The notes below the pieces were generated by a model. It searched no databases and was not told the origin of the DNA. It worked only from the letters and a program-made list of their open reading frames with translations. A stretch of 64,000 nt of DNA from Halobacteriovoraceae bacterium. Its GTDB lineage: Bacteria; Bdellovibrionota; Bacteriovoracia; Bacteriovoracales; Bacteriovoracaceae. Shown here in pieces: positions 1 through 64,000 of the stretch (positions are counted from its first letter, which is position 1; each line of letters begins with the position of its first letter). The translations under genes and the position numbers were made by a program. Location of the stretch: NCBI GenBank assembly GCA_002711995.1, contig PASN01000008.1, positions 186,001-250,000 on the forward strand, read 5' to 3'.

Positions 1-1393
1 AGTTTTCATCCAGCACATCCAAAACTTTTTCACGTAAAGCAATATATTCCAGCTCGGCCCTTCTCAGTGGACCGATGGAGCTTAGGTACTTTTCAACACC
101 CTCTGTATAAGTGGTGAGGGAGCCTTTTGGGGATGTAAAGTCAGATGAGACACAAAATATTTTAGAGCTTTGCCTACTAACATCCTCCAGCTCCTTTAAA
201 CTTTTTATTTCAACATTAAACTTCTCCATACTAAGAGAGGTTTTGGATACTCTTGGGGAGTCCAGAGAAAGCGTTTCTTTAAAGATTTTTAAATCAAATT
301 GAGAAACTGTTTCATTATCTTCACTCAGCTCTCTCCACTCGTTGACCACATTTTTTAAAAGCTGAATTGCCTTTATTGCTCTAAAGTCTTGAGCCTCGAC
401 ACAATGCCAGGTAAGACGCTCAAGCTCATCCAAAAGCTCCTCTGTTGTTTCAAACTCTCCATCTGAAACTGTTTCCATTAACCAGTTTACCTTGTCGGAA
501 AGAATATCCACTGAGGCCTTAAACTTGGCCTTTGAGAGATTAGCCTGTTGAAGCTTCTCAAAGTTTGGATGTCGATCGCCTAATATTATTTGGGTGTTGG
601 ACCCTATGCGCTTTTCCAGAATTCCTTTTAGGGACTTGGAAAGATAATTTCTAGGAAATGTGGATATCTCAATTGATTTTCTTGGTCTTTCTTCATCCAC
701 ATACTCTTTTTCAACCTGATCAGAATCCAGCCAACTTAGCCAGTCCCAGTCAGAAAGGCTTTCATATACTCTTTGATAAACAGGCAGCACAATGTTGTCC
801 CTTATAGAGTACGATCTAAGCAAGTCCACCTGCGAGGCAGATAGAAAATCAAAGCCTAAAAAGACTATGTTTCTCTCAGTTTTAAAATCTATGGGGATTT
901 CACCCGAACGAAGCACCTCTGAGAGTTGGAAGTAAGAACGGTGCTCATCATAAATATCCAGTTGATTAAGAATTTGATGCATTCTTATCGTTCCCAATGC
1001 AATTGAATCATCAAAGTGTTCCAAGGCCGTTTCAAGAACATCATCACTCATAGAGAAACTTCTAAGATCAGTAAGTAGATGAAAGCAACGTTGGAAGAGT
1101 TCGTAGCTTGGATTTTCGAGTCCTAGTTTTTTCCAAAGAGTGGATAGAAGTAAAAGAAGGTCTGACTTGCCGCGATAGTTCTGTGAAACCTCATCCCCTA
1201 CCAGCACGCTTAACTCGTCTTTTAAAAACTTGGAAATGGTTAAGACATCAACGTCAGCTAGGTTGTGGCCAATCTTACGCCTGATTATATCGGCCGTTTG
1301 TGGGCTTGGCGCAACAATCTTGGCATTCTCTAAAGCTGCCAATCCCTGCTCATAGAGGTTGTCTGTCTGGTTGAAAAGCATTATTCTCAGCAT
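1..1393 (-). CDS. AddB/RecB-like helicase-nuclease subunit, N-terminal part (cut by window edge)
   Basis: An open frame of about 464 codons reads leftward without a stop and leaves the window, so the C-terminal part is missing. The N-terminus has the look of the inactive-helicase half of AddB-type proteins: a segment starting KIVAPSPQTADIIR, followed by DVDVLTISKFLKDEL, and further on RNIVFLGFDFLSASQVDLL, which resembles the 'GF..ls..q..ll' region of AddB. The PD-(D/E)XK nuclease and its iron-sulfur cysteines would lie outside the window. Family members act in double-strand-break repair with an AddA partner, which would be expected to the left. There are two in-frame ATGs, at 1393 and 1381. 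Neither has a good Shine-Dalgarno sequence, but a TATAAT lies 10 nt upstream of the first. Other P-loop-like repair proteins remain possible. Confidence 0.5.
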   Translation of the reverse strand, partial: MLRIMLFNQTDNLYEQGLAALENAKIVAPSPQTADIIRRKIGHNLADVDVLTISKFLKDELSVLVGDEVSQNYRGKSDLLLLLSTLWKKLGLENPSYELFQRCFHLLTDLRSFSMSDDVLETALEHFDDSIALGTIRMHQILNQLDIYDEHRSYFQLSEVLRSGEIPIDFKTERNIVFLGFDFLSASQVDLLRSYSIRDNIVLPVYQRVYESLSDWDWLSWLDSDQVEKEYVDEERPRKSIEISTFPRNYLSKSLKGILEKRIGSNTQIILGDRHPNFEKLQQANLSKAKFKASVDILSDKVNWLMETVSDGEFETTEELLDELERLTWHCVEAQDFRAIKAIQLLKNVVNEWRELSEDNETVSQFDLKIFKETLSLDSPRVSKTSLSMEKFNVEIKSLKELEDVSRQSSKIFCVSSDFTSPKGSLTTYTEGVEKYLSSIGPLRRAELEYIALREKVLDVLDEN

Positions 1394-1438
1394 GAATGTT
1401 GAAATTATACAGCAACCAAACAAGGGGAAAAGGTTAAA

Positions 1439-2278
1439 ATGCAAGAAAGCCGATTATTTAGCTTCATTGATGAGAAAAGTGCGTTTACGCTTCATTTTTT
1501 ACATGGAGGCAAGCTCATTCAAGATATAGTGCAAGTTCACAACATTGGTCCAATGGCATATGAATTCTATAGGGATTCCATTCTAACATCCATGCAAATG
1601 CTTAATTTTATGAAAGCTACAGAAAACATGGGGTTTTACATTGACTCTGATGAGCCTTACTTCCGACTAAAAATTGAAATGAATGAAAAAGGGACAATGA
1701 GAACTTTGCTATTACCTGAGGAGTTCGAAGATTTCCCAAAAACGGTTTCAGGAAAAGCGAGAGTAACAAAGGCCTTTCCAAACAAGACCCCGTACTCATC
1801 GGTAATTCAATTAAAGGACCACCCTGCAGCTGATATTGTGAATCAGGCCCTTAAAGACTCATACCAAGTGCAGGCAAAAGTGTCTGTAGGCCATGCAGAT
1901 TTAAGTGTGATGTTTTCCAAGCTTCCACCATCAAAGCTTTCTGAAAAATTTGAAGAGATCATTGATGAGCCTCTTGAAACATTTTTGGAAACCCACAAAG
2001 ACCTTGTGCCTGAGATCGAAAAACAAGATTTTGTCCTTAAGAAAGCTGATGAATCATCCATAATAGAGTTTTTTACCAATAAAGGTCTCACCTATTTGGG
2101 TTCCAAAGAGGTCAAATTTTATTGTCCATGCTCTAAGGAAAGAATGGCAGCTAACATGGCCACTTTAAGTGAAAATGACCTTAAGGATGTGTTCAAAGAA
2201 AAGGAAAGCATTGAGGTTCGTTGCGATTACTGCAATACTATTTACGATATAAACCAATCCGAATTAAAGGCACAATAG
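1439..2278 (+). CDS. hslO: Hsp33 redox-regulated molecular chaperone
   Basis: This 279-residue protein has the Hsp33 layout: an N-terminal substrate-binding domain and a C-terminal zinc-binding redox switch. The four cysteines are visible as CPC at 229-231 and CDYC at 262-265, the expected CxC...CxxC arrangement. Zinc release and disulfide formation under oxidative stress are known to activate the holdase in this family, which acts in the cytoplasm. The start is supported by AAGGGG/AAAAGG upstream. A cyclic-nucleotide-binding protein follows after a single base, so the two are probably cotranscribed and translationally coupled. The length matches the family (about 290). Divergent from the AddB-like gene across only 45 bp. 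Confidence 0.92.
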   Translation: MQESRLFSFIDEKSAFTLHFLHGGKLIQDIVQVHNIGPMAYEFYRDSILTSMQMLNFMKATENMGFYIDSDEPYFRLKIEMNEKGTMRTLLLPEEFEDFPKTVSGKARVTKAFPNKTPYSSVIQLKDHPAADIVNQALKDSYQVQAKVSVGHADLSVMFSKLPPSKLSEKFEEIIDEPLETFLETHKDLVPEIEKQDFVLKKADESSIIEFFTNKGLTYLGSKEVKFYCPCSKERMAANMATLSENDLKDVFKEKESIEVRCDYCNTIYDINQSELKAQ

Positions 2279-2279
2279 T

Positions 2280-2774
2280 ATGTCACTAGGCATCGTTAAA
2301 ATCATAAAATCCAGTCCACTCTTTCTTGAGCTATTAGACGAGGAAATTGATGATTTTATAAAAGGGTGTGAAGTTGAACGATTTGAGCCAAACGAGCATA
2401 TTATTAGAGAGGGAACCGACGGTGACGAAATTCACCTGATCCTCACTGGAAAGGCATGGGTTAGAAGAGGCGATCTATCTATAGCGGAATTAGGCAAGGG
2501 CGATATTCTAGGAGAACTCATTCTTCTCAACCAAACTTCCCGTACTGCTGATGTGATTGCTTCAACAGCCGTTGATGCGCTTGTTATCGAATACGATTAT
2601 ATATTTAGATATTTCAAGAAGAACCCTAAGCTCTTTGCTATTCTAATGTTGAATTTATCAAGGATGTTGGCCGGAAGACTAAAGAAGGCCGGATCAGACC
2701 TTCAGGCAATGGCATTTAAAAATAAAGAACTTAAAAATAAACTGAAAGAGGTCACTGAAAACCAAGACCTATGA
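2280..2774 (+). CDS. Cyclic-nucleotide-binding domain protein without DNA-binding domain
   Basis: The 164-residue protein is a single cNMP-binding beta-barrel (about residues 10-125), with the typical phosphate-binding-cassette-like stretch LGELILLNQTSRTADV and preceding I.EG..GDEI region. It is followed by a charged helix (about 128-160) that could form a coiled coil. There is no winged helix of the Crp/Fnr type, so it is unlikely to bind DNA itself and more likely senses a nucleotide or serves as a regulatory partner. It starts one base after the hslO stop. Its stop codon overlaps that of the convergent MotA-like gene. The ligand cannot be told from the sequence. Confidence 0.85.
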   Translation: MSLGIVKIIKSSPLFLELLDEEIDDFIKGCEVERFEPNEHIIREGTDGDEIHLILTGKAWVRRGDLSIAELGKGDILGELILLNQTSRTADVIASTAVDALVIEYDYIFRYFKKNPKLFAILMLNLSRMLAGRLKKAGSDLQAMAFKNKELKNKLKEVTENQDL

Positions 2775-2787
2775 GGCCTTGGTTTTT
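2758..2787. terminator. Bidirectional intrinsic terminator containing both convergent stop codons
   Basis: AAAACCAAG pairs with CTTGGTTTT, and an inner CCT/AGG pair closes a three-base ATG loop. The hairpin is followed by T5 on the plus strand, and on the minus strand the stem itself ends in T4. The TGA of the plus gene (2772-2774) and the TAG of the minus gene (2769-2771) lie in the loop and inner stem. One structure therefore can end both transcripts. Confidence 0.75.
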
Positions 2788-3689
2788 AACTCTTCCACAT
2801 TATCATCTAAATCATCAGATCCAAGTTTTTTGTCTATTCTTTCTAAGATATCAACCAATCTGTTAAGAACCTCTTTCTGACTGTGATCCTCGGACTGAAC
2901 AGTATGAATGTGATACCATAAGGTTTGTAGCGAAACCTCCACTTTCTTAAACACCCTGTACCTTGTCTGTTTTATTGGGAACAAAGTATTTAAAACGGTA
3001 AGCACCAATGAAAAGAAAATTCCCGCAATTGAAGTTTTCATCGCGTAAGTCACGTTAAGAACAAATGCCATCAATGTGTCTGCCGATGACTCAAGGTTAT
3101 TAAAGTCTATGTTGGCAATCTCTGGCAAGGCCATGCTGATTCCGATGAAAGTTCCAAAAACACCAAAAACAATGAATAGTCCTGGAAGAAGGTCAATGAT
3201 TCTAATGACGCCATCCACAGGAAAATACTTTAAAACTTTCATCCAATTTGGGTCTTGGCCCATAATTCTTGAAGTTAACTCATTAAAGTTTGGTGGAGTT
3301 TGATGATGAAAAACAGAGCTCTCTGCCTGTATGCTGGTCATAAGTCCATGTTTCCCGCTAACATAGTCTCTAAGTGAGATCTTTTGCTTCTCTTTTGGGG
3401 TTTCAAGCTCTTTTTTCTTTCCACCAAGCCTAACGCTTCTTTCAGGCAATTTTTCACCAACTCTGCTTAAGACATTGGAGAGGTACTTTTCAACCCCTTC
3501 GATCTCCTTGCCTTCCTCTTTATCTTTCTCAACGTTTAGTTCCAACTCGCGCGTAAAAGAAGAGTAATAGGTGTTGTCAGCGATACTCTGCCTGTAGGCC
3601 CCGAATCTAAGAATGAGCCCAATGCCTAGCATTGTTCCCATAAACTCAATTAGATACTCAGAAAAAAATGATAATACCAACTCAATCAT
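2769..3689 (-). CDS. MotA/TolQ/ExbB-family proton-channel protein
   Basis: This 306-residue protein has one hydrophobic segment near the N-terminus (about 5-28), a charged cytoplasmic stretch of about 130 residues, then two membrane segments (about 165-190 and 205-240). The segment LPGLFIVFGVFGTFIGI is the signature of the MotA_ExbB domain, and the three-segment topology is that of TolQ/ExbB rather than the four-segment MotA. A charged tail follows. It starts 11 bp after the stop of the MotB/OmpA-like gene with a GGAGA ribosome binding site, so the two almost certainly form a stator-like complex. Such complexes use the proton-motive force to move a partner in the envelope. It is not a flagellar MotA by length or topology. 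What it drives is unknown. Confidence 0.8.
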   Translation of the reverse strand: MIELVLSFFSEYLIEFMGTMLGIGLILRFGAYRQSIADNTYYSSFTRELELNVEKDKEEGKEIEGVEKYLSNVLSRVGEKLPERSVRLGGKKKELETPKEKQKISLRDYVSGKHGLMTSIQAESSVFHHQTPPNFNELTSRIMGQDPNWMKVLKYFPVDGVIRIIDLLPGLFIVFGVFGTFIGISMALPEIANIDFNNLESSADTLMAFVLNVTYAMKTSIAGIFFSLVLTVLNTLFPIKQTRYRVFKKVEVSLQTLWYHIHTVQSEDHSQKEVLNRLVDILERIDKKLGSDDLDDNVEELKTKAS

Positions 3690-3700
3690 ATATGTCTCCG

Positions 3701-6160
3701 TTAATTAATACCTTTTGCCATTTCTACAAGTTTGTTAATGGAGGCCACGTCGTCTTTTAGTGTGAAGCTAAGCTCAACTCTTTGAGAAGCATAGCAATCG
3801 TAAGGTCCACACTGCCCCTCTTTTACACTCGCCAATCCTCTCCCAATTTTAGGTTTGGTCATTACTGGCTTTATATATCCCTGTCCTATAGACTTTGCGA
3901 ATGCTTGAAGCTCTCCTTTAAAAGGGTAAGCTCCAATGCTTTTACTGAAAATATAATTAGCAATGCTAGACGCCCTTTGAGCGCTTAGACGCATATTGTA
4001 TGAATAGGCCTCGGAATTTTGCTTGTCAGGCTCCACGTATTTGCCTCTAAAAGAAGGAGACGCATGCCCAACAACATTAAAGCTTCCAATCTTGTCTTTA
4101 ACTTTCTCATTTCCAAATAAAGCTTTGGAATATATTGGGATAATTTTTTTCAGAGTTGCTCTTGCGGCCTTGTTCAGGTAGAAGCTATTTTTCTTAAACC
4201 TAAAGTTTTTGTCCATCAGCAACACCACGTTTCCGGTCTTCTTATCCACCTTTACGTTTAGATTCGCCTTTTCAAAAGCGTCAGCAAGCTCTTTGGCAAT
4301 TGTCGACCTTAATTTACCTTTTACACTGGCAACCTTGTCAGCGAAGTTATTTAAGGACTCCTTTAGGCTCTTATTTTTTGCCACAAGTTTAATTTTATTT
4401 TCAACACATGCATGGTGTCCTTTTTTCTCCTCTTCCATCTGATTAAGCTTTTCAAGAAACTTTGCTTCCACTTTCGCGAGCTTTTCTTTTTCATAGCCAA
4501 GGTCTTTTTTGACAACTTCAAGCTTTTTCAAAACTCTCTGCTTCTCTTTTTTTAACTTTGCAAGTTCTGCCTTGCTTATTGGAGCCTTTTTCTTTAGACC
4601 CTCTATCTGATCTTTTAATCCCAAATTTTCTCTAAGAACTTCAGCTCTACTTTCACCAATTGAGGCTATGTCTCTTCTCAGGCTTTCGTTGTCTTTTTCA
4701 AGCAGATTTTTTTCTTTGGAAAGTTTTCCGATTTTGGACTCTTGTGACCTTATCTTGGAGAGGTTCTTGGCCAACTCAAAGTTTAGCTGGTGATTCTGGG
4801 ACTGCAGACGGTCTTTGGCAGCTTCTGTATTTGATAAAGCCAAGCTTTTTGAGGCCAAGTCATTTTCAAGACTCTTTGATTTGCCTTTCAAAGCTTCATG
4901 CACCTTTTTTAAGGCTACATGATCGGCTTCTACCTTTTTCAAATGCACGTTTTGTTTCGCTAGTTCATCTCTCTCATTGATCATTTTATTTAATGTCGTT
5001 GTAGTGGATGCCAATTCAGCCTCTAGTTCTTTGCTTTTCATTTCGGCGGCATTGGCCCTGGTGCTTACGATTTTAAGCTCTTCTTCAAGCTCGGTTTTTT
5101 GTTTTGCGAGTTCATCTTTTTCCTGCAGCTTCTCTTTAAGTGTTTTATCGAGTTTTTTGTTTAGCGCCTGTACACCTGCAAGCTTTTTCTCCAACGCTTG
5201 TTTTTCACTGTATTGAGATTCAATTTTGTTTTTAGCATCAAGCAAGGCAAGCTTCTTTTTTTCAATCTCCATTCTAATATTTTTAATTCTTATTTTTTCC
5301 TCTTCTATTTTTACCTTTGCGGAAGCTACTTTATCTTTAAGTTTTGAGACTTCTGCCTTTTGCATAGAGATCTCTTTCAAATGATTTGAAACTTCCAGCG
5401 CTTTTTCTTTCTTAAATTGTTCAAAGCTTTTGTTTGTTGAGGTTAATTCATTTTGGATTTCTAGCTTTTGCTTATTTAGCTTTTTTATTTGGGATTTTCT
5501 TTCTAGTCCTTCTTTAAGACTTGCTTGAAGTTGTAGCTTCTTTTCTTTAAGTTCTTTTTCCAAAGACTTTCTTTGGTCGTCTTGTTTAAAGATCTTTTGC
5601 TTTTGTTTGTTATAAGCTTCTTTTAGCTCCCCCAAATTTGCTTGAAGTGTTTGTTTGGTTTTGGTTAAGCTCTCCAATTCTTTCTTTTTCTTCTCAAGGC
5701 CTTTTTCCAATTCAGTATTTTGAACAACCTGCTCTTTTAGCTCTTTTTCATATTTTTTAATGGAGGCCGATGCAGTTTGAAGAAGAGTGTCTTTCTTTTG
5801 GTGTTCTTGGATGAGGTCTTTCAGAACTTTTTTATTTTTCTTCAGATCCTTTACGAAGGCATTCATCTGAATCATTTTTTGATCTATGATTTCTTCGTAA
5901 TCAGCAATCTCTGAAATAGATGACTCTACCTTTTTAAGTTTTTGATTAGTCTCTGTTTTGGATTTTTGGCTTATTTGACCTTTTAATTCCTGCTCGTGAC
6001 GCTTTTTGGCAACCACAGTTTCCATTTTAGAAACCCCTGCCTTTATTAGCGCGAAAACAAACATCACTAAGAAAATTACGGCCACAGTGGTGAAAAGATC
6101 ACTGTAAGAGGTCCATACCCCTCCATCTTCCTTATTTCCCTCGTCGTCATGCCCATTCAT
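3701..6160 (-). CDS. MotB/OmpA-like protein with very long coiled coil between membrane anchor and peptidoglycan-binding domain
   Basis: The 819 residues fall into three parts. Residues 16-40 are a single membrane segment with a MotB-like start (WTSYSDLFTT), placing an aspartate at 21 where stators carry the proton-accepting Asp. Residues about 45-620 are almost uninterrupted K/E/L/Q-rich heptads, a predicted coiled coil. Residues about 625-819 form an OmpA-like domain: NVVGHASP, and then NMRLSAQRASSIANYIF fits the N..LS..RA..V peptidoglycan-binding signature. A strong SD (TAGGAGG) precedes the ATG. The MotA/TolQ-like gene follows after 11 bp. Known MotB proteins have only a short linker here, so the spacer is the oddity; it is longer than the helical region of TolA. 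Probably an envelope-spanning force transducer or tether (inference). Confidence 0.82.
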   Translation of the reverse strand: MNGHDDEGNKEDGGVWTSYSDLFTTVAVIFLVMFVFALIKAGVSKMETVVAKKRHEQELKGQISQKSKTETNQKLKKVESSISEIADYEEIIDQKMIQMNAFVKDLKKNKKVLKDLIQEHQKKDTLLQTASASIKKYEKELKEQVVQNTELEKGLEKKKKELESLTKTKQTLQANLGELKEAYNKQKQKIFKQDDQRKSLEKELKEKKLQLQASLKEGLERKSQIKKLNKQKLEIQNELTSTNKSFEQFKKEKALEVSNHLKEISMQKAEVSKLKDKVASAKVKIEEEKIRIKNIRMEIEKKKLALLDAKNKIESQYSEKQALEKKLAGVQALNKKLDKTLKEKLQEKDELAKQKTELEEELKIVSTRANAAEMKSKELEAELASTTTTLNKMINERDELAKQNVHLKKVEADHVALKKVHEALKGKSKSLENDLASKSLALSNTEAAKDRLQSQNHQLNFELAKNLSKIRSQESKIGKLSKEKNLLEKDNESLRRDIASIGESRAEVLRENLGLKDQIEGLKKKAPISKAELAKLKKEKQRVLKKLEVVKKDLGYEKEKLAKVEAKFLEKLNQMEEEKKGHHACVENKIKLVAKNKSLKESLNNFADKVASVKGKLRSTIAKELADAFEKANLNVKVDKKTGNVVLLMDKNFRFKKNSFYLNKAARATLKKIIPIYSKALFGNEKVKDKIGSFNVVGHASPSFRGKYVEPDKQNSEAYSYNMRLSAQRASSIANYIFSKSIGAYPFKGELQAFAKSIGQGYIKPVMTKPKIGRGLASVKEGQCGPYDCYASQRVELSFTLKDDVASINKLVEMAKGIN

Positions 6161-6237
6161 CAGAGTTCCTCCTAAAGATTTTAACTCGTAGAACTTCTCG
6201 GAGAATCTGAGGATTTTTTGAGTTTTTTAGACGACTT

Positions 6238-7272
6238 TCACTGCTGAAATGGGTTGATTATAGTTAATTCAAGGCCTTGCTGCTTAGCACCGCTAAATAT
6301 TCTTGGTAGAATGTCCGATTGATCATAGATTCCACAAAAGTTTTCGGCTCTGGCCCCACTAACCAAAACAGTGCCCATGAGATTGCTCTTTTTGGCGTTG
6401 AAGTACTTGCCTGACTTCTCATAAGCACCCCATTTTTTCCCCTCAGTTGGAAATTCGGCGTGAAAAGGCTGAGCTGAGGTAACTAAGAGTAGGAAATCAT
6501 TACGTTTATTGGCTATCCCTTGGAAATACCCGACAATTTTATTCAACTGCCCAAGTTCGTCTTTTGCCTCAGCAACTTTACCACTTCTCACTTTCTGAGC
6601 ATATTTGAAGTTTCTCACTATATATAAATAATTATTGGTGTTCCTTGAAAAGGACTCAAAAACCTTCGTCACATTATTTGCCAAGGTGGTAAAACACTCA
6701 CCACTCATACAAGATTTGTCATAATATACATCATTTGCGTAAAAATTGGGGACAGCTTCAACGTGGAAGACCTTGCTGTCCATAGGAGGCTTTTTATCCA
6801 TCTTCCAAAAATGCGTATCCTTTAGAAAATCGGAATTCTGACATGAAGCCCTGGATTCAAGCAAGGATTGCTTCTTAGTGCTCTCCCCTTCAAATATTCC
6901 CACCTTGTAGCCCTTTGGAAGCATATAGCTCCAAATAGGCCTAAGAGCATAGTCTTCGCAGCTATTTTTGATATTCTTTTTGCCAGTCATTTGGCTCATA
7001 AATCCCGAGCTCGCATCAGGCCTAATATTATATAGGTCATAGGCCCAGGTTTTTCCCACGCACAGAGAGTTTTCAAAAGAGGTCTTAACATCAACCGTCG
7101 GATAGGAGTATTTAAGCATTGCCAAATGCTCCTCAGTCAGACCTGCAAACTGGAGCCAAACAATTTTTACCGGTAATTTTCCAAATTGGTGCTTTTTAAG
7201 GTTTAGGCTTGTGACTTGAGCACATCCAATGAGGGATATAAAAAACAGTGTCTTAATAAGTTTATTCTTCAT
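6238..7272 (-). CDS. Lipoprotein resembling a degenerate alkaline-phosphatase-superfamily protein
   Basis: The start chosen is ATG at 7272 (MKNKLIKTLFFISLIGCAQ), which gives a clean lipoprotein signal peptide with lipobox LIGC; an upstream in-frame ATG at 7293 would spoil it. The start overlaps the end of the preceding gene by 11 nt. The fold hints are weak: KIVWLQFAGLTEEHLAML near the N-terminus and LLLVTSAQPFHAEFP followed by GTVLVSGARAENFCGIYDQSDILPRIF near the C-terminus resemble the strand/loop order of alkaline-phosphatase and sulfatase family proteins. The usual metal ligands (DxG start, SDHG loop) are not there, so an inactive relative is likely. It sits upstream of the MotB-like gene in the same direction, 77 bp away, and may be part of that envelope operon. 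Confidence 0.6.
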   Translation of the reverse strand: MKNKLIKTLFFISLIGCAQVTSLNLKKHQFGKLPVKIVWLQFAGLTEEHLAMLKYSYPTVDVKTSFENSLCVGKTWAYDLYNIRPDASSGFMSQMTGKKNIKNSCEDYALRPIWSYMLPKGYKVGIFEGESTKKQSLLESRASCQNSDFLKDTHFWKMDKKPPMDSKVFHVEAVPNFYANDVYYDKSCMSGECFTTLANNVTKVFESFSRNTNNYLYIVRNFKYAQKVRSGKVAEAKDELGQLNKIVGYFQGIANKRNDFLLLVTSAQPFHAEFPTEGKKWGAYEKSGKYFNAKKSNLMGTVLVSGARAENFCGIYDQSDILPRIFSGAKQQGLELTIINPFQQ

Positions 7273-7885
7273 GTAATGAATTATCATAATCAACCATTAA
7301 ATTTTTTACAATAGCGGCATTTGCAAGAGTGAACTTGAAGTGAAGCGACCAGGCCAAGTAAACTGCAAACCAAATGCTCATTGGAAAGGAGTACATTGCG
7401 ATTAGTGGCAGGGGAATAAGGGCCTTTAATTGTGCTCTATAAGCATAATTTCGAGTATGGGACTTTTTTGCGAGCATGAGAGTCACCAATATCTCAACAA
7501 TTGCAAATATGGCCATATTTTGAATGTCAGAGAGATAGTAACCCAAAAGAAAGCCTATCACAGGAAGCCTTAATAGTGTTTTTCCCTTTTTGGTCGTAGG
7601 CTCCTCCATATACACAAAACTCGCCAATGCGAGATATGCAAACTGGAAACACATAATCAGGCCTGCGCTTAATTGGAAAAATATGACTTTCCTTTGAATA
7701 TCCCAAATATACAGAAGGTTGCCTAAGAAATATGCAAATAAAGAAAGGATCATGAGCCATACAAAGGCAGTCAGATAGCTTAATTTTTGTTTTCTAAGAA
7801 TAATTCGAAAAGAGAAAACACTTAGGACTCCTATCAGTCCCAGACTAATTAGTTGCGGAATAATGTTGCTGATTGCGGATATCAT
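7262..7885 (-). CDS. Polytopic inner-membrane protein of unknown function
   Basis: A 207-residue protein with about six hydrophobic segments (roughly 8-28, 38-60, 70-92, 105-125, 127-140 and 155-180) and short charged loops. I recognise no family. It is the first gene of the minus-strand group that continues into the lipoprotein and the MotAB-like pair, overlapping the lipoprotein by 11 nt. No Shine-Dalgarno sequence precedes the ATG. Instead TATAGT lies 7 nt upstream of it, suggesting a leaderless transcript. Confidence 0.65.
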   Translation of the reverse strand: MISAISNIIPQLISLGLIGVLSVFSFRIILRKQKLSYLTAFVWLMILSLFAYFLGNLLYIWDIQRKVIFFQLSAGLIMCFQFAYLALASFVYMEEPTTKKGKTLLRLPVIGFLLGYYLSDIQNMAIFAIVEILVTLMLAKKSHTRNYAYRAQLKALIPLPLIAMYSFPMSIWFAVYLAWSLHFKFTLANAAIVKNLMVDYDNSLHEE

Positions 7886-7960
7886 GACTTCAACTATAAT
7901 TTATTGTATACTGATGCGGTACCAAAAACTTGAAACTTTCTACTAGCTACTGGAGGCTAA

Positions 7961-9958
7961 ATGGATGCGGTAAACGCTACGCGTGAAATATTTTGGCAGA
8001 TCCCCTTTTCTTTTAAAGTGGCGATGTATGCACTTATGTTTGTTGCAATAGGAATCATGATCAAAGGTATTTACGATAAATACAAATGGATCAATGAAGT
8101 TAAGGCAAATGGAAGTCTAATTCCTGAAAAGCTAAACTGGAAAAGGTTCCTAGACACAATCTTTTTTACAGGAAAAGTCACAAGAGATGGCTATGTCGGC
8201 TTTTACCACAGTTTAATTTACTATGGATTCATGATCCTGCTTATTGCCACAGAGCTAGTGGCAATTCATGCAGACACTCCACTTCAGATATACAAGGGCA
8301 CAACCTATATTGTAATTTCCTTCTTAGCTGACATGGCAGGGATCGCAATTCTCGCAGGCCTAGTTTTTGCTTATAAAAGAAGGTACATGGATCGCCCAGA
8401 CTACCTTTCAGCAACCAAGCCATACAGAGAGCTTTTCATGTATGGGATGCTGTTCTCTCTAATCTTCCTTGGATACATTATCGAGGGATTTAGAATCTAC
8501 GGAGCAGGCATGCCAGAAGGAGAGAAGCTTTGGTCTCCAGTGGGATTTGCTCTTGCGTCTCTTATCGGAAACTTCAATTTTTCGGAATCAGCACTTTTTG
8601 GAACTTATAAAGGTCTTTGGCTATTCCACATGGTGAACACAATGGTGTTTATCGCAAGTATCTCTTACTCGAAGTTTCTACATATTATCGCGGCTCCATT
8701 CGCGGCCCTTGTAACTCCAGAAAGACGTGGAGCGGTAATGATGCCGATGGACTTTGAAGACGAGACAGCTGAGACCTTTGGCCTAGGCAAGGCAAGTGAA
8801 ATGACGCCCAAGATGAGACTAGACACCATATCATGTGTTGAGTGTGGTCGTTGTACTCAGGTTTGCCCTGCCAACTTGGCCGGGAAGCCACTAAATCCAA
8901 AAACCATCATCACTAAAATGAGAGATGTGACTGAGGGCAAGAAAGAAGATGTGGATTTTTGGGAAACTAACACTTACGACCCAGTTGAACTTGACTCATG
9001 TACTACCTGTGGTGCTTGTATGGAAGAGTGTCCTGTTAATATCGAGCACGTCCAAGAGATTATGGGACTAAAACGATACAAAGCGCTTACTCTTGGTCAA
9101 ATACCTCCAGAAGCTGCAACTGCTGTAAATAATATTCGTGTAAACGGAAACCCTTGGGGTGTTTCCCAGGACGAAAGATTTGGCTGGGCCGATGGCATGG
9201 ATGTTCCAGTTATCGAGGCCGGCAAAAAGGTTGATTATCTATATTACGTAGGATGTGCTGGCTCTTATGACAACAACAACCAAAAAGTTGTTCAAGACAC
9301 AGTGACACTGCTTAAAAAGGCCGGTGTTGATTTTGCGGTTATGGGCAAGACTGAGAAGTGTAATGGTGATCCAATCAGAAGGTTTGGAGATGAATACTCC
9401 TTCTTTGAAGTTGCAATTGAGAATATTGCCAACATGAACCAGTACGACTTTGGAAAAGTTGTTACCCACTGCCCACACTGTCTTCACACTATTGGAAAAG
9501 AGTATGCCAAGTTTGATGATGGGGAATTTGAAACAATCCATCATACAGAACTTCTCGCAGACCTTCTTAAGCAAGGCAAGCTAAAGCCGACCAAAGAAGT
9601 CAAAGAAGAGCTTACTTTCCACGATCCTTGCTACCTAGGAAGACATCATGGGGAGTACGATGCTCCAAGAAGTGTTCTTGAGGCCATCCCAGGCGTAGAG
9701 CTAAAAGAGATGGAAAGAAGCAAAGACAAGTCACTCTGTTGCGGCATGGGTGGTGGAAACATGTGGTACGAAATTCACGAAGGCACGGATATGGTTGAGA
9801 ATCGTCTTGCAGACGTTGGCGAGACCAAGGCCTATAAACTCGCTACATCTTGTTCATTCTGTATGATAAACTTTCACTCAGGCAAGGGTAAAGTAAAAGA
9901 AACGGAAGAGCTTGAAATTGAAGATGTGGCATCAATCCTTAATAAATCAATTGATTAA
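7961..9958 (+). CDS. Membrane-bound Fe-S oxidoreductase, FadF/EtfD-like (heterodisulfide reductase-related)
   Basis: The 665-residue protein combines an N-terminal membrane domain of about five or six segments (nitrate-reductase gamma-like, residues 1-265), two 4Fe-4S ferredoxin motifs (CVECGRCTQVCP near 291 and CTTCGACMEECP near 347) and two CCG domains (cysteines around 430-495 and CCGMGGG near 592). This order is that of B. subtilis FadF and mycobacterial EtfD, proposed to pass electrons from electron-transfer flavoprotein to quinone during fatty-acid or amino-acid oxidation. GGAGG stands at the right distance before ATG. It would suit the branched-chain and aromatic amino-acid catabolism genes elsewhere in the window, though no etfAB is seen here. 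The next gene overlaps its 3' end. Confidence 0.85.
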   Translation: MDAVNATREIFWQIPFSFKVAMYALMFVAIGIMIKGIYDKYKWINEVKANGSLIPEKLNWKRFLDTIFFTGKVTRDGYVGFYHSLIYYGFMILLIATELVAIHADTPLQIYKGTTYIVISFLADMAGIAILAGLVFAYKRRYMDRPDYLSATKPYRELFMYGMLFSLIFLGYIIEGFRIYGAGMPEGEKLWSPVGFALASLIGNFNFSESALFGTYKGLWLFHMVNTMVFIASISYSKFLHIIAAPFAALVTPERRGAVMMPMDFEDETAETFGLGKASEMTPKMRLDTISCVECGRCTQVCPANLAGKPLNPKTIITKMRDVTEGKKEDVDFWETNTYDPVELDSCTTCGACMEECPVNIEHVQEIMGLKRYKALTLGQIPPEAATAVNNIRVNGNPWGVSQDERFGWADGMDVPVIEAGKKVDYLYYVGCAGSYDNNNQKVVQDTVTLLKKAGVDFAVMGKTEKCNGDPIRRFGDEYSFFEVAIENIANMNQYDFGKVVTHCPHCLHTIGKEYAKFDDGEFETIHHTELLADLLKQGKLKPTKEVKEELTFHDPCYLGRHHGEYDAPRSVLEAIPGVELKEMERSKDKSLCCGMGGGNMWYEIHEGTDMVENRLADVGETKAYKLATSCSFCMINFHSGKGKVKETEELEIEDVASILNKSID

Positions 9959-11843
9959 ATTCCTAGCGGGAGCGTTCGCGCTCTCGCTCTTTTCTCACGC
10001 TTTCGCCCAATCCGGTTTTTACTCAAACTTCAAAACGCTAATTGAAATCCAAGGCAACAATTACAAAAAGAAGATTGAATCCTATAAGGCTGATGCAAGC
10101 TTAAATGATTTACAAGACTTAAACTCGCTAGATCTTGACCCTGACTTTGTGGGCAGTATTATATTTCACACTCCTTCAAGATACACGCCTCTATCCAATA
10201 TCGACTCTTGTGCTTTGTACGATTTAATTCTATCCGGACTTGCCAAAGGGCCTAGCGGAGAAATTAAAGAGTTTCTTGTAAGGTACAAAACCAAAGACCA
10301 GAAGTTGAAAACAGCTTTAGTTTCCAAAAATACATTTTTTGAAAAAGTGGTTTTTAAAAAGTGTCCGAATGTACTTAAATTTCAAGAGTATTTCAGCTTG
10401 AAAAATGTGAAAAAGACTTTAGAGACTCTGAGTTTAAAAATCCCAAAAAACATGAATACTTGTTATGAAGACCACACTGCGCATAGCAAGGATCACAAGA
10501 CAGCTTATCTTTGTTTCTTGTCTAATCAGGTATCAAGTATTGATGAATTAGAGAAAAAGATAAAGCTTACACCTAAGAAGAACTATAAGAAGCTCACACT
10601 TTTAAAAAGGGAGCTTAGAATTGCGAAAAAGTATAAGTCCCACCTTAATCCTGAAGCAGTGGATTATTTGGACAATCTATGTCAAAACCTCGATCGCCCC
10701 AAACTTTTTTGTGAAGGCTTTTTTAAAAGAAATTTCTGGAAGAAAGTTGCACAATCAAAAAAACTTGTTCCTATTATTGAAAGCAGCTGCCAGTCCCTAT
10801 TCAAAAAGATGAACCTTTCTAGCAGTGAGCTTCAAGCATGTGCGGTAAAGATGTCTCGACAACCTCAACTGTGTTTTTTCTCAGGCTTCCAAGACGGAAT
10901 TTTAACGCCAAAACCGAACTGTAAAAACCTAGGGCTCAATTTAAATCACTCAACTCTTAACTCAGGATATGAAGACTGCCCTGGAAAGGTCGCCAACGAT
11001 GGAGTTGTAAACACGGCTCGACTTATAAACCACTTCTCTGATAAATACTCCTCTCCTTCAACGAACTGCCAGGCCCGCACTGCCAATACCTTCGCGAGTT
11101 TCAACCAAGAAGTTAATGATGCCAGGGCGTGGAATGTTAAGCTTTGTTACGATGATAAATTAAAGGATTCTGAAGTGTGTCACCCAGTAATCTTTGGAGA
11201 TGCTGACGGCAGTGAGTTGTCCATGTCAAAGGTCGTGAGAAAAATATTAGGAAGGATTAAAGGACTTGGAAAAAACCAAGTCTGTAGAACTGTAAGCGCA
11301 AATGAATACAGGCCAAGCCTTCTAGAGTTTAAAAATGGATGTTTTATCGTGGTGGACCCTAAAAATTGCTCGGCCACATCTTGCAAATATAAAATTCTTT
11401 TAGATCAACTTGAGATTGATGAAATTCGACAAGTCAGCGATGTTAAGTTTGATTACTTGCCTAGGGATTTTTCCACCCAATCGTTCTCTCAGGCCAAACT
11501 CCTAGAGAGTCATTTCAAACTTACTAGCAAGCAGATATTAAACACAAGTTTCCTTAAAAGAAGCTTTGAAAAGCACCCAGAAGGCATTATGCATGGAGTG
11601 GCATGCGCTGAGGACTTGCTTCCTGAGTTTTTCTCAAAAAGAGTGATAAACCAATGCACTCCCCTGCCTTTTATCGTGGATGGATACAAAGAAGATAAAG
11701 GAAAGTTTGCTGTAATAATAAGAACAGCAAGAGATTCGCTACACGCTCCCAGACTTGTTCCATGGAGCAATCTCTTCTCCGCCTTAAAAGACTATCAACG
11801 TCTTCATCCACTAGACTATTGGTGGTTGAATGTTCTTTATTAA
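9924..11843 (+). CDS. Secreted cysteine-containing protein of unknown function
   Basis: About 640 residues beginning with a signal peptide that ends SLFSHAFA. The start is uncertain: ATG at 9924 overlaps the preceding gene by 35 nt, and a TTG at 9951 would give a tighter signal sequence; neither has a clear SD. The mature protein contains many cysteines (more than 20), in line with a disulfide-rich exported protein. The C-terminal 200 residues (MHGVACAEDLLPEFF, IRTARDSLHAPRLVPW, YWWLNVLY) look like a distinct domain, but I recognise no family. It is the first of three overlapping genes for exported proteins (9924-13730), which probably work together. Confidence 0.7.
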   Translation: MWHQSLINQLIKFLAGAFALSLFSHAFAQSGFYSNFKTLIEIQGNNYKKKIESYKADASLNDLQDLNSLDLDPDFVGSIIFHTPSRYTPLSNIDSCALYDLILSGLAKGPSGEIKEFLVRYKTKDQKLKTALVSKNTFFEKVVFKKCPNVLKFQEYFSLKNVKKTLETLSLKIPKNMNTCYEDHTAHSKDHKTAYLCFLSNQVSSIDELEKKIKLTPKKNYKKLTLLKRELRIAKKYKSHLNPEAVDYLDNLCQNLDRPKLFCEGFFKRNFWKKVAQSKKLVPIIESSCQSLFKKMNLSSSELQACAVKMSRQPQLCFFSGFQDGILTPKPNCKNLGLNLNHSTLNSGYEDCPGKVANDGVVNTARLINHFSDKYSSPSTNCQARTANTFASFNQEVNDARAWNVKLCYDDKLKDSEVCHPVIFGDADGSELSMSKVVRKILGRIKGLGKNQVCRTVSANEYRPSLLEFKNGCFIVVDPKNCSATSCKYKILLDQLEIDEIRQVSDVKFDYLPRDFSTQSFSQAKLLESHFKLTSKQILNTSFLKRSFEKHPEGIMHGVACAEDLLPEFFSKRVINQCTPLPFIVDGYKEDKGKFAVIIRTARDSLHAPRLVPWSNLFSALKDYQRLHPLDYWWLNVLY

Positions 11844-12873
11844 AGCTTTAATTGTAATTATGACTCCAAGCATAGCTCTGGCCCTTCCAGTTCTTAAAGG
11901 CAAGCAGAGCTTGGACAATATTCGTTTTATCTCTCAAGATGGAAAATTCACGTATTACCAACGAAGATCTGGCAAACTTCAGCTCTCCACAAATTATAGC
12001 AATAAAGAAGTGTTAGAGGGTCAAAAGCACACTCAGTACTTCATTCATTCCTCTCCTGCAAGAAACAAACTTCTCATAGAACAAGACAACGCCTTTCATA
12101 GAGAAATGGGCGTGAACAAGGTTAATAAAATTCATCTTGTAGACTTTGGAGGGCATGAATCTAAACTTTTGGCCGAGGGCATATCCCCTAGACTACATCG
12201 AGATGATAGCTATATCTCTATATTCTATCCAAAAGAAAAACTTATTGGTGTAAGAGAGGTAAAAGACTCCAAGGATAAGGTTTTAATTGAACTTTTAAAT
12301 CCTTTGAATCCTTCATTTGTACCTAAAGTGTTAATGCCCACACCCAATGATGTTATATACACAGACATTAATAAAGAAGGCCATCAGGCCTTTCTTATTC
12401 ATGCGGTTCTGGATAAAAAAATGAAAACACTCTATAAAGCGGTTTACCCAGGCTCTAAGCTGGAAGGGTGCATCGTAGGCGAAGACCTGATCGTTGGTGA
12501 GTTTCCACAAGTCGCAAATATGAGTGGCTCAAGAATTGTAAAAATCCCTCTTTTCAACAATGAAAACTACCTGAAGACGGACATTATCTATCAAGCTCAA
12601 AATTCAGACATTGGAAACATGGTCTGCAACGACAACAAAGTCTTTTTTATTAAAACAATGGCGCATAATAAAAAAATAAACCTGAAAGAAACCGAAGTGG
12701 CATCTATAAACCTTAAAACAAAAGAGGTTACGGTTCTGAGCGATTTAGAATATGTCACACAGATCATCTCTATGGATGGCATGATTCTCGCCCCCCTCAG
12801 AGGAAAGTATTACATAGTAAAAGGTAAGAGAAATATTGTTAATGACGCTTTAAAAAAGGATAAGAGTAAATGA
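11830..12873 (+). CDS. Secreted protein, possible beta-propeller, unknown function
   Basis: A 347-residue protein with signal peptide MFFIKALIVIMTPSIALALP. It is rich in short beta-strand patterns (KFTYYQRRSGKLQLST, KIHLVDFGG, SYISIFYPKEKLIGVREV), compatible with a propeller of the TolB/WD-like type, but no repeat signature is strict enough to name. It overlaps the gene before it by 14 nt and shares an ATGA with the gene after it, so translational coupling across all three is likely. No catalytic motif is seen. Confidence 0.7.
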   Translation: MFFIKALIVIMTPSIALALPVLKGKQSLDNIRFISQDGKFTYYQRRSGKLQLSTNYSNKEVLEGQKHTQYFIHSSPARNKLLIEQDNAFHREMGVNKVNKIHLVDFGGHESKLLAEGISPRLHRDDSYISIFYPKEKLIGVREVKDSKDKVLIELLNPLNPSFVPKVLMPTPNDVIYTDINKEGHQAFLIHAVLDKKMKTLYKAVYPGSKLEGCIVGEDLIVGEFPQVANMSGSRIVKIPLFNNENYLKTDIIYQAQNSDIGNMVCNDNKVFFIKTMAHNKKINLKETEVASINLKTKEVTVLSDLEYVTQIISMDGMILAPLRGKYYIVKGKRNIVNDALKKDKSK

Positions 12874-13730
12874 TTAGAGCTTTAATCCTTCTTTGTTATC
12901 TGTCTAAAGTGGCCGTGGCAGGACCCCTGGACGAAGTTAAAGCTCTTACTGACTCTGTAGAGTTGGAGATGCTTCTTAGCCACCTTTCCTCTGCTGAGAG
13001 CATTGAGCTTAAGAAAGTCAAAAGTGTTATTGAACACTCATCAAAGATAAATGCAGGGCTGGAAACCACAGCAAAACCGAACGTTTTATTTTTAATCAAA
13101 TCCGAAATCTATAAAGGCCTTTTAAACAGCCAACACCTACCAAGAAAGGAACAAGTACTAATCAACGAGTCCGTTATAAAGTCCATAGAGAAAAAACTGG
13201 ATGACAGTGCGGTGGTATACTCTGACTTTTCAAGCTGGATCGCAAGCTCCATCCTTCTAGAACTTGCACCTTTCAGGGCGGACAACTTCCTGAATTCACA
13301 TCAGAGCATAGACAGAACCAACGAAAAGCTAGTTAAAAAGGCAATTCAACTTAAAAAGAGTCTCAAGTACTTATCTCCTTGGATCGTTTCACTCTATGAA
13401 AATTCACCTGAGGCCTTTAACAAACTAGTTTCAGATGTAAGTCTGGATATCTTGCGATCGCTTAGTGGAAAGGCATATTTATTCAAAACCTTCAGCTCAA
13501 AGAATAGCAAGGCCCAAAATAAGAAAATTATTCATATTCCCGACCTGTCGCATTCAAAGCAAAGCGATTCTCTGCCCCCTTCCCCCACAGAAGAGCTTAA
13601 TGATAAAAGAAAAACTTCCAAAGCGGCCGTTGAGGCTTTAAATGAGATGCCAGAGGATCCTTCAAAAGGCATCGACAATCTCATCGACAAAGAGGCCCAA
13701 AGTGAGAAAAAACAGTGGACGCCCAAGTAA
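12870..13730 (+). CDS. Secreted mostly helical protein of unknown function
   Basis: A 286-residue protein with signal peptide MIRALILLCYLSKVAVAG, then an alpha-helical body (to about residue 215) and a low-complexity, charged tail rich in S, P, K and E. It begins in an ATGA overlap with the previous gene and ends the three-gene exported-protein group. No family is recognised. The hydrophilic tail could be a linker or an interaction region. Confidence 0.65.
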   Translation: MIRALILLCYLSKVAVAGPLDEVKALTDSVELEMLLSHLSSAESIELKKVKSVIEHSSKINAGLETTAKPNVLFLIKSEIYKGLLNSQHLPRKEQVLINESVIKSIEKKLDDSAVVYSDFSSWIASSILLELAPFRADNFLNSHQSIDRTNEKLVKKAIQLKKSLKYLSPWIVSLYENSPEAFNKLVSDVSLDILRSLSGKAYLFKTFSSKNSKAQNKKIIHIPDLSHSKQSDSLPPSPTEELNDKRKTSKAAVEALNEMPEDPSKGIDNLIDKEAQSEKKQWTPK

Positions 13731-13795
13731 TCCTCAGTTAACAACTCACCAAAAATTTGCTAAAAGTATTCAACAACTTATCAAGGATTTCCAAA

Positions 13796-15106
13796 ATGAC
13801 TCTTAGCAAAAAACCTTACAAAGGCTGCAGAGACTTTTTCCCAAAAGAGATGAGGGAAAGAAATTATTTATTTGAGGCCATGAAAACAACAGCTGAAAGC
13901 TTTGCTTATGAACCTTTTGATGGACCGATGGTCGAAGAGGTTGAACTTTATAAGGCCAAATCCGGCGAAGAGTTAATTAACGAACAAATATACGAATTTA
14001 CAGACAGAGGGAATCGTCATGTGGCCATTAGACCAGAGATGACCCCAACAGTAGCAAGAATGGTCGCCCAAATAGCCAAGCAGGCATCGAAGCCAATACG
14101 CTGGTATTCAATTCCAAACTTGATGAGATACGAAAAGCCCCAGCGAGGCAGACTAAGAGAGCACTGGCAGTTTAACGTAGATATTTTTGGAGCTCCAGAA
14201 AACTTGGGTGAGATTGAAGTCTTAAGTGTTGTGTCTCAACTTCTTGAATCCTTTGGCGCGACAAAAGAGATGTTTGGCATACAGCTAAATGACAGAAAGA
14301 TTGTAGACTATATCTTCAACGAAATTATTGCAGTCGACTCGGAGATCAGCTATCGCCTTTATAAGATCATCGACAAATCTAAAAAGGTGGATCGTCAGGC
14401 ATTGGAGAAGATGACCTCTGAAGTTCTCACAGAAAAAAGTAAACAAGACGCATTTTATGAGTACCTTGAACTCGACAGTTTCGAGAAGGTTACAAACTAT
14501 TTAAAAGGCCACAACTACCCGAGAATTTCTGAATTTGAGGCATTTGTATCAAAGTTGAGCAATTCTCAAGCGAGTGAGTTTGTGGAATACGACCCAGCAA
14601 TTGTTCGTGGTCTGGACTATTACACTGGTGTGGTCTTTGAAGTTTTTGATAAACATCCTGACAACAAGCGCGCAATTGCTGGAGGTGGTGCATACGCCAA
14701 CCTATTGCAGATTTTCAATGAACCAGCTTTACCAGGTATTGGCTTTGGAATGGGTGACGTTACCTTAAAAGACTTTTTAATTAGCCACGACCTGATGCCA
14801 AAAATGGATCACGCGATAAATGATGTGTTTTTAACCTATCTTACAGGTGATGGTGAAGCGATGGCCATGTCCATGGCAAAGCAGCTGAGAATGAAAGGGC
14901 TTAAAGTGGAGACTCATCTGGGAGTAATGAAGTTTAAAAAGCTTTTTAAAACGGCTGAAGGCAAAGGCCATAGGAATGTGGCGCTAATTGGAGAAGATGA
15001 AGTCAAAAACAACACCATAACTGTAAAGAACATGGTTGAAAGAAAACAGGAAACTTTTGACGCTCAAGACATTGAATCAATCACAAATTTTTTAAAGCAA
15101 GGATAA
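13796..15106 (+). CDS. hisS: Histidyl-tRNA synthetase
   Basis: Class II aminoacyl-tRNA synthetase of 436 residues that charges tRNA-His in the cytoplasm. Motif 2 (MRYEKPQRGRLREHWQFNVD), the histidine-specific loop RGLDYYTGVVFEV and motif 3 (PGIGFGMGDV) are all visible, followed by the C-terminal anticodon-binding domain (from about residue 345). The ATG at 13796 with AAGGA eight bases upstream is preferred over the upstream in-frame TTG at 13757, which lacks an SD and adds unconserved residues. valS follows after 3 bp, an unusual but coherent pairing of two synthetase genes in one operon. Confidence 0.95.
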   Translation: MTLSKKPYKGCRDFFPKEMRERNYLFEAMKTTAESFAYEPFDGPMVEEVELYKAKSGEELINEQIYEFTDRGNRHVAIRPEMTPTVARMVAQIAKQASKPIRWYSIPNLMRYEKPQRGRLREHWQFNVDIFGAPENLGEIEVLSVVSQLLESFGATKEMFGIQLNDRKIVDYIFNEIIAVDSEISYRLYKIIDKSKKVDRQALEKMTSEVLTEKSKQDAFYEYLELDSFEKVTNYLKGHNYPRISEFEAFVSKLSNSQASEFVEYDPAIVRGLDYYTGVVFEVFDKHPDNKRAIAGGGAYANLLQIFNEPALPGIGFGMGDVTLKDFLISHDLMPKMDHAINDVFLTYLTGDGEAMAMSMAKQLRMKGLKVETHLGVMKFKKLFKTAEGKGHRNVALIGEDEVKNNTITVKNMVERKQETFDAQDIESITNFLKQG

Positions 15107-15109
15107 ATA

Positions 15110-17773
15110 ATGCAAGAAAGCGAACTGGCCAAACAATTTGACCCAAGTGGTATTGAAGACAAATGGTATGAAAAATGGATGGAAGATAAATGCTTTAAGC
15201 CTGTAAAGGGTTCTAAAGGCACTTTCACCACTCTTATGCCACCACCGAATGTTACAGGCAAGCTTCATATGGGTCACGCCCTAAACCACACTATTCAAGA
15301 CGTAATAGTTAGGTTTAAGAGAATGCAAGGCTTTGAGACTCTTTGGGTTCCTGGGCAGGATCACGCCGGAATTGCCACTCAAGCAAAAGTGGAGCAAAAG
15401 CTTTATAAAGAAGAAGGAAAAACTAAGCACGATCTTGGAAGAGAGAAGTTTCTAGAAAAAGTATGGGAGTGGAAAAACGAGTACGGCGATCACATCATCA
15501 ATCAAGTTAAAAAGCTTGGGGACAGCTGTGACTGGGACTACTTCACTTTCACAATGGATGATGTACCAAGCCAATCAGTTAGAAAGTTCTTCGTGGATCT
15601 ATATAATGAAGGACTCATTTACCAAGCAGACTACATCATTAACTGGGACCCGGTTCTTCAGTCTGCCATCAGTGACGCTGAAGTAGAGCACAAAGAGGTT
15701 CAAGGAAATTTTTATCATATTCATTACAAGGTAAAGGACAGCAACGAGGTTTTAGAAATTGCAACCACACGTCCTGAAACTCTTTATGGAGACACCGCTG
15801 TTGCGGTTAATCCAAACGATGACAGATTTGAGCACTTAATCGGAAAAAAAGCTATTGTTCCTATATGCGAAAGAGAAATTGAGATCATAGCAGACGAGCA
15901 TGTGGATATGGAGACAGGCACTGGTTGCTTAAAGGTTACTCCAGGGCATGACTTCAACGACTTTGAAATCGGAAAAAGATCAAACCTAGAAATCATAAAC
16001 ATTTTAAATGATGATGGGACTTTAAACTCTAACGCCAAAGCGGTAGAGGGTCTTTCAACCAAAGAGGCCAGAAAGAAAACTGTTGAACTTTTAAAGGAGC
16101 AAGAGCTTCTAGTAAAGGTAGAACCTCATAAGCATCAAGTGGGACATGGACAAAGATCAGACGAAGTCGTTGAACCAAGAGTCTCTAAACAGTGGTTCTT
16201 GAACACGAATGAGATGGCAAAGAGATCCGTTGAAGCTGTGGAAAGCGATCAAACTAAGTTCTTTCCTAAAGGATGGGAAAACACTTATTTTGCTTATCAA
16301 AAGAACCCAAGGCCATGGTGTCTTTCAAGACAACTTTGGTGGGGACATCAAATTCCAGTGTACTACTGCGAGTCTGAGGGATGCTCAAATGTTTGGGCGT
16401 CAGAAGAAACTCCAGAGAGCTGTCCAAAGTGTTCTGGCAAAGAATTCAAGCAAGACCCAGACGTTTTAGATACATGGTTTTCTTCAGGACTCTATCCACT
16501 TAACACTCTCGGCTGGCCTAATGAAGAAGCAATGAAAGAGAAGGGCTTTGACAAATTCTACCCAACTTCCACATTAACCACAGGATTTGACATTATCTTC
16601 TTCTGGGTAGCTAGAATGATGATGATGTGTGATAAAGCAACAGGAAAGAATCCTTTTAAAGACGTTTATATTCACGCCATTGTTAGAGATAAAGATGGCA
16701 AGAAAATGAGCAAGTCTCTAGGCAACGTTATTGATCCTTTAGAGATGATCAATGAATATGGCTGTGATGCCCTAAGATTCACCCTTGCGGTAAGCTCTGG
16801 GTACAATAGAAATATTAACTTGGATCCGCAAAAAATTGAAGGCTACAGGAACTTTGTAAATAAAGTTTGGAACGCGTTTAGATTCATTCATCCATACCTA
16901 TCAAACGCAAGTGATCAAGGTTTTGAGGTTGAAGATCTTCACCACCATGAAAAATGGATCCTATCAGAGCTAAACGATGTAATTAAAGATGTTACTGCGG
17001 GCTTTGAGGAGTATCGCTTCGACGAGGCATGCTCATCTATATACTCTTTCGTGTATGACAAGTTCTGCTCATGGTTTATTGAGCTTTCCAAAGGTATTTT
17101 AAACTCTCAAAATGAAGGGCTTAAGGTACAAAGGGCCAATGTTCTTAAATATTGCTTCAGAGAAATCACAAGGCTTCTCCACCCGGTGACTCCTTTTATA
17201 ACAGAAGAACTATGGCAACATTTAAAAAATGAGGACGAGAGTCTTCTCATACTTCAGACCTGGCCAGAATTTAAAGAAGAACATGTTTTCAACAGCGATG
17301 TTTCAGACATGAATCACTTCATAGAAATTGTTTCATCCATCAGAAACCTTAGAAACACTGTTAATGTGAAGCCAAAGGAAGAGGTTGAGATTCGTCTATT
17401 CACCGATGACGAAGAGCTTGCTAGATACTTCTACAAGTCTCGTGGCTACTTCAAAGAACTTGCTAGAGTGAAGGCCGGAAAAATCAAAGACAAATCGGTA
17501 GAAAGACCTGCAAAGTCAGTAATGAAAGCAACCACGCACACGGATGTTTTCATGCCGCTTGAGGGTGTAATAGATATTGAGGAGTACAAGGCAAAGCTTC
17601 AAAGGGATCTAACAAAGGTTCAAAAAGAGCACGAAAAAGTTGAGAAAAAGCTTAACAATCCTAAGTTCGCGGCCAACGCTCCAGAAGCAGTTGTAGCCGA
17701 GGTAAAAGAGAAAGCTGCTGGATTCAAAGAGCAAATTAGCTCTTTAGAGGACTCACTTAAATCACTTGATTAA
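15110..17773 (+). CDS. valS: Valyl-tRNA synthetase
   Basis: Class I synthetase of 887 residues. The HIGH motif is HMGH (53-56) after PPPNVTGKL, and the KMSKS motif is present in DGKKMSKSLGNVIDP (about residue 527). Between them lies the editing domain (about 190-340). A four-cysteine zinc-finger-like segment (YYCESEGCSNVW, ESCPKCSG) precedes LDTWFSSGLYP. The C-terminal 65 residues form the coiled-coil arm typical of ValRS. The length is normal. It starts 3 bp after hisS, and the 3' end faces a convergent gene with a hairpin between them. Confidence 0.96.
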   Translation: MQESELAKQFDPSGIEDKWYEKWMEDKCFKPVKGSKGTFTTLMPPPNVTGKLHMGHALNHTIQDVIVRFKRMQGFETLWVPGQDHAGIATQAKVEQKLYKEEGKTKHDLGREKFLEKVWEWKNEYGDHIINQVKKLGDSCDWDYFTFTMDDVPSQSVRKFFVDLYNEGLIYQADYIINWDPVLQSAISDAEVEHKEVQGNFYHIHYKVKDSNEVLEIATTRPETLYGDTAVAVNPNDDRFEHLIGKKAIVPICEREIEIIADEHVDMETGTGCLKVTPGHDFNDFEIGKRSNLEIINILNDDGTLNSNAKAVEGLSTKEARKKTVELLKEQELLVKVEPHKHQVGHGQRSDEVVEPRVSKQWFLNTNEMAKRSVEAVESDQTKFFPKGWENTYFAYQKNPRPWCLSRQLWWGHQIPVYYCESEGCSNVWASEETPESCPKCSGKEFKQDPDVLDTWFSSGLYPLNTLGWPNEEAMKEKGFDKFYPTSTLTTGFDIIFFWVARMMMMCDKATGKNPFKDVYIHAIVRDKDGKKMSKSLGNVIDPLEMINEYGCDALRFTLAVSSGYNRNINLDPQKIEGYRNFVNKVWNAFRFIHPYLSNASDQGFEVEDLHHHEKWILSELNDVIKDVTAGFEEYRFDEACSSIYSFVYDKFCSWFIELSKGILNSQNEGLKVQRANVLKYCFREITRLLHPVTPFITEELWQHLKNEDESLLILQTWPEFKEEHVFNSDVSDMNHFIEIVSSIRNLRNTVNVKPKEEVEIRLFTDDEELARYFYKSRGYFKELARVKAGKIKDKSVERPAKSVMKATTHTDVFMPLEGVIDIEEYKAKLQRDLTKVQKEHEKVEKKLNNPKFAANAPEAVVAEVKEKAAGFKEQISSLEDSLKSLD

Positions 17774-17782
17774 AAGGTTGAC

Positions 17783-17811
17783 GGGTTTGCCGGTTACCTG
17801 CCGGCAAATCC
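17783..17811. terminator. Hairpin between convergent valS and the HExxH gene
   Basis: GGGTTTGCCGG pairs with CCGGCAAATCC (11 bp, one G-U) around a 7-nt loop. The T-rich tract is weak on both sides (CTTTATAAT on the plus strand). The minus-strand arm is the last coding part of the opposite gene (…GFAGR stop). Probably serves as terminator for valS and perhaps both genes. Confidence 0.6.
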
Positions 17812-19320
17812 TTTATAATCTTCTTTAACTAAGTTCCCAAGCCTTCTATATTCTTCAACTAGGCCTCTCAAATCACTCGGATTTATCTCAAAGTTCTCAC
17901 CTGTCTCTTCATATAGCTTTTTCATGCGCTCTAGAAATTCTGTGGTTTTCTGTGCGGTTACAACACTCTCTTTAGCAAGGGCCTTTGCCACTTTCCCCAA
18001 GGTTACGTTTCTTCTTTGCATGAATTCGATAATTTCTTTGTAATGATCTCTGTTTATTTTATTTTCATCTGCAATAAGCTCCGCTAACGCCTTCGTCTTT
18101 TCCTCTTCATTGGCTTCAGGTCCAAAGCGAGATGAATACTTAAGTTCCACATCAAATCTCTTTTTCATAAGGGCCTCAACTGCCTTTCTAATTTCTGGGT
18201 CGATGAACTCCAGGATCTGCACTTCGTTGGTTTTATCCGTAAAAAAAAGACTTCGTGCTTCTTCGATGCTTGAGGTCGGGTTGCCGGAGCTATCCATAAT
18301 TCCCATTGTAAACTTATTCGCCTGCAGATCATCCAGCATCCCTACATAGCCTTTCTTCAAATTTGATGTAAGTTCTACTGTTTGCTTTGCAACCTTCTCT
18401 GTGCCACCAAGAAAGTTGGCGATCTTTACCACATCGTGATAAATTTCTACGGAAGTAAACATGGAAGGATTTATAAGTTTTTCAGAGCCCCAAAAGGAGT
18501 TGTTGGCAAAGTTATACAGTTCTTCAGCACTCATGAAACGATTGTAACCATTTTCAACACTAGAGAGGTTTTTCTCTCCGGTTGCTAAAAACTTTGTGTG
18601 GTACAAAGAGCCCACACCTTTCTCTCTTTTTGCGGCAAAGGCAGCGTGGTGAAACTCGTGCTTGGGAGTCATCATGATGATGTCATCAATTGCCAGGCCT
18701 CTGACACCTTGAGCACCTAACTCAACTCTTTTAGTAAAATCAATAAAGAAGGCTTCAAACCCATTCTCGATAGTCTCGTAAAGATCAATAGTAACAATAT
18801 TTGTATTAAAACGTTTATTGTATCGATTAAGCTTTTTAACCGCATGAGAGTTTTTCTTTGCCTTTTCAGCGTCAATAACAATTGCTTTGTAGGTCAGGCC
18901 GTCACGATTAACTGTGGTGAGTCGAACTGGAACTCCCATATCCTCCAAAATTTTGTACGCCTCTCGCACCAGTCTCTCAAAATACCTTCCATACTCCCTA
19001 ATCGCATTTAACTCAATTTTCCTCTTTGCTAATTCAAACTCCTCTAGAGGAAGCTTCTTTTCTCTGAGATTTGCAACTTTTGGTTCAATTTCTTTGTGGT
19101 AGGCAGATTTAAGAACCTGGTAATGCTCATCAAAGATTTTAACCGCAACAGAAGGATCTCTTACTTGGTTGAACTTTTTGTGAATGCGTCTCAATAATTT
19201 TTTAAAATCCGTCCGTTCCTTTATCGCCATATTTTGAAGCGACCGAACAAAGGGTCGTTGACAGTATTCGCTGGAGAAAGAACTTAGGGAAAAAACGAAA
19301 GTCAGAAGTAGGTATTTCAT
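17794..19320 (-). CDS. Secreted putative HExxH metallopeptidase
   Basis: A 508-residue exported protein with signal peptide MKYLLLTFVFSLSSFS. A single HExxH motif (HEFHH, near residue 220) lies in an otherwise helical context, after TPK, which is the arrangement of zinc metallopeptidases. A candidate third ligand is in SAEELYNF about 47 residues later, as in gluzincins. The N-terminal third is highly charged and helical, and the C-terminal 120 residues are again K/E-rich helix. No known peptidase family is recognised, so the activity is inferred from the motif only. Neighbours are unrelated lipoproteins; the gene is followed by a hairpin overlapping its stop. Confidence 0.6.
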   Translation of the reverse strand: MKYLLLTFVFSLSSFSSEYCQRPFVRSLQNMAIKERTDFKKLLRRIHKKFNQVRDPSVAVKIFDEHYQVLKSAYHKEIEPKVANLREKKLPLEEFELAKRKIELNAIREYGRYFERLVREAYKILEDMGVPVRLTTVNRDGLTYKAIVIDAEKAKKNSHAVKKLNRYNKRFNTNIVTIDLYETIENGFEAFFIDFTKRVELGAQGVRGLAIDDIIMMTPKHEFHHAAFAAKREKGVGSLYHTKFLATGEKNLSSVENGYNRFMSAEELYNFANNSFWGSEKLINPSMFTSVEIYHDVVKIANFLGGTEKVAKQTVELTSNLKKGYVGMLDDLQANKFTMGIMDSSGNPTSSIEEARSLFFTDKTNEVQILEFIDPEIRKAVEALMKKRFDVELKYSSRFGPEANEEEKTKALAELIADENKINRDHYKEIIEFMQRRNVTLGKVAKALAKESVVTAQKTTEFLERMKKLYEETGENFEINPSDLRGLVEEYRRLGNLVKEDYKGFAGR

Positions 19321-19357
19321 TTCCGGCTTATCGGAATAATTAGGAAATATTTAAGGT

Positions 19358-19386
19358 AAAAAAAGACCCCCACTTTCGTGAGGGCC
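19358..19386 (-). terminator. Intrinsic terminator after lipoprotein paralogue 1
   Basis: Read on the minus strand, GGCCCTCAC and GTGGGGGTC form a 9-bp stem with a GAAA tetraloop, followed by T7. This is an excellent Rho-independent terminator placed 8 bp after the stop of the 244-residue lipoprotein gene. Confidence 0.9.
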
Positions 19387-19393
19387 AGAGAGA

Positions 19394-20128
19394 TTATTTT
19401 GAGATTTCAAGTACTTGTTGAGTGTTCTTCATACGAAGAAGTCTTCTTCCAAGTCTTCTTTCTTTCCAACGAGAGTTTCTCTGTGGAATTGCTCTAAACG
19501 CATCTCTTTCATAGTTTGATGCAAGAGTAGATTCGCTCCATAGGCTTCCGATGTTGGCAAATACCGCCAGACCAGTTTGTCCTTGGTTCGGAGAAGTGTA
19601 GATACCAGCAGTAACGTTTACGCCACTGATGTCAAAGTTAGGGAATACACCAATTGTTCCCATTTCATTTCCAATGTCGTCAAGCTGCTTAATAGAAGCG
19701 GCGAAACCAACAAGAGTCATGTCGTCTTTATGAGAGATATATACCTTTCCGTTAATTCCGCTTACTGGAATCTCAATTACACCAGCACCCATAGTGTCAA
19801 CAGGAAGCATAGTTCCGTTTGGAAGTGTTGCTTCGTTTCCTCTAGGTAGCTTTAGGATCTCTGTAAGATTAACGTCAACGGCCACTCTGTTGATGCCATC
19901 TACTCTGTAAAATCTTAGATACCCATAGTTTCTAGGTAGTGGAAGGTGCAAGAACGGAAGTTCTGCGTTTCCAAGCTCCATAACAAAGTCTGTTACAACA
20001 AACTTCTCAGAATCTTGGTCTCTAGTTTCAAACTCAAGGTCTGATACAATTTTCTTTGAATCACTGCCACATCCAGTTAGAGCTGCGGCAAGAAACAAAC
20101 ACGATAAAAGTGATGCTAGTCTCTTCAT
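19394..20128 (-). CDS. Lipoprotein of unknown function, paralogue 1
   Basis: 244 residues with lipobox LTGC (MKRLASLLSCLFLAAALTGC). It shares its whole central region with the next gene upstream (20261-20995), which has exactly the same length: VSDLEF/VSDLAF, NLTEILKLP/NLTEIFKLP, LPNGTMLP/LPNGNDLP, GAGVIEIPVSGINGKVY/GANVVEIPISGIVGSVY, GVFPNFDISGVNVTAGI/GLFPNFDVRGVNVTAGI. The C-terminus differs and here is Arg-rich (RWKERRLGRRLLR). It looks like a beta-rich periplasm- or surface-facing domain. GAGG stands before the ATG, and an imperfect dyad lies just upstream. Confidence 0.75.
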   Translation of the reverse strand: MKRLASLLSCLFLAAALTGCGSDSKKIVSDLEFETRDQDSEKFVVTDFVMELGNAELPFLHLPLPRNYGYLRFYRVDGINRVAVDVNLTEILKLPRGNEATLPNGTMLPVDTMGAGVIEIPVSGINGKVYISHKDDMTLVGFAASIKQLDDIGNEMGTIGVFPNFDISGVNVTAGIYTSPNQGQTGLAVFANIGSLWSESTLASNYERDAFRAIPQRNSRWKERRLGRRLLRMKNTQQVLEISK

Positions 20129-20142
20129 TTAAACCTCACATA

Positions 20143-20164
20143 ATTAGAGTTACATAAGTCTAAT
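20143..20164. promoter_or_regulatory. 22-bp imperfect dyad upstream of lipoprotein paralogue 1
   Basis: ATTAGA-G-TTA-CA-TAA-G-TCTAAT is symmetric apart from one G/G position on each side of the centre. It lies just upstream of the SD of the gene ending at 20128 and could be an operator. Function is a guess. Confidence 0.35.
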
Positions 20165-20225
20165 CATAATGAGTTTGGGTGAAGTATAAAGGCTGCAATT
20201 CTTGCCAGAATAATAAGTAATATAG

Positions 20226-20250
20226 GCGGGACGCAAACTTAACGCCCCGC
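20226..20250 (-). terminator. Hairpin after lipoprotein paralogue 2
   Basis: On the minus strand GCGGGGCG pairs with CGTCCCGC (8 bp, one G-U) around a 9-nt loop, 10 bp after the stop codon. The following sequence (CTATATTACTT) is only moderately T-rich, so it is a weak or Rho-assisted terminator. Confidence 0.5.
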
Positions 20251-20260
20251 AAAGTACCTG

Positions 20261-20995
20261 TTATTCTTCTTTTTTTACAACTTTTAAAACTTGAGAGCTA
20301 TTTTTCAATTTTGTCATTTCCCGCTTAAGTTCTCGAAATTGCTTTTTCGAGATAGTGGTTTCAATTGGCATAAATGGCTTTGCCTCATCGTCAGGGGTAT
20401 CCCCTTCAAGATCGCCAAGGTTTGCAAATGCCGCGAGTCCAGTTTTTCCTTCCTCTCCAGAGGAGAAGATCCCAGCTGTTACATTTACACCTCTCACATC
20501 AAAATTAGGAAATAGCCCTATATTGCCAATGGTCTGCCCCAAGGTATCAAGTTGACTGATAGAAAATGCAAAGCCAACAAGAGTTTGACCATTACTTGAT
20601 GCAAGATAGACGCTCCCAACGATTCCTGAAATTGGAATTTCAACAACGTTTGCACCAGTAGTGTTGATAGGCAGGTCATTGCCATTGGGAAGTTTTGCAT
20701 CCTCTGAAGGAAGCTTAAAAATCTCAGTTAGGTTAAGAGACAGCTTCACTTTATCTCCCATCGCGTCTCCGGCCATAAGACTGAAGGATCCCAAATTATT
20801 TGGCAGACTATAAGATGTGCCAGGCAGTGAGACCTCGCCTAGTGATAAGGTAAAAGTTGTCTCCAGAATTTGTTGCTCGTTATCTTGAGAAGTTGTGAAG
20901 GCCAGATCGCTAACAAGTAGCCTTACGAACCTTCCACAGCCAGTGGTCATGGCCAGCGCCATTATCATAGATAAAGAAATTAGTAGCTTTTTCAT
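20261..20995 (-). CDS. Lipoprotein of unknown function, paralogue 2
   Basis: 244 residues with lipobox TTGC (MKKLLISLSMIMALAMTTGC). Clear tandem paralogue of the lipoprotein at 19394-20128, with about 40% identity by eye over the central 180 residues. The two diverge in the last 50 residues; here the tail is K/E-rich (KKQFRELKREMTKLKNSS) rather than Arg-rich. Residues GVNVTAGI and FPNFD are invariant between them. The SD AAAGGGG lies in the 3' arm of a hairpin, so translation may be controlled. Confidence 0.75.
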   Translation of the reverse strand: MKKLLISLSMIMALAMTTGCGRFVRLLVSDLAFTTSQDNEQQILETTFTLSLGEVSLPGTSYSLPNNLGSFSLMAGDAMGDKVKLSLNLTEIFKLPSEDAKLPNGNDLPINTTGANVVEIPISGIVGSVYLASSNGQTLVGFAFSISQLDTLGQTIGNIGLFPNFDVRGVNVTAGIFSSGEEGKTGLAAFANLGDLEGDTPDDEAKPFMPIETTISKKQFRELKREMTKLKNSSQVLKVVKKEE

Positions 20996-21002
20996 TAATG
21001 TA

Positions 21003-21028
21003 CCCCTTTATTTTTTTAGATAAAGGAG
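21003..21028 (-). promoter_or_regulatory. Hairpin sequestering the SD of lipoprotein paralogue 2
   Basis: On the minus strand CTCCTTTAT pairs with ATAAAGGGG (9 bp with one G-U) around CTAAAAAA. The 3' arm contains the AAAGGGG Shine-Dalgarno of the gene starting at 20995. No T-tract follows, so it is not an ordinary terminator. Confidence 0.45.
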
Positions 21029-21068
21029 CTTTTAGAACTTATAGCTAGAATCGTAAATTAAACGAAGA

Positions 21069-21971
21069 TTAGATTAATGAGTGTATAAGAGGAAGGGTCG
21101 CAAAGGCGAAGATAAGTCCGTAGCCAACGTATGCCGCTGAAAGATCTTTTTCGAGTCCGGCCTCTATCGCCATAGCTCCTGCAGTCACCATGGGCGGCAT
21201 TCCCGCTTGAAGGATTGACACATTAGCGGAAAGGGTTTCAATTGAAAGAAGCTTCACCATTCCTAAAACAGCAAAGGGAAGAACTAAAAGCTTAAGTCCA
21301 AGACCTAAGGCAAGGGGTTTAAGTTCATGTATCTCAAGTTTATATTTCATCTGAAAACCAACTGCCACCATCGCACAAGGAATAAGTGTGGCCGCAAGTT
21401 GAGAAAGAAAGTTGTTAAAGACATCAGGAAGCGGAAAGAATTTAAAAACAAAACCCAAAATTAGTCCAATAAACGCAGGGAATGTTAAAAGGTGCTTTGC
21501 AACATCTGAAAGAGTTTGTTTTGTTTTATCACTAAACATGGGAAGCACGAACGCTCCAAAGATAATGAATCCAAGTCCAGAACCAAGTTGATCATACAAC
21601 ACTGCAAATGGAATTGCCTCCGCCCCGTAGAAAGTCTTCACCATTGGAATACCCAGAAAAGCGGTATTCCCTAGAGTCGTCACTATTAGCATGGAGGCAA
21701 AGACCGACTTTCTAAACTTAAATATTTTTTGCATAAGAATCACCGCAGCGATGTGCAGCGGAAAGGCAATCCAATGTATAGCAACTGGATATAAAGCTCT
21801 CTCGTCCAAAGGAAGGCTCGGAATAGAGATCATAATTATAGCAGGTAGGGAGACGTTTAAAACGAAAGTATTTAAAACGTCTGATGTATTTTGGGGAAAC
21901 CACCCCGACTTTCTCATGGCCGTGCCTGTAAGGATTAGGCCTATGACCAATACAAGGTTTTCTAAAATCAC
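21069..21971 (-). CDS. AEC-family (auxin efflux carrier-like) permease
   Basis: A 300-residue protein of about ten membrane segments, of the Mem_trans/AEC family, beginning MILENLVLVIGLILTGTAMRKSGW, with conserved NTFVLNVSLPA and GNTAFLGIPMV. Bacterial members export or import organic acids such as malate or malonate; the substrate here cannot be deduced. It overlaps the upstream glycosyltransferase gene by 4 nt (ATGA) and is the last gene of the fabI group. The length is typical. Confidence 0.85.
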   Translation of the reverse strand: MILENLVLVIGLILTGTAMRKSGWFPQNTSDVLNTFVLNVSLPAIIMISIPSLPLDERALYPVAIHWIAFPLHIAAVILMQKIFKFRKSVFASMLIVTTLGNTAFLGIPMVKTFYGAEAIPFAVLYDQLGSGLGFIIFGAFVLPMFSDKTKQTLSDVAKHLLTFPAFIGLILGFVFKFFPLPDVFNNFLSQLAATLIPCAMVAVGFQMKYKLEIHELKPLALGLGLKLLVLPFAVLGMVKLLSIETLSANVSILQAGMPPMVTAGAMAIEAGLEKDLSAAYVGYGLIFAFATLPLIHSLI

Positions 21972-22984
21972 TCTTCTCTATCCTTTGCTTTTTTATCTAG
22001 GTATTGAATTAATTCATCGAAGATCTTATGAAGAGCAATTTCGTTGTTCTCTCTATAAAATGGTTCGTTCAAATTGAAATACCTTATATCACCTAAAAAG
22101 TGAATTGGTCCTGTGGAATCAGGTCTTTCTTTATGCAAATAATGAATATGCCCGCCACAGTAAGCTGCCATATGAACCAGGCCAGAGTCAAATGATACAA
22201 AAGTTTGTGCAAAAGCGGCCAATTTACCAAACTCAATAAGACTACTTAATTCAATGGCCTCATAGGTATTCTTATTGGATTGTTTCTTTATAAACCTTAC
22301 CAACGCCTCTTTTTGCCTTTCAAGCGGCAGATCGTCGCAAACAAGATAGAATTTTTCATTCTCAACTAGTGAAAAAAATTCACTCCAGGACTCTTCTATC
22401 TCTCCATCCTTTGAGGCGCGGAGATTTATTATATTATATGGGTTCTCTCTCCAATTCTCTTTGAGTGGAACAAGCTCTCTTGAATATCCTCTTGGCAACT
22501 CTGTCGGTGAGTTTTCCAAGATGCCTTTGAGCAATTCAAAGTACTGCTCACTGTGGTGCCTTCCGTTTAGAAGGCTGACTTTCTTGTTGAAGAAAAGGCT
22601 GTTTTTTGAAATGGAGAAGCCCAGTCTAGTTTTGGCCTTCATACTTTTACCAATTGAGGCGTCGACAAAGCTTTTAGTAAAGCTAATAAAAGCCTCGACT
22701 TGATCAATTTTCATGTTTTTTACGGCCCTGTGGACTGTAAAAACACTTTTTAAGTCCTCATCGTCTAGTTCATGATAAAAAGCTTTTATAGGAACCAGGT
22801 TTAAAACTTCAATATTTTCTTTATGGGTCAACAGGTGGACTTTTAAATCTCTTTGTTCTTCTTCGGGCAATTCTTCGTTTTTTTGCTCAACTTCAGCCTT
22901 TAGCAGCTTTACAAGAAGTTGGAGTGCGGGAAAGCACAGAAGACGCTCATTTAAATCATCAGGAAGTCTAATTGCGAGATTCAT
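21968..22984 (-). CDS. Glycosyltransferase family 9 (heptosyltransferase-like)
   Basis: 338 residues with the two-lobed GT9 plan. The N-terminus reads MNLAIRLPDDLNERLLCFPAL, akin to the start of heptosyltransferases; in the C-terminal half YNIINLRASKDGEIEESW and FVSFDSGLVHMAAYCG correspond to the nucleotide-sugar-binding region (the 'DSG..H.A' motif). Family members add heptose or similar sugars to the lipopolysaccharide core at the inner membrane. The start codon lies 17 nt inside the upstream EI24-like gene, and the 3' end overlaps the AEC gene by 4 nt. The acceptor is unknown. Confidence 0.7.
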   Translation of the reverse strand: MNLAIRLPDDLNERLLCFPALQLLVKLLKAEVEQKNEELPEEEQRDLKVHLLTHKENIEVLNLVPIKAFYHELDDEDLKSVFTVHRAVKNMKIDQVEAFISFTKSFVDASIGKSMKAKTRLGFSISKNSLFFNKKVSLLNGRHHSEQYFELLKGILENSPTELPRGYSRELVPLKENWRENPYNIINLRASKDGEIEESWSEFFSLVENEKFYLVCDDLPLERQKEALVRFIKKQSNKNTYEAIELSSLIEFGKLAAFAQTFVSFDSGLVHMAAYCGGHIHYLHKERPDSTGPIHFLGDIRYFNLNEPFYRENNEIALHKIFDELIQYLDKKAKDREE

Positions 22985-23700
22985 GATTCTTTACCCACAA
23001 GGTTGTGAAGTAGCTTGTTGCCATCGGAGGCACAAACAAGTTTATTAGCGGGACAGAAACCATTATAAAGAAAAACGCTCCCCCAAAACTGTATCCTGCG
23101 ATATTTTTTTTCAAATCAGATACACACTCTCCAAACTTTAAATCATGTCTGGACCAAGAGTAGTCTAAAAACTCAACGGCAAGTAAAACCATTGCTAAAA
23201 AGATGCCAATGGGAGCAATAAGGGGGATATATCCAAAAACAAATGAAAGCAAAGAGAGAAAACCTATGAAAAGAATTTTCTTTAGCTCATTAAAAAGAGT
23301 GAAAAAAAGCTTTGCTATCAACCTTGAAAAAGTTTGTCCAAGATCAAGAGTGCTCTCGCCTCTCATCTGCTTCTCTATCCTTGAGCTTAAGATGTCATTG
23401 AATGGACAAGCAATCAGTGTAACCACCAGCACAAACGTCCAGTTCACCAAAAAAAAACAGCATGACCGTCAGTATCGCGGCCACAAGCCAATACACAACT
23501 GCCCCGAAGCTTTCCTGGGAGATATAGCTCTCTATCAACTCTCGCCCATAGGTGGTTGCATTCTCATAAATCCATGACCCCAAATAATAGTAAAGAGCGA
23601 TACCAATCAAAACCGGGATCAAGGCCATAATGAAATTGACCTTGTCCTTAGTAATGTTCCTCATTGAAGGCTGAATTGATACAAGAGCATTTTTAATCAA
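22968..23700 (-). pseudogene. EI24/CysZ-like membrane protein, frame interrupted at a T9 run
   Basis: Two overlapping minus-strand frames together encode one protein. The first starts at TTG 23700, with GGAGG eight bases upstream inside the end of fabI, and runs into a T9 run at 23449-23457. The second reads onward (VNWTFVLVVTLIACPFND...) to 22968. Deleting one T makes the interval 732 nt, exactly 244 codons, and joins them as ...VMLFFLVNWTFV... The joined 243-residue product has about six membrane segments and the EI24 family's length. Left unrepaired, the first frame ends after about 18 foreign residues. It could be a real mutation, a sequencing error, or a gene rescued by polymerase slippage. 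It lies between fabI and the GT9 gene with no gaps. Confidence 0.75.
23449..23457 (-). other. T9 homopolymer at the EI24 frameshift
   Basis: Nine identical bases in the coding strand (CTG T9 GGTGAAC). Eight would keep the frame. This is the length at which bacterial RNA polymerase is known to slip. Confidence 0.9.
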
Positions 23701-23701
23701 C

Positions 23702-24472
23702 TTAAAATCCTCCAAGAACAGACAGGCCGCTGTCCACGTATAGAACCTGCCCTGTAACACCTTTACTTAGATCACTCGCAAGGTAGACAGCGTTTCCACC
23801 CACATCCTCTTGAGTCACATTTCTTTTAAGCGGCGCTTTTTCTTCAACTTGAGAAAGAAGAGTTCTAAATACAGAGATTCCTGAAGCGGCAAGAGTTTTT
23901 ATAGGGCCAGCACTAATACAGTTGACTCTGATACCCTTTTGACCAAGGTCCTCCGCAAGATAACGCGTGCTTGACTCAAGGGCAGCTTTGGCCACACCCA
24001 TCACATTGTAGTTTTGCACAACCTTTTGTGATCCATAATATGTCATCGCAAGAACAGAACCTTCGTCATTCATCATACCCTGAAGTCTTTGAGACAATCC
24101 AACCAGAGAGAAGGCCGACACATCGCACGCCAACTGAAACCCTTTCCTGGATGTATCTACAAATTGACCTTTAAGATCTTGTCTGTCAGCAAATGCAATG
24201 GAGTGAACCAGAATATCAAAATCTTCCCAATGTTCTTTTATTTTGGACTCTAGGCCCTCGTAATGCTCATCATTTGTTACATCCATTTCAAATGTGAAAT
24301 CCGCTCCAACTTCTTCAGCTAGCGGCTCCACTCTCTTTTTAAGAGCGTCATTTGCATACGAAAGGGCTATTTGAGCACCGTGTCTTTTGAATTCCTGAGC
24401 TATACCCCAAGCGATAGATCGATCATTTGCAACACCAAAAATAAGAGCTTTTTTTCCTTCAAGCAGTTTCAT
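23702..24472 (-). CDS. fabI: Enoyl-[acyl-carrier-protein] reductase (NADH)
   Basis: 256-residue short-chain-dehydrogenase-fold enzyme that reduces trans-2-enoyl-ACP in the last step of fatty-acid elongation. GVANDRSIAWGIA is the FabI nucleotide-binding loop. The active-site pair appears as Y-N-V-M-G-V-A-K (the Y-x6-K spacing specific to FabI), with a second tyrosine in MTYYGSQKV upstream, and SAGPIKTLAASGI is the conserved substrate-loop region. AAGGA stands before the ATG. The downstream EI24-like gene starts 1 base after the stop, so fabI heads a four-gene envelope-related operon. Confidence 0.95.
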   Translation of the reverse strand: MKLLEGKKALIFGVANDRSIAWGIAQEFKRHGAQIALSYANDALKKRVEPLAEEVGADFTFEMDVTNDEHYEGLESKIKEHWEDFDILVHSIAFADRQDLKGQFVDTSRKGFQLACDVSAFSLVGLSQRLQGMMNDEGSVLAMTYYGSQKVVQNYNVMGVAKAALESSTRYLAEDLGQKGIRVNCISAGPIKTLAASGISVFRTLLSQVEEKAPLKRNVTQEDVGGNAVYLASDLSKGVTGQVLYVDSGLSVLGGF

Positions 24473-24640
24473 AGATATTCCTTTTTTCGTTTTTGCAATT
24501 AAAGCATAAAAATTGAAAAACTTACAAATTCGAACCGTGAAAATGCTGTATTACGCTGCGCTAAACCAAGGAAATTGTTGATTTCCCCCTCCTTAACATA
24601 TAGGTATATGGATACTTTGAATTTCAAGTTGAGGAAGCTC

Positions 24641-25771
24641 ATGACTAAAAGAAGACTTATCCCGGAATATTTGGATAATTTACAGGTTTATCAAGCTGGA
24701 AAGCCCATTGAAGAGGTTGCCCGAGAAAGAGGTCTGACAAAGATTTCAAAACTTGCCAGCAACGAAAACCCATTAGGCCCATCTCCGTTTGCGACCAGAG
24801 AAATGACCAACGCGCTTTGGGACTCCCACCGCTACCCGGATATGCATGCCCTAGATTTGAAGAACAAACTTGCTGAACTATACAAAGTTAAGAGAGAGAA
24901 CATCATCCTTGGAAATGGCTCTGAAGGAATCATGGGTTACATCGCTAAATCTTTCATTCAACCAGGCGATGAAGTTTTAACCGCAGAGAACACATTTATC
25001 GGATTTCATATTCTAGCTACGGGAGCTGGTGGAAAGATTGTGACCACTCCAAGAACTCCGGACATGAGATACGATGTAAAAGCTCTTGCTGAAAAGGTTA
25101 ATGAGAACACAAAGATTCTTTATATAGCAAATCCGGACAACCCTACAGGAACGTACATTACCGAGCATGAATTTGATTACCTTATGCAATATGTCCCAAA
25201 ACACACAATTGTAATTTTGGATGAAGCTTACTTTGAGTTTGCTCAATCAACTTGGGACTACCCAGACTCAATGAAGCACAGATACGACAATGTTATAACA
25301 CTTAGAACATTTTCAAAGGCCTATGTCCTTGCTGGTGTAAGGGTTGGATATGGTTTTGCCAATGAAGAGTTTATCCAAGCACTTCACAAAATCAAGCTTC
25401 CGTTTGAGCCAAGTTTAATTGCTCAGAAGGGTGCAATCGGTGCTCTAACAGATTATCCTCACCTAGAAAGAACAATTAGAAACAACACTAAAAGATATTA
25501 TGAGACTTTGAAGTTCTTAGACAAAAAAGGCTTCAATCCGGTCCGCTCTATCACAAACTTCATCTGTTTTAGAACAGGTTCAGCTGAAGCGAGTGACTAC
25601 ATGTTTGATAAGCTATTGGATCACGGCGTAATTATTCGTCCACTTAAGGCCAATAAGATGCCTGATTGGGTTAGAATTTCAATTGGGTTAAAAGAAGAAA
25701 TGAAACACTTCTTTGAAGCTATGGAAGAGATACTCCCTGAATACGACAAAAAGTTTGGAAGACCTCAATAA
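24641..25771 (+). CDS. hisC: HisC-family aminotransferase (histidinol-phosphate or aromatic aminotransferase)
   Basis: Class I/II PLP-dependent aminotransferase of 376 residues. Visible landmarks are NPDNPTGTY, DEAYFEF, and TFSKAYVLAGVRVGYG with the Schiff-base lysine. The start is ATG 24641 with GAGGAAG upstream; an in-frame ATG at 24608 has no SD. No other histidine-biosynthesis gene is in the window, while fumarylacetoacetase and homogentisate dioxygenase lie 2.6 kb downstream, so this could equally be the transaminase that starts tyrosine or phenylalanine breakdown. The family assignment is firm but substrate choice is not. A hairpin terminator overlaps the stop codon. Confidence 0.8.
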   Translation: MTKRRLIPEYLDNLQVYQAGKPIEEVARERGLTKISKLASNENPLGPSPFATREMTNALWDSHRYPDMHALDLKNKLAELYKVKRENIILGNGSEGIMGYIAKSFIQPGDEVLTAENTFIGFHILATGAGGKIVTTPRTPDMRYDVKALAEKVNENTKILYIANPDNPTGTYITEHEFDYLMQYVPKHTIVILDEAYFEFAQSTWDYPDSMKHRYDNVITLRTFSKAYVLAGVRVGYGFANEEFIQALHKIKLPFEPSLIAQKGAIGALTDYPHLERTIRNNTKRYYETLKFLDKKGFNPVRSITNFICFRTGSAEASDYMFDKLLDHGVIIRPLKANKMPDWVRISIGLKEEMKHFFEAMEEILPEYDKKFGRPQ

Positions 25772-25786
25772 TTTGAGGTTTTCTCC
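25762..25786 (+). terminator. Terminator overlapping the hisC-like stop codon
   Basis: ACCTCAA and TTGAGGT form a 7-bp stem with a TAAT loop that contains the TAA stop, followed by TTTCTCCTCTCTTTC. Confidence 0.65.
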
Positions 25787-25896
25787 TCTCTTTCCTCCCG
25801 GTAAAATTTACATTTTTTGCAATTGAACGAGGCATTATTTCGATTCCAGGCTATAAATCAGTATCATTCCAAAAGTACTAAAATGGAGTATGCCCT

Positions 25897-26382
25897 ATGA
25901 AATTTCATCTTCTGGTTGCTTTCTTTATAGCGTCTATCACCAGTGCTTTCAGTGCCAGTTTTGAACCTCTTTGCAAGTATCAAGAAGACTGGAGGGTTCA
26001 TTACAAAACTGACATGAGCATGGTTCACGAAGATCTAAGCATATTAAATCAAAGGGATCGCCTGCCAAATGGCTGCGATTTTGACTTTGGCTACATTAGT
26101 GGCGAACCAGCGATTTCTTACAAACAAAACATGAAGTCAAAATCCTTGATAATCAGCAACATGAATCAAGTTCTTGGTAAAGATAAAGAGGATTTGGTCT
26201 CCTGCGTGACAGGTGGACGCATGGAAAAGTATGCGAGAAAGGTTAACAATTACTCGAGAAACCTCATTCTTCACTATAGCCCAGACGGTTCACAAATAGA
26301 GATCATTGAGATGGCAGCAGGTTATTCACAGCACGGTAGGCCAACAAGATACAATCAAATAAGTGTTTGCTTAAACCAATAA
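25897..26382 (+). CDS. Small secreted protein of unknown function
   Basis: 161 residues beginning MKFHLLVAFFIASITSAFSAS, a signal peptide with probable cleavage after AFS or FSA. The mature part has four cysteines (KYQ-adjacent C, NGCDF, VSCVT and SVC), which could form two disulfides. TGGAGT precedes the ATG. No family recognised. It stands alone between two terminators. Confidence 0.65.
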   Translation: MKFHLLVAFFIASITSAFSASFEPLCKYQEDWRVHYKTDMSMVHEDLSILNQRDRLPNGCDFDFGYISGEPAISYKQNMKSKSLIISNMNQVLGKDKEDLVSCVTGGRMEKYARKVNNYSRNLILHYSPDGSQIEIIEMAAGYSQHGRPTRYNQISVCLNQ

Positions 26383-26404
26383 ACGCTTTTTATCATAACA
26401 ATTA

Positions 26405-26423
26405 GGTCCGCCAATAGCGGACC
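26405..26423 (+). terminator. Hairpin after the small secreted protein
   Basis: GGTCCGC pairs perfectly with GCGGACC around CAATA, 22 bp after the stop. The tail (ATCTTCC) is not a true T-tract, so termination is likely but weak. Confidence 0.55.
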
Positions 26424-26461
26424 ATCTTCCACTCTCAGCTAGAAAATATAATTCACCCACG

Positions 26462-26517
26462 AAAAAACAGCACGGACAGGCATTTATTTGGTTTTCCAGT
26501 TCATGCCCTGGCGTGCT
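26462..26517 (-). terminator. Intrinsic terminator of the amber-interrupted lipoprotein gene
   Basis: On the minus strand AGCACG...CGTGCT and an inner CAGGGCAT...ATGCCTG (one bulged G) make a long stem, followed by G and T6. It lies 34 bp after the stop of the interrupted gene, showing that a full transcription unit once existed here. Confidence 0.8.
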
Positions 26518-26550
26518 ATAAAGTCTTTGATAAAATTCTTTAGTAATAAA

Positions 26551-27906
26551 TTAAATGCCAGCTGGCCTGTTATAAAGATTACTAACAACCTCTACCAGAC
26601 CTTCTCCTGAAGAGTTATTTCCAACAACATAGAGTTTCTCGTTTATGACCTTCATTCTACTGAGTGTAGAAAAGTCACTAAGCGAGTGAACTATTGACGG
26701 GTTATTCATATCATCCACTAAAAATCTAAAAATGTGCTCTGATCCATCAGATGAATTTCTTACCAGAACAAAGAATCCATACTCGTCAGATAAAACATCC
26801 CTAAGCGTTTCGTTGGTAGGAAGGTTTTGTGGTGTCCAGGTGACTCCATCCAAGGTATAAGAGTACTTGTCATGTCCATATACACCTGCAAATAAAGCCT
26901 TTTCTTCAACCTCCTCCATCATCGTATCTTCATATTCATTATCATCAGCAACAAATCCAATATTTACGATTGATAGTGAAGAGACTGTAGTTTCATCATT
27001 TGTGTTGCCCTTATGAACATGCAAAGTATTGCCAGAGTTATTATGGGTAAGACCTGAGAAAAAGAGTTCACCCTTGAAAGGCCTAATACTGTTTCCTTTC
27101 CCATTCCCAGACTCAAAATCTCTTATGTCCTTGATTAAAGAAAAAGACGCGAGGTCTGCGATAAAATATCTGTTCCCCATTCCAGATCCAGTGGAAGTAC
27201 CAGTATAAATGTTGCCATCTGATATGCTTGGTTTAAAGGAAGCATAGCCAGCTTCATTAGGAAGAGTAACGGTTGCAGAATCCCCTCGCCAGATTCGGGA
27301 CTGGTGAAAAATATAAATCTCATCACCATGAGACAACATTGCTTGCGGATACTCTAAGGCAACCTCGTTGGTTAAGCTTTGGGTTAAATCGGAGGCAGTC
27401 TTAACATTAATTGTTGTATTAAGACTTCCCCCTCCAGGGATTACCCAATACTTATTTCTGGCAAATTCAATATCTTTGATATATCCGACCTCGGATTTGG
27501 TATGTGTTTGGGAAGAGATTGGAAGATTCGCTGTCCAAGACTCAGTTTGAACCTCTCCACTGGATGTTCCGTTATCAAATCCCCTAAGTTTCACATAGTA
27601 TTGTTCATAATTCTGAAGACTGAGAGATGAAACTTGGCCTCCATTGGATATCTCTGTCCAATCTTTTATTAAGGCATCATCATCTACCCTATACACAGCG
27701 ACTTGAACTTTATTATTAACCAGAGAGCTCCAAGAGATAGATGGAGTAACAGACAAACTGTTTGGATTTGATCCCAAGACAACACTTGAAGGGGAAAGTA
27801 TTTCTTTAAGCTATTCACTTGCACCTTTTGAACCACAGCTCACAAAATTCACCAGAAGGAGAAGTAAAACGAGTTGACCAAAACTATTCGAAAAACTTTT
27901 CAACAT
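26551..27906 (-). pseudogene. Lipoprotein with FN3-like and beta-propeller-like parts, interrupted by an in-frame amber codon
   Basis: From ATG 27906 the frame encodes a lipoprotein signal (LLLLLVNFVSCGS), then stops at codon 32 with TAG (27811-27813), and then continues in the same frame for 419 codons. The downstream part has a fibronectin-III-like stretch (SISWSSLVNNKVQVAVYRVDDD) and repeated beta-rich segments (YWVIPGGGS, EIYIFHQSRIWRG, YGFFVLVRNSSDGSEHIFRF). No replacement start with an SD is apparent. The gene has its own terminator, and no frameshift is needed. Either a recent nonsense mutation, amber readthrough, or an error in one base. The ATG lies 6 nt after TGTTAGAAT, suggesting leaderless transcription. 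Confidence 0.75.
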
Positions 27907-28325
27907 AATTTAATTCTAACATGCAGCAGATTTATTTCTAAACACCTACCAGAAAGCTCTCTAACAACTAGTTTATCGTCCTTTTCCATCCAAAAATTTG
28001 CTTAAAAAATCTTTAGTGACTAAAGAAGTTGGCGAAATGCTATTTTGTTGATTCTAAGTTCTTAGATAAGAAGGTTTAAAACCAGTTCTCAAAACTACAA
28101 GGTTCATCAGCTTATAGTAGAAATAAAGCAAGAAAATCATCCAAAGTATTTGGTAAGGAATAACAATGACACTGAGGTCCCAGTTTCAAAGCGAGACCGA
28201 TTCAATTTTAACAACCTAGAGTGAACCTTACCACGCAGTGCAATACAAACTGAGGTATTACAACCATGCAAACTTGTGAATTTGACCAATTATGGGTAGT
28301 CTTGGCGAAAAAATGAGGTATTTCT
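27907..28325. other. 420-bp intergenic region upstream of the homogentisate operon
   Basis: No protein gene is apparent. It holds an 8-bp perfect dyad (28010-28026), a weak TTGCTT-17-TAAAGA promoter-like pair around it, and two tiny frames, 28165-28218 (17 codons, after AAGGA) and 28266-28316 (16 codons). CTGAGGT occurs twice (about 28171 and 28249). These may form a regulatory leader for the tyrosine-catabolism genes, but nothing matches a riboswitch I know. Confidence 0.5.
28010..28026. promoter_or_regulatory. Perfect dyad, candidate operator for the homogentisate operon
   Basis: TCTTTAGT-G-ACTAAAGA is a perfect 8-bp inverted repeat with one central base, typical in size for a dimeric regulator site. 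It overlaps the -10 of a weak promoter-like sequence (TTGCTT, 17 bp, TAAAGA) about 300 bp upstream of fumarylacetoacetase. Confidence 0.4.
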
Positions 28326-29345
28326 ATGAAGGTTTGCACATATTCTCGCCAGACCCCTTTAGGCCGTATCAAAAGGCTTGGGATATTCTTTAACGAAACC
28401 AGCATCATTGATGTTAATCTTGTGTGGAGAAAGTACTACGAGCTTGAAGGCTATTACCATGCCGAAGAAAAAGCTAATTCCACAGCGCCTACAAAACTAA
28501 GTGAATTTCTAAAGACATATCAAGAAAGCTCCATCGAAATGCTTCAAGAGACTCTTGAGACATTTAAAGAATTCGCAGCCGATGGAATTCTTAAAACAGA
28601 TAACGAAGCAGACCTTGCTTTTGATTTAAAAGACGCTAAAGACGCAAGACTCGAATGCCCGCTTGATCGCATTCATGTGTATCGTGACTTTTATGCTCAC
28701 GAAAAACATGTGGCAAAAGGCTTTGAAAAACGGGGCGAGCCAATTCCTGAAGCATGGTATGAAATACCTGCGTACTACAAAGGCTCCACGGCCGGGTTCA
28801 TAGGCCCTGAGGAAATCATTCCATGGCCGTCATATACGAACAAACTAGATTACGAATTAGAGTTTGGGGTTGTCATTGGACGTGACGGTAAAAATATAAA
28901 AGCTGAAAATGCCCTTGAGCATGTTTTTGGCTACACAGTATTTAATGATATCTCAGCAAGAGACATCCAGAAAAAAGAGATGGCCGTAAGACTTGGTCCT
29001 GCAAAAGGAAAAGACTTCTGTTCAATTATGGGCCCAGTAATTATCACAGCAGATGAATTCATGGGTGAAGAACCAAATCTTAAAATGACAGCTACTGTGA
29101 ATGGAGAGCTTTGGTCAGAGGGATTCACAAGTGATTCTCATTACACATGGGCACAGATGATTGAACACGCTAGCCGCGAAGAGTGGCTTCTTGCAACAGA
29201 CTTCATGGGTTCAGGAACAGTTGGAACAGGTTGCGGACTTGAGCTGGATAAATGGATACAGCCAGGTGATGTCTTGGAGCTAGAGATTGAGAGAATTGGA
29301 AAATTAAAAAACATTGTGGGAACTCCCAACCAGGAGAAAGCATGA
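28326..29345 (+). CDS. Fumarylacetoacetate hydrolase family protein
   Basis: 339 residues; the C-terminal two-thirds are the FAH fold. Metal ligands are visible in DYELEFGVVIG (two Glu, about 176-180) and FNDISARD (Asp, about 207). The enzyme cleaves fumarylacetoacetate to fumarate and acetoacetate at the end of tyrosine degradation. Its partner homogentisate dioxygenase follows in an ATGA overlap, which fixes the role better than the family name alone. TGAGGTA precedes the ATG. Maleylacetoacetate isomerase and 4-hydroxyphenylpyruvate dioxygenase are not in the window. Confidence 0.88.
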   Translation: MKVCTYSRQTPLGRIKRLGIFFNETSIIDVNLVWRKYYELEGYYHAEEKANSTAPTKLSEFLKTYQESSIEMLQETLETFKEFAADGILKTDNEADLAFDLKDAKDARLECPLDRIHVYRDFYAHEKHVAKGFEKRGEPIPEAWYEIPAYYKGSTAGFIGPEEIIPWPSYTNKLDYELEFGVVIGRDGKNIKAENALEHVFGYTVFNDISARDIQKKEMAVRLGPAKGKDFCSIMGPVIITADEFMGEEPNLKMTATVNGELWSEGFTSDSHYTWAQMIEHASREEWLLATDFMGSGTVGTGCGLELDKWIQPGDVLELEIERIGKLKNIVGTPNQEKA

Positions 29346-30442
29346 GTTACGATAATTTTAAATCAAGTGGAGTGCACACTAAACAAGCACACGTAAAAAT
29401 TCCAGAAGGCACTTATGAAGAAGAGCATGGAAGAGAAGGCTTTTTTGGAAAAGTAAGCCAGATCTATCATGAAAATCCTCTTACGAGTTGGACATCGATT
29501 GAAGGTGATCTAAGACCTAGAAACCTTCCCCCTCTATTTGGTAAAACTGAATTGAAAAATAACTTCGTGCCTTATCTATATAATAATGACCTTGTGATTA
29601 GCATGGGCATGTATGAAAAGAGCTTTGAAAACTTCTACAGAAATGCAGACTTTGATGAAATGTATTTCGCCCACGCAGGCGAAGGACGAATTGAAACAAT
29701 CTATGGGCACCTGGATTATAAAAAAGGCGACTACATTTTAATTCCAAGGGGCACAACTTACAAAGTCTATGTCAATACTCCGACCAAGTTCTTAAAAGTT
29801 GAATCCGCATCTGAATTCAACGAACCAAGCCGTGGAATATTGGGACCAAATGCTCTCTATGATCAAACAGCAATTGTCACACCAGAGGCAGCTAAAGGGA
29901 GTGAGCAAGATAAAGATGAGTATGTAATTGAGATAAAGAGAGAAGGCCAAATTACAAAAGTCGCCTACCCATTCAACCCTTTGGACGCCAAGGGCTGGAA
30001 AGGAAGTCTTTATCCTTGGAAGATATCCATTTACGACTACTGCCCTATCAACTCTCATAAGTATCATATTCCACCAAGTGGACACACAATGTTTGTATGT
30101 AAAAACTTTGTTGTGTGCTCCTTTGTTGCTAGACCAATGGAGCACTCTTCTGAGGGTGTTTTAAAGGTGCCATTCTATCACTCAAATATTGATTATGATG
30201 AAGTTCTCTTCTATCACGAAGGAAACTTCTTTAGTCGGGACAATATTGATTCAGGTGCTATCACTTTCCACCCGCAGGGTATCCACCATGGACCGCACCC
30301 AAAGGCCTTTGCAAAAGCAGACGACAAAGAGTGGACCGATGAGTATGCGGTAATGATAGATACTCGCTACCCGCTAAAGAGAAGTGAAGCTTTTGAAAGA
30401 GACGAGTTTAAGGACTACTGGAAATCTTGGATGGAGAAATAA
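29342..30442 (+). CDS. hmgA: Homogentisate 1,2-dioxygenase
   Basis: 366-residue Fe(II) ring-cleaving dioxygenase of the bacterial short type. The cupin-like metal site is visible in YHSNIDYDEVLFYHEG (about 279-294; His and Glu ligands) and HPQGIHHGPHP (about 309-319). It opens homogentisate to maleylacetoacetate. It overlaps fumarylacetoacetase by 4 nt upstream, and the flavin reductase by one base downstream (TAATG), so the three are translated as a coupled set. Shorter than the human enzyme (445), as usual for this bacterial clade. Confidence 0.9.
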   Translation: MSYDNFKSSGVHTKQAHVKIPEGTYEEEHGREGFFGKVSQIYHENPLTSWTSIEGDLRPRNLPPLFGKTELKNNFVPYLYNNDLVISMGMYEKSFENFYRNADFDEMYFAHAGEGRIETIYGHLDYKKGDYILIPRGTTYKVYVNTPTKFLKVESASEFNEPSRGILGPNALYDQTAIVTPEAAKGSEQDKDEYVIEIKREGQITKVAYPFNPLDAKGWKGSLYPWKISIYDYCPINSHKYHIPPSGHTMFVCKNFVVCSFVARPMEHSSEGVLKVPFYHSNIDYDEVLFYHEGNFFSRDNIDSGAITFHPQGIHHGPHPKAFAKADDKEWTDEYAVMIDTRYPLKRSEAFERDEFKDYWKSWMEK

Positions 30443-31068
30443 TGATCAGCTTAAATACAGACGGTGAATTTGCGAATAACTATAAACTTTTAATCGGGTC
30501 AATACTGCCAAGACCTATTGCCGTGGTTTCCACGGTGAATAAAGATGGCACAAACAATGTAGCACCTTTCTCATTTTTTACAGGAGTTAGCGCCAAACCA
30601 ATGATTGTGGCCTTTGCTCCTTTAATTAGATCCTCTAATGGAGAGAAAAAAGACACTGTTATCAATATCGAAAGGGAAAAAGAGTTTGTAATTAACTTTG
30701 TAACAGAGGAGAACGCAGACAAAGTAAACCTTGCAAGCACCGAGCTCGAATACGGGCAAGACGAGTTTGACTTTGCAGGTCTTACTCCCTTGGACTCCGA
30801 GATGATTAAGGCCAAAAGAGTAAAAGAAAGCCCAATTCACTTTGAGTGCAAACTTAAAGATATCTTAAGCTATGGTGATCAGCCAGGTTGTGGATCCCTA
30901 ATTACAGGTGAAGTCGTAAAGGTTCATGTAGATGAGAAAATCTACGACCAAGGAAGAATCATAACCAAACTTTGGAAGCCCATGGGAAGAGGTGCTGGCA
31001 ACGATTGGTTTAAAACGGACTCGATAGTTGAAAAGCAAAGACTAATGAAGGCCCAAATCCAGAAATAA
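30442..31068 (+). CDS. Flavin reductase-like (FMN-binding split-barrel) protein
   Basis: 208 residues with the flavin-reductase-like split barrel: LIGSILPRPIAVVSTVNKDG, NVAPFSFFTGVSAKPM and FVINFVTEENADKV are family landmarks. ATG 30442 overlaps the hmgA stop (TAATG) and has GGAG upstream; an in-frame TTG at 30427 lies inside hmgA and is not needed. Relatives occur beside homogentisate dioxygenase in other bacteria, so it probably helps the pathway, though its exact reaction is unknown. A strong hairpin terminator follows. Confidence 0.85.
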   Translation: MISLNTDGEFANNYKLLIGSILPRPIAVVSTVNKDGTNNVAPFSFFTGVSAKPMIVAFAPLIRSSNGEKKDTVINIEREKEFVINFVTEENADKVNLASTELEYGQDEFDFAGLTPLDSEMIKAKRVKESPIHFECKLKDILSYGDQPGCGSLITGEVVKVHVDEKIYDQGRIITKLWKPMGRGAGNDWFKTDSIVEKQRLMKAQIQK

Positions 31069-31079
31069 ACACCCTATAT

Positions 31080-31107
31080 TTGCACAGCTGCCGTCTCAAG
31101 GTATAAT
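31080..31107 (+). promoter_or_regulatory. Promoter giving a leaderless lipoprotein mRNA
   Basis: TTGCAC (31080-31085), 16 bp, then a perfect TATAAT (31102-31107). The expected transcription start, about 7 nt downstream, falls at the A of the ATG at 31115. There is no Shine-Dalgarno sequence, in agreement with a leaderless message. Confidence 0.65.
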
Positions 31108-31134
31108 TTTACCTATGAGATTGGCAGCTTTTTT
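31086..31134 (+). terminator. Terminator of the homogentisate operon, containing the next promoter and start codon
   Basis: AGCTGCC (31086-31092) pairs with GGCAGCT (31123-31129), then GTCTCA with TGAGAT (one G-U) and AGGTA with TACCT, giving about 18 bp with two single-base bulges and a 6-nt loop. T6 follows (31129-31134). It ends transcripts from 28326-31068, but the ATG of the next gene and its -10 box are inside it. Confidence 0.75.
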
Positions 31135-31882
31135 AACCTTATTCATTCTTTGCTCTTGTTCAGATCAAGTAGAGCTCAAAAGCAAAAGTGGAATTTACTT
31201 TCTAAAAGATGTTGAGGTCGAGCTTAAGGACTTAAAAGAAGTCGACTGGAAAGTAGGTAAAAACCGAGAAGAGCTTGTCTCAAAAGGCATTCAGTTCAAG
31301 CTGGAAGTACCGTCCCTAGAAGATTCAGCATCCAAGATCCTTAAAAAAAGTCATGGCATTGACTCATGGATTTTTAGGATCTCCAAAGTTTCAAATGGAC
31401 CGAAAAGACATTTAGGCTATGTGGCCTTTGATACTAAGAAAGGCGTCACCCAAAATTTAACAGTCCACTTGTACTATCACGCGGCAAGTGTGTCCCATGA
31501 GTTTAGAAAGTTCCGTTGTCCGGCCTTCAATCACAGGCTTAGAGTCACAGACTTTGATATTGAGGAAAGAGTTAATAACAAAAGACGTGACGACATCTAC
31601 ATTAGACCCAAAGATTATGTGAATGGAAAAGTCGACCAGTTAAGTTTTTCCCCTTTAATATACTCCGCTGGTCAAGGTCTTAAAGGTAAGTACCTAGTTG
31701 AAATCGCTCTTTTCAATTTGAAAGAAAGCAGAACCTATTCAAATTGGATCCCAATCGATCAAGTTGTTAATGTTGACGGGGAAACACTAGTAAAGGTCAA
31801 AAGCTGCTATGGTGTCTCTGAAGAAACCTCACCCTATAGGGAGAGAAGAAAACCAAGACTGGAAGACTTAAGAATCCGTTAA
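31115..31882 (+). CDS. Lipoprotein of unknown function
   Basis: 255 residues with lipobox LCSC (MRLAAFLTLFILCSCS). The body is beta-rich with a Lys/Arg-rich C-terminus (YRERRKPRLEDLRIR). No family recognised. The start codon sits 7 nt after a TATAAT box and within the upstream terminator hairpin, and has no SD. The first codons also encode the 3' arm and T-tract of that terminator (RLAAF), so the protein's N-terminus is under two constraints. Confidence 0.7.
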   Translation: MRLAAFLTLFILCSCSDQVELKSKSGIYFLKDVEVELKDLKEVDWKVGKNREELVSKGIQFKLEVPSLEDSASKILKKSHGIDSWIFRISKVSNGPKRHLGYVAFDTKKGVTQNLTVHLYYHAASVSHEFRKFRCPAFNHRLRVTDFDIEERVNNKRRDDIYIRPKDYVNGKVDQLSFSPLIYSAGQGLKGKYLVEIALFNLKESRTYSNWIPIDQVVNVDGETLVKVKSCYGVSEETSPYRERRKPRLEDLRIR

Positions 31883-31950
31883 CCTTATTTCTAGGCCTAA
31901 ACTTTTATAAAACGTCTCATTTGATGGAAAATAATTTCAAAGGAGGCCTT

Positions 31951-32268
31951 ATGAATCTTAAAGAAATAAACGAGCTTCAAGGTGATAAGCGAGTTCTTCT
32001 ACTTCAATCAAAAGATGAGGTGGATCTCAACAACCAAAGAGAGCTTTTTGATAGATCACCAAAGGACTACCAAGATCGTGAACTTGTTATTCTCACAGGA
32101 CTTGATGATGAGGTTCTCGAAAAGTATGACATGAACAGCGACTTTGATTTAGTTCTAATTGGAAAAGATGGGGGAGTAAAGTACAGGGCACATGGCGTTG
32201 CAAACCCTGAGAAGATTTATTCCATAATAGATCAAATGCCAAGGCGGCAAAAAGAGATGAGGCCATAG
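31951..32268 (+). CDS. DUF4174 domain protein
   Basis: 105 residues starting at ATG 31951 behind AAAGGAGG; an upstream in-frame ATG at 31924 lacks such a site. The sequence fits DUF4174: an early RVLLLQSKDE, RELVILTG in the middle and LVLIGKDGGVKYR near the end, a thioredoxin-like fold in which the last motif is the conserved 'LiGKDGgvK'. No signal peptide with this start, so it is probably cytoplasmic, whereas many relatives are exported. Function unknown. Convergent with the M24 gene, which ends 3 bp away. Confidence 0.75.
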   Translation: MNLKEINELQGDKRVLLLQSKDEVDLNNQRELFDRSPKDYQDRELVILTGLDDEVLEKYDMNSDFDLVLIGKDGGVKYRAHGVANPEKIYSIIDQMPRRQKEMRP

Positions 32269-32271
32269 GGC

Positions 32272-32925
32272 CTACATCAATATATCTTCAAAGAAAGCAC
32301 CGAACTCTTTATCTGGGTGGCGGATATGAACTTCCAACACCCAGAGGTTCTCAAGAGGCACCGACTCGAAATCAGAAAGTTTGCCTCTATAGTGTAGTGC
32401 GTGGGGCAAATCACCAAGCCTATGGCCTGCCATATTTTCATTTAAAATATAACAATGTTTTTGGGCAAGCTCTGACGCCCTTTCATAAAGAGCTTTTCCA
32501 GAGAGCTTGTTTGTTTTCCACTCTCCAGCGAGCTGGTCAAAAATTTGTTTTGAAGTTTTCTGAGCGTGGGCGTATTCGTGATTTTGTCCAACAGTAAAAG
32601 TTTGTCCGTAGTCTGCTTCATGCCCATCTATGATGGGACCGATATCTAAGAAGAATATGTCTTGCTCTTGAAGTTTGACATCAGGATCGGACTTCTCTTT
32701 AAAAGACTTGACGGTGTTTTTACCAATTCTAAACTTGCTGGGATGCCATTTTTTCTCAACGCCATTCTTTTTAAGAAGTTGATCAAGGGTTTCAAGTCCT
32801 TCATCCTCAGTCATACCTTCTTCAACATGACTCGCAAAAAGGAAGGCCACTCGTCTAGCGACCTTTCTGGCCGCTAGATAAGTTTCAAGATTAAATTTTT
32901 GTCCAACTCCTTGTGGATCTTTCAT
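32272..32925 (-). CDS. M24-family metallopeptidase-like protein (pita-bread fold)
   Basis: 217 residues, shorter than methionine aminopeptidase (about 250) or Xaa-Pro aminopeptidase. All five metal ligands can be assigned: Asp pair in DIGPIIDGHEADYGQTF, His in GHRLGDLPH, Glu in VLEVHIRH and Glu in FFEDIL. It may be a peptidase acting on imported or prey-derived peptides, or a non-peptidase relative. It starts immediately after the stop of the E1 gene (TAG-ATG), so is translationally coupled to it. Confidence 0.75.
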   Translation of the reverse strand: MKDPQGVGQKFNLETYLAARKVARRVAFLFASHVEEGMTEDEGLETLDQLLKKNGVEKKWHPSKFRIGKNTVKSFKEKSDPDVKLQEQDIFFLDIGPIIDGHEADYGQTFTVGQNHEYAHAQKTSKQIFDQLAGEWKTNKLSGKALYERASELAQKHCYILNENMAGHRLGDLPHALHYRGKLSDFESVPLENLWVLEVHIRHPDKEFGAFFEDILM

Positions 32926-35109
32926 CTAATACTCAAGAAGTTTTTTAAGTTCGTTGTACACATCATTTGTTTGAGGAAGGATTACTTCTTCAAGACCAGG
33001 ATTGTAAGCAACATGAGTGTCTTTGGAAGCAACTCTTAGTATAGGAGCGTCCAAGTGCTCGAAACATTCCTCATTGATCTTTGCCGCGATCTCACCTGCA
33101 AAGCCAGAAGTTTTTTGTTCCTCATGGGCAATCAAAATTCTGTTGGTTTTTGACAATGACTCTTTAATCGCATCCATATCAAATGGAGCGAGCGTCCTTA
33201 AATCAATAACCTCAATTGATTTCCCAGTCTCCTCTTCAAATTTTTTGGCAGCGTCAATAGACTTCTGAACCAATGCGCCCCAGGCCACTACAGTTGCGTC
33301 ACTTCCTTTTTTGGCAACTCTAGCTTTGCCAAATGGAATCATATAATCCTCTCCAGGATCGGCACATCTATTATAGCCTTGGTAGTAAAGGTGCTTATGC
33401 TCTAAGAACATTACAGGGTCATCACAACGGATGGCAGTTCTCAAAAGTCCTGCAGCATCTTGAGCGTTGCTTGGAAACACTACCCTAATACCTGGAATAT
33501 GCGTGTATAGAGACTCGCCTGATTGAGAGTGATAAATCGATCCACCTTTGAGGTAGCCACCGATTGGAACCCTTACAACCATTGGACACTTAAAATCTCC
33601 ACCTGATCTATAGCGAGTTGTCGCCATCTCGTTTTTAAGCTGCATATAAGCAGTCCAGATGTAATCAAAAAATTGGATTTCAACAACAGGTTTGATACCT
33701 CTCATAGCTTGGCCAATAGCTCTACCGATAATGTTTGCTTCAGCAAGAGGACTGTTGAATACCTGGCCTTCCTTAGAAGCTCTCTGACACCCGGAAGTTA
33801 CCTTGAACACCCCGCCTTTGCCTTTAAGATCTTCATTATCAAGCTTCTCAAGCTCAGAGAAGTCAGCAACATCCTCACCAAACATTCTCATGAGTGGGTT
33901 CTTTTGAATTTCAGATTTTAATGTGCCGTTAATTGCTCCGGCCATTGGAATGTCTTCTTTACCAGAAAATTGTGGTTCAGTATCAAAGTCATCGCCTGTT
34001 GGATCAACTTCCTCAGAATACAAGTGATCCATATAAGTTGATTGATCCGGCCATTCTGTTTCAATGGCCTTCTTCATAGCTTCTCTAACCGCCAGTTTTG
34101 CGTCTTCCTCAACCTTCTCGACCTCTTCTTTTGATGCAAGCTTTGAGTCAACTAGAAACTTCGGAAATGTGTTAACAACATCTCTCTTCGCTTCTTCATC
34201 CAACTCTTCTTTCGTTCTATAGAAAGAATGATCGTCCGAAAGGGAGTGTGAATATGGTCTTGTCACTGTTGCGTGAACAAGGGCAGGACCTTTGCCACTT
34301 CTAAGATATGTTTCGGCCTCTTTCATTGTGTCGTAACTTTCAATAGGACAAGTTCCATCGCACGTGAAAATCTTTAGTCCTGGAAAATTGGCCAAAGCTT
34401 TTGATATTGACCCCTCAGGAGTCTGTACAAAAGTAGGAACGGAGATAGCGAAGCCGTTATCCTCTACCATGAAAAGAACTGGCAGTTTGTTAACAACCGC
34501 CGTGGTAAGGCCCTCCCAAAACTCCCCTTGAGAAGTAGTGCCATCACCAGTGGAAACATAAACAATTTCGTCATCATGATAAGGCAGGCTGTGGTCAACT
34601 CCATCCTTTGCCATTTTAGATAGGTATTTACCGGCCTCAGCAGTCCCCACGGCCTGAAGAAACTGAGTTCCAGTACAAGAGGATTTAGAGATTATATTTA
34701 AATCAACATGGCCCCAGTGCGCAGGCATTTGTCTACCATGGCTTGCCTTGTCGCCTACGTTTCCGTTTGCTTGGCATAACATTTCATATGGAGTGACTCC
34801 AAGGCCTAGACATAGAGCTCTGTCTCTATAGTAAGGAATAAAGTAATCATGCTTGGGCTTAAGCACTTTGGCGGCTGCAGTCAGAATACCCTCATGGCCT
34901 GCGCCAGAGATTTGAAAGTATGCTTTTGACTGTTTTTTCATTGAGATTTCAGCGTCGTCAAGTCTTCTGGAAGTGACAATGTTGTTGTACATATCCAGTA
35001 AATCTTTTTTACTAAGCTTATGCTTTTTTACAAGCTCAACTCTTTTATCTTTTGAGCCAGTCTTTTTAGTGGTCCCTTTGGACTTGGTTGCTGTTTGCGC
35101 GCTTGGCAT
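32926..35109 (-). CDS. Branched-chain 2-oxoacid dehydrogenase E1, fused alpha and beta subunits
   Basis: 727 residues. The N-terminal half (about 40-360) is the alpha subunit, with the thiamine-diphosphate motif GDGTTSQGEFWEG...EDNG (about 188-215) and the phosphorylation-loop-like SHSLSDDHSFYR. The C-terminal half (about 400-727) is the beta subunit, with SPLAEANIIGRAIGQAMRG, GGYLKGGSIYHSQSGE and the transketolase C-domain. Fusion in one chain is known in Bdellovibrio-like and Bacteroidetes genomes. The first 25 residues are basic and low-complexity. The enzyme decarboxylates 2-oxoacids from Leu/Ile/Val; E2 and E3 are not in the window. Preceded by a good promoter. Confidence 0.88.
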   Translation of the reverse strand: MPSAQTATKSKGTTKKTGSKDKRVELVKKHKLSKKDLLDMYNNIVTSRRLDDAEISMKKQSKAYFQISGAGHEGILTAAAKVLKPKHDYFIPYYRDRALCLGLGVTPYEMLCQANGNVGDKASHGRQMPAHWGHVDLNIISKSSCTGTQFLQAVGTAEAGKYLSKMAKDGVDHSLPYHDDEIVYVSTGDGTTSQGEFWEGLTTAVVNKLPVLFMVEDNGFAISVPTFVQTPEGSISKALANFPGLKIFTCDGTCPIESYDTMKEAETYLRSGKGPALVHATVTRPYSHSLSDDHSFYRTKEELDEEAKRDVVNTFPKFLVDSKLASKEEVEKVEEDAKLAVREAMKKAIETEWPDQSTYMDHLYSEEVDPTGDDFDTEPQFSGKEDIPMAGAINGTLKSEIQKNPLMRMFGEDVADFSELEKLDNEDLKGKGGVFKVTSGCQRASKEGQVFNSPLAEANIIGRAIGQAMRGIKPVVEIQFFDYIWTAYMQLKNEMATTRYRSGGDFKCPMVVRVPIGGYLKGGSIYHSQSGESLYTHIPGIRVVFPSNAQDAAGLLRTAIRCDDPVMFLEHKHLYYQGYNRCADPGEDYMIPFGKARVAKKGSDATVVAWGALVQKSIDAAKKFEEETGKSIEVIDLRTLAPFDMDAIKESLSKTNRILIAHEEQKTSGFAGEIAAKINEECFEHLDAPILRVASKDTHVAYNPGLEEVILPQTNDVYNELKKLLEY

Positions 35110-35137
35110 ATTCAGTACCCCTTTTCTAGTTTTAATC

Positions 35138-35163
35138 CCCTACAACCTATTAAAAATGTAGGG
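35138..35163. promoter_or_regulatory. Inverted repeat in the E1 leader
   Basis: CCCTACA (35138-35144) and TGTAGGG (35157-35163) are perfect 7-bp arms 12 bp apart, between the E1 promoter and its SD. Could be an operator or an RNA hairpin. Confidence 0.4.
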
Positions 35164-35203
35164 AAATGACCAGTAGTCTAAGCATTAATACAGACTTTCG
35201 TTC

Positions 35204-35233
35204 ATTATAAATACAAGTACTTAGCTGCCTCAA
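35204..35233 (-). promoter_or_regulatory. Promoter of the branched-chain E1 gene
   Basis: On the minus strand TTGAGG (35233-35228), an 18-bp spacer, then TATAAT (35209-35204). Transcription would start near 35197, leaving a leader of about 87 nt with the inverted repeat at 35138-35163 and an AAGGGG SD. Confidence 0.65.
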
Positions 35234-35328
35234 AACAATTAAATTTATTTCTAATTAAGAAATCCTTTGAGTTTTTAATACTCCACCGGTTAAACTATAC
35301 GAATAATCAATAATTTACGGAAGAATTT

Positions 35329-35421
35329 ATGAGTTTATGGAAAGAACTTAAATCAAAAGCGTCTGAAAAGTTAAGATTGGCCTTAGTTGTCTTAATGGTC
35401 GACAAGAAGTACCGCGACTAG
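35329..35421 (+). CDS. Possible 30-residue small protein
   Basis: ATG with GGAAGA nine bases upstream, 30 codons, then TAG. The product is Lys-rich at the front, has a short hydrophobic stretch (LRLALVVLMV) and a charged end (DKKYRD), compatible with a small membrane-associated or amphipathic peptide. It stands alone in the 405-bp gap between two genes, starting 220 bp from the E1 gene and ending 93 bp before the next. No homologue comes to mind, so this rests on the SD and the composition only. Confidence 0.4.
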   Translation: MSLWKELKSKASEKLRLALVVLMVDKKYRD

Positions 35422-35514
35422 CATTCGTTGCAACTATCCTTCACATTCAAAAAATCGTTTTTACTGAGAGCAAATAGAGTTGAATGATCAAGACTCCTTT
35501 TTTTGGAGGTCTAG

Positions 35515-36297
35515 ATGTATCATGCACTCTTATTGCTGCTTTCACTTTTTCTATTGGCCTGCTCCCACTCTAGGCCAAAAATGCCCGAAGAGAGACGAAC
35601 TACTTTAAAAGCGCCAATCAATCAGAAAATTATAGGGTCAGACTTTCAAACCTTTCGAAAACAAAAAGTTTGCAAAAACAAATGTTCAACAACTGAATTT
35701 TCAAGAACTATGAACAAGCTTGGTTTTGTAAGGACGCCAGTCAGAAACCTCCAGCAAATTCTTCGCTCCCTTGATGAGGGGGTGACCGTGGTCTTTTATG
35801 ACGGAGGGGAATTTTTTGAAATTTATGGAAAAGAACTAAGAGACGAGGTGCTTTTTGCCCTTGATAAAAATCGCGCCCCTAGACGCTTTGGTTTTAAAAA
35901 CTTCATGTCTAAATGGGAAGGGGGCGGTTACTGGGCCAAAAGCTTCCTTCCCCCTCAACAGCTGAGGGACGAGAACATACCAAAGGATATCGTTTCCCAG
36001 GCCCACGCAATGGAAAAGAATACGCCTAAAAAAGCGATTAAACTGTATAGGCGTCTAATGGAGCTTGCTCTACACCCAGAAATATCCTACCACAGGGTTC
36101 ATAGAATCGACTCGACAACACCTAAGAAGGATCTTCTTCGTGTATATGAAGCTGGATTAAACAACCACCCCAATGAAAAGGCCGTTTGGAATGGCTATGT
36201 TCGTTTATTGAAGCAAACCGGAAAAAGACAAGAGGCGCACAAAGTTGAAAACAAGGTTAGTAAAATGTTCGGGTGGAGTGGGCAAAGATTACTATGA
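35515..36297 (+). CDS. Lipoprotein of unknown function with helical repeat-like C-terminus
   Basis: 260 residues with lipobox LLAC (MYHALLLLLSLFLLACS) and a strong SD (GGAGG). The middle part (FYDGGEFFEIYGKELRDEV, FGFKNFMSKWEGGGYW) is not a family I know. The last 90 residues (KKAIKLYRRLMELALHPE, LRVYEAGLNNHPNEKAVWNGYVRLLKQTGKRQEA) look like two or three TPR-type helix pairs, so it may bind partner proteins in the envelope. Confidence 0.65.
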   Translation: MYHALLLLLSLFLLACSHSRPKMPEERRTTLKAPINQKIIGSDFQTFRKQKVCKNKCSTTEFSRTMNKLGFVRTPVRNLQQILRSLDEGVTVVFYDGGEFFEIYGKELRDEVLFALDKNRAPRRFGFKNFMSKWEGGGYWAKSFLPPQQLRDENIPKDIVSQAHAMEKNTPKKAIKLYRRLMELALHPEISYHRVHRIDSTTPKKDLLRVYEAGLNNHPNEKAVWNGYVRLLKQTGKRQEAHKVENKVSKMFGWSGQRLL

Positions 36298-36302
36298 AAG
36301 GA

Positions 36303-36321
36303 CGGCCCATTAGATGGGCCG
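36303..36321. terminator. Shared hairpin between convergent genes
   Basis: CGGCCCAT pairs perfectly with ATGGGCCG around TAG. It lies 5 bp after the lipoprotein stop and 10 bp after the radical SAM stop on the other strand. The plus-strand tail CCTTGGTTATTT is moderately T-rich. Confidence 0.6.
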
Positions 36322-36331
36322 CCTTGGTTAT

Positions 36332-39043
36332 TTACGCTAGAAGTATTTCTGACTTAATTGGCCTATGAGTTTGTAGCCCTTTTGATTTAAGAACCTCAAT
36401 TATTTCACTTGGCCTTATTGATGAGCCTTGGTCAACCTTGGTTTTAATGAAAAGCCCCTGGCCTTTACAAGGAGAAACCTCATCTATAATGTTCATCTTT
36501 TCTTCAGGAAGTGAAAGTTCGCCTAAGAAGATATCCTCCACTTTTGGCTTGATGTCTTTTTGAATAAAAGACTTCTTCTTTTTATTGTAAGACTTAACAA
36601 GAATTTGATCTTGTTTCTTGATGTCTTCAACAGTTTGAGAAAGAACTTCTGGGTTATCCACCTTTATAAAGTAAGTGAACTCTTTAACCGAATCCTGAAT
36701 AGAAGGAACCTTGCCCACAACCTCTTCGATAGAGTTGAACAAAATGCCTTTTTCCGAATGCGCCTGAAGTCTATTTAGAATCTCTTCAGGGTTTTCCCAC
36801 TGCTCAGGAACTCTGACGTCAAAAAACTCTCTCAGAGAGCTAATGCCTAAAGTCAGAGCCGGGCCAAAAGAAATAAGAGGTCTAGATTTGTACCCTTCAG
36901 AGTGAAGGATCTCAATGTCCGCCCTCTTAAAGATTCTTGCAACAATCTTTTGAGTGTCCAAGTGACTGATAAAGCTTAGAGGACCAATTTTAGAAAACTC
37001 AATTCTATACTTGTGGCCAACGTTTTGTCCTCTTTTTTCGCGAAGCTCAACAATCTTCTTTCGCTCTTTAGGTGGCTCGTATGGAAGGTCTTCAACAGCA
37101 TTCATTGAGCCCAAGTAATCTCTTCTTTCTTCAACCATTTCTTTAAGGTCACACTCAACGCCACAGTGGTAACAAACGATTCTTTTCTTATCCACATCAA
37201 AGGTCTTCTCAAGCGCCTCAAGGTTAGTGTGGTGAACAATCATCCCAGCAACTTTGCCACAAGGAGGAGAAAGTCTATTTTTAGTTGCCTTCTTCCACTC
37301 TCTTTCCAAGAACTTGTCTTCAAGACCGACATCAATATGATCCCAAGGAAGCCTTGATTTAACAGGAATAGTTCCAAGCATGTATTGAGGGTCAATCCCA
37401 GACTCTTCTAGAGCTTCCATCCACTTTTCATGCTCGAAAGTTTCGTCCCAACCATCAAAACGACAGCCTTTTGTCCATGCGCTGTAAATCATGTTTCCAA
37501 CTCTTCTATCCCCTCTGGAAACAATGCCTTCAAGGTGAGAGATTTTAGAGAAGTGCTTTCTAAAAGAGAGTCCGTACTTTACAGCGTAATCCTTCAGAAG
37601 GTTTTGCTTTCTAATAATTTCTTCAAGAGTGATCATGCTTGACCACTGAAATGGAGTGTGTGGTTTAGGCACAAATGAAGATGCGGAAATAGTGATGTTT
37701 GGATTTTTGACTCCACACTCTCTTTGAGCAACTTGTCTGGCCTTCATCCCTGTTTCCATGATGGCTATGACATCTTCATCCTCTTCAGTTGGAAGGCCAA
37801 TCATGAAATAAAGCTTCATTTTCTTCCAACCTCTGCTAAAGACTTCTCTAGCAGTGTTCATCATATCTTGTTCAGAAACGTTTTTATTTATAACCTTTCT
37901 CATCCTTTCACTACCCGCTTCGGGAGCAAAAGTAAGGGAGGTGTTTCTCACTTCAGCAAGTTTGTCTAAAACCCTATTATCAAGTCCGTACGCTCTTAGA
38001 GAGCTGATTCCCAGAGTTGACCTGTCTTTAGAAAGTTTGTCCAAAAGGTCCACTACAAGAGGTGTTACAGCGGAATAGTCCGCAGTGGAAAGACAAGTCA
38101 AACTGGCCTCGTCGAATCCACCATTTTTTATGCCATCCAAAACGAGATTCATAACATCAACAGGCTTCCTCTCTCTAACTGGACGATAGATCATGCCGGC
38201 CTGGCAAAATCTACAACCTTCAGTGCACCCTCTGCTCAACTCAACTGAAAACCTATCAAAGATTGCAGTCATGTGAGGTATTGGGGATTTGGTTGGAAAT
38301 GGGTAGTCCTTGAGACTATCCACAAAATATCTTTTTACTCTAGTTGCAATTTCTCCATCAAACTCAGGCTTAGGACCTGTTACGACTTCTAATTTGCTGT
38401 CTTCATCGATTTCAGTCTCATAGAAGCTTGGAACATAGATGCCTTCCCACTTTGCAAGCTCAAAGAGGATGTGATCTCTTTTAAGTCCAGCTCTTCTTGC
38501 TTCACCTATGAAATGAACGATTCGAGAGAAAATTTTCTCGCCATCTCCAATCAGAACGAAATCCAAGAATGGAGCGATAGGCTCAGGGTGAGTTGCACAT
38601 GGGCCACCGGCAATTACAAATGGCTCTTCTTCTTTTCTATCTTTTTGCCACACGCTTATTCCACCAAGGTCAAGCATGTTCAAGATATTGGTGTAGCTCA
38701 TCTCATATTGAAGAGAAAAACCAACAACATCAAAGTCTTTCAAAGGCTTAAAGTTTTCAAGAGAAACAAGTGGAAGCTCACGCTCTCTAAGCTTTTCTTC
38801 CATGTCGACCCATGGAGCAAAACATCTCTCGGCGCATAGGCCTTCATGCTTGTTTACTTCTTCATATAAAATTTTAAAGCCAAGGTGGCTCATACCTATT
38901 TCGTAAACATCTGGAAAACATAAGGCAGCACGCCCAATCATTGAGTCCCAATCTTTTTGAAGAATGAAGTGTTCTCCTCCAATATATCGTGCTGGTTTTT
39001 GTAGATCGTCTAAAAAGGACGCGTAGGGATTTTTTCTTTTCAT
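36332..39043 (-). CDS. Radical SAM protein of the TIGR03960 type fused to a DUF2344 domain
   Basis: 903 residues. An N-terminal domain (about 1-250) of the kind found in TIGR03960 proteins, with CFPDVYEIGMSHLG, is followed by a radical SAM core holding RGCTEGCRFCQAG (CxxxCxxC, about 272-280). A four-cysteine-like knuckle follows (VCYHCGVECDL, near 630), and the last 230 residues (YRIEFSKIGPLSFISHLDTQ...) are a DUF2344 domain. The two parts are separate genes in many Firmicutes and one gene in others. In other genomes they sit near ribonuclease E/G, hinting at RNA modification, but the substrate is not established. No neighbour suggests more. Confidence 0.85.
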   Translation of the reverse strand: MKRKNPYASFLDDLQKPARYIGGEHFILQKDWDSMIGRAALCFPDVYEIGMSHLGFKILYEEVNKHEGLCAERCFAPWVDMEEKLRERELPLVSLENFKPLKDFDVVGFSLQYEMSYTNILNMLDLGGISVWQKDRKEEEPFVIAGGPCATHPEPIAPFLDFVLIGDGEKIFSRIVHFIGEARRAGLKRDHILFELAKWEGIYVPSFYETEIDEDSKLEVVTGPKPEFDGEIATRVKRYFVDSLKDYPFPTKSPIPHMTAIFDRFSVELSRGCTEGCRFCQAGMIYRPVRERKPVDVMNLVLDGIKNGGFDEASLTCLSTADYSAVTPLVVDLLDKLSKDRSTLGISSLRAYGLDNRVLDKLAEVRNTSLTFAPEAGSERMRKVINKNVSEQDMMNTAREVFSRGWKKMKLYFMIGLPTEEDEDVIAIMETGMKARQVAQRECGVKNPNITISASSFVPKPHTPFQWSSMITLEEIIRKQNLLKDYAVKYGLSFRKHFSKISHLEGIVSRGDRRVGNMIYSAWTKGCRFDGWDETFEHEKWMEALEESGIDPQYMLGTIPVKSRLPWDHIDVGLEDKFLEREWKKATKNRLSPPCGKVAGMIVHHTNLEALEKTFDVDKKRIVCYHCGVECDLKEMVEERRDYLGSMNAVEDLPYEPPKERKKIVELREKRGQNVGHKYRIEFSKIGPLSFISHLDTQKIVARIFKRADIEILHSEGYKSRPLISFGPALTLGISSLREFFDVRVPEQWENPEEILNRLQAHSEKGILFNSIEEVVGKVPSIQDSVKEFTYFIKVDNPEVLSQTVEDIKKQDQILVKSYNKKKKSFIQKDIKPKVEDIFLGELSLPEEKMNIIDEVSPCKGQGLFIKTKVDQGSSIRPSEIIEVLKSKGLQTHRPIKSEILLA

Positions 39044-39190
39044 TTTGAAAATACCTTTAGTGTTTGTTTACCATTGAGGTTAATGGGAGGGAGTCTAACC
39101 CTCTTTTTTCGAAGAGTTTTAACAACTCTTGTCATTTTTGGCCATCAATTAATAAATTTGAGTGTAATGAGTGGAAATAATTACAAAAGC

Positions 39191-40291
39191 TTAGAAGCCA
39201 GAAGCGATAGAAATCACGTATCTTCTATCTTCTTTTTCCCGGTAAGCGTCAGACTCTCTCGAGCTTTCAATAGCATAGGTGGTTAAATCAAAAATGAATC
39301 TTTTATTTCTAACCCCAACTCCCCCAGAGCCCCAGCCATCTCCAGCGCCAAGCCTCACAAAAAAGGTTCTCGCCCAATCAAACTCCATACCAAATAGAAG
39401 TTTTCTCTTCATCCCCACATTTTCATAATAGTTGCCCACATCTTTATAGTTGGCCTCAATATGAAGTCGCGCATTCCTTGCTGTATAAGGAGTTAGAGAG
39501 AAACCGACATCTGTCGTTTGAGGAATCTTATCCGGAGCCCCACCCAACTCAGCATCATACCAGTCAGAGCCAGATGAGTTTCTGTAAACGACTGAAAAGG
39601 TCGGCAGCATAAATATAGGCAGAGTTATTCGAGTGCCGGCCACAAGATAAGTCATAGAACCCTTTCTATAATCAACCTCTTCATCGATTGTGGTTGGGTC
39701 TGTAGGAGCAAAATCCTTTTGAATTTGTTTTCTTGTAAGATAGGTTCCAGAAATACCAAATTTAACAACACCGCCAAAGAGGGACAAGTTCAATGCCACA
39801 ACCGGGCCCCAGTCAGTTCTCTCTGCCAATTCAAAATCACTGGTGGAGCTTTCCAGTCGCCCCCTGTTTTGTTTTGAATAAACCCAGCCAAGTGTTAGGC
39901 CTCTAAATGTTATATTGGGAAATAAGGCCACTCTTGCGTGGGACGTGTTGCCAGGATCCTCGGCCATTAACTCTCTAAGGCCATCCGCCTTAAAGGCCTT
40001 TGTGTAATTGGTCATGGAATCAAAAAAGCTCCCCTGTCCACCGGTCACATCGAGGTAACCGTTGTTAGTTTCCAAGTGAATATTTGTAAGGTGGAATTGA
40101 ACTCCTCTCACAGTTCCAAGACCTGCTGGGTTGTAAAATGCTGACCACGAATCATCAACCTTGTTCATATAAGCATTCCCCATGGCCAATGCCCTGGAAG
40201 ATGTCATCAGTTCTGGATAGGCAGCATCCTCAAACTCGAGAATTGCCCAGCTCAATTGTGAAAAAATCAATGTTAATAAAATTAGTTTCAT
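39191..40291 (-). CDS. Outer-membrane beta-barrel protein (PorV/FadL-like)
   Basis: 366 residues from ATG 40291, with AGAAGG ten bases upstream and a signal peptide MKLILLTLIFSQLSWA; an upstream in-frame start at 40354 would bury the signal. After the signal comes SSRALAMGNAYMNKVDDSWSAFYNPAGLG, a motif shared by FadL/OMPP1-like and PorV-type barrels. The body alternates hydrophobic and polar residues in strand-length stretches, and the protein ends in phenylalanine, as BAM substrates do. Probably a transport or assembly pore. The upstream gene encodes a likely partner lipoprotein. Confidence 0.7.
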   Translation of the reverse strand: MKLILLTLIFSQLSWAILEFEDAAYPELMTSSRALAMGNAYMNKVDDSWSAFYNPAGLGTVRGVQFHLTNIHLETNNGYLDVTGGQGSFFDSMTNYTKAFKADGLRELMAEDPGNTSHARVALFPNITFRGLTLGWVYSKQNRGRLESSTSDFELAERTDWGPVVALNLSLFGGVVKFGISGTYLTRKQIQKDFAPTDPTTIDEEVDYRKGSMTYLVAGTRITLPIFMLPTFSVVYRNSSGSDWYDAELGGAPDKIPQTTDVGFSLTPYTARNARLHIEANYKDVGNYYENVGMKRKLLFGMEFDWARTFFVRLGAGDGWGSGGVGVRNKRFIFDLTTYAIESSRESDAYREKEDRRYVISIASGF

Positions 40292-40369
40292 TCGTGAAAA
40301 ACCTTCTATTCCCTGACTAAATTTTAACATGCATAGAGCTACAACTCTTTGCAAGGGCAGAAGTTTCCT

Positions 40370-41092
40370 TTAAAAACCAGCACTCAGAGCATATCCAAAC
40401 GAGGTGTAATTCTTAGTTTCAGTGTTTGACCAAGTGATCCTTTGAAAGGCAAGCTCTAGTTTTAATTTGAAATTGGCCCCTCCAAGCTCCATACCACCCT
40501 GGAGTCCCAAAATATTATCGGCCGCGTAGTCAAATTCATCGGAATTAAAACTTGGAGTGGCATTTTCAACAGTTCCCTGAATTCGGTAGCTTGTAAGTGA
40601 AACACTGTCATATAGAAGCAGCCAAGAATTTGGTCTATAGCCATGAATTATTGAGAAATCCTGAGCGTCAGACTTAAGCTTTACATCATAGGTGCCTTCA
40701 AAGCTGTCTCTTTCAGCTCCCATGGCCAACGTGAAAGCCACCTTATGTCCGGATGCCTGAGCCTTGGAAGGATCCCCCACTACCTGAACTTTGATTCCTA
40801 AAAGGCTCGTGGACTGCTCGGGAATCCTTATAAATATGTCTGCGGTCCTTGCGACTCCCAACCCTAGGACAAGTTCACGGTTCATGATCTTGCCCATCTT
40901 TAAGGGATTGTCTGTTCTGCTCCCCACAAAATCTAAAAGCCCCTCACTTACACCAGTTTGCTTGTACTCCATATTCAACCCATACCCTATCGCCTCAGGC
41001 GAAATCATTCGGTTAATTGGGGCCTTAATCCTTTGGGCACATGAGCTCATTAACAATAGTATAAGTGGGATTATTAAATTCATCCCAATCAT
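40370..41092 (-). CDS. Outer-membrane-type lipoprotein of unknown function
   Basis: 240 residues with lipobox MSSC. Two ATGs are possible: 41092 (MIGMNLIIPLILLLMSSC) or 41083 (MNLIIPLILLLMSSC); neither has an SD. The body is beta-rich and ends with YALSAGF, a C-terminal phenylalanine that is usual for barrel strands, matching the gene 78 bp downstream. Hence it may be a small barrel with an acylated N-terminus or a partner of that barrel. No family recognised. Confidence 0.6.
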   Translation of the reverse strand: MIGMNLIIPLILLLMSSCAQRIKAPINRMISPEAIGYGLNMEYKQTGVSEGLLDFVGSRTDNPLKMGKIMNRELVLGLGVARTADIFIRIPEQSTSLLGIKVQVVGDPSKAQASGHKVAFTLAMGAERDSFEGTYDVKLKSDAQDFSIIHGYRPNSWLLLYDSVSLTSYRIQGTVENATPSFNSDEFDYAADNILGLQGGMELGGANFKLKLELAFQRITWSNTETKNYTSFGYALSAGF

Positions 41093-41226
41093 ATTATCAA
41101 TAATTTAAACAACTTATAGCTAGGGGAAATTATGGCCTAAGCTTTTCTGCCAATAATTCCTGCCATTTGATTGAAGTTCGAGAACTTTTGATCCCTAGAA
41201 AAGCAGTTGAAAAATGCCATTAATGC

Positions 41227-41257
41227 CTTAAATACTGGGAAAAATAGCTTAAATACT
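41227..41257. repeat. Direct repeat CTTAAATACT, 21-bp period
   Basis: CTTAAATACT occurs at 41227-41236 and again at 41248-41257, exactly two helical turns apart and upstream of the repeat-lipoprotein gene. Could be tandem binding sites on one face of the helix. Confidence 0.4.
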
Positions 41258-41285
41258 TAAACATTACGCTTTCTTAAGCCGATTA
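41258..41285 (+). promoter_or_regulatory. Candidate sigma-28 (FliA)-like promoter
   Basis: TAAA (41258-41261), 16 bp, then GCCGATTA (41278-41285), one mismatch from the FliA -10 consensus GCCGATAA and one base longer in spacing. It ends 27 nt before the ATG at 41313. Chance matches of this quality are not rare, so it is only a candidate. Confidence 0.3.
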
Positions 41286-41312
41286 GAAGTTAAAATAAAG
41301 CATTGGAAGCTT

Positions 41313-44300
41313 ATGAAATCACTACTACTTACCATTCTTGCAATCCTTCTATCTGGCTGTTTTGAAGAAACAATTGAAGATCCAGGTGGTCTCTTTGCAG
41401 AACATAAATCAGCTGAGGATTCACTAACGATCTCTCTTCCATCCGATGCGACTTACGTGGACACTGAAGAGTTGGTTTTTTATGTTGAGCACCCATTTGT
41501 GCTTACAGTTACAGGCACTCCGAGACTTTCTTTAAATATTGGTGGAACCACCAGATACGCAGATTACTCAGCGGGTAGTGGAACCAAGAGATTGCAATTT
41601 GTATACACCGTTCAAGGAACTGATAACGATGCTGATGGAATTTCATTCGGCTCCAACTCTATAGATTTAAATGGCGGCACAATAACGTTTAATGATGGCA
41701 CTGCGGCTCAGAACGCTAGCCTTAGCTTTAGTCCAGGGGACACTTCCGCAATTATAGTGGATAATACAGGGCCTGTTATTTCATCTATAACACCGCCGCT
41801 GGACAACACCTACATGGTTGACGCAAGCTTGACCTTCTTTGCAACTTTTGACGAAGAAGTTTACGTTACAGGGACGCCTCAGATGCAGGTAAATATAAAT
41901 GGAAGCTTGGTCAACGTTGCTTACACAGGCGGCAGTGGAACCACCAGACTGACCTTTAGGCACACCGTCTTGTCGACAGACTTGGATATGGATGGCATCA
42001 CCATCACTCCCCCGCTTCTTTTAAACTCAGGTACGATTAAAGATGAGGCTGGCAATGACGCCACTTTGACCTTTGCTTTGCAAAACTTGCCAAACGTTTA
42101 TTTAGACGGAGACATGCCCTACATTGTCTCTGCAATAGATCCGGTTGATAAGACTTATGTCCCTGGAGACACTATTGAGGTTTCATACACTTTCACAGAA
42201 GTAGTAAATGTGACAGGAACTCCCAGAGTAGGAATTGATATTGGTGGCAACGTTCGATACGCGGACTTCCTTTCAGGTAGTGGTAGCGACACACTCGTAT
42301 TTTCTCATTCGCTTGTTTCAGGGAATGAAGATGATGATGGCGTTGACGTTGCCGACATCATAGATTTAAATGGTGGAACTATCCAAGATGCCGAAGGAAA
42401 GAACGCAAATATCATTTTCTACCTTGCAAAAACACCGGGAGCAATTGTGCACGCTCCCCTTCCAACTGTAACTTCAATTGTTATCCCTTCTGCTCCCGCC
42501 GATGGGTACTTTAATCTTGGCGAAGAGATCTTCTTTACCCTGAACTTCAATGATGAAGTAGACACTACAGGCCTTCCTCAGCTTGTGATGGAACTAACCA
42601 CACTTTCTCCGACCTTAACCTATGTCGACTACAACTCAGGCTCAGGAAGTTCAAGCTTGGTTATGAGGTATGTGGTTCAAACCGGCGATGAGGATCATGA
42701 CGGACTTACACTAAACTCGATGTTAAACCTAAACGGTGGAACAATTCAAAACGCCAACGGTACGAACGCAAACCTGGATATCTCAACAGCTATCGCAGCA
42801 ATTGACACTAGCACTTTGTTAGTGGATGCCCTAACTCCGACCGTTGAGTCCATTACTCCTCCCGCGAACGCAACTTATGCAATTGGAGATGCTTTAAACT
42901 TTGCTTTTAATTTCAACGAAACAATCAATGTAACTGGAACGCCCCGAGTGGCCCTGGATATAGGAGGCGCAACAAGGTATGCGACCTACCAGTCTGGAAG
43001 TGGGTCATCGAATTTAACATTCAGGTACACGGTTCAAAACTCTGACCTAGATACTGACGGCATAAGTATTACATCAAATTCGGTAGACCTAAACGGCGGC
43101 TCACTAATTGACTTGGGTGGCAATGCAGCTGACCTGGATATTTCTTCTGTAAAGCCCAATCTTAGCTCAGTCTTGGTGGACGGCATAAGGCCAACTGTGA
43201 CGGGTATTGCAATAACTGCAAGCACCTACACAGAAACACAGGTCATCACTGCGACCGTCACCTATGACGACACTGTTAATATAACTGGCTCTCCAAGAAT
43301 TCCAGCAACTTTTGAAACTATGGCCGCAAGCCCAGAGCTTGTTTATCAGGCAGGCTCGGGCAGCAGCACCGTAACTTTTTCATACACAGTAGTAGATGGA
43401 GACGGCGATCCCAATGGAATAGACTTGAGTGCCATAACTCTTTCAGGAGGAACAATCCAAGATATTAATGGCAATAATGCAAATCTCACTCTTTCCACGA
43501 CCAACTTTCCAAGTGTTTTAGTGGACGCTATAGATCCTACAGCAACATTAACCACGCCGGCGAATGGCTCTTACATAAACGCCTCTACCGACTCAACAAC
43601 CTTCGCAATCGCGGGAACATGCGATGATGCCACGGCAACTGTTGACATAAAAATTGATGGAGTTAGCGCCGCAGGGCAAGCAGGAGTATCGTGCGATGGA
43701 ACAAATCTTTCAGGCACTTTTAACTCCACAGGACTTTCCGAGGGTGCGAAATCTTTTACAGTAGACATCACCGACACTGTTGGAAATAGCTCTAGCTCAA
43801 CGGCAAATACGGTTACTAAAGACACAGTTGCCCCAACATTAGACTCAGTTGCCGCTCCCGCAAATGGAAACTATGCTTTGGCATCCAACATGGACTTCAC
43901 CGCAACTTTCTCAGAGAGCGTAACGGTGACAGGAACCCGTTTAAGTTTAACCGTCGGGTCCAGCACTTTATATGCCAATTACAATTCCGGCAGTTCCACA
44001 TCGAATATAGTTTATCGCTACACAATTGGTGCATCGGACTACGATGAAGATGGAGTGGTTCTTAACAGTCCTTTGGAATATAACGGTGGTTCAATTACAG
44101 ACCTTGCAGGTAATGCATTATCAAGTAATGCCTTCGCCGCTCCGAACACATCACTTATTAATGTTAATGACGGCGAACCTCAGTTTGAATGGTATGACTC
44201 CACTCCCGCATTAGTAGGTACCTATGATTACGGAGACCCAAATGCGAACACTTCAGAAACCTTTACGGTTAGAAACATTGGAACGGCACCGACCAAGGCA

Positions 44301-44519
44301 AGCTTTCAAATAAATGTGAATAATAATGATGGAGCTGTATTTGTAATTGCGACCGATAACTGTACAGGAAACCTTATAGCAATCAATGACACTTGCGCTG
44401 TTACAATCGATTATAACGATATCGGGGCACCTGGTTTAAAAACAGGTGACGCAACGGCCGACGATCCAGGCTTTACAGTTAATCCAGGATACACCTTGAA
44501 CCTTGAGGGGACACGATGA
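41313..44519 (+). CDS. Large surface lipoprotein with Ig-like repeats carrying DxDxDG motifs
   Basis: 1068 residues; lipobox LSGC then acidic start. Residues about 35-700 hold six homologous repeats of about 105-115 residues, each with VTGTP.., RYA.Y.SGSG, TVxxxDxDxDG, LNGG.I.D..GN and a VDxxxP hinge. A different Ig-like domain (about 735-835, ending KDTVAP) and a seventh repeat (about 835-945) follow, and then a choice-of-anchor-like domain (FTVRNIGTAPTKASFQI, CAVTIDY). The acidic motif in each repeat (DNDADG, DLDMDG, NEDDDG, DEDHDG, DLDTDG, DGDPNG, DYDEDG) resembles calcium-binding loops. Probably a stalk or adhesin on the outer surface. GGAAG is the SD. The next gene starts inside its stop (ATGA). 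Confidence 0.78.
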   Translation: MKSLLLTILAILLSGCFEETIEDPGGLFAEHKSAEDSLTISLPSDATYVDTEELVFYVEHPFVLTVTGTPRLSLNIGGTTRYADYSAGSGTKRLQFVYTVQGTDNDADGISFGSNSIDLNGGTITFNDGTAAQNASLSFSPGDTSAIIVDNTGPVISSITPPLDNTYMVDASLTFFATFDEEVYVTGTPQMQVNINGSLVNVAYTGGSGTTRLTFRHTVLSTDLDMDGITITPPLLLNSGTIKDEAGNDATLTFALQNLPNVYLDGDMPYIVSAIDPVDKTYVPGDTIEVSYTFTEVVNVTGTPRVGIDIGGNVRYADFLSGSGSDTLVFSHSLVSGNEDDDGVDVADIIDLNGGTIQDAEGKNANIIFYLAKTPGAIVHAPLPTVTSIVIPSAPADGYFNLGEEIFFTLNFNDEVDTTGLPQLVMELTTLSPTLTYVDYNSGSGSSSLVMRYVVQTGDEDHDGLTLNSMLNLNGGTIQNANGTNANLDISTAIAAIDTSTLLVDALTPTVESITPPANATYAIGDALNFAFNFNETINVTGTPRVALDIGGATRYATYQSGSGSSNLTFRYTVQNSDLDTDGISITSNSVDLNGGSLIDLGGNAADLDISSVKPNLSSVLVDGIRPTVTGIAITASTYTETQVITATVTYDDTVNITGSPRIPATFETMAASPELVYQAGSGSSTVTFSYTVVDGDGDPNGIDLSAITLSGGTIQDINGNNANLTLSTTNFPSVLVDAIDPTATLTTPANGSYINASTDSTTFAIAGTCDDATATVDIKIDGVSAAGQAGVSCDGTNLSGTFNSTGLSEGAKSFTVDITDTVGNSSSSTANTVTKDTVAPTLDSVAAPANGNYALASNMDFTATFSESVTVTGTRLSLTVGSSTLYANYNSGSSTSNIVYRYTIGASDYDEDGVVLNSPLEYNGGSITDLAGNALSSNAFAAPNTSLINVNDGEPQFEWYDSTPALVGTYDYGDPNANTSETFTVRNIGTAPTKASFQINVNNNDGAVFVIATDNCTGNLIAINDTCAVTIDYNDIGAPGLKTGDATADDPGFTVNPGYTLNLEGTR
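41400..44160 (+). repeat. Seven copies of a ~330-bp coding repeat
   Basis: The repeats encode the VTGTP / RYA / DxDxDG / LNGG / GN / VD units of the surface lipoprotein. The copies have diverged (fourth and sixth most), so they are old duplications, with one unrelated Ig-like module between copies six and seven. Confidence 0.7.
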
Positions 44520-45295
44520 AATATTTTATAATTACTCTTGCGCTTACTTTTACTAGCTTCGCTCAAACGAGTTTAGAAGAGTGCGCCGTTCTGGCCCAAT
44601 ACCACGGCCATGCGACAATGTCTCAAAAGGTTCCTAAAGAGTGTTACGAAATAATAAAGGGATTGAATGCAAGTATGCAGAAGACTGCCAAGCACACCAT
44701 CGCTGGACATAAAAACTTACTCTACATTGAGTCTGAAGGACTCCTCAAACTAATTTCCGGAAATAAAACTTTACTTGAGAACGTCAAGGCGATTGACGCC
44801 GCTCCCTCGGATGATCTGATTTTTGTTCTCAATGAAAAAGAAACAGAACTTGAAGTTCTATCATTTCCGGTGAGCTTTGGCGGAAACCTGGCGCCAAGAA
44901 GAAGACTTGTTACAAATGAACTCGAAGGAGCTTCCGGCCTAAAGGCCGACACGAAGAACAAAGAGCTATATGTTTTTAATAAAAATCAATCCTGGATAAA
45001 GGTGTTCAATCAAAACGCTGATCCAAATGGCAAGAGGGCTGAGAACTCCAACAAGCTCTTAAGATTGATTACAGGAGTCTCTCCACTTGACTTGGAGATC
45101 ATCGACACAGAACTCTACATCCTAACTGATCGTGAAATTATTGTAGTGGAAAAAAATCATGAAGGCGAAGCTGACTCTCTAAGGTCGAAGGACATCACTG
45201 AGTACGGTTTCCCAAAAGATATTCAATACAATAAAAGCGAGGAAACCTTAGAGCTGATAAACAATACAGGAGAACTTTTTAAAATTTCCCTTTAG
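44516..45295 (+). CDS. Secreted partner of the repeat lipoprotein, unknown function
   Basis: 259 residues with signal peptide MKYFIITLALTFTSFAQ. The mature protein has strand-like repeats (NLLYIESEGLLKLI, DLIFVLNEKETELEVLSF, ELYVFNKNQSWIKVF, ELYILTDREIIVVEK, TLELINNTGELFKISL), which suggests a small beta-propeller or NHL-type fold. It overlaps the lipoprotein gene by ATGA, and so is translated with it. The 3' end overlaps the convergent msrC by 4 nt. Confidence 0.65.
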   Translation: MKYFIITLALTFTSFAQTSLEECAVLAQYHGHATMSQKVPKECYEIIKGLNASMQKTAKHTIAGHKNLLYIESEGLLKLISGNKTLLENVKAIDAAPSDDLIFVLNEKETELEVLSFPVSFGGNLAPRRRLVTNELEGASGLKADTKNKELYVFNKNQSWIKVFNQNADPNGKRAENSNKLLRLITGVSPLDLEIIDTELYILTDREIIVVEKNHEGEADSLRSKDITEYGFPKDIQYNKSEETLELINNTGELFKISL

Positions 45296-45747
45296 AACAG
45301 CTTTGCCATCTCTTCACAAATTCGTTCTAGATACTTTTTGTCCTCATTATCAAAGGTGCCTTTTTTATCATCATCAATATCAAGGACGGCCATAACCTTT
45401 CCATCCTTAATGATAGGAACAACAATCTCTGACTGTGAAAGCGGAGAGCAAGAGATATGTCCAGGAAAATCATGAACATCCTTAACAACCAAAGTTTTTG
45501 CTTCCTTCCAGGAGCTTCCACAAACACCTTTGCCGTAGTCAATTCTTCCACAGGCAAGTGGTCCTTGGTACGGCCCAACTATTAACTGATTGGAGTCTTT
45601 GTCCACTAGATAAAATCCAACCCAGAAAAAGCCCAAGTATTCTTTTATCACGGCCGCAGTGTTGGAGAGGTTGGCCATTAGGTTACTCTCCTCCATGTAC
45701 AAGGAATCTAAAATTTTAATGATTGTTTTGTAGCGATCAGCTTTCAT
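45292..45747 (-). CDS. msrC: Free methionine-(R)-sulfoxide reductase (GAF fold)
   Basis: 151 residues, the length of the YebR/fRMsr family. LACGRIDYGKGVCG and FPGHISCSPLSQSEIVVP carry the three family cysteines, which form the catalytic and resolving disulfides. The enzyme repairs oxidised free methionine, a useful function where prey amino acids are taken up. The SD GGAGG is part of the 3' arm of the leucine-dehydrogenase terminator directly upstream, so expression may depend on read-through or on breathing of that hairpin. Ends in a 4-nt overlap with the convergent gene. Confidence 0.9.
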   Translation of the reverse strand: MKADRYKTIIKILDSLYMEESNLMANLSNTAAVIKEYLGFFWVGFYLVDKDSNQLIVGPYQGPLACGRIDYGKGVCGSSWKEAKTLVVKDVHDFPGHISCSPLSQSEIVVPIIKDGKVMAVLDIDDDKKGTFDNEDKKYLERICEEMAKLF

Positions 45748-45772
45748 AAAAAAGCCTCCTTTCGGAGGCTTT
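45748..45772 (-). terminator. Terminator of the leucine dehydrogenase gene, holding the msrC SD
   Basis: On the minus strand AAAGCCTCC-GAAA-GGAGGCTTT, a 9-bp stem with tetraloop, runs into T6 and then directly into the ATG of msrC. The GGAGG in the 3' arm is seven bases from that ATG and is the only SD available. Confidence 0.85.
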
Positions 45773-45780
45773 ATAGCATC

Positions 45781-46902
45781 TTATATTTTGTGATGTCTAA
45801 CTTTTGAACCTGGAAATCTGTGACCTGAACCTTTGCCTAAGTAAGTGGTTTGGATCTTCTTCATGGCCTCGAGTCTTCTCTCCGCAAGAAGATCTGTTGC
45901 CTTGCTCACAGGAATGTTCTCATCTTCAGCAATTTTGAAAATATCCAGTGTGGTGTCAAAGATGGTGTCTACCATTCTTCTAGACTTAACGTCGTTCCAA
46001 CCTTCAAACTCAATGGAAACGTTCATGAGTCCACCAGCATTAATTAGGTAGTCTGGAGCGTAAAGAATACCCTTATCCTTAAGTTCCTGTCCGTGACGAT
46101 CTTCCGCAAGCTGATTGTTTGCAGCTCCTGCAACAACCTTACACTTGATTCTGTTAATTGTGTCGTCATTGATAGTTGCGCCTAATGCACATGGAGCGTA
46201 GATGTCCATGTTTACATCATAAATTCCCTCAGGAGCAACATACTCAGCGTTTGGAAACTCATTCTTAAACCTTTGTACGTTCTCTTCGCTAATATCTGTA
46301 AAGATGATGTTCCCACCGTCTTCAGTAATAAGTCTGGCAAGCTCAGTTCCAACAGAACCAACACCTTGAAGAGCAATTACTTTATCTTTTAAAGATCTTG
46401 TTCCCCAAGTCTTAAAAGCACTCGCCTGAATACCTCTAAATACACCTAATGCTGTGTAAGGGGCAGGGTTTCCTGATCCACCATGCGCTTTGTCCACACC
46501 ACAAACATAGTTTGTTTCAGTGTAGATATGATCAATATCGTGAACGCTGATATTTACGTCCTCTGCAGAGATGTATCTCCCATTTAGAGACTCAAGATAT
46601 CTTCCGTAAGCTCTAAATAACGCTTCTGATTTGTCTTTTTTAGGGTCACCTATGATTACGGCCTTTCCGCCACCAAGGTTTAAACCAGAAACGGCAGCTT
46701 TATATGTCATACCTCTTGAAAGACGTAGAACGTCCTCTAGGGCCTCTTCTTCAGTAGCATATTGCCACATTCTAGTCCCACCAAGTGCCGGGCCAAGAGT
46801 AGTGTCGTGAATGGCCACAATGGCCTTTAGGTTACATGATGGCTCGCTAAAGAAAACTACTTCTTCGTGCCCCATGGAGTAAAGTTTCTGAAAACTGAAC
46901 AT
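45781..46902 (-). CDS. Leucine dehydrogenase (Glu/Leu/Phe/Val dehydrogenase family)
   Basis: 373 residues. The catalytic region is clear: GPALGGTRMW, LRLSRGMTYKAAVSGLNLGGGKAVIIGDP (both lysines) and, for NAD binding, VIALQGVGSVG. It reversibly deaminates leucine, isoleucine and valine to 2-oxoacids, which the E1 protein at 32926-35109 would then decarboxylate. AAGGAG stands before the ATG. A strong hairpin follows the stop and overlaps the msrC leader. It diverges from the ferredoxin gene with a 91-bp spacer. Length and motifs are normal. Confidence 0.92.
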   Translation of the reverse strand: MFSFQKLYSMGHEEVVFFSEPSCNLKAIVAIHDTTLGPALGGTRMWQYATEEEALEDVLRLSRGMTYKAAVSGLNLGGGKAVIIGDPKKDKSEALFRAYGRYLESLNGRYISAEDVNISVHDIDHIYTETNYVCGVDKAHGGSGNPAPYTALGVFRGIQASAFKTWGTRSLKDKVIALQGVGSVGTELARLITEDGGNIIFTDISEENVQRFKNEFPNAEYVAPEGIYDVNMDIYAPCALGATINDDTINRIKCKVVAGAANNQLAEDRHGQELKDKGILYAPDYLINAGGLMNVSIEFEGWNDVKSRRMVDTIFDTTLDIFKIAEDENIPVSKATDLLAERRLEAMKKIQTTYLGKGSGHRFPGSKVRHHKI

Positions 46903-46993
46903 TGCGTATCTCCTTGAATATATCTCTAATCGAGGTACAATTTTTTTAATAAAATATTTGGCCCCTTTATAAAACTACGAGGATAAAAGTTAT

Positions 46994-47311
46994 ATGCCCA
47001 CAGTGTCATTAATCCATAAAAATTTGCAATTTTATGTTGAAGAAGGGGAAATTCTTTTTGACGCACTAGACAATCAAGGAGAAAAGCTCCCTCATGGATG
47101 CCTTGCAGGCTCATGTGGCGCTTGCAGAATTGAAGTCACTGAAGGAGCTCAGAACTTGAAGGCCCCTTCAGCTGTGGAACAAAATACGGTTGAATCAATC
47201 AAAGAGCACTATGAATCCAAAAATGGCAAGGGCTCTTTGGAAAACAGAGTTGTAAGACTTGCCTGTAGAGCGCGAGTGTTTGGAGACGTTTCAGTAAAAC
47301 CTTTAAAGTAA
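46994..47311 (+). CDS. 2Fe-2S ferredoxin
   Basis: 105 residues, adrenodoxin/plant-type fold. Cluster cysteines are GCLAGSCGAC (C-x4-C-x2-C at about 36-44) and RLAC (about 89). The N-terminal strand TVSLIHKNLQFYVEEGEILFDAL is typical. It may donate electrons to a nearby oxidoreductase, but no partner adjoins it; the divergent leucine dehydrogenase uses NAD. GAGGA lies about 10 nt before the ATG. Confidence 0.88.
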   Translation: MPTVSLIHKNLQFYVEEGEILFDALDNQGEKLPHGCLAGSCGACRIEVTEGAQNLKAPSAVEQNTVESIKEHYESKNGKGSLENRVVRLACRARVFGDVSVKPLK

Positions 47312-47361
47312 TTTTACTTTGCCGAGTAAGCAGATGGCTCAATATCTTCTGCCACTTGATG

Positions 47362-48666
47362 CTATAGCTCTTCATCCTCTTCATCTTTCTTGATTATATG
47401 CTTCTCACCATCAGTGCTTTCGATCTCCACTTCCTCGATCTCATTTTCTTCAACGCGAAGAAGCTTAAAGGAAAGTCCTTCCCAAAACAGTATATTTCCT
47501 TCTTTTGGAAAGTTATTGCCAAGCATATCTAAAAGAAAGCCTCTCAATGTGGAGTAATTATCATTTAGAGGAATTTTAATATCGTACTCGTTGTAAAGGT
47601 CACGAAGCGATATGCCACCAGGGACTTTCAGTCCTTCATCCAAGTGATTTTGAGCAATTTTTGGAATACCGTCATCATCTTCATCATGCTCATCCTGAAT
47701 TTCTCCAAAGATTTCCTCCATGATGTCTTCTAGTGTAACTATACCCACCACAAGACCATTTTCATCTTTAACTAATGCCAAGTGAACTTTCTTTCTGTTC
47801 ATGTGGTCAAAGACGGCCTGAATCTTCATATGCTCATAAACAAAGAAGGGCTCATTAACCAATTTGGCAACATTAAAGCTCTCTCTTTGATTCATATCCA
47901 CAAAAGACAAGTCCTTAACGTGAAGAAAGCCAATTGTTGAATCTAGATCCTCATCAAAAACAGGATATCTACTATGAGCAACCTCTCTTACTAGGGACAG
48001 TACCTCCTCGTAAGTCGCTTCTTTTTTAATTGCATGCACCTGATTTCTAGGAACCATGATGTCTTTTACTTTAATTGTAGGAAACTCTAGAATGGAGTTT
48101 AAAAGATCAATTTGCTTGGAGTCGATTGATCTTTCTTTCTCAGCTTCGTTCACCATGAACTCAATATCATCTTTAGTGACTAGTTTTTCACTAAGCTGCG
48201 CGTTCTTTCCAAGAACAGCTTCAATTATGATCATAAAGAATCTAACTGCCGGATACATCGCAAAATAGAAAACCTGAAGAATTCTAATGATAGGCAGGGC
48301 CAGACGTTCAGCATGATTTCTTGCAAAAGTTTTAGGGATAATTTCACCAAAAATCAAAATTAAAAGTGTTGTGATACCGACAGCATAAGAGATTGCATCA
48401 CTTGCAAAATATCTTTGGGCTATCGTTGTGGCCAATGAGGCTACAAAAATGTTCACAAAGTTATTTCCAATAAGAATCGTTGTAAGAATCTCGCTTGGCT
48501 TTTCCGCGAGAAAGTTCAAGGCCTTTGCTCTAGGACCTCCATCTTCCATTAGCTGCTTTACTCTTTTTGCGGGAATACTTATGAGCGCCGCTTCAGATCC
48601 TGAGAAGAAAGCGGACAAGAAAACACCTACCACAAAGATAACAATATCTTGCACCTCAGCACTCAA
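47362..48666 (-). CDS. CNNM/CorC-family transporter-type protein (DUF21, two CBS, CorC_HlyC)
   Basis: 434 residues: DUF21 membrane domain with about four segments (1-190; FFSGSEAALIS and GEIIPKTFARNHAERLA), tandem CBS domains (about 205-335; IMVPRNQVHAI, GIVTLEDIMEEIFGEIQDE) and a C-terminal CorC/HlyC domain (about 350-425), then an acidic tail. Relatives are linked to magnesium or cobalt efflux. The start is TTG (48666) with AAGGAG. An extended -10 promoter lies about 136 bp upstream, leaving a long leader. Confidence 0.88.
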   Translation of the reverse strand: MSAEVQDIVIFVVGVFLSAFFSGSEAALISIPAKRVKQLMEDGGPRAKALNFLAEKPSEILTTILIGNNFVNIFVASLATTIAQRYFASDAISYAVGITTLLILIFGEIIPKTFARNHAERLALPIIRILQVFYFAMYPAVRFFMIIIEAVLGKNAQLSEKLVTKDDIEFMVNEAEKERSIDSKQIDLLNSILEFPTIKVKDIMVPRNQVHAIKKEATYEEVLSLVREVAHSRYPVFDEDLDSTIGFLHVKDLSFVDMNQRESFNVAKLVNEPFFVYEHMKIQAVFDHMNRKKVHLALVKDENGLVVGIVTLEDIMEEIFGEIQDEHDEDDDGIPKIAQNHLDEGLKVPGGISLRDLYNEYDIKIPLNDNYSTLRGFLLDMLGNNFPKEGNILFWEGLSFKLLRVEENEIEEVEIESTDGEKHIIKKDEEDEEL

Positions 48667-48801
48667 GACAGACTCCTTGTGAATAGAAAAATAAAGTTGG
48701 AATTAAGAGGATGTTTTTTAAAAAGACTAAAACTACTCGATGGGGGCTCTATGCGAATTCTCCTTGATTCAATTATTATTAAAAACGCATTTCTAGTACA
48801 T

Positions 48802-48810
48802 ATTATAGCA
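48802..48810 (-). promoter_or_regulatory. Extended -10 promoter of the CNNM/CorC gene
   Basis: On the minus strand TGCTATAAT is a perfect extended -10 (TGnTATAAT); no good -35 is needed. The start would be near 48795 and the leader about 130 nt long. Confidence 0.6.
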
Positions 48811-48857
48811 TTAAACAACCAATATGCATCTAAACTTATTTAAAATAACACGTAAAT

Positions 48858-49262
48858 TCAACCACTTGCAACTTCCGCAAGTAATTTGTTCAAGATACCA
48901 TAATTGGCAGGTGGGATATGTTGGCCTAGCTCATCTTGCCAGTTCCCATTCAGGCCGTACCAACCACCTTTTTGAAACAGCTCCACTTTGCTTGTAAGCA
49001 AGAACACGTAAAGCTTCACAGTTTTTTCCTCGTAGTGATGAGTTACAACATCAAACAGGTCTATTTCACTTGGAGAGACAGATACATTGGTTTCTTCTCT
49101 TAACTCTCTCACAGCAGCCTCTGCTGGTTTTTCATAAGGCTCAATTTTTCCTCCTGGAAACTCCAGCTTTCCTTCAAGGAAGTCTTCTGTCTGCCTTTTT
49201 TGCATCCAAATTTCATTGGAGTTTCTTATGGGTATGACAATCGAAATAGGGACAATTTTCAA
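48858..49262 (-). CDS. MutT-like Nudix hydrolase
   Basis: 134 residues with a Nudix box: GGKIEPYEKPAEAAVRELREE (G-x5-E-x7-RELxEE). The first half (IWMQKRQTEDFLEGKLEFPGGK) is the pattern of MutT 8-oxo-dGTP diphosphatases, which clean the nucleotide pool. The box ends in TN where a G is common. The gene lies 8 bp after the long secreted-protein gene on the same strand, which is probably chance. Confidence 0.85.
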   Translation of the reverse strand: MKIVPISIVIPIRNSNEIWMQKRQTEDFLEGKLEFPGGKIEPYEKPAEAAVRELREETNVSVSPSEIDLFDVVTHHYEEKTVKLYVFLLTSKVELFQKGGWYGLNGNWQDELGQHIPPANYGILNKLLAEVASG

Positions 49263-49270
49263 CAGCTCAC

Positions 49271-52200
49271 CTAGTCCAATTCTTCTAACTTCTTCAGCCT
49301 GGTGTTTAGGCTTCTTAAAGAAGTGATGTTTGAAGCTTCTGTATCCAGTTTTTTCATAAAATCATTTAAAGAGTCACCAAAGCTTACCATGTTATATAGC
49401 GCAAATGATTGAACCTCTTGTTTCTCAACCTGACCTAAAATTTCCTCAGCAATTTCTCCCTCTAAAGGGTGTTCCACATACGAGCCTGGACGCTTTGGAT
49501 CAGGCACTCTAATTTTAGCAGGAACGCCGTTTTCAAAAACAATTAGGTGCTCAATACTTCCGGCCTCTTTACTAATGTGGCTTACATATCTTTTAACAAA
49601 ACCATCATCGACAGGTGAATTGGAGTTCGACTTTAAAAAGACTTGATCCATTTCAGCATTATAGGTCTTTACTTGGTCCACAGGAACTTTGGCTGCCTCT
49701 CTTCTCTTTGATTTATAGTCAGCAATAGACACTCTCTCTGGGGTTGATGTCGTATAGTCAGGTGAAAACTGCTCGGCCTTCTCCTGCATTGAGCTTCTGC
49801 TTCTATATTCGGTGGCACGATTGTTTCTTGGATTTAAAACCAACGCGGGATTGCTTTCAGGTCTCTTGATCTCTTTTGACCTATCCACACCGTTTTGGTC
49901 TATAACCTTAACTGGTTTTGTCTTCATATCGGCTTTAATTTTTGCCATCTCTTCACGAAGTTTTTCATTCTCAGCTTTTAGCTGATCAAGCTCTTTTTCA
50001 TTCAGCTTGCCTTCAAGAACATCCTCGAGCATCTTCTTCATATCCTCAGGCGTTTCCGATGGATTCTTTAAGCCTAACTTCGAGGCCAATTGTTTTTTTT
50101 TGCTCTTCATTCGAAGTCCCACTCATTCTTTGTTTGGCTACAACCTCTTTCAGGCAAGCATCGTCGCACACAGGTGCATTACTATAATTTGCAGGAGATC
50201 TACTATTGGAAGCATTGCTAGTTGTATCAAAATCAGTAGAAGGCTTTTTCATATAAGAGAACAAGTCTTCTACCTCTTGTTTCTTTACATCGGATTTTGT
50301 ATTTCTTTGTTGATCCAAGCCTTCTCTATCAACTAAAAGTCTTTCTCTTGTATTTTGACTTACTTGTTCAACCACTTCCCTTTCTTTCTGATCTACGGTG
50401 AACTTTCTTTGACCACTTCCAGCACTTGGATAAGGGTTTCCACCTCTAATAGCTTTCACTCTTCCTTCAACACCACTGATCAATGAATCACTGTAGCCAC
50501 CTCTAGTAGAGCCTGTGAGTTCCCTTCTGACAGAATCTAGCTGACGACTCATTGCCGCTTCGATATCCTGGGTGGTCCCCTCTAACTTATCGGCTGTATC
50601 TTTATCCTCACCAGAGTCAACCACATTACGACGAATAAAGCGACCAGTTAATGCAGTTAGTTTATTCTCTTCCAATCTACGACTGCCTTCATCACAAGTT
50701 TCATTTTTTTTAAAAGAATCAAAATCCATTGGAGTACCTGATGACCCCTTTGAAATCTTCCCAAGGGTTTTCTCGTAATCAGATATACCAAACCCGGCAT
50801 CTCCGAATCCCAGTTTGTCAGAAGCATTTAGAGTTTTGCTTCTTAAGTTGCATGTAAGACTTTTGATGGCAAAAGAAGAGGAACCATTTTCTCCCAATAG
50901 CTCGTCACTAATTTTGTTAACGTCATTTTCGGATAATTTTTTATTTTCAATGTCAGAACAAAGGGCATGCTTAACTTTGGCTATCGTCTTGCCGCAAGAC
51001 TCTGCTTCAAAGTTTTTTAGCCCTTTATGATATGTGTTGTTCATTACAAGATCTTCAATCTTTCCATCAGGCCTCTTGGCGAGCTCACATAAATTTTTCC
51101 AGCTTCCCAAATTAACACCTACAATAGGATCAAAACTTGATGCCATATCCAAAGTAGATTGCAATTGTGTTTTTAGTAGATTTTTCATCTCAGTCAACAA
51201 AGCCTTTAAACTTTCTTGATCAATTTTTCCGTCTTCCCCCACATCAGCATACTTACTCTTTATTGCTGAAATAATTTTATTATGATCTGAATGAAATTCT
51301 TGAAAAAATTTGTTCGCAGGATTTTTTTCCGCAAGTACGGGGTCATTGCAGCCAAGAGTTTTTACAAATTCATCATTGTTGTCGCAAGCTAATTCATGCC
51401 AATCAGCCTGTATATCATCACTCTGTTTATTTCCTAAATTCGATACCATGGAGATCAGTCTATTAGACAAATGAGTTGATAGAAACTCCGATATACTGTC
51501 ATTCATCATGCTTTCTTCGCCATCTTCACATCTCTTATTAAATTCCTCCTCTAAAGGCTGGCTGCTCAGCTGAGAAATAAGGGCCTTGAACCCATACCTC
51601 AGGCCATCATTTTTTCGTGAGTTGAAAATATTAACTTTCTTAAGAGCATAATCACTTCTCGTGCAAGTTTGTTCTGGACCAGGTTGCTTAATGTCTTCAG
51701 AAAGCTTTTGGAAAAGCTTTTTAGGCTGCTTCATGTCTAGGCCTAAATAACCTTCGACTTCCTTGATTCTTGCATCGAAATTTTTGTCTTTCTTCTGGTT
51801 TCCACATTTCAAGTTAAGCATTTCGCTTAGTTCTTTCTCACATGAAACTTGTTTTTTAAGATAACTTAAAGAGTTATAGTCGGTAGTAGTTTCCATCATC
51901 TTCGCAAAACCGAGAAGCTCTCTAGCAGCAACTCTGCCTGCGACTTTATTCTTAAATTTCTGCTCCACCTCTTCTATAGGAAATTCTTGTTTTCTTGCTT
52001 TGGCTGCTTCTAGAAAACAATCGGAGCAAAAATAACTAGTACCTCTAGGTCTAAAGTTACTGGCTTCCATACTGTATAACTTTAAAACATTTCCAATATC
52101 TAAAGCTGATTCATTAAGACCGACCTCATTGCACTCTAGAGCATTACAGCTCGTAAAATAACCATCAGGATTAGTAAGCGCACAGCCTGCTGAGCAGGAG

Positions 52201-52919
52201 CTTTTAACAGGCATTTCTGGTGCAACCTCTTTTTTGCCAAGAGCTTTCGCCTTTTTGTTTAGCACCAATTTCACTGCTTTTGACAAGTCCAAATCATGTG
52301 CCTTATTTAATAGGTAACTATCCATTTGGTCATTACAGGCTTTATCAAACTTATCGGATTTAACTGAGTCGGCAAGTAGATCGTTAAAGCAGCCCTCGAG
52401 TTTTGGCTGACCACCGTCTTTTTTAGGACAGGCCTTATCTGTGTATTCTTTCACAATAGAAGAAGAAAGGTTTTGAAATCTCTCTTCTTCAAAGTCGCTA
52501 GAGAATTCATCATTTAATAAGAAGTAAGGTGCATTATTAGAAGTTTGAACTTTTAATTCACGACAAAAATCACTTTTAAACTTTTCCAACTGTTCAGGCT
52601 TTTCGCTGTTACTCTCTATAAAATTTTTAACCTTTTCTTTTACAAAAATCTCTCCTTGTAAATTATCAAAATTAACACTAATAGTGGAGTTCACATCACT
52701 CGAATAAGCAGTAGAGTTATCTATTAACCCTGGCTTCTTATTGTATTGAACAGGACTTATTTGGCCTGGCTTCAACTGATTCTTATTAGCATTTTGAACT
52801 TCTTCGGGCACTGTAGGCAGTTGCGTGAACTCAAAACTTTGAAGGCCACTTTTTAATAGCTTGTTTGCAGCAAATACTGAGTGGTGAAATAGAATGAGAG
52901 TAAGAATAACTTTTAGCAC
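49271..52919 (-). pseudogene. Very large secreted protein of unknown function, frame interrupted at an A9 run
   Basis: The first frame starts at GTG 52919 (AAGGAG upstream, signal peptide MLKVILTLILFHHSVFA) and encodes 957 residues, but only the last 15 (after NEEQKK) are out of frame. A second frame overlapping it continues as QLASKLGLKNPSETPEDMKK... to 49271. Removing one A from the A9 run at 50093-50101 gives 3648 nt, exactly 1216 codons. The joined product is cysteine-rich in its first 650 residues (CSAGCALTNPDGYFTSC, CSDC), helical later, with a coiled coil near the join. If unjoined, the second frame could start at ATG 50110. No family recognised. Same type of defect as in the EI24-like gene. 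Confidence 0.7.
50093..50101 (-). other. A9 homopolymer at the frameshift of the large secreted protein
   Basis: In the coding strand CAA AAA AAA AC: nine A. Eight would read Gln-Lys-Lys-Gln-Leu and stay open. Confidence 0.9.
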
Positions 52920-53080
52920 TAAATAAATCTCCTTCTAAAGACTTATCGTGTTTATCTCTTTTTAGTTTATAGTTTGGATTAATTTTCTTTGAGTCTTTTA
53001 AGGTCTTCGCCAATAAGTACTTGATTTCACGGAAAAAAAGGTGGAAATTAGTTTTAGCTAAGCCTGAAAGAGTTGGCAGT

Positions 53081-53761
53081 TTACTTCAAAAAGCTTCTTC
53101 TTGGTTGAAGGACGATTTCGGCGAACTTACTTTCCGAAGAGGCCTTGATTAGGAAGTTCACTGTCTCCATGACCTGAGAAATAGATAGCATCTGTTCGAC
53201 TTCAATGTCCTCGTAGTCATTCCAGATAGGAGTGTTTACAGCACCAAGAATAATGTTGGTAAATCTTAAATGGTATTTTGACCACTCTTTTTCAATAACC
53301 TCAACTAAGGCCTTTTTAGCACTTTCATTGGATGTGTATGAACTTGTTCCAGGATAGGCCTCTAAAGATGCAGTGGAGAGAATATTTAAAATGAAGGTTT
53401 CATCTTCAATTAAAAATGGCTCTAGTCCTTTAAGCATGTGAAAAGAGCCCAGGACGTTGGTTGCAAAGTGGTTTGCAAACTCTTTCGAGTTTGTTTCAGC
53501 AAGAGAGGACATCTCACAGATTCCAGCGTTGTTAACATATAGATCCACAACCTCCGTCTCTTTAAGCACCTCCGCATAGAAAGACTTAACAGAAGACTCG
53601 CTTCTCACGTCAAGTTCAAGGTCAATAAAGTTGTTGTGAATTATGGCGGACTCAGATCTGCTTCCGCCGAAAACTAGATAGTCCTGATTTAAGAGAGACC
53701 TTGTAATGGCCTCTCCCAATCCGGATGAAGAACCAGTGACTATTGCGACTTTTGGTTCCAA
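53081..53761 (-). CDS. Short-chain dehydrogenase/reductase with unusual active-site spacing
   Basis: 226 residues with Rossmann motif TGSSSGLG, NNAG, and a serine in ILSTAS. The catalytic tyrosine is in SSYTSNESAKK; the residue at +4, where classical enzymes have lysine, is Glu, and Lys occurs at +7 and +8, so the spacing is Y-x6-K as in FabI. The start is TTG, 10 bp after the rny stop with AAGG upstream, so it is the last gene of the ftsY-zapA-rny group. Substrate unknown. Confidence 0.8.
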   Translation of the reverse strand: MEPKVAIVTGSSSGLGEAITRSLLNQDYLVFGGSRSESAIIHNNFIDLELDVRSESSVKSFYAEVLKETEVVDLYVNNAGICEMSSLAETNSKEFANHFATNVLGSFHMLKGLEPFLIEDETFILNILSTASLEAYPGTSSYTSNESAKKALVEVIEKEWSKYHLRFTNIILGAVNTPIWNDYEDIEVEQMLSISQVMETVNFLIKASSESKFAEIVLQPRRSFLK

Positions 53762-53771
53762 TACTTTTGCC

Positions 53772-55331
53772 TTATTTAGCTATGCCAACTGCTCTTGTTT
53801 CTCTGATCACTGAAACTTTAATTGTTCCAGGATATGACATCTCCTCCTCAATTTTCTTGGCGATGTCTCTTGAAAGCATGATTGTTGCATCATCATCAAC
53901 TTTGTCGTTTTCAACAATAACTCTAATTTCTCTACCTGCTGAAATTGCGTAACTTCTGTTAACGCCTTCAAAGCTGTTTGCGATATTTTCAATATCAGTA
54001 ACTCTTGAAACATAAGACTCTTTCAAGAACTTTCTAACACCAGGTCTTGCTCCAGACAATGCGTCTGCCGCCATTACAAGGTGAGCAAGAACAGTCTCAG
54101 GCTTCACGTCTTCGTGGTGAGCTCTTACAGCGTGGACGATATCTGGATCTTCACCATATTTTTTAATGAAGTCAGCGCCAACAACTGCGTGAGAGCCTTC
54201 AGCGGAAGCGTCAATGGCCTTTCCAATATCGTGAAGAAGCCCTGCTCTTCTGGCCTGCTTAACATTCATTCCAAGCTCTGCGGCCATAGCTCCACACAAG
54301 AAGCCCACTTCAAGAGAGTGTTGATATTGGTTTTGCATATAAGATGTTCTGTAGTTTAGAGCGCCTAGCATTTTAAGAACTTCTGGATGAAGTCCATGGA
54401 TTCCGATTTCCATTTGAGCTTTTTCACCAAGCTCTCTAAGACGCATCTCCATTTCATGCTTGGACTTGTCATGAAACTCTTCAATTTTCGCAGGATGGAT
54501 TCTTCCGTCAGCGATAAGCTTTTCAATTGTCATTTTAGCAACTTGCTTTCTAACTACATTGAAAGAAGAGATAACAACCATGCCTGGAGTATCGTCAATG
54601 ATTAGGTCAACACCACAAATTTGCTCAAAAGCTCGGATGTTTCTACCTTCTCTACCAATCAAGCGACCTTTGATCTCGTCACCTGGAAGCTCGACTGAAG
54701 TAATTGTTTGCTCTGCAACGTATTCACCAGCAAATCTTTGAAGAGCGATTCCAAGGATTCTTTTAGCTCTTTTTTCTGACTCTTCATTCGCCTCGTCTTC
54801 CACAACTCTAATTCTTTTGGCAGCGTCAACTTTGGCCTCTTCTTCCATTACGGAAATAAGCTGCTCCTTAGCTTCTTCTTTGGTCATTTGGGCAACAGTC
54901 TCAAGTTTTGTGGAGATTTCTTCTTGCTTAACTTTCAATCTCTCACGCTCGGCAATTGCTGCGTGCTTTTCCTTTTCAAGATCACGCTCTTTATCTCTAA
55001 GCTTGTCCATCTCGCGATCTTTGGCCTCAATCTTTTGATCCAAAGTCACTTCCTTCTTGGCAAGTCCTCTCTCTTGATCCTGAAGAGACTGAGTTCTCTT
55101 TTGATATTCTTTATCAAGAGCAGCTCTTTCTTCGTTAATAATCTCTTTGGCCTCTTTTTTAGCGTCTCTTTTAATGTCATGAGCACGATCTTTGGCCTTT
55201 TTAATTATATCTCCGGCCTCTTTTTCACTTTCCGCTTGTAGGTTTTTTACTTTTCCCATTGCCACTATATAAGCGACAACACCACCCACAATTAAGGAAA
55301 GGGCACTAGCAAGAATTGTTTCAGTATTCAT
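53772..55331 (-). CDS. rny: Ribonuclease Y
   Basis: 519 residues with the standard RNase Y order: a single N-terminal membrane segment (about 5-24), a K/E/R-rich coiled coil (about 28-195), a KH domain (IKGRLIGREGRNIRAFE, about 215-235) and an HD domain (LLHDIGKAID, with HHED later; about 345-440). It is a membrane-attached endoribonuclease that starts mRNA decay. AAGGGG is the SD. It follows the 5-FTHF cyclo-ligase gene by 6 bp. Confidence 0.95.
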   Translation of the reverse strand: MNTETILASALSLIVGGVVAYIVAMGKVKNLQAESEKEAGDIIKKAKDRAHDIKRDAKKEAKEIINEERAALDKEYQKRTQSLQDQERGLAKKEVTLDQKIEAKDREMDKLRDKERDLEKEKHAAIAERERLKVKQEEISTKLETVAQMTKEEAKEQLISVMEEEAKVDAAKRIRVVEDEANEESEKRAKRILGIALQRFAGEYVAEQTITSVELPGDEIKGRLIGREGRNIRAFEQICGVDLIIDDTPGMVVISSFNVVRKQVAKMTIEKLIADGRIHPAKIEEFHDKSKHEMEMRLRELGEKAQMEIGIHGLHPEVLKMLGALNYRTSYMQNQYQHSLEVGFLCGAMAAELGMNVKQARRAGLLHDIGKAIDASAEGSHAVVGADFIKKYGEDPDIVHAVRAHHEDVKPETVLAHLVMAADALSGARPGVRKFLKESYVSRVTDIENIANSFEGVNRSYAISAGREIRVIVENDKVDDDATIMLSRDIAKKIEEEMSYPGTIKVSVIRETRAVGIAK

Positions 55332-55337
55332 CTTTAT

Positions 55338-55892
55338 TTAACCCCTTCTATATATATTTTGGTCGGTAATCACGACATCCATTAATACGTCGTGATCCTC
55401 CAAAGTTAGTTCTTTAACTATTTGCTCTTCAGAACAAACACCAATCTTTAAGACTTCATTGTTTGACAAGTATTTGTCGTAACAGCCTTTGCCTCTGCCA
55501 AGCCTTCCACCCTTAGGGTCAAAGATTAATCCGGGCACAATTAAGACTTTTGGGTGAACTTTTGGAAACCTTCCGGCCCAATTCACGCTTAAAAAGTCTT
55601 TAGTCAAAAGCTTCCAACTTACTTTGTAGAACTCCATATTTATGTCATCAACCAGGCAGGGCACACAAGGCCATAAGCCGGATTCTTGAAGCTCTAAATA
55701 CCAGTCAAGTTCGTCTTTAAGAGGCGCAAAGCCTCCAAGCATTCTGTTCGCTAATAAATCAGTTTTGGAATTTAAGGACTCGAGGTATGCCTTTAAGTTT
55801 TTAGAAAGTTTCCTTGAGATATCAAGCCTTTGCTCTTTATCAAGTTCAAGGACCTTTTGCTTTCCAATAGTTCGAAGTTCGTGTTTTTCCAC
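55338..55892 (-). CDS. ygfA: 5-formyltetrahydrofolate cyclo-ligase
   Basis: 184 residues. The C-terminal motif VPGLIFDPKGGRLGRGKGCYDKYL matches the family's ATP-binding signature (vPglaFd..G.RlG.GgGyYDr.l). It converts 5-formyl-THF to 5,10-methenyl-THF. The start is GTG at 55892, 5 bp after the zapA stop. The zapA-ygfA adjacency is widespread; the 6S RNA that often lies between them in gammaproteobacteria cannot fit here. Confidence 0.92.
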   Translation of the reverse strand: MEKHELRTIGKQKVLELDKEQRLDISRKLSKNLKAYLESLNSKTDLLANRMLGGFAPLKDELDWYLELQESGLWPCVPCLVDDINMEFYKVSWKLLTKDFLSVNWAGRFPKVHPKVLIVPGLIFDPKGGRLGRGKGCYDKYLSNNEVLKIGVCSEEQIVKELTLEDHDVLMDVVITDQNIYRRG

Positions 55893-55897
55893 GTGAC

Positions 55898-56212
55898 TTA
55901 ACTTCTGGCCTGCATAGTTCCTGGTGAAACTTCTTCTATAAAATCCAACGCATCATTAATCCCCGCTTTTAGAGATTGCGTTGTTTCTTTAAACTCTTTT
56001 TCAACATCAAGCTTTGCCGAAGCGATTTTTAGAGCGGCCAATACGCCACAATCCAGATCCTTTAGATTAGGATTCTGTTTTTTTAGTGATTCAATTTCTT
56101 GATTTACTATATCTACAGCTCTTTTGGCCTGCTCGTCATGAGCCTCATCTTGCTTGATGCGGATTTGACATCCCAATATATTAAATTCTAAACCTTCGTT
56201 TTTAGCGGTCAT
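55898..56212 (-). CDS. zapA: Cell division protein ZapA
   Basis: 104 residues, the family length. N-terminal strand region (LEFNILGCQIRIKQDEAHDEQAKRAV) followed by a long helix that forms the tetrameric coiled coil. ZapA bundles FtsZ filaments at midcell. It lies between ftsY and the cyclo-ligase gene in one operon. Confidence 0.85.
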   Translation of the reverse strand: MTAKNEGLEFNILGCQIRIKQDEAHDEQAKRAVDIVNQEIESLKKQNPNLKDLDCGVLAALKIASAKLDVEKEFKETTQSLKAGINDALDFIEEVSPGTMQARS

Positions 56213-56268
56213 AGAATCAGATTAATGAAAGAGGCAAAACAAGTCAATTTCTTTGACAAAGGTCAGAT

Positions 56269-57384
56269 TTAGCCATGTGCCGCGGCATTTAGCCCTAGCA
56301 GTGCGTCTAAATAAGCGTTTAACTCAAACTGGTTCAAATCCTCAACATTTTCTCCAACGCCTATGTAAGTGACTGGAACACTCAGTGCGTTAACAATACT
56401 TACAGCACTTCCAGCTTTCGACGATCCATCACATTTTGTGAAAATTAGTCCAGTTAGATCAAGAGTCTTATGAAACTCTTGTGCCTGACGCAAAGCATTC
56501 TGTCCAGTAATGGCATCAACTACTAGGAGCACTTCATGAGGAGCTTCAGGTAAAACCTTACTCATGACTCTTTTAGTTTTAGCTAGCTCTTCCATCAGGT
56601 TCGCAGCTGTATGCAAACGGCCTGCAGTATCTATAATGCAATAGTCGGCCTTATCATTAACTGCTTTTTCTACGGTTTCGTAGGCAACACCACTTGGATT
56701 TGCACCCTCTGCGGCCTTAACGATGTCAACTCCAGCTCTTTGACACCAAACTTCCAACTGCTCAACTGCTGCAGCTCTAAATGTGTCGCATGCACCCACC
56801 ACAACTTTTGCGCCCTGTGACTTAAGTTTAGTTGCAAGCTTTCCAATAGTTGTTGTCTTTCCTGCACCGTTCACGCCGACAATCATGATAACCTTCGTGC
56901 CAGTATGATCTCCTTTAAACTCATAAAGATCTTGCGGAGTCTTATGCTGTGCCGCTTCCATTTTTTCAGCAAGGAAGTCTTTAATAAGAGCAAGATAGTC
57001 TTTATCCTCTTCTTCTTTTTTATATTCTTTTTCAAGTCTTTCTAAAAGTTCTGAGATCATTGCTGGAGCAAGGTCACTTGAATAGAGAATCTCTTCTATT
57101 TGCTCAAATTCTTCTTCTGTAAGATTGCTTTTGCCAAGAAGCCCTGTGACTTTCCCCCACACCTCGCTTCGAGTTTTTGATAGACCTTCGCTAAGGCGCT
57201 GAGTCCACGTTTTTTGGGGCTTCTCAACCTTCTTTTCAACTACTGGTGCTTCTTTCTTTTCTTCAAGCCTTGGCTTTTCCTTGAATTCAATTTGTGGTTT
57301 AGAACTCGCTTTTGAAAAGAATAAGAAGTAAAAAGATCCACCTACAGTAAGGATCAGGCCAGTTAGTCCAATATAATCAATCAT
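56269..57384 (-). CDS. ftsY: Signal recognition particle receptor FtsY with N-terminal membrane segment
   Basis: 371 residues: a predicted membrane segment (6-24), a charged linker (30-65), and the NG domain with GVNGAGKTTTIGKLA (about 169-183), DTFRAAA, DTAGR and TKCDGSSKAG (G4/G5-region). It receives SRP-ribosome complexes at the membrane. E. coli FtsY has a long acidic A domain rather than a clear membrane segment; here the A domain is replaced. AAAGGG precedes the ATG. The Nudix gene ends 10 bp upstream. Confidence 0.95.
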   Translation of the reverse strand: MIDYIGLTGLILTVGGSFYFLFFSKASSKPQIEFKEKPRLEEKKEAPVVEKKVEKPQKTWTQRLSEGLSKTRSEVWGKVTGLLGKSNLTEEEFEQIEEILYSSDLAPAMISELLERLEKEYKKEEEDKDYLALIKDFLAEKMEAAQHKTPQDLYEFKGDHTGTKVIMIVGVNGAGKTTTIGKLATKLKSQGAKVVVGACDTFRAAAVEQLEVWCQRAGVDIVKAAEGANPSGVAYETVEKAVNDKADYCIIDTAGRLHTAANLMEELAKTKRVMSKVLPEAPHEVLLVVDAITGQNALRQAQEFHKTLDLTGLIFTKCDGSSKAGSAVSIVNALSVPVTYIGVGENVEDLNQFELNAYLDALLGLNAAAHG

Positions 57385-57394
57385 AGTTCACCCT

Positions 57395-58018
57395 TTATTT
57401 TGAAACAGATGTAACACTTAGTTCATAAAATTTGAAGAAGTTCCAAATCATTTTGGCGGTCGCTCCCCAGAGTAGATGATCTTTGCCTTCTTCGCCAGTG
57501 TGGGAGATATAGGTATTGCGCATTATAGGATAGAAAAATATTGGATTTTGCTGATCGGGCCTCACACTTTTTGCAAAAGTCCAATTTTCGTACTTCAAGA
57601 GATCGCGAAATGGAACAAGCATTGCCTCATCCCACTCCCCATTGGATTTAATTATTTTAATAAATTCAGCAGGCTCCATATCGATATGGCATAAGCACGG
57701 ATAAATTAAAGAGCTCGATGCAGTTTTGACAGTATCCAGAATACCTATAACTTTTAGATTCCTAGCTTCAAGACCAGTCTCTTCTTCGAATTCTCGCACG
57801 GCAGTTTGTCTTGGGCTCTCTCCCTCAAGTTTGTGACCACCAATAAAAGCTATCTGCCCGCTATGGCTAGGCATGCTTTCGCTTCTTTTTATTAAAAGAA
57901 GGTATTCACCCACAAATAGGAACACGACTGCTCCGGCCCAATCCTTGTCTGGCCGCTCGTCCAATTTTGCGCTAGGAATAAGATCTTTTGGAAGATTTAA
58001 ATTAAAAAGTGACTTCAT
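57395..58018 (-). CDS. Nudix hydrolase, CoA-pyrophosphatase-like
   Basis: 207 residues. The Nudix box GGHKLEGESPRQTAVREFEEETGLEA is preceded by SMPSHSGQIAFI, similar to the UPF0035/NudL signature (HpGQisfPGG) of coenzyme A diphosphatases. Here I-G replaces P-G. It heads the ftsY group. The ATG is only 2 bp from the ATG of the divergent epmA-like gene, with no SD, so its promoter lies inside that gene. Confidence 0.82.
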   Translation of the reverse strand: MKSLFNLNLPKDLIPSAKLDERPDKDWAGAVVFLFVGEYLLLIKRSESMPSHSGQIAFIGGHKLEGESPRQTAVREFEEETGLEARNLKVIGILDTVKTASSSLIYPCLCHIDMEPAEFIKIIKSNGEWDEAMLVPFRDLLKYENWTFAKSVRPDQQNPIFFYPIMRNTYISHTGEEGKDHLLWGATAKMIWNFFKFYELSVTSVSK

Positions 58019-58020
58019 TT

Positions 58021-58986
58021 ATGCGTTTAAAATATCAATTCGCCCTTGTTCAGGCCATTAGAAATTATTTCACACAAAATGGATTCATTGATGTTCTAAC
58101 TCCACCGATGGTTCAAAATCCAGGAATGGAAACCCATATCCATCCTTTCGAGGTGTTTACTAAAAAGAATAACAAAAGCTCAGGGCAGTACTTGCACACT
58201 TCTCCAGAGTTCCATATGAAAGAGCTCCTCTCACTCGAAGAGGAAGGCTTTGATAAGATCTTTAATATTTCTTACTGCTTTAGAGACGAGCCAAGCTCAC
58301 CCATTCATAGATCTCAGTTTCTAATGCTTGAGTGGTATAGAAAAAATGAGCGGTATGAGAAAATAATGGAAGATTGCGAGAATTTAGTCCGCCATTGTCT
58401 TCAAGAATTAGAGAATTCCGGTTCTCCTATTAAGAAGTCTCTTCAAAACTTCTCTCCCGTAAAAGCAACTGTACAAGAGCTCATTAAAGATGAATGCAAA
58501 TTTGATATACTAAATTTTCTAGACACTTCAGAGCTTAAAAGAAAAATAGAAAAAGACTTCAAAGACGTTCCCCTTCCTTCAAGTGATTGTGCCTGGGACG
58601 ATTATTTCTTTCTTCTTTTTTTAAATAAGGTCGAGCCAAAATTTGAAAGCATTCCCTACTTACTGCTTTATGAATTTCCAGCACCATTAGCAGCTCTTTC
58701 AACTTTAAAACAAGATGAGCCACGAGTTTGCGAAAGGTTCGAGATTTATATGAATGGAGTTGAGCTCTGTAATTGTTTTAATGAGCTAACAGATTTAGAA
58801 ATGCAAAAGAAAAGATTTAAACAACAGGAAGTGGATAAAAAAAGGCTTTACGGCTATGAACTTCCAAAGCCTGAGGTTCTCTATTCAGCACTTGAAAAAG
58901 GTCTGCCTCCCTCGGCCGGTGTGGCACTGGGTGTGGAGATGCTTTTGGCCAACTTAACTGGAGTGGCCAATCCATTTTACAACTAG
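58021..58986 (+). CDS. epmA: EpmA-like (lysyl-tRNA synthetase-related) protein
   Basis: 321 residues, similar in length to EpmA/GenX (325), and lacking the anticodon-binding domain of LysRS. Class II motif 1 region (IDVLTPPMVQNPGMETH), motif 2 (FRDEPSSPIHRSQFLMLEWYR) and the lysine-pocket region (NGVELCNCFNELTD) are recognisable. EpmA adds beta-lysine to elongation factor P. Motif 3 reads GVALGVEMLLANL where the family has GxxLGxDRLxxL, so the ATP-binding arginine is Met here. The start is ATG 58021; a GTG at 58009 is the only alternative. No efp or epmB is in the window. Confidence 0.75.
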   Translation: MRLKYQFALVQAIRNYFTQNGFIDVLTPPMVQNPGMETHIHPFEVFTKKNNKSSGQYLHTSPEFHMKELLSLEEEGFDKIFNISYCFRDEPSSPIHRSQFLMLEWYRKNERYEKIMEDCENLVRHCLQELENSGSPIKKSLQNFSPVKATVQELIKDECKFDILNFLDTSELKRKIEKDFKDVPLPSSDCAWDDYFFLLFLNKVEPKFESIPYLLLYEFPAPLAALSTLKQDEPRVCERFEIYMNGVELCNCFNELTDLEMQKKRFKQQEVDKKRLYGYELPKPEVLYSALEKGLPPSAGVALGVEMLLANLTGVANPFYN

Positions 58987-58988
58987 GT

Positions 58989-59225
58989 TTATATAAATTT
59001 AAGTGAACCAAGAATAGCGATCGTCGCGGCAAACATGACCCCCATGCGAATGGTAAGTCTATCCTTAAGTGCGGCTAAGTCTTCTTTGGTCGCATAAAGT
59101 TCAAAGCGCTCATTAATACTTTTAAAACCTTGAAGTATTTGTTGACGAAGCTCTCCCATATCTCGTTTGAGCTCTTGATGAAGCTCTTCAGTGTCCCTTT
59201 TGAGCTCATGCTTAATCTCTTGCAT
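58989..59225 (-). CDS. Small coiled-coil protein with C-terminal membrane anchor
   Basis: About 78 residues from ATG 59225 (GGAGG closely upstream): a helical, repeat-like N-terminus (HELKRDTEELHQELKRDMGEL) then a membrane segment (MGVMFAATIAILGSLKF) at the C-terminus, the layout of DUF1640-type small proteins. A longer frame from 59306 would include the terminator of the preceding gene and is rejected. Function unknown. Confidence 0.55.
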   Translation of the reverse strand: MQEIKHELKRDTEELHQELKRDMGELRQQILQGFKSINERFELYATKEDLAALKDRLTIRMGVMFAATIAILGSLKFI

Positions 59226-59257
59226 GTCCCTCCGAGAGTTCGTTGCCAACTTGTCAC

Positions 59258-59303
59258 AAAAAAACCGCCCCCTAGGTTTCCGTTGCACTAATCCTGGGGG
59301 CGG
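59258..59303 (-). terminator. Intrinsic terminator after the sulfatase-modifying-factor gene
   Basis: On the minus strand CCGCCCCC pairs with GGGGGCGG, extended by AGG/CCT with one bulge, and T7 follows. A very strong terminator, 21 bp after the stop. Confidence 0.9.
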
Positions 59304-59324
59304 CATATAAAAGGGTAAAAGAGC

Positions 59325-60725
59325 TTAGTGTAATGTCCTCACAAGGCGGAAGCCCACATGGTTGTCCATGAAGGATGGCCTGTAGTCGATACGAGCAGCA
59401 GAGCGCAAAAACATGGCTTTGTGGGTCCAGCTGCCGCCACGAACAACACGACTGACACCGGCACTTGGACCGACAGGGTCGACAGTATCACGTGGCGACT
59501 TAGTGTACCAATCCTGCGTCCACTCCCTGACATTGCCATGCATATCATAGAGACCAAAAGCGTTTGCCAGGTTTACATAAGATCGAATAGGTGCCACCTC
59601 GTGAGTTCTATCTCCTGAATTTATATAATTAATAGCATGTGCGGAAATATAGGCTGCATCCTCTCCAAAAGAGTAAGCAGTTTCTGAGCCAGCCCTAGCG
59701 GCGTATTCCCACTCTGCCTCGGTAGGAAGACGATACTTTATACCTGTCCTAACTTTTAAAAGACTAATAAAGCTCTGAACATCGTTGTAGCTTACCCTCT
59801 CAACAGGGTTGTTAGGACATAAAGTTTCAGTAGCTCCAGTAGTGTGGCTTACTCTAGTCTCAAAGCTACTAGGACAATGCTCTGGGTCTTTAAAGTGTGA
59901 AGGATTAACTCCCATCACTTCAAAATACATTGACTGAGTAACCTCTGTTGTCATCATCTCGAAATCCCGAGTGATTGTTACATATCGCTGTTTTTCATCG
60001 CGGTTTCTACCAAATTCATATTTAGGAGATCCCATAGTAAAGCTTCCAGCAGGAATTGTAACGAATTCCATTCCTACAGTACTACCAGACATGTAGCCAA
60101 GGACTTCATCTATTTTTTCAGAAATCTCTATGTTTTTTAGATTGGAGAAGACATACCCTACGATTTCTCTTGCCCGCACAGAATCTGAGTCTCCATAGCG
60201 GTCTCGAAGGTAGGCGTACATCGCTTCATGAAACATCAGTGCTGCTTTATCCACTTCGGCTAGCTTTGAACTGTTGAAGAGGTGTTCGTTTACCAAAATG
60301 CTTCCATAGTGGGTGTAGTTTGCAAGTTGTGTGTATTTTACTTTTCCACCGCTACAATCTCTAGCACTTGGCTTCATCCTATAAAGAGCATCGTCAATCA
60401 CTTCCAGATCTCCATCCACCTCGCGTAGATTCCTTTCAATGTCATCAAAGTATGGGAACAATGCCTCATAGAGTTTTTTATTTACAGAGAATAATTTAGC
60501 CTTCTGAAGATCCACAATTTGGCGATAATCAAAAGCTTCAAAGACTTTCATAGGGAGTCCGAACTCCTTTTCAGCCTCGTATAGATCTACAAGTCTTGCC
60601 CAGCGAATACTCTGTAATTGGTCATTGTTTTGACAAACCCAGGCTCCACCGCCATTTCCTACACTTCCTTCTCTGGCCTGCACAAGACCTGCCAACATCA
60701 TTACACATAAGGTTTTCTTTAACAT
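59325..60725 (-). CDS. Secreted protein with formylglycine-generating-enzyme-like (SUMF1) domain
   Basis: 466 residues with a signal peptide ending VQA. Residues about 20-205 are a helical domain with FHEAMYAYLRDRYGDSDSVRAREIVGYVF, of a kind I have seen only as hypothetical secreted proteins of Bdellovibrio-like bacteria. Residues 215-466 are an FGE-sulfatase domain (FVTIPAGSFTMGS, VSYNDVQSFISLL, YRLPTEAEWEYAARAG, MHGNVREWTQDWY, VVRGGSW). Such domains often bind ligands or partners rather than acting as true FGE. It is 15 bp after a TIGR02147 regulator-like gene, suggesting a two-gene unit. Confidence 0.8.
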   Translation of the reverse strand: MLKKTLCVMMLAGLVQAREGSVGNGGGAWVCQNNDQLQSIRWARLVDLYEAEKEFGLPMKVFEAFDYRQIVDLQKAKLFSVNKKLYEALFPYFDDIERNLREVDGDLEVIDDALYRMKPSARDCSGGKVKYTQLANYTHYGSILVNEHLFNSSKLAEVDKAALMFHEAMYAYLRDRYGDSDSVRAREIVGYVFSNLKNIEISEKIDEVLGYMSGSTVGMEFVTIPAGSFTMGSPKYEFGRNRDEKQRYVTITRDFEMMTTEVTQSMYFEVMGVNPSHFKDPEHCPSSFETRVSHTTGATETLCPNNPVERVSYNDVQSFISLLKVRTGIKYRLPTEAEWEYAARAGSETAYSFGEDAAYISAHAINYINSGDRTHEVAPIRSYVNLANAFGLYDMHGNVREWTQDWYTKSPRDTVDPVGPSAGVSRVVRGGSWTHKAMFLRSAARIDYRPSFMDNHVGFRLVRTLH

Positions 60726-60740
60726 TTTTTTCTCCTGTTC

Positions 60741-61574
60741 TTATGAATTCATTATTTTTGTTAATGGATAAAACTGTATTTGCACTTGATAGACGTCATC
60801 CGCCTTATCTTCTTCCAGTAGCTTTACAAATTTTGATTTAAATTCTCTTATAAGTTCTTTCGCCTTAGGCATGTTCTCACGAGACATGTTAAAACATGAG
60901 GCCTGAAACTCACGTTCCTCAGGTGTGAACTTTCTTATAGCAAGCTTTGCGTTTTCAAGAGTTTGCTCGTGGTAGCGCTTAATCGCCTCACTTGCGATGT
61001 CATTTCCAGCATGAACCCTGCCATGTTGGTTCACATCAAGTTTGCCAGCATCATCTCTTTGAAGTAGATCAAGCTCCAAGAGTAGATTTATTGTTTTTTT
61101 AACTTCTTTGGGAGTGACTTTAAAATTAAGCTTTGAGCTAATCCATTCATAGTCTTCTTTAAAACTCTCTAGTCGAACCATCTCCCTAATGACTAAACAA
61201 TACCAATGAGAAATTAGGTTAAACGTGCTTAGATCGATAATGCGCATGTGGGCATTAGGGTGCAGTTTTTCCATGCGCTCCAAAATAGCAATGCAAAGCT
61301 TTGGGTCGTTACCATGTTTTTGCAGTCGCACTAGATCTTCAAAGTATTGACACTCATCATGTTCAAACTCAAAAAAGTCACTTAGTTTGCGAGTGAGTTT
61401 GCTTCCAGGATGTCTTTGTCCATTTAAGATCTTAGTAATGGAAGATGTGTCTTGTAGGCCTAGTTGTCTGGCCCAAACACCCATAGTCCATTTCTTGTTT
61501 CTTTTCTTAGCGTCCTCGCTATACGAGAGTAGGAACGCTTTGTAGTTTGTGTATGTTTGTAATCTGTGTTTCAT
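60741..61574 (-). CDS. TIGR02147-family protein (HTH-like N-terminus)
   Basis: 277 residues from ATG 61574. The first 70 (KWTMGVWARQLGLQDTSSITKILNGQRHPGSKLTRKLSDFF) read as an xre-like helix-turn-helix; the rest (HWYCLVIREMVRL, PEEVKKTINLLLELDLLQRD) is the TIGR02147/DUF4423 body found in Fibrobacter and Bdellovibrio relatives, where large numbers of such genes pair with secreted proteins. Probably a transcription regulator of the following SUMF gene. No SD; TATATT lies 7 nt before the ATG, so leaderless. The direct repeat AACCAGA precedes it. Confidence 0.75.
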   Translation of the reverse strand: MKHRLQTYTNYKAFLLSYSEDAKKRNKKWTMGVWARQLGLQDTSSITKILNGQRHPGSKLTRKLSDFFEFEHDECQYFEDLVRLQKHGNDPKLCIAILERMEKLHPNAHMRIIDLSTFNLISHWYCLVIREMVRLESFKEDYEWISSKLNFKVTPKEVKKTINLLLELDLLQRDDAGKLDVNQHGRVHAGNDIASEAIKRYHEQTLENAKLAIRKFTPEEREFQASCFNMSRENMPKAKELIREFKSKFVKLLEEDKADDVYQVQIQFYPLTKIMNS

Positions 61575-61593
61575 GCCGATCAATATATAGTTC

Positions 61594-61612
61594 AACCAGA
61601 CCAGAAACCAGA
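61594..61612. repeat. AACCAGA direct repeat upstream of the TIGR02147 gene
   Basis: AACCAGA at 61594-61600 and 61606-61612, 12 bp apart, on the promoter side of the gene ending at 61574. Possible autoregulatory sites. Confidence 0.3.
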
Positions 61613-61639
61613 CTTATTTGGGCAAGCAGAGAGCAAAGT

Positions 61640-61657
61640 CTGGGCAAGACTGCCCAG
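61640..61657. other. Perfect 7-bp hairpin between two minus-strand genes
   Basis: CTGGGCA-AGAC-TGCCCAG. It is 43 bp after the stop of the gene at 61700-62518, but no T-tract follows on the minus strand (ACTTTGCTCT), so it is a weak terminator or a protein site. Confidence 0.45.
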
Positions 61658-61665
61658 GTGAAATA

Positions 61666-61721
61666 TTTACAGATCAAATTGATTCAAGCTCTATAAAGTT
61701 TACAGATTGGATTGATTTAAG
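61666..61721 (-). repeat. 23-bp near-duplicate at the end of the secreted-protein gene
   Basis: 61666-61688 and 61699-61721 match at 19 of 23 positions, 33 bp apart. The second copy contains the last codons and stop of the gene; the first lies just past it. Confidence 0.5.
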
Positions 61722-62518
61722 AAATTCATTAGCTTGTGAAGCTTAATGATTGTTTCTGATTTTATATGCTGAAAGGGAGCTTGCGATGCCCAGTTTAAAT
61801 GAACTCTTGGGTCTTGAGTGCTTCTTATCTTAGTTTGCCAAACTTTAGGATACTTTGTTGCAAGTTCGGCTGAGAACACCGCGTACCAGGTATAGAGATC
61901 TTTGGGATTATTTGCAAGGACATCCATAACCTCTAAAGTCTTCTCTGTGATGATTCGTTTTATTGACCAAAGGTTGAGCTTTCGAATAGAACTTCCATCA
62001 AATACTCTTCCAAGATATTTTTCTCCGTATTTCACAGTAAAATCGCTTAATGCCTTTTCTGGAGTTTCATCATACGACTCTAAGCTAGAATATACATCAT
62101 CAAGTGTTATTGCTCTGTAAACCCCTTCTCTAGAGCCACCTTGCTCCAAGACATTTAAATATTTAATTACATCATCTTGCTTTGGTTCAGAGTTTCTAGT
62201 CACCTCGTATAGTTCTTGGATAAAGGCAACCTGATATTTTCTCTTTTCTTTGTTAGAAAGAGACTTAAAAGAGCTTCCTTGTTTTTCAATGGCCCTATTT
62301 TTATCGGAGTAAACTTTTGTGGAAGTGGCGTCAACTTCAACCTTAGGAATATTAGGTAACTCTAATGAAACTTTCTTTTCTCCAAGGAGTTTATTTGAAA
62401 TCTCCTCGCCAAACATGCTTTTGACATGCCCTCTAATTTGTTCTTTGTATTTTTCCAAATCCAGAGAGTGAGCGGAAAAAGATAGTAATATGATTACAAA
62501 GCCTAAATACTTGGCCAC
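61700..62518 (-). CDS. Secreted helical protein of unknown function
   Basis: 272 residues with signal peptide MAKYLGFVIILLSFSAHS. The rest is helical and rich in K, E and S; no family is recognised. GGAGTTGC lies just upstream of ATG 62518. Divergent from a small coiled-coil gene at 62621. Its 3' end carries the near-duplicate at 61666-61721. Confidence 0.65.
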   Translation of the reverse strand: MAKYLGFVIILLSFSAHSLDLEKYKEQIRGHVKSMFGEEISNKLLGEKKVSLELPNIPKVEVDATSTKVYSDKNRAIEKQGSSFKSLSNKEKRKYQVAFIQELYEVTRNSEPKQDDVIKYLNVLEQGGSREGVYRAITLDDVYSSLESYDETPEKALSDFTVKYGEKYLGRVFDGSSIRKLNLWSIKRIITEKTLEVMDVLANNPKDLYTWYAVFSAELATKYPKVWQTKIRSTQDPRVHLNWASQAPFQHIKSETIIKLHKLMNFLNQSNL

Positions 62519-62620
62519 GGCAACTCCTTGATATAATTAACTTGCAACACCATTTTAAGGGACAAAGTTTCCAGCTACAAACGAATTTCTAAAAATAGTA
62601 AGATAAGTGTAGGAGGAATC

Positions 62621-62887
62621 ATGTTTAATTTTGCTTTTAGAAATAAAAAAATGGTTAAAGATTTGGCCAAAGAGATTGCTCAAGAAACAGCTAAAGAGCT
62701 GGACACTGTCAATAGCAGCCATACCCAACAATTAAGCGATATTAAGCATGCCCTTACCGCCCTAGTTGATAAAATTGATTCACTAGAAAAGAGGCTAAAC
62801 AACAAAGAGCTCAAAGATCGCCAAACCTATGGCCATATTCAATACAAAATATCGGAGCTTCAAACAGACTTTTCAAAGAGTGAATAG
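62621..62887 (+). CDS. Small coiled-coil protein
   Basis: 88 residues beginning MFNFAFRNKKMV, then a continuous charged helix (KDLAKEIAQETAKELDTV...VDKIDSLEKRLNNKELKDR) with heptad spacing. Strong SD (TAGGAGG). No signal peptide and no family recognised. Separated from the next gene by an SD-hiding hairpin. Confidence 0.6.
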   Translation: MFNFAFRNKKMVKDLAKEIAQETAKELDTVNSSHTQQLSDIKHALTALVDKIDSLEKRLNNKELKDRQTYGHIQYKISELQTDFSKSE

Positions 62888-62910
62888 AATCTAATGTCCT
62901 CACATTGACA

Positions 62911-62951
62911 ATCCCTTTATTGGCCTGCAACCATAGGCCTATCAAAGGGAT
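62911..62951 (+). promoter_or_regulatory. Hairpin hiding the SD of the thioredoxin-fold lipoprotein
   Basis: ATCCCTTT (62911-62918) pairs with AAAGGGAT (62944-62951), and inner GGCCT/AGGCC continues the stem, with one T-T mismatch and one bulged C; about 15 bp in total. The AAAGGGA SD of the gene at 62956 is entirely in the 3' arm. No T-tract follows. Confidence 0.55.
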
Positions 62952-62955
62952 AAAA

Positions 62956-64000
62956 ATGGCAAAAATTCTTCTACTTACCTTATCATTAGTACTAACTTCC
63001 TGCTTTGAAAAAGATGAACCTCTTGATGGGGTTTGGAGCTTAAAACTTCGTATTCAGAATAAAGAAATTCCATTCCAGCTTCACTTTCAGGAAAATCAAA
63101 AAGTAGACCTGCATAACGGCGCAGAAGTAATCAATCTAGGCTATGATCTGCTAAATGACATTGTCCTAATTCCTATTTTGAACTTTGATGCTCTCCTAGA
63201 GCTTAAGCAGGATGGATCAACCATAACTGGAAACTGGATAAAGCCCAATAGAGAACCTGAGTTTAGGGTTCCTGTTACAGGCACAAAAGTACCCGCAAAG
63301 ATTAAAGTGCCTAAGCTTGGTATCCCCGAGAAGTGGAAGATTGAACTATCTGATAAAGATAAAACGAAAGAGGGAATTCTTCTTTTCACTCAGCGAGACG
63401 ACTACACTTTTGCAAGTGTTCTCACAAGGACGGGTGATTACAGATTTTTAACACCAAAAAAAAGTGGTGACTCTTTAGTTCTATATGGCTTCGATGGTGT
63501 CTTCTCATTTTTCTTTGACGGGAAGCTTTCAGGTGAAATCTATGAAGGAACTATGTACTCGGGGATAAGTAGCCAAAAGTCATTTAAGGCCAAGGTGAAT
63601 CCTGACTTCGAGTTGCCCGACCCTACAAAGACCACTACACTTGCTGGAAACTTAAGCGATGTTTACCTAAAAAAACTGAACGGAAAAACTGAAAGTCTTA
63701 TCAACGAATCAAACAAGGACAAGGTAAAAGTATTTCAAGTCTTTGGTTCCTGGTGTCCTAACTGTATCGATGAGACTAGATTCATTAAAAAGTGGAGAGA
63801 GAGAAACAAGGATAAAGATGTGAGCTTTTCCATAATAGCTTTTGAAAGAAGTCCCAATAAAAAGGAAGCGATAAAGCAATTAAAGAAAACCAAAAAGATG
63901 CTGGCTATTGACTACCCAATTTATATTGGAGGATTAACCAGTGGAACAAAAGTTGAGGAAGTACTGCCTCAACTCAAAAATTTTATATCCTTCCCGACCA
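62956..64000 (+). CDS. TlpA/thioredoxin-fold lipoprotein (C-terminus cut by window edge)
   Basis: 348 codons to the right edge, no stop. The signal MAKILLLTLSLVLTSCFE has lipobox LTSC. The N-terminal half is beta-rich without a known family (VWSLKLRIQNKEIPFQLHF). From about residue 225 a TlpA-type thioredoxin fold begins, with KVKVFQVFGSWCPNCIDE (about 258-275; active-site CPNC). It may reduce or sense disulfides outside the cytoplasm. The SD AAAGGGA is in a hairpin. The A8 run near 63456 is in frame. Confidence 0.75.
   Translation, partial: MAKILLLTLSLVLTSCFEKDEPLDGVWSLKLRIQNKEIPFQLHFQENQKVDLHNGAEVINLGYDLLNDIVLIPILNFDALLELKQDGSTITGNWIKPNREPEFRVPVTGTKVPAKIKVPKLGIPEKWKIELSDKDKTKEGILLFTQRDDYTFASVLTRTGDYRFLTPKKSGDSLVLYGFDGVFSFFFDGKLSGEIYEGTMYSGISSQKSFKAKVNPDFELPDPTKTTTLAGNLSDVYLKKLNGKTESLINESNKDKVKVFQVFGSWCPNCIDETRFIKKWRERNKDKDVSFSIIAFERSPNKKEAIKQLKKTKKMLAIDYPIYIGGLTSGTKVEEVLPQLKNFISFPT

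Follow-up and report, generated by a model that had tools for sequence, protein, structure and literature searches.

A putative ZorAB-related motor pair with a very long coiled-coil rod and a linked CNB- or FHA-domain gene in Bdellovibrionota

Background

The closest described systems to the gene pair reported here are the ZorA5B2 complexes of Zorya (types I and II; PDB 8qyd, 8vvn and 8vvi), which gave the best PDB matches, by sequence and fold for the A-subunit and by fold for the B-subunit. Zorya activity requires D24 of ZorB, the equivalent of the aspartate discussed below, and the wall-binding residues (PMC11890865). An aspartate in the transmembrane (TM) helix of B, a wall anchor and, as predicted, the logic of a stator driven by the proton motive force (PMF) are common to our pair and MotAB/PomAB, and the fold class of A is common to it and TolQR, ExbBD and AglRQS. 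To our knowledge, the known 5:2 motors have short periplasmic linkers; the periplasm is 20-30 nm wide. YcgR is a stand-alone nucleotide-reading protein that tunes the MotA stator.

Here, we describe a pair from a window (the whole stretch of DNA analysed, 64,000 nucleotides of contig PASN01000008.1 of a Halobacteriovoraceae bacterium) whose closest relatives, by sequence and predicted fold, belong to Zorya (ZorA and ZorB) rather than to the MotAB stators. The pair itself is not Zorya, because its genes stand in the opposite order, A lacks the cytoplasmic tail of ZorA, the rod belongs to B and no effector gene was recognised among the neighbours scanned. In the open literature, we found no papers describing the module, by which we mean the pair with its gene for a cyclic-nucleotide-binding (CNB) or FHA-domain protein.

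Results

The pair consists of the B-subunit gene (P0002; 3701..6160, minus strand; 819 aa) and, directly downstream with a gap of 11 bp, the A-subunit gene (P0001; 2769..3689, minus strand; 306 aa), at the coordinates where a preliminary description had placed a stator-type pair. The anatomy is that of the 5:2 superfamily: A has three TM helices, and B has one Asp-bearing TM helix. A is a ZorA/TolQ-like ring protein with a short C-terminal tail ending in K-A-S. It was matched by the PADLOC ZorA model (E = 8.5e-9) and the NCBIfam ZorA model, with scores far under the curated cut-offs (34.1 vs 100 bits), and by the Pfam model MotA_ExbB (PF01618) with 14.8 bits (cut-off, 22.9). When the A-family profile was compared with the PDB, the matches listed were ZorA chains only (8qyh, E = 2.2e-6). 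The AF2 model of A (pLDDT 81) had ZorA as its top Foldseek matches (8qyk, 8qyh and 8qyd; probability 1.0), followed by TolQ/ExbB; the fold match is modest (E about 1e-3, TM 0.46) and concerns single chains only, and the 5:2 complex is predicted by analogy. Identity with MotAB was rejected, since no family-level match was obtained and no MotA was among the PDB profile matches listed; of the MotA/TolQ and MotB/OmpA assignment made earlier, the stator type and the TolQ-like A stood, whereas ZorA/ZorB proved closer than MotA/MotB. Every intact member has an A-subunit of 281-436 aa, and the ZorA profile match spans nearly the whole C-terminus, which leaves no room for a long tail; the earlier statement that the long element lies on the B side, unlike in Zorya, agrees with this. 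At identities of 22-70%, the channel residues of A (T180, S220 and others) do not vary.

The Lys-Ala-Ser codons at the C-terminus of A (2772..2780, minus strand) give a small-small ending. Of 95 A-proteins, 90 end in this way, with a pair of small residues that mostly follows a Lys (KAS, KAA, KGA or RGA), compared with 29 of 595 other genes; the ending K-[AGV]-[AGS] was found in 26 of 39 CNB proteins and 0 of 67 B proteins. An artefact of a ribosome site was considered and rejected, as the codons vary and the ends are kept without a downstream gene. Because the codons vary, the ending is taken from these sequences to act at the protein level, where it could be a degron (of the ClpX type, which is only an idea) or a docking tail. 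A small-small ending, EAA, also occurs on MotA and on a TolQ-like paralogue of this genome.

The B-subunit has a short cytoplasmic N-terminus, one TM helix, a rod and a C-terminal OmpA/ZorB-type domain. The TM helix (residues 21-39; 6044..6100, minus strand) was assigned from hydropathy and 32 homologues, and contains D21, the stator Asp that had been reported as intact; in the alignment of the 32 homologues, Y19-S20-D21 and F23 are invariant. The wall-binding domain (residues 636-805; 3746..4255, minus strand), assigned from alignments, contains the motifs NxxLSxxR and SQRV and two conserved cysteines (784 and 789), and its signature is intact, as had also been reported: N722, L725, S726 and R729 are invariant and R774 and R794 nearly invariant in the same homologues. 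The score of Pfam OmpA was 20.1 bits, under the cut-off of 27.2, and that of the Pfam MotB_plug model was also under its cut-off; PADLOC ZorB1 matched residues 610-804 (E = 1.2e-26). The C-terminal domain was well folded in the AF2 model of B, of which the top Foldseek matches were ZorB (8qyd_F, E = 1.1e-7; 8vvn_B, E = 5.9e-7). A phmmer search of the PDB with the wall-binding domain alone gave no matches. The SMC/Rad50-like NCBIfam matches of B were set aside as coiled-coil similarity and nothing more.

The coiled-coil rod of B (residues 45-632; 4265..6028, minus strand) was assigned to one heptad register from its periodicity and the AF2 helices. Over residues 45-615, a charged stretch with a single proline, the hydrophobic period is exactly 3.50 (power, 5.65; maximum in 300 shuffles, 1.78), and the heptad phase does not shift over 12 successive 49-residue blocks (resultant 0.92; p = 5e-6 by simulation). 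The single-chain AF2 model has helices at residues 94-327, 337-523 and 531-631, with low-confidence breaks of 7-9 residues at 328-336 and 524-530; the pLDDT of the rod is about 70, and residues 60-93 are poorly predicted. In view of the two breaks and of residues 60-93, the rod length was taken as about 540-590 residues, that is, 80-88 nm if straight (0.1485 nm per residue), and the very long coiled coil of the preliminary description is thus confirmed within these limits. Hairpins or bundles would be permitted by the breaks, but the single register through both speaks against them, and one parallel rod with hinges is favoured over folded-back arms because the register crosses both breaks. Given the pLDDT and the two breaks, the rod may nevertheless be hinged or folded back. 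The continuous heptad register typical of long parallel coiled-coil proteins was found in the B rods except those of L055 and L078, in which the block phases were not coherent.

The rod varies widely in length among homologues. In all complete homologues measured, the coil has 279-1505 residues and is never a short MotB-type linker, with the exception of the divergent L106 (41 residues); the spacer of B has 333-1505 residues in the CNB clade of the window. The other clade of the order has spacers of 279-597 residues, and a sample from across the phylum has spacers of 285-483. The periodicity of the spacer is above that of shuffled sequences in most homologues and less clear in several Bdellovibrio-like ones. 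The longest B-subunit (L056:6748-12024, minus strand; 1758 aa) contains a coil of some 1505 residues, which would measure about 223 nm as a straight rod and in which a 63-bp unit (21 aa, three heptads) is repeated 19 times in tandem and tandem arrays of 186-189 bp also occur. Multiples of seven made up 70 of 212 and 368 of 831 coil indels among aligned pairs (1 in 7 expected); these pairs are non-independent, and heptad proteins are more readily aligned in steps of seven. Close rod pairs with few gaps differed mostly by 7, 4, 18, 22 or 44 residues, which are coil-compatible steps. From these comparisons, selection appears to preserve the coil rather than a given rod length.

As judged from the linkage described below, the true third gene is on the downstream side and was overlooked by the preliminary description, in which it was taken as unrelated because it is inverted in the window. 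It encodes a stand-alone CNB-domain protein of 164 aa (2280..2774, plus strand; Pfam cNMP_binding, 54.3 bits), inverted relative to the pair. In 39 of 40 CNB-type loci, the next gene downstream of A encodes such a stand-alone CNB protein, of 146-168 aa. In a CNB profile search of the order, 44 places scored at least 150 bits (next score, 108), of which 42 adjoin A; both of the remaining places have a stop codon in them. The phosphate-binding cassette has three invariant residues (G78, E79 and R88), and nucleotide binding is therefore likely. The CNB domain resembles those of Pycsar effectors (PycTIR, E = 1.5e-12). The gene of the window, inverted in comparison with its relatives (e.g., L044), now follows Hsp33 and overlaps the A stop codon by 6 bp, and the K-small-small C-terminus of its product is replaced by NQDL.

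In a sister clade, which is spread across Bdellovibrionota and takes in complete genomes of 3-4 Mb, an FHA-domain protein is found in the slot of the CNB gene, and a single split of the A tree separates the CNB from the FHA versions (100/83 support). In the FHA partners, the FHA domain is followed by a mostly helical rod of 160-1130 residues, a TM helix and about 150-195 further residues; in L141:5307-7691 (minus strand), L111:3247-6993 (plus strand) and L113:2272-5679 (minus strand), the cytoplasmic rod, often near a period of 3.66, is followed by the TM helix and a C-terminal domain of about 165 aa. Bd0474, a predation-related FHA protein (PMC6561027, PMC12034629), was considered as an FHA partner and rejected, as it is in a pilus operon.

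A search with A gave matches in 71 of 129 genomes of the order, and in 44 of its 73 good genomes; the family is thus absent from about 40% of the latter and is therefore not essential for this lifestyle. Across the phylum, the family profile matched 141 of 291 genomes, among them complete ones of about 3-4 Mb that belong to a single family. The pair is in single copy in most genomes that have it and is single across the complete genomes of that one family; a plasmid search for the pair gave no match. In about 70 loci inspected, B precedes A on the same strand, and the two genes are about -36 to +79 bp apart. The neighbours of the pair are CNB or FHA proteins and ordinary genes, and no PADLOC match to ZorC/D, ZorE or ZorF/G was obtained among the neighbours scanned. 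Of the Zorya features, a ZorA-type channel subunit and a ZorB-type subunit are present, and the long cytoplasmic ZorA tail is not. The same bacterial order also has an ordinary Zorya-type pair, in which ZorA (587 aa) is followed by ZorB (216 aa) (L107:8042-10456, plus strand); ZorC/D were not recognised by a scan of the two genes after it.

A lipoprotein-like gene and a multi-TM gene (P0003 and P0004; 6238-7272 and 7262-7885, both on the minus strand; no family match) lie upstream of the pair and had been proposed to belong to it. P0003 was found in 4 of 73 loci and P0004 in 2 of 73, and in L045 P0003 is several genes away from the pair, still beside a reductase gene. Homologues in which the two upstream genes are not kept next to the pair, which were to refute that proposal, were thus observed, and the four-gene unit at 2769-7885 was rejected, as the two genes are beside the pair in the nearest genomes only. 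There, they form a small syntenic block beside a heterodisulfide-reductase-like gene.

Discussion

From the pair with its D21 and wall-binding residues, the unbroken register, the coil-compatible length changes and the linked third gene, as read in the sequences and models, the balance of probability tips slightly toward a signal-gated, wall-anchored, PMF-driven 5:2 motor of the ZorAB branch with its rod along the wall. Against it count the modest fold match of A, the breaks in the modelled rod, the CNB gene of this genome, which has left the operon by inversion and lost its K-small-small end, and the absence of the family from about 40% of the good genomes of the order. As in the ZorAB/MotAB family, five A-subunits would surround a B dimer, and proton flow would be coupled to rotation. 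The two-stranded coiled-coil rod would anchor the motor to peptidoglycan and, because it is too long to stand across a periplasm of 20-30 nm, would by its geometry run roughly along the wall as a leash of 50-220 nm. A cytoplasmic reader (CNB here, FHA in the sister clade) may dock on the A ring and, once docked, engage or brake the motor, by analogy with YcgR on MotA; the CNB reader would presumably bind a cyclic nucleotide (cNMP). The output is the most speculative part: if the far end is fixed, rotation could twist the rod and store torsion or pull the inner membrane and the wall together, or the ring could rotate instead, with the output in the cytoplasm. When we assumed a torsional modulus of kT x 150 nm (our own number), one turn was computed to cost about 44 pN nm in a rod of 88 nm and 17 pN nm in a rod of 223 nm; the cost per turn falls with length, and longer rods would therefore be softer springs. 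The wider proposal of a phylum-wide signal-gated rotary motor, in which a shaft of 50-220 nm along the wall is a torsion spring or winch and the length, set in whole heptads by repeat expansion, determines the stiffness, has in our opinion a small chance of being correct.

The relationship to ZorA/ZorB in sequence and fold could also indicate a divergent Zorya-type anti-phage defence, with a PMF motor and sensor of which the rod senses wall damage at a distance and the CNB or FHA protein is an unrecognised effector or trigger. The likeness of the CNB domain to those of the Pycsar effectors and the patchy presence within the order point in the same direction. However, no ZorC/D/E or other defence gene was recognised beside the pair, the arrangement differs (B then A, a short A tail and the rod on B), and a real ZorA-ZorB pair coexists in the order (L107). 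Furthermore, one copy in most genomes with the pair and a single reader split on the tree look inherited rather than mobile, and no plasmid match was obtained; we thus regard defence as decidedly unlikely. The putative motor is related to the anti-phage motor but probably has another job.

For that job, a Tol- or Agl-like envelope or gliding motor may be proposed, the rod of which would pull or drag wall-bound elements and so help the cell to divide, enter prey or glide, while the reader would match this activity to the life cycle. It would suit a phylum of predators, the single copy across the complete genomes of one family and the signal-reader partner, and the small-small C-terminal ends could permit stage-specific turnover. 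Such a function is nevertheless unlikely, though to be taken seriously: separate TolQ/ExbB/MotA-type genes are present in the same genome, gliding or pilus genes were not recognised beside the pair, and a published phenotype was not found in the open literature. The extreme length of the rod and its variability would fit a passive wall tether, in which the channel is inactive or structural and the rod spaces or cross-links the inner membrane and the wall; the Y-S-D motif and the channel residues, invariant at 22-70% identity, would be needless for a tether, and we consider this very improbable.

A signal-gated, wall-anchored motor with a rod three or more times the width of the periplasm would break the usual stator geometry and must work laterally. 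It suggests that the ZorAB branch is not confined to phage defence and that predatory bacteria have it as a conserved machine, paired with second-messenger or phosphorylation readers. D21, the rod length and the reader gene are three handles on what a wall-anchored motor does besides spinning a flagellum.

Among the known systems, the YcgR:MotA brake is comparable by analogy only, in the tuning of a stator by a stand-alone nucleotide-reading protein; the reader here is a CNB protein (cAMP/cGMP-type), whereas YcgR is a PilZ protein, and the contact of the CNB protein with A is likewise proposed by analogy. TolR and ExbD have neither an OmpA-type domain nor a giant coil, whereas B has both. Compared with MotAB, A is under the MotA_ExbB cut-off with no MotA among the PDB matches listed, and the linker of B is about ten times longer than the plug and linker of MotB (PMC12505986). 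With Zorya ZorA5B2, the pair has in common the ion-path Asp, the OmpA-like wall-binding domain and the adjacent genes. It differs in that B precedes A, A is about 300 aa long without a cytoplasmic tail, and a coil of 279-1505 residues is on B, whereas the long tail of Zorya is that of ZorA; in place of ZorC/D/E, a CNB or FHA reader accompanies the pair, in one copy in most genomes that have it.
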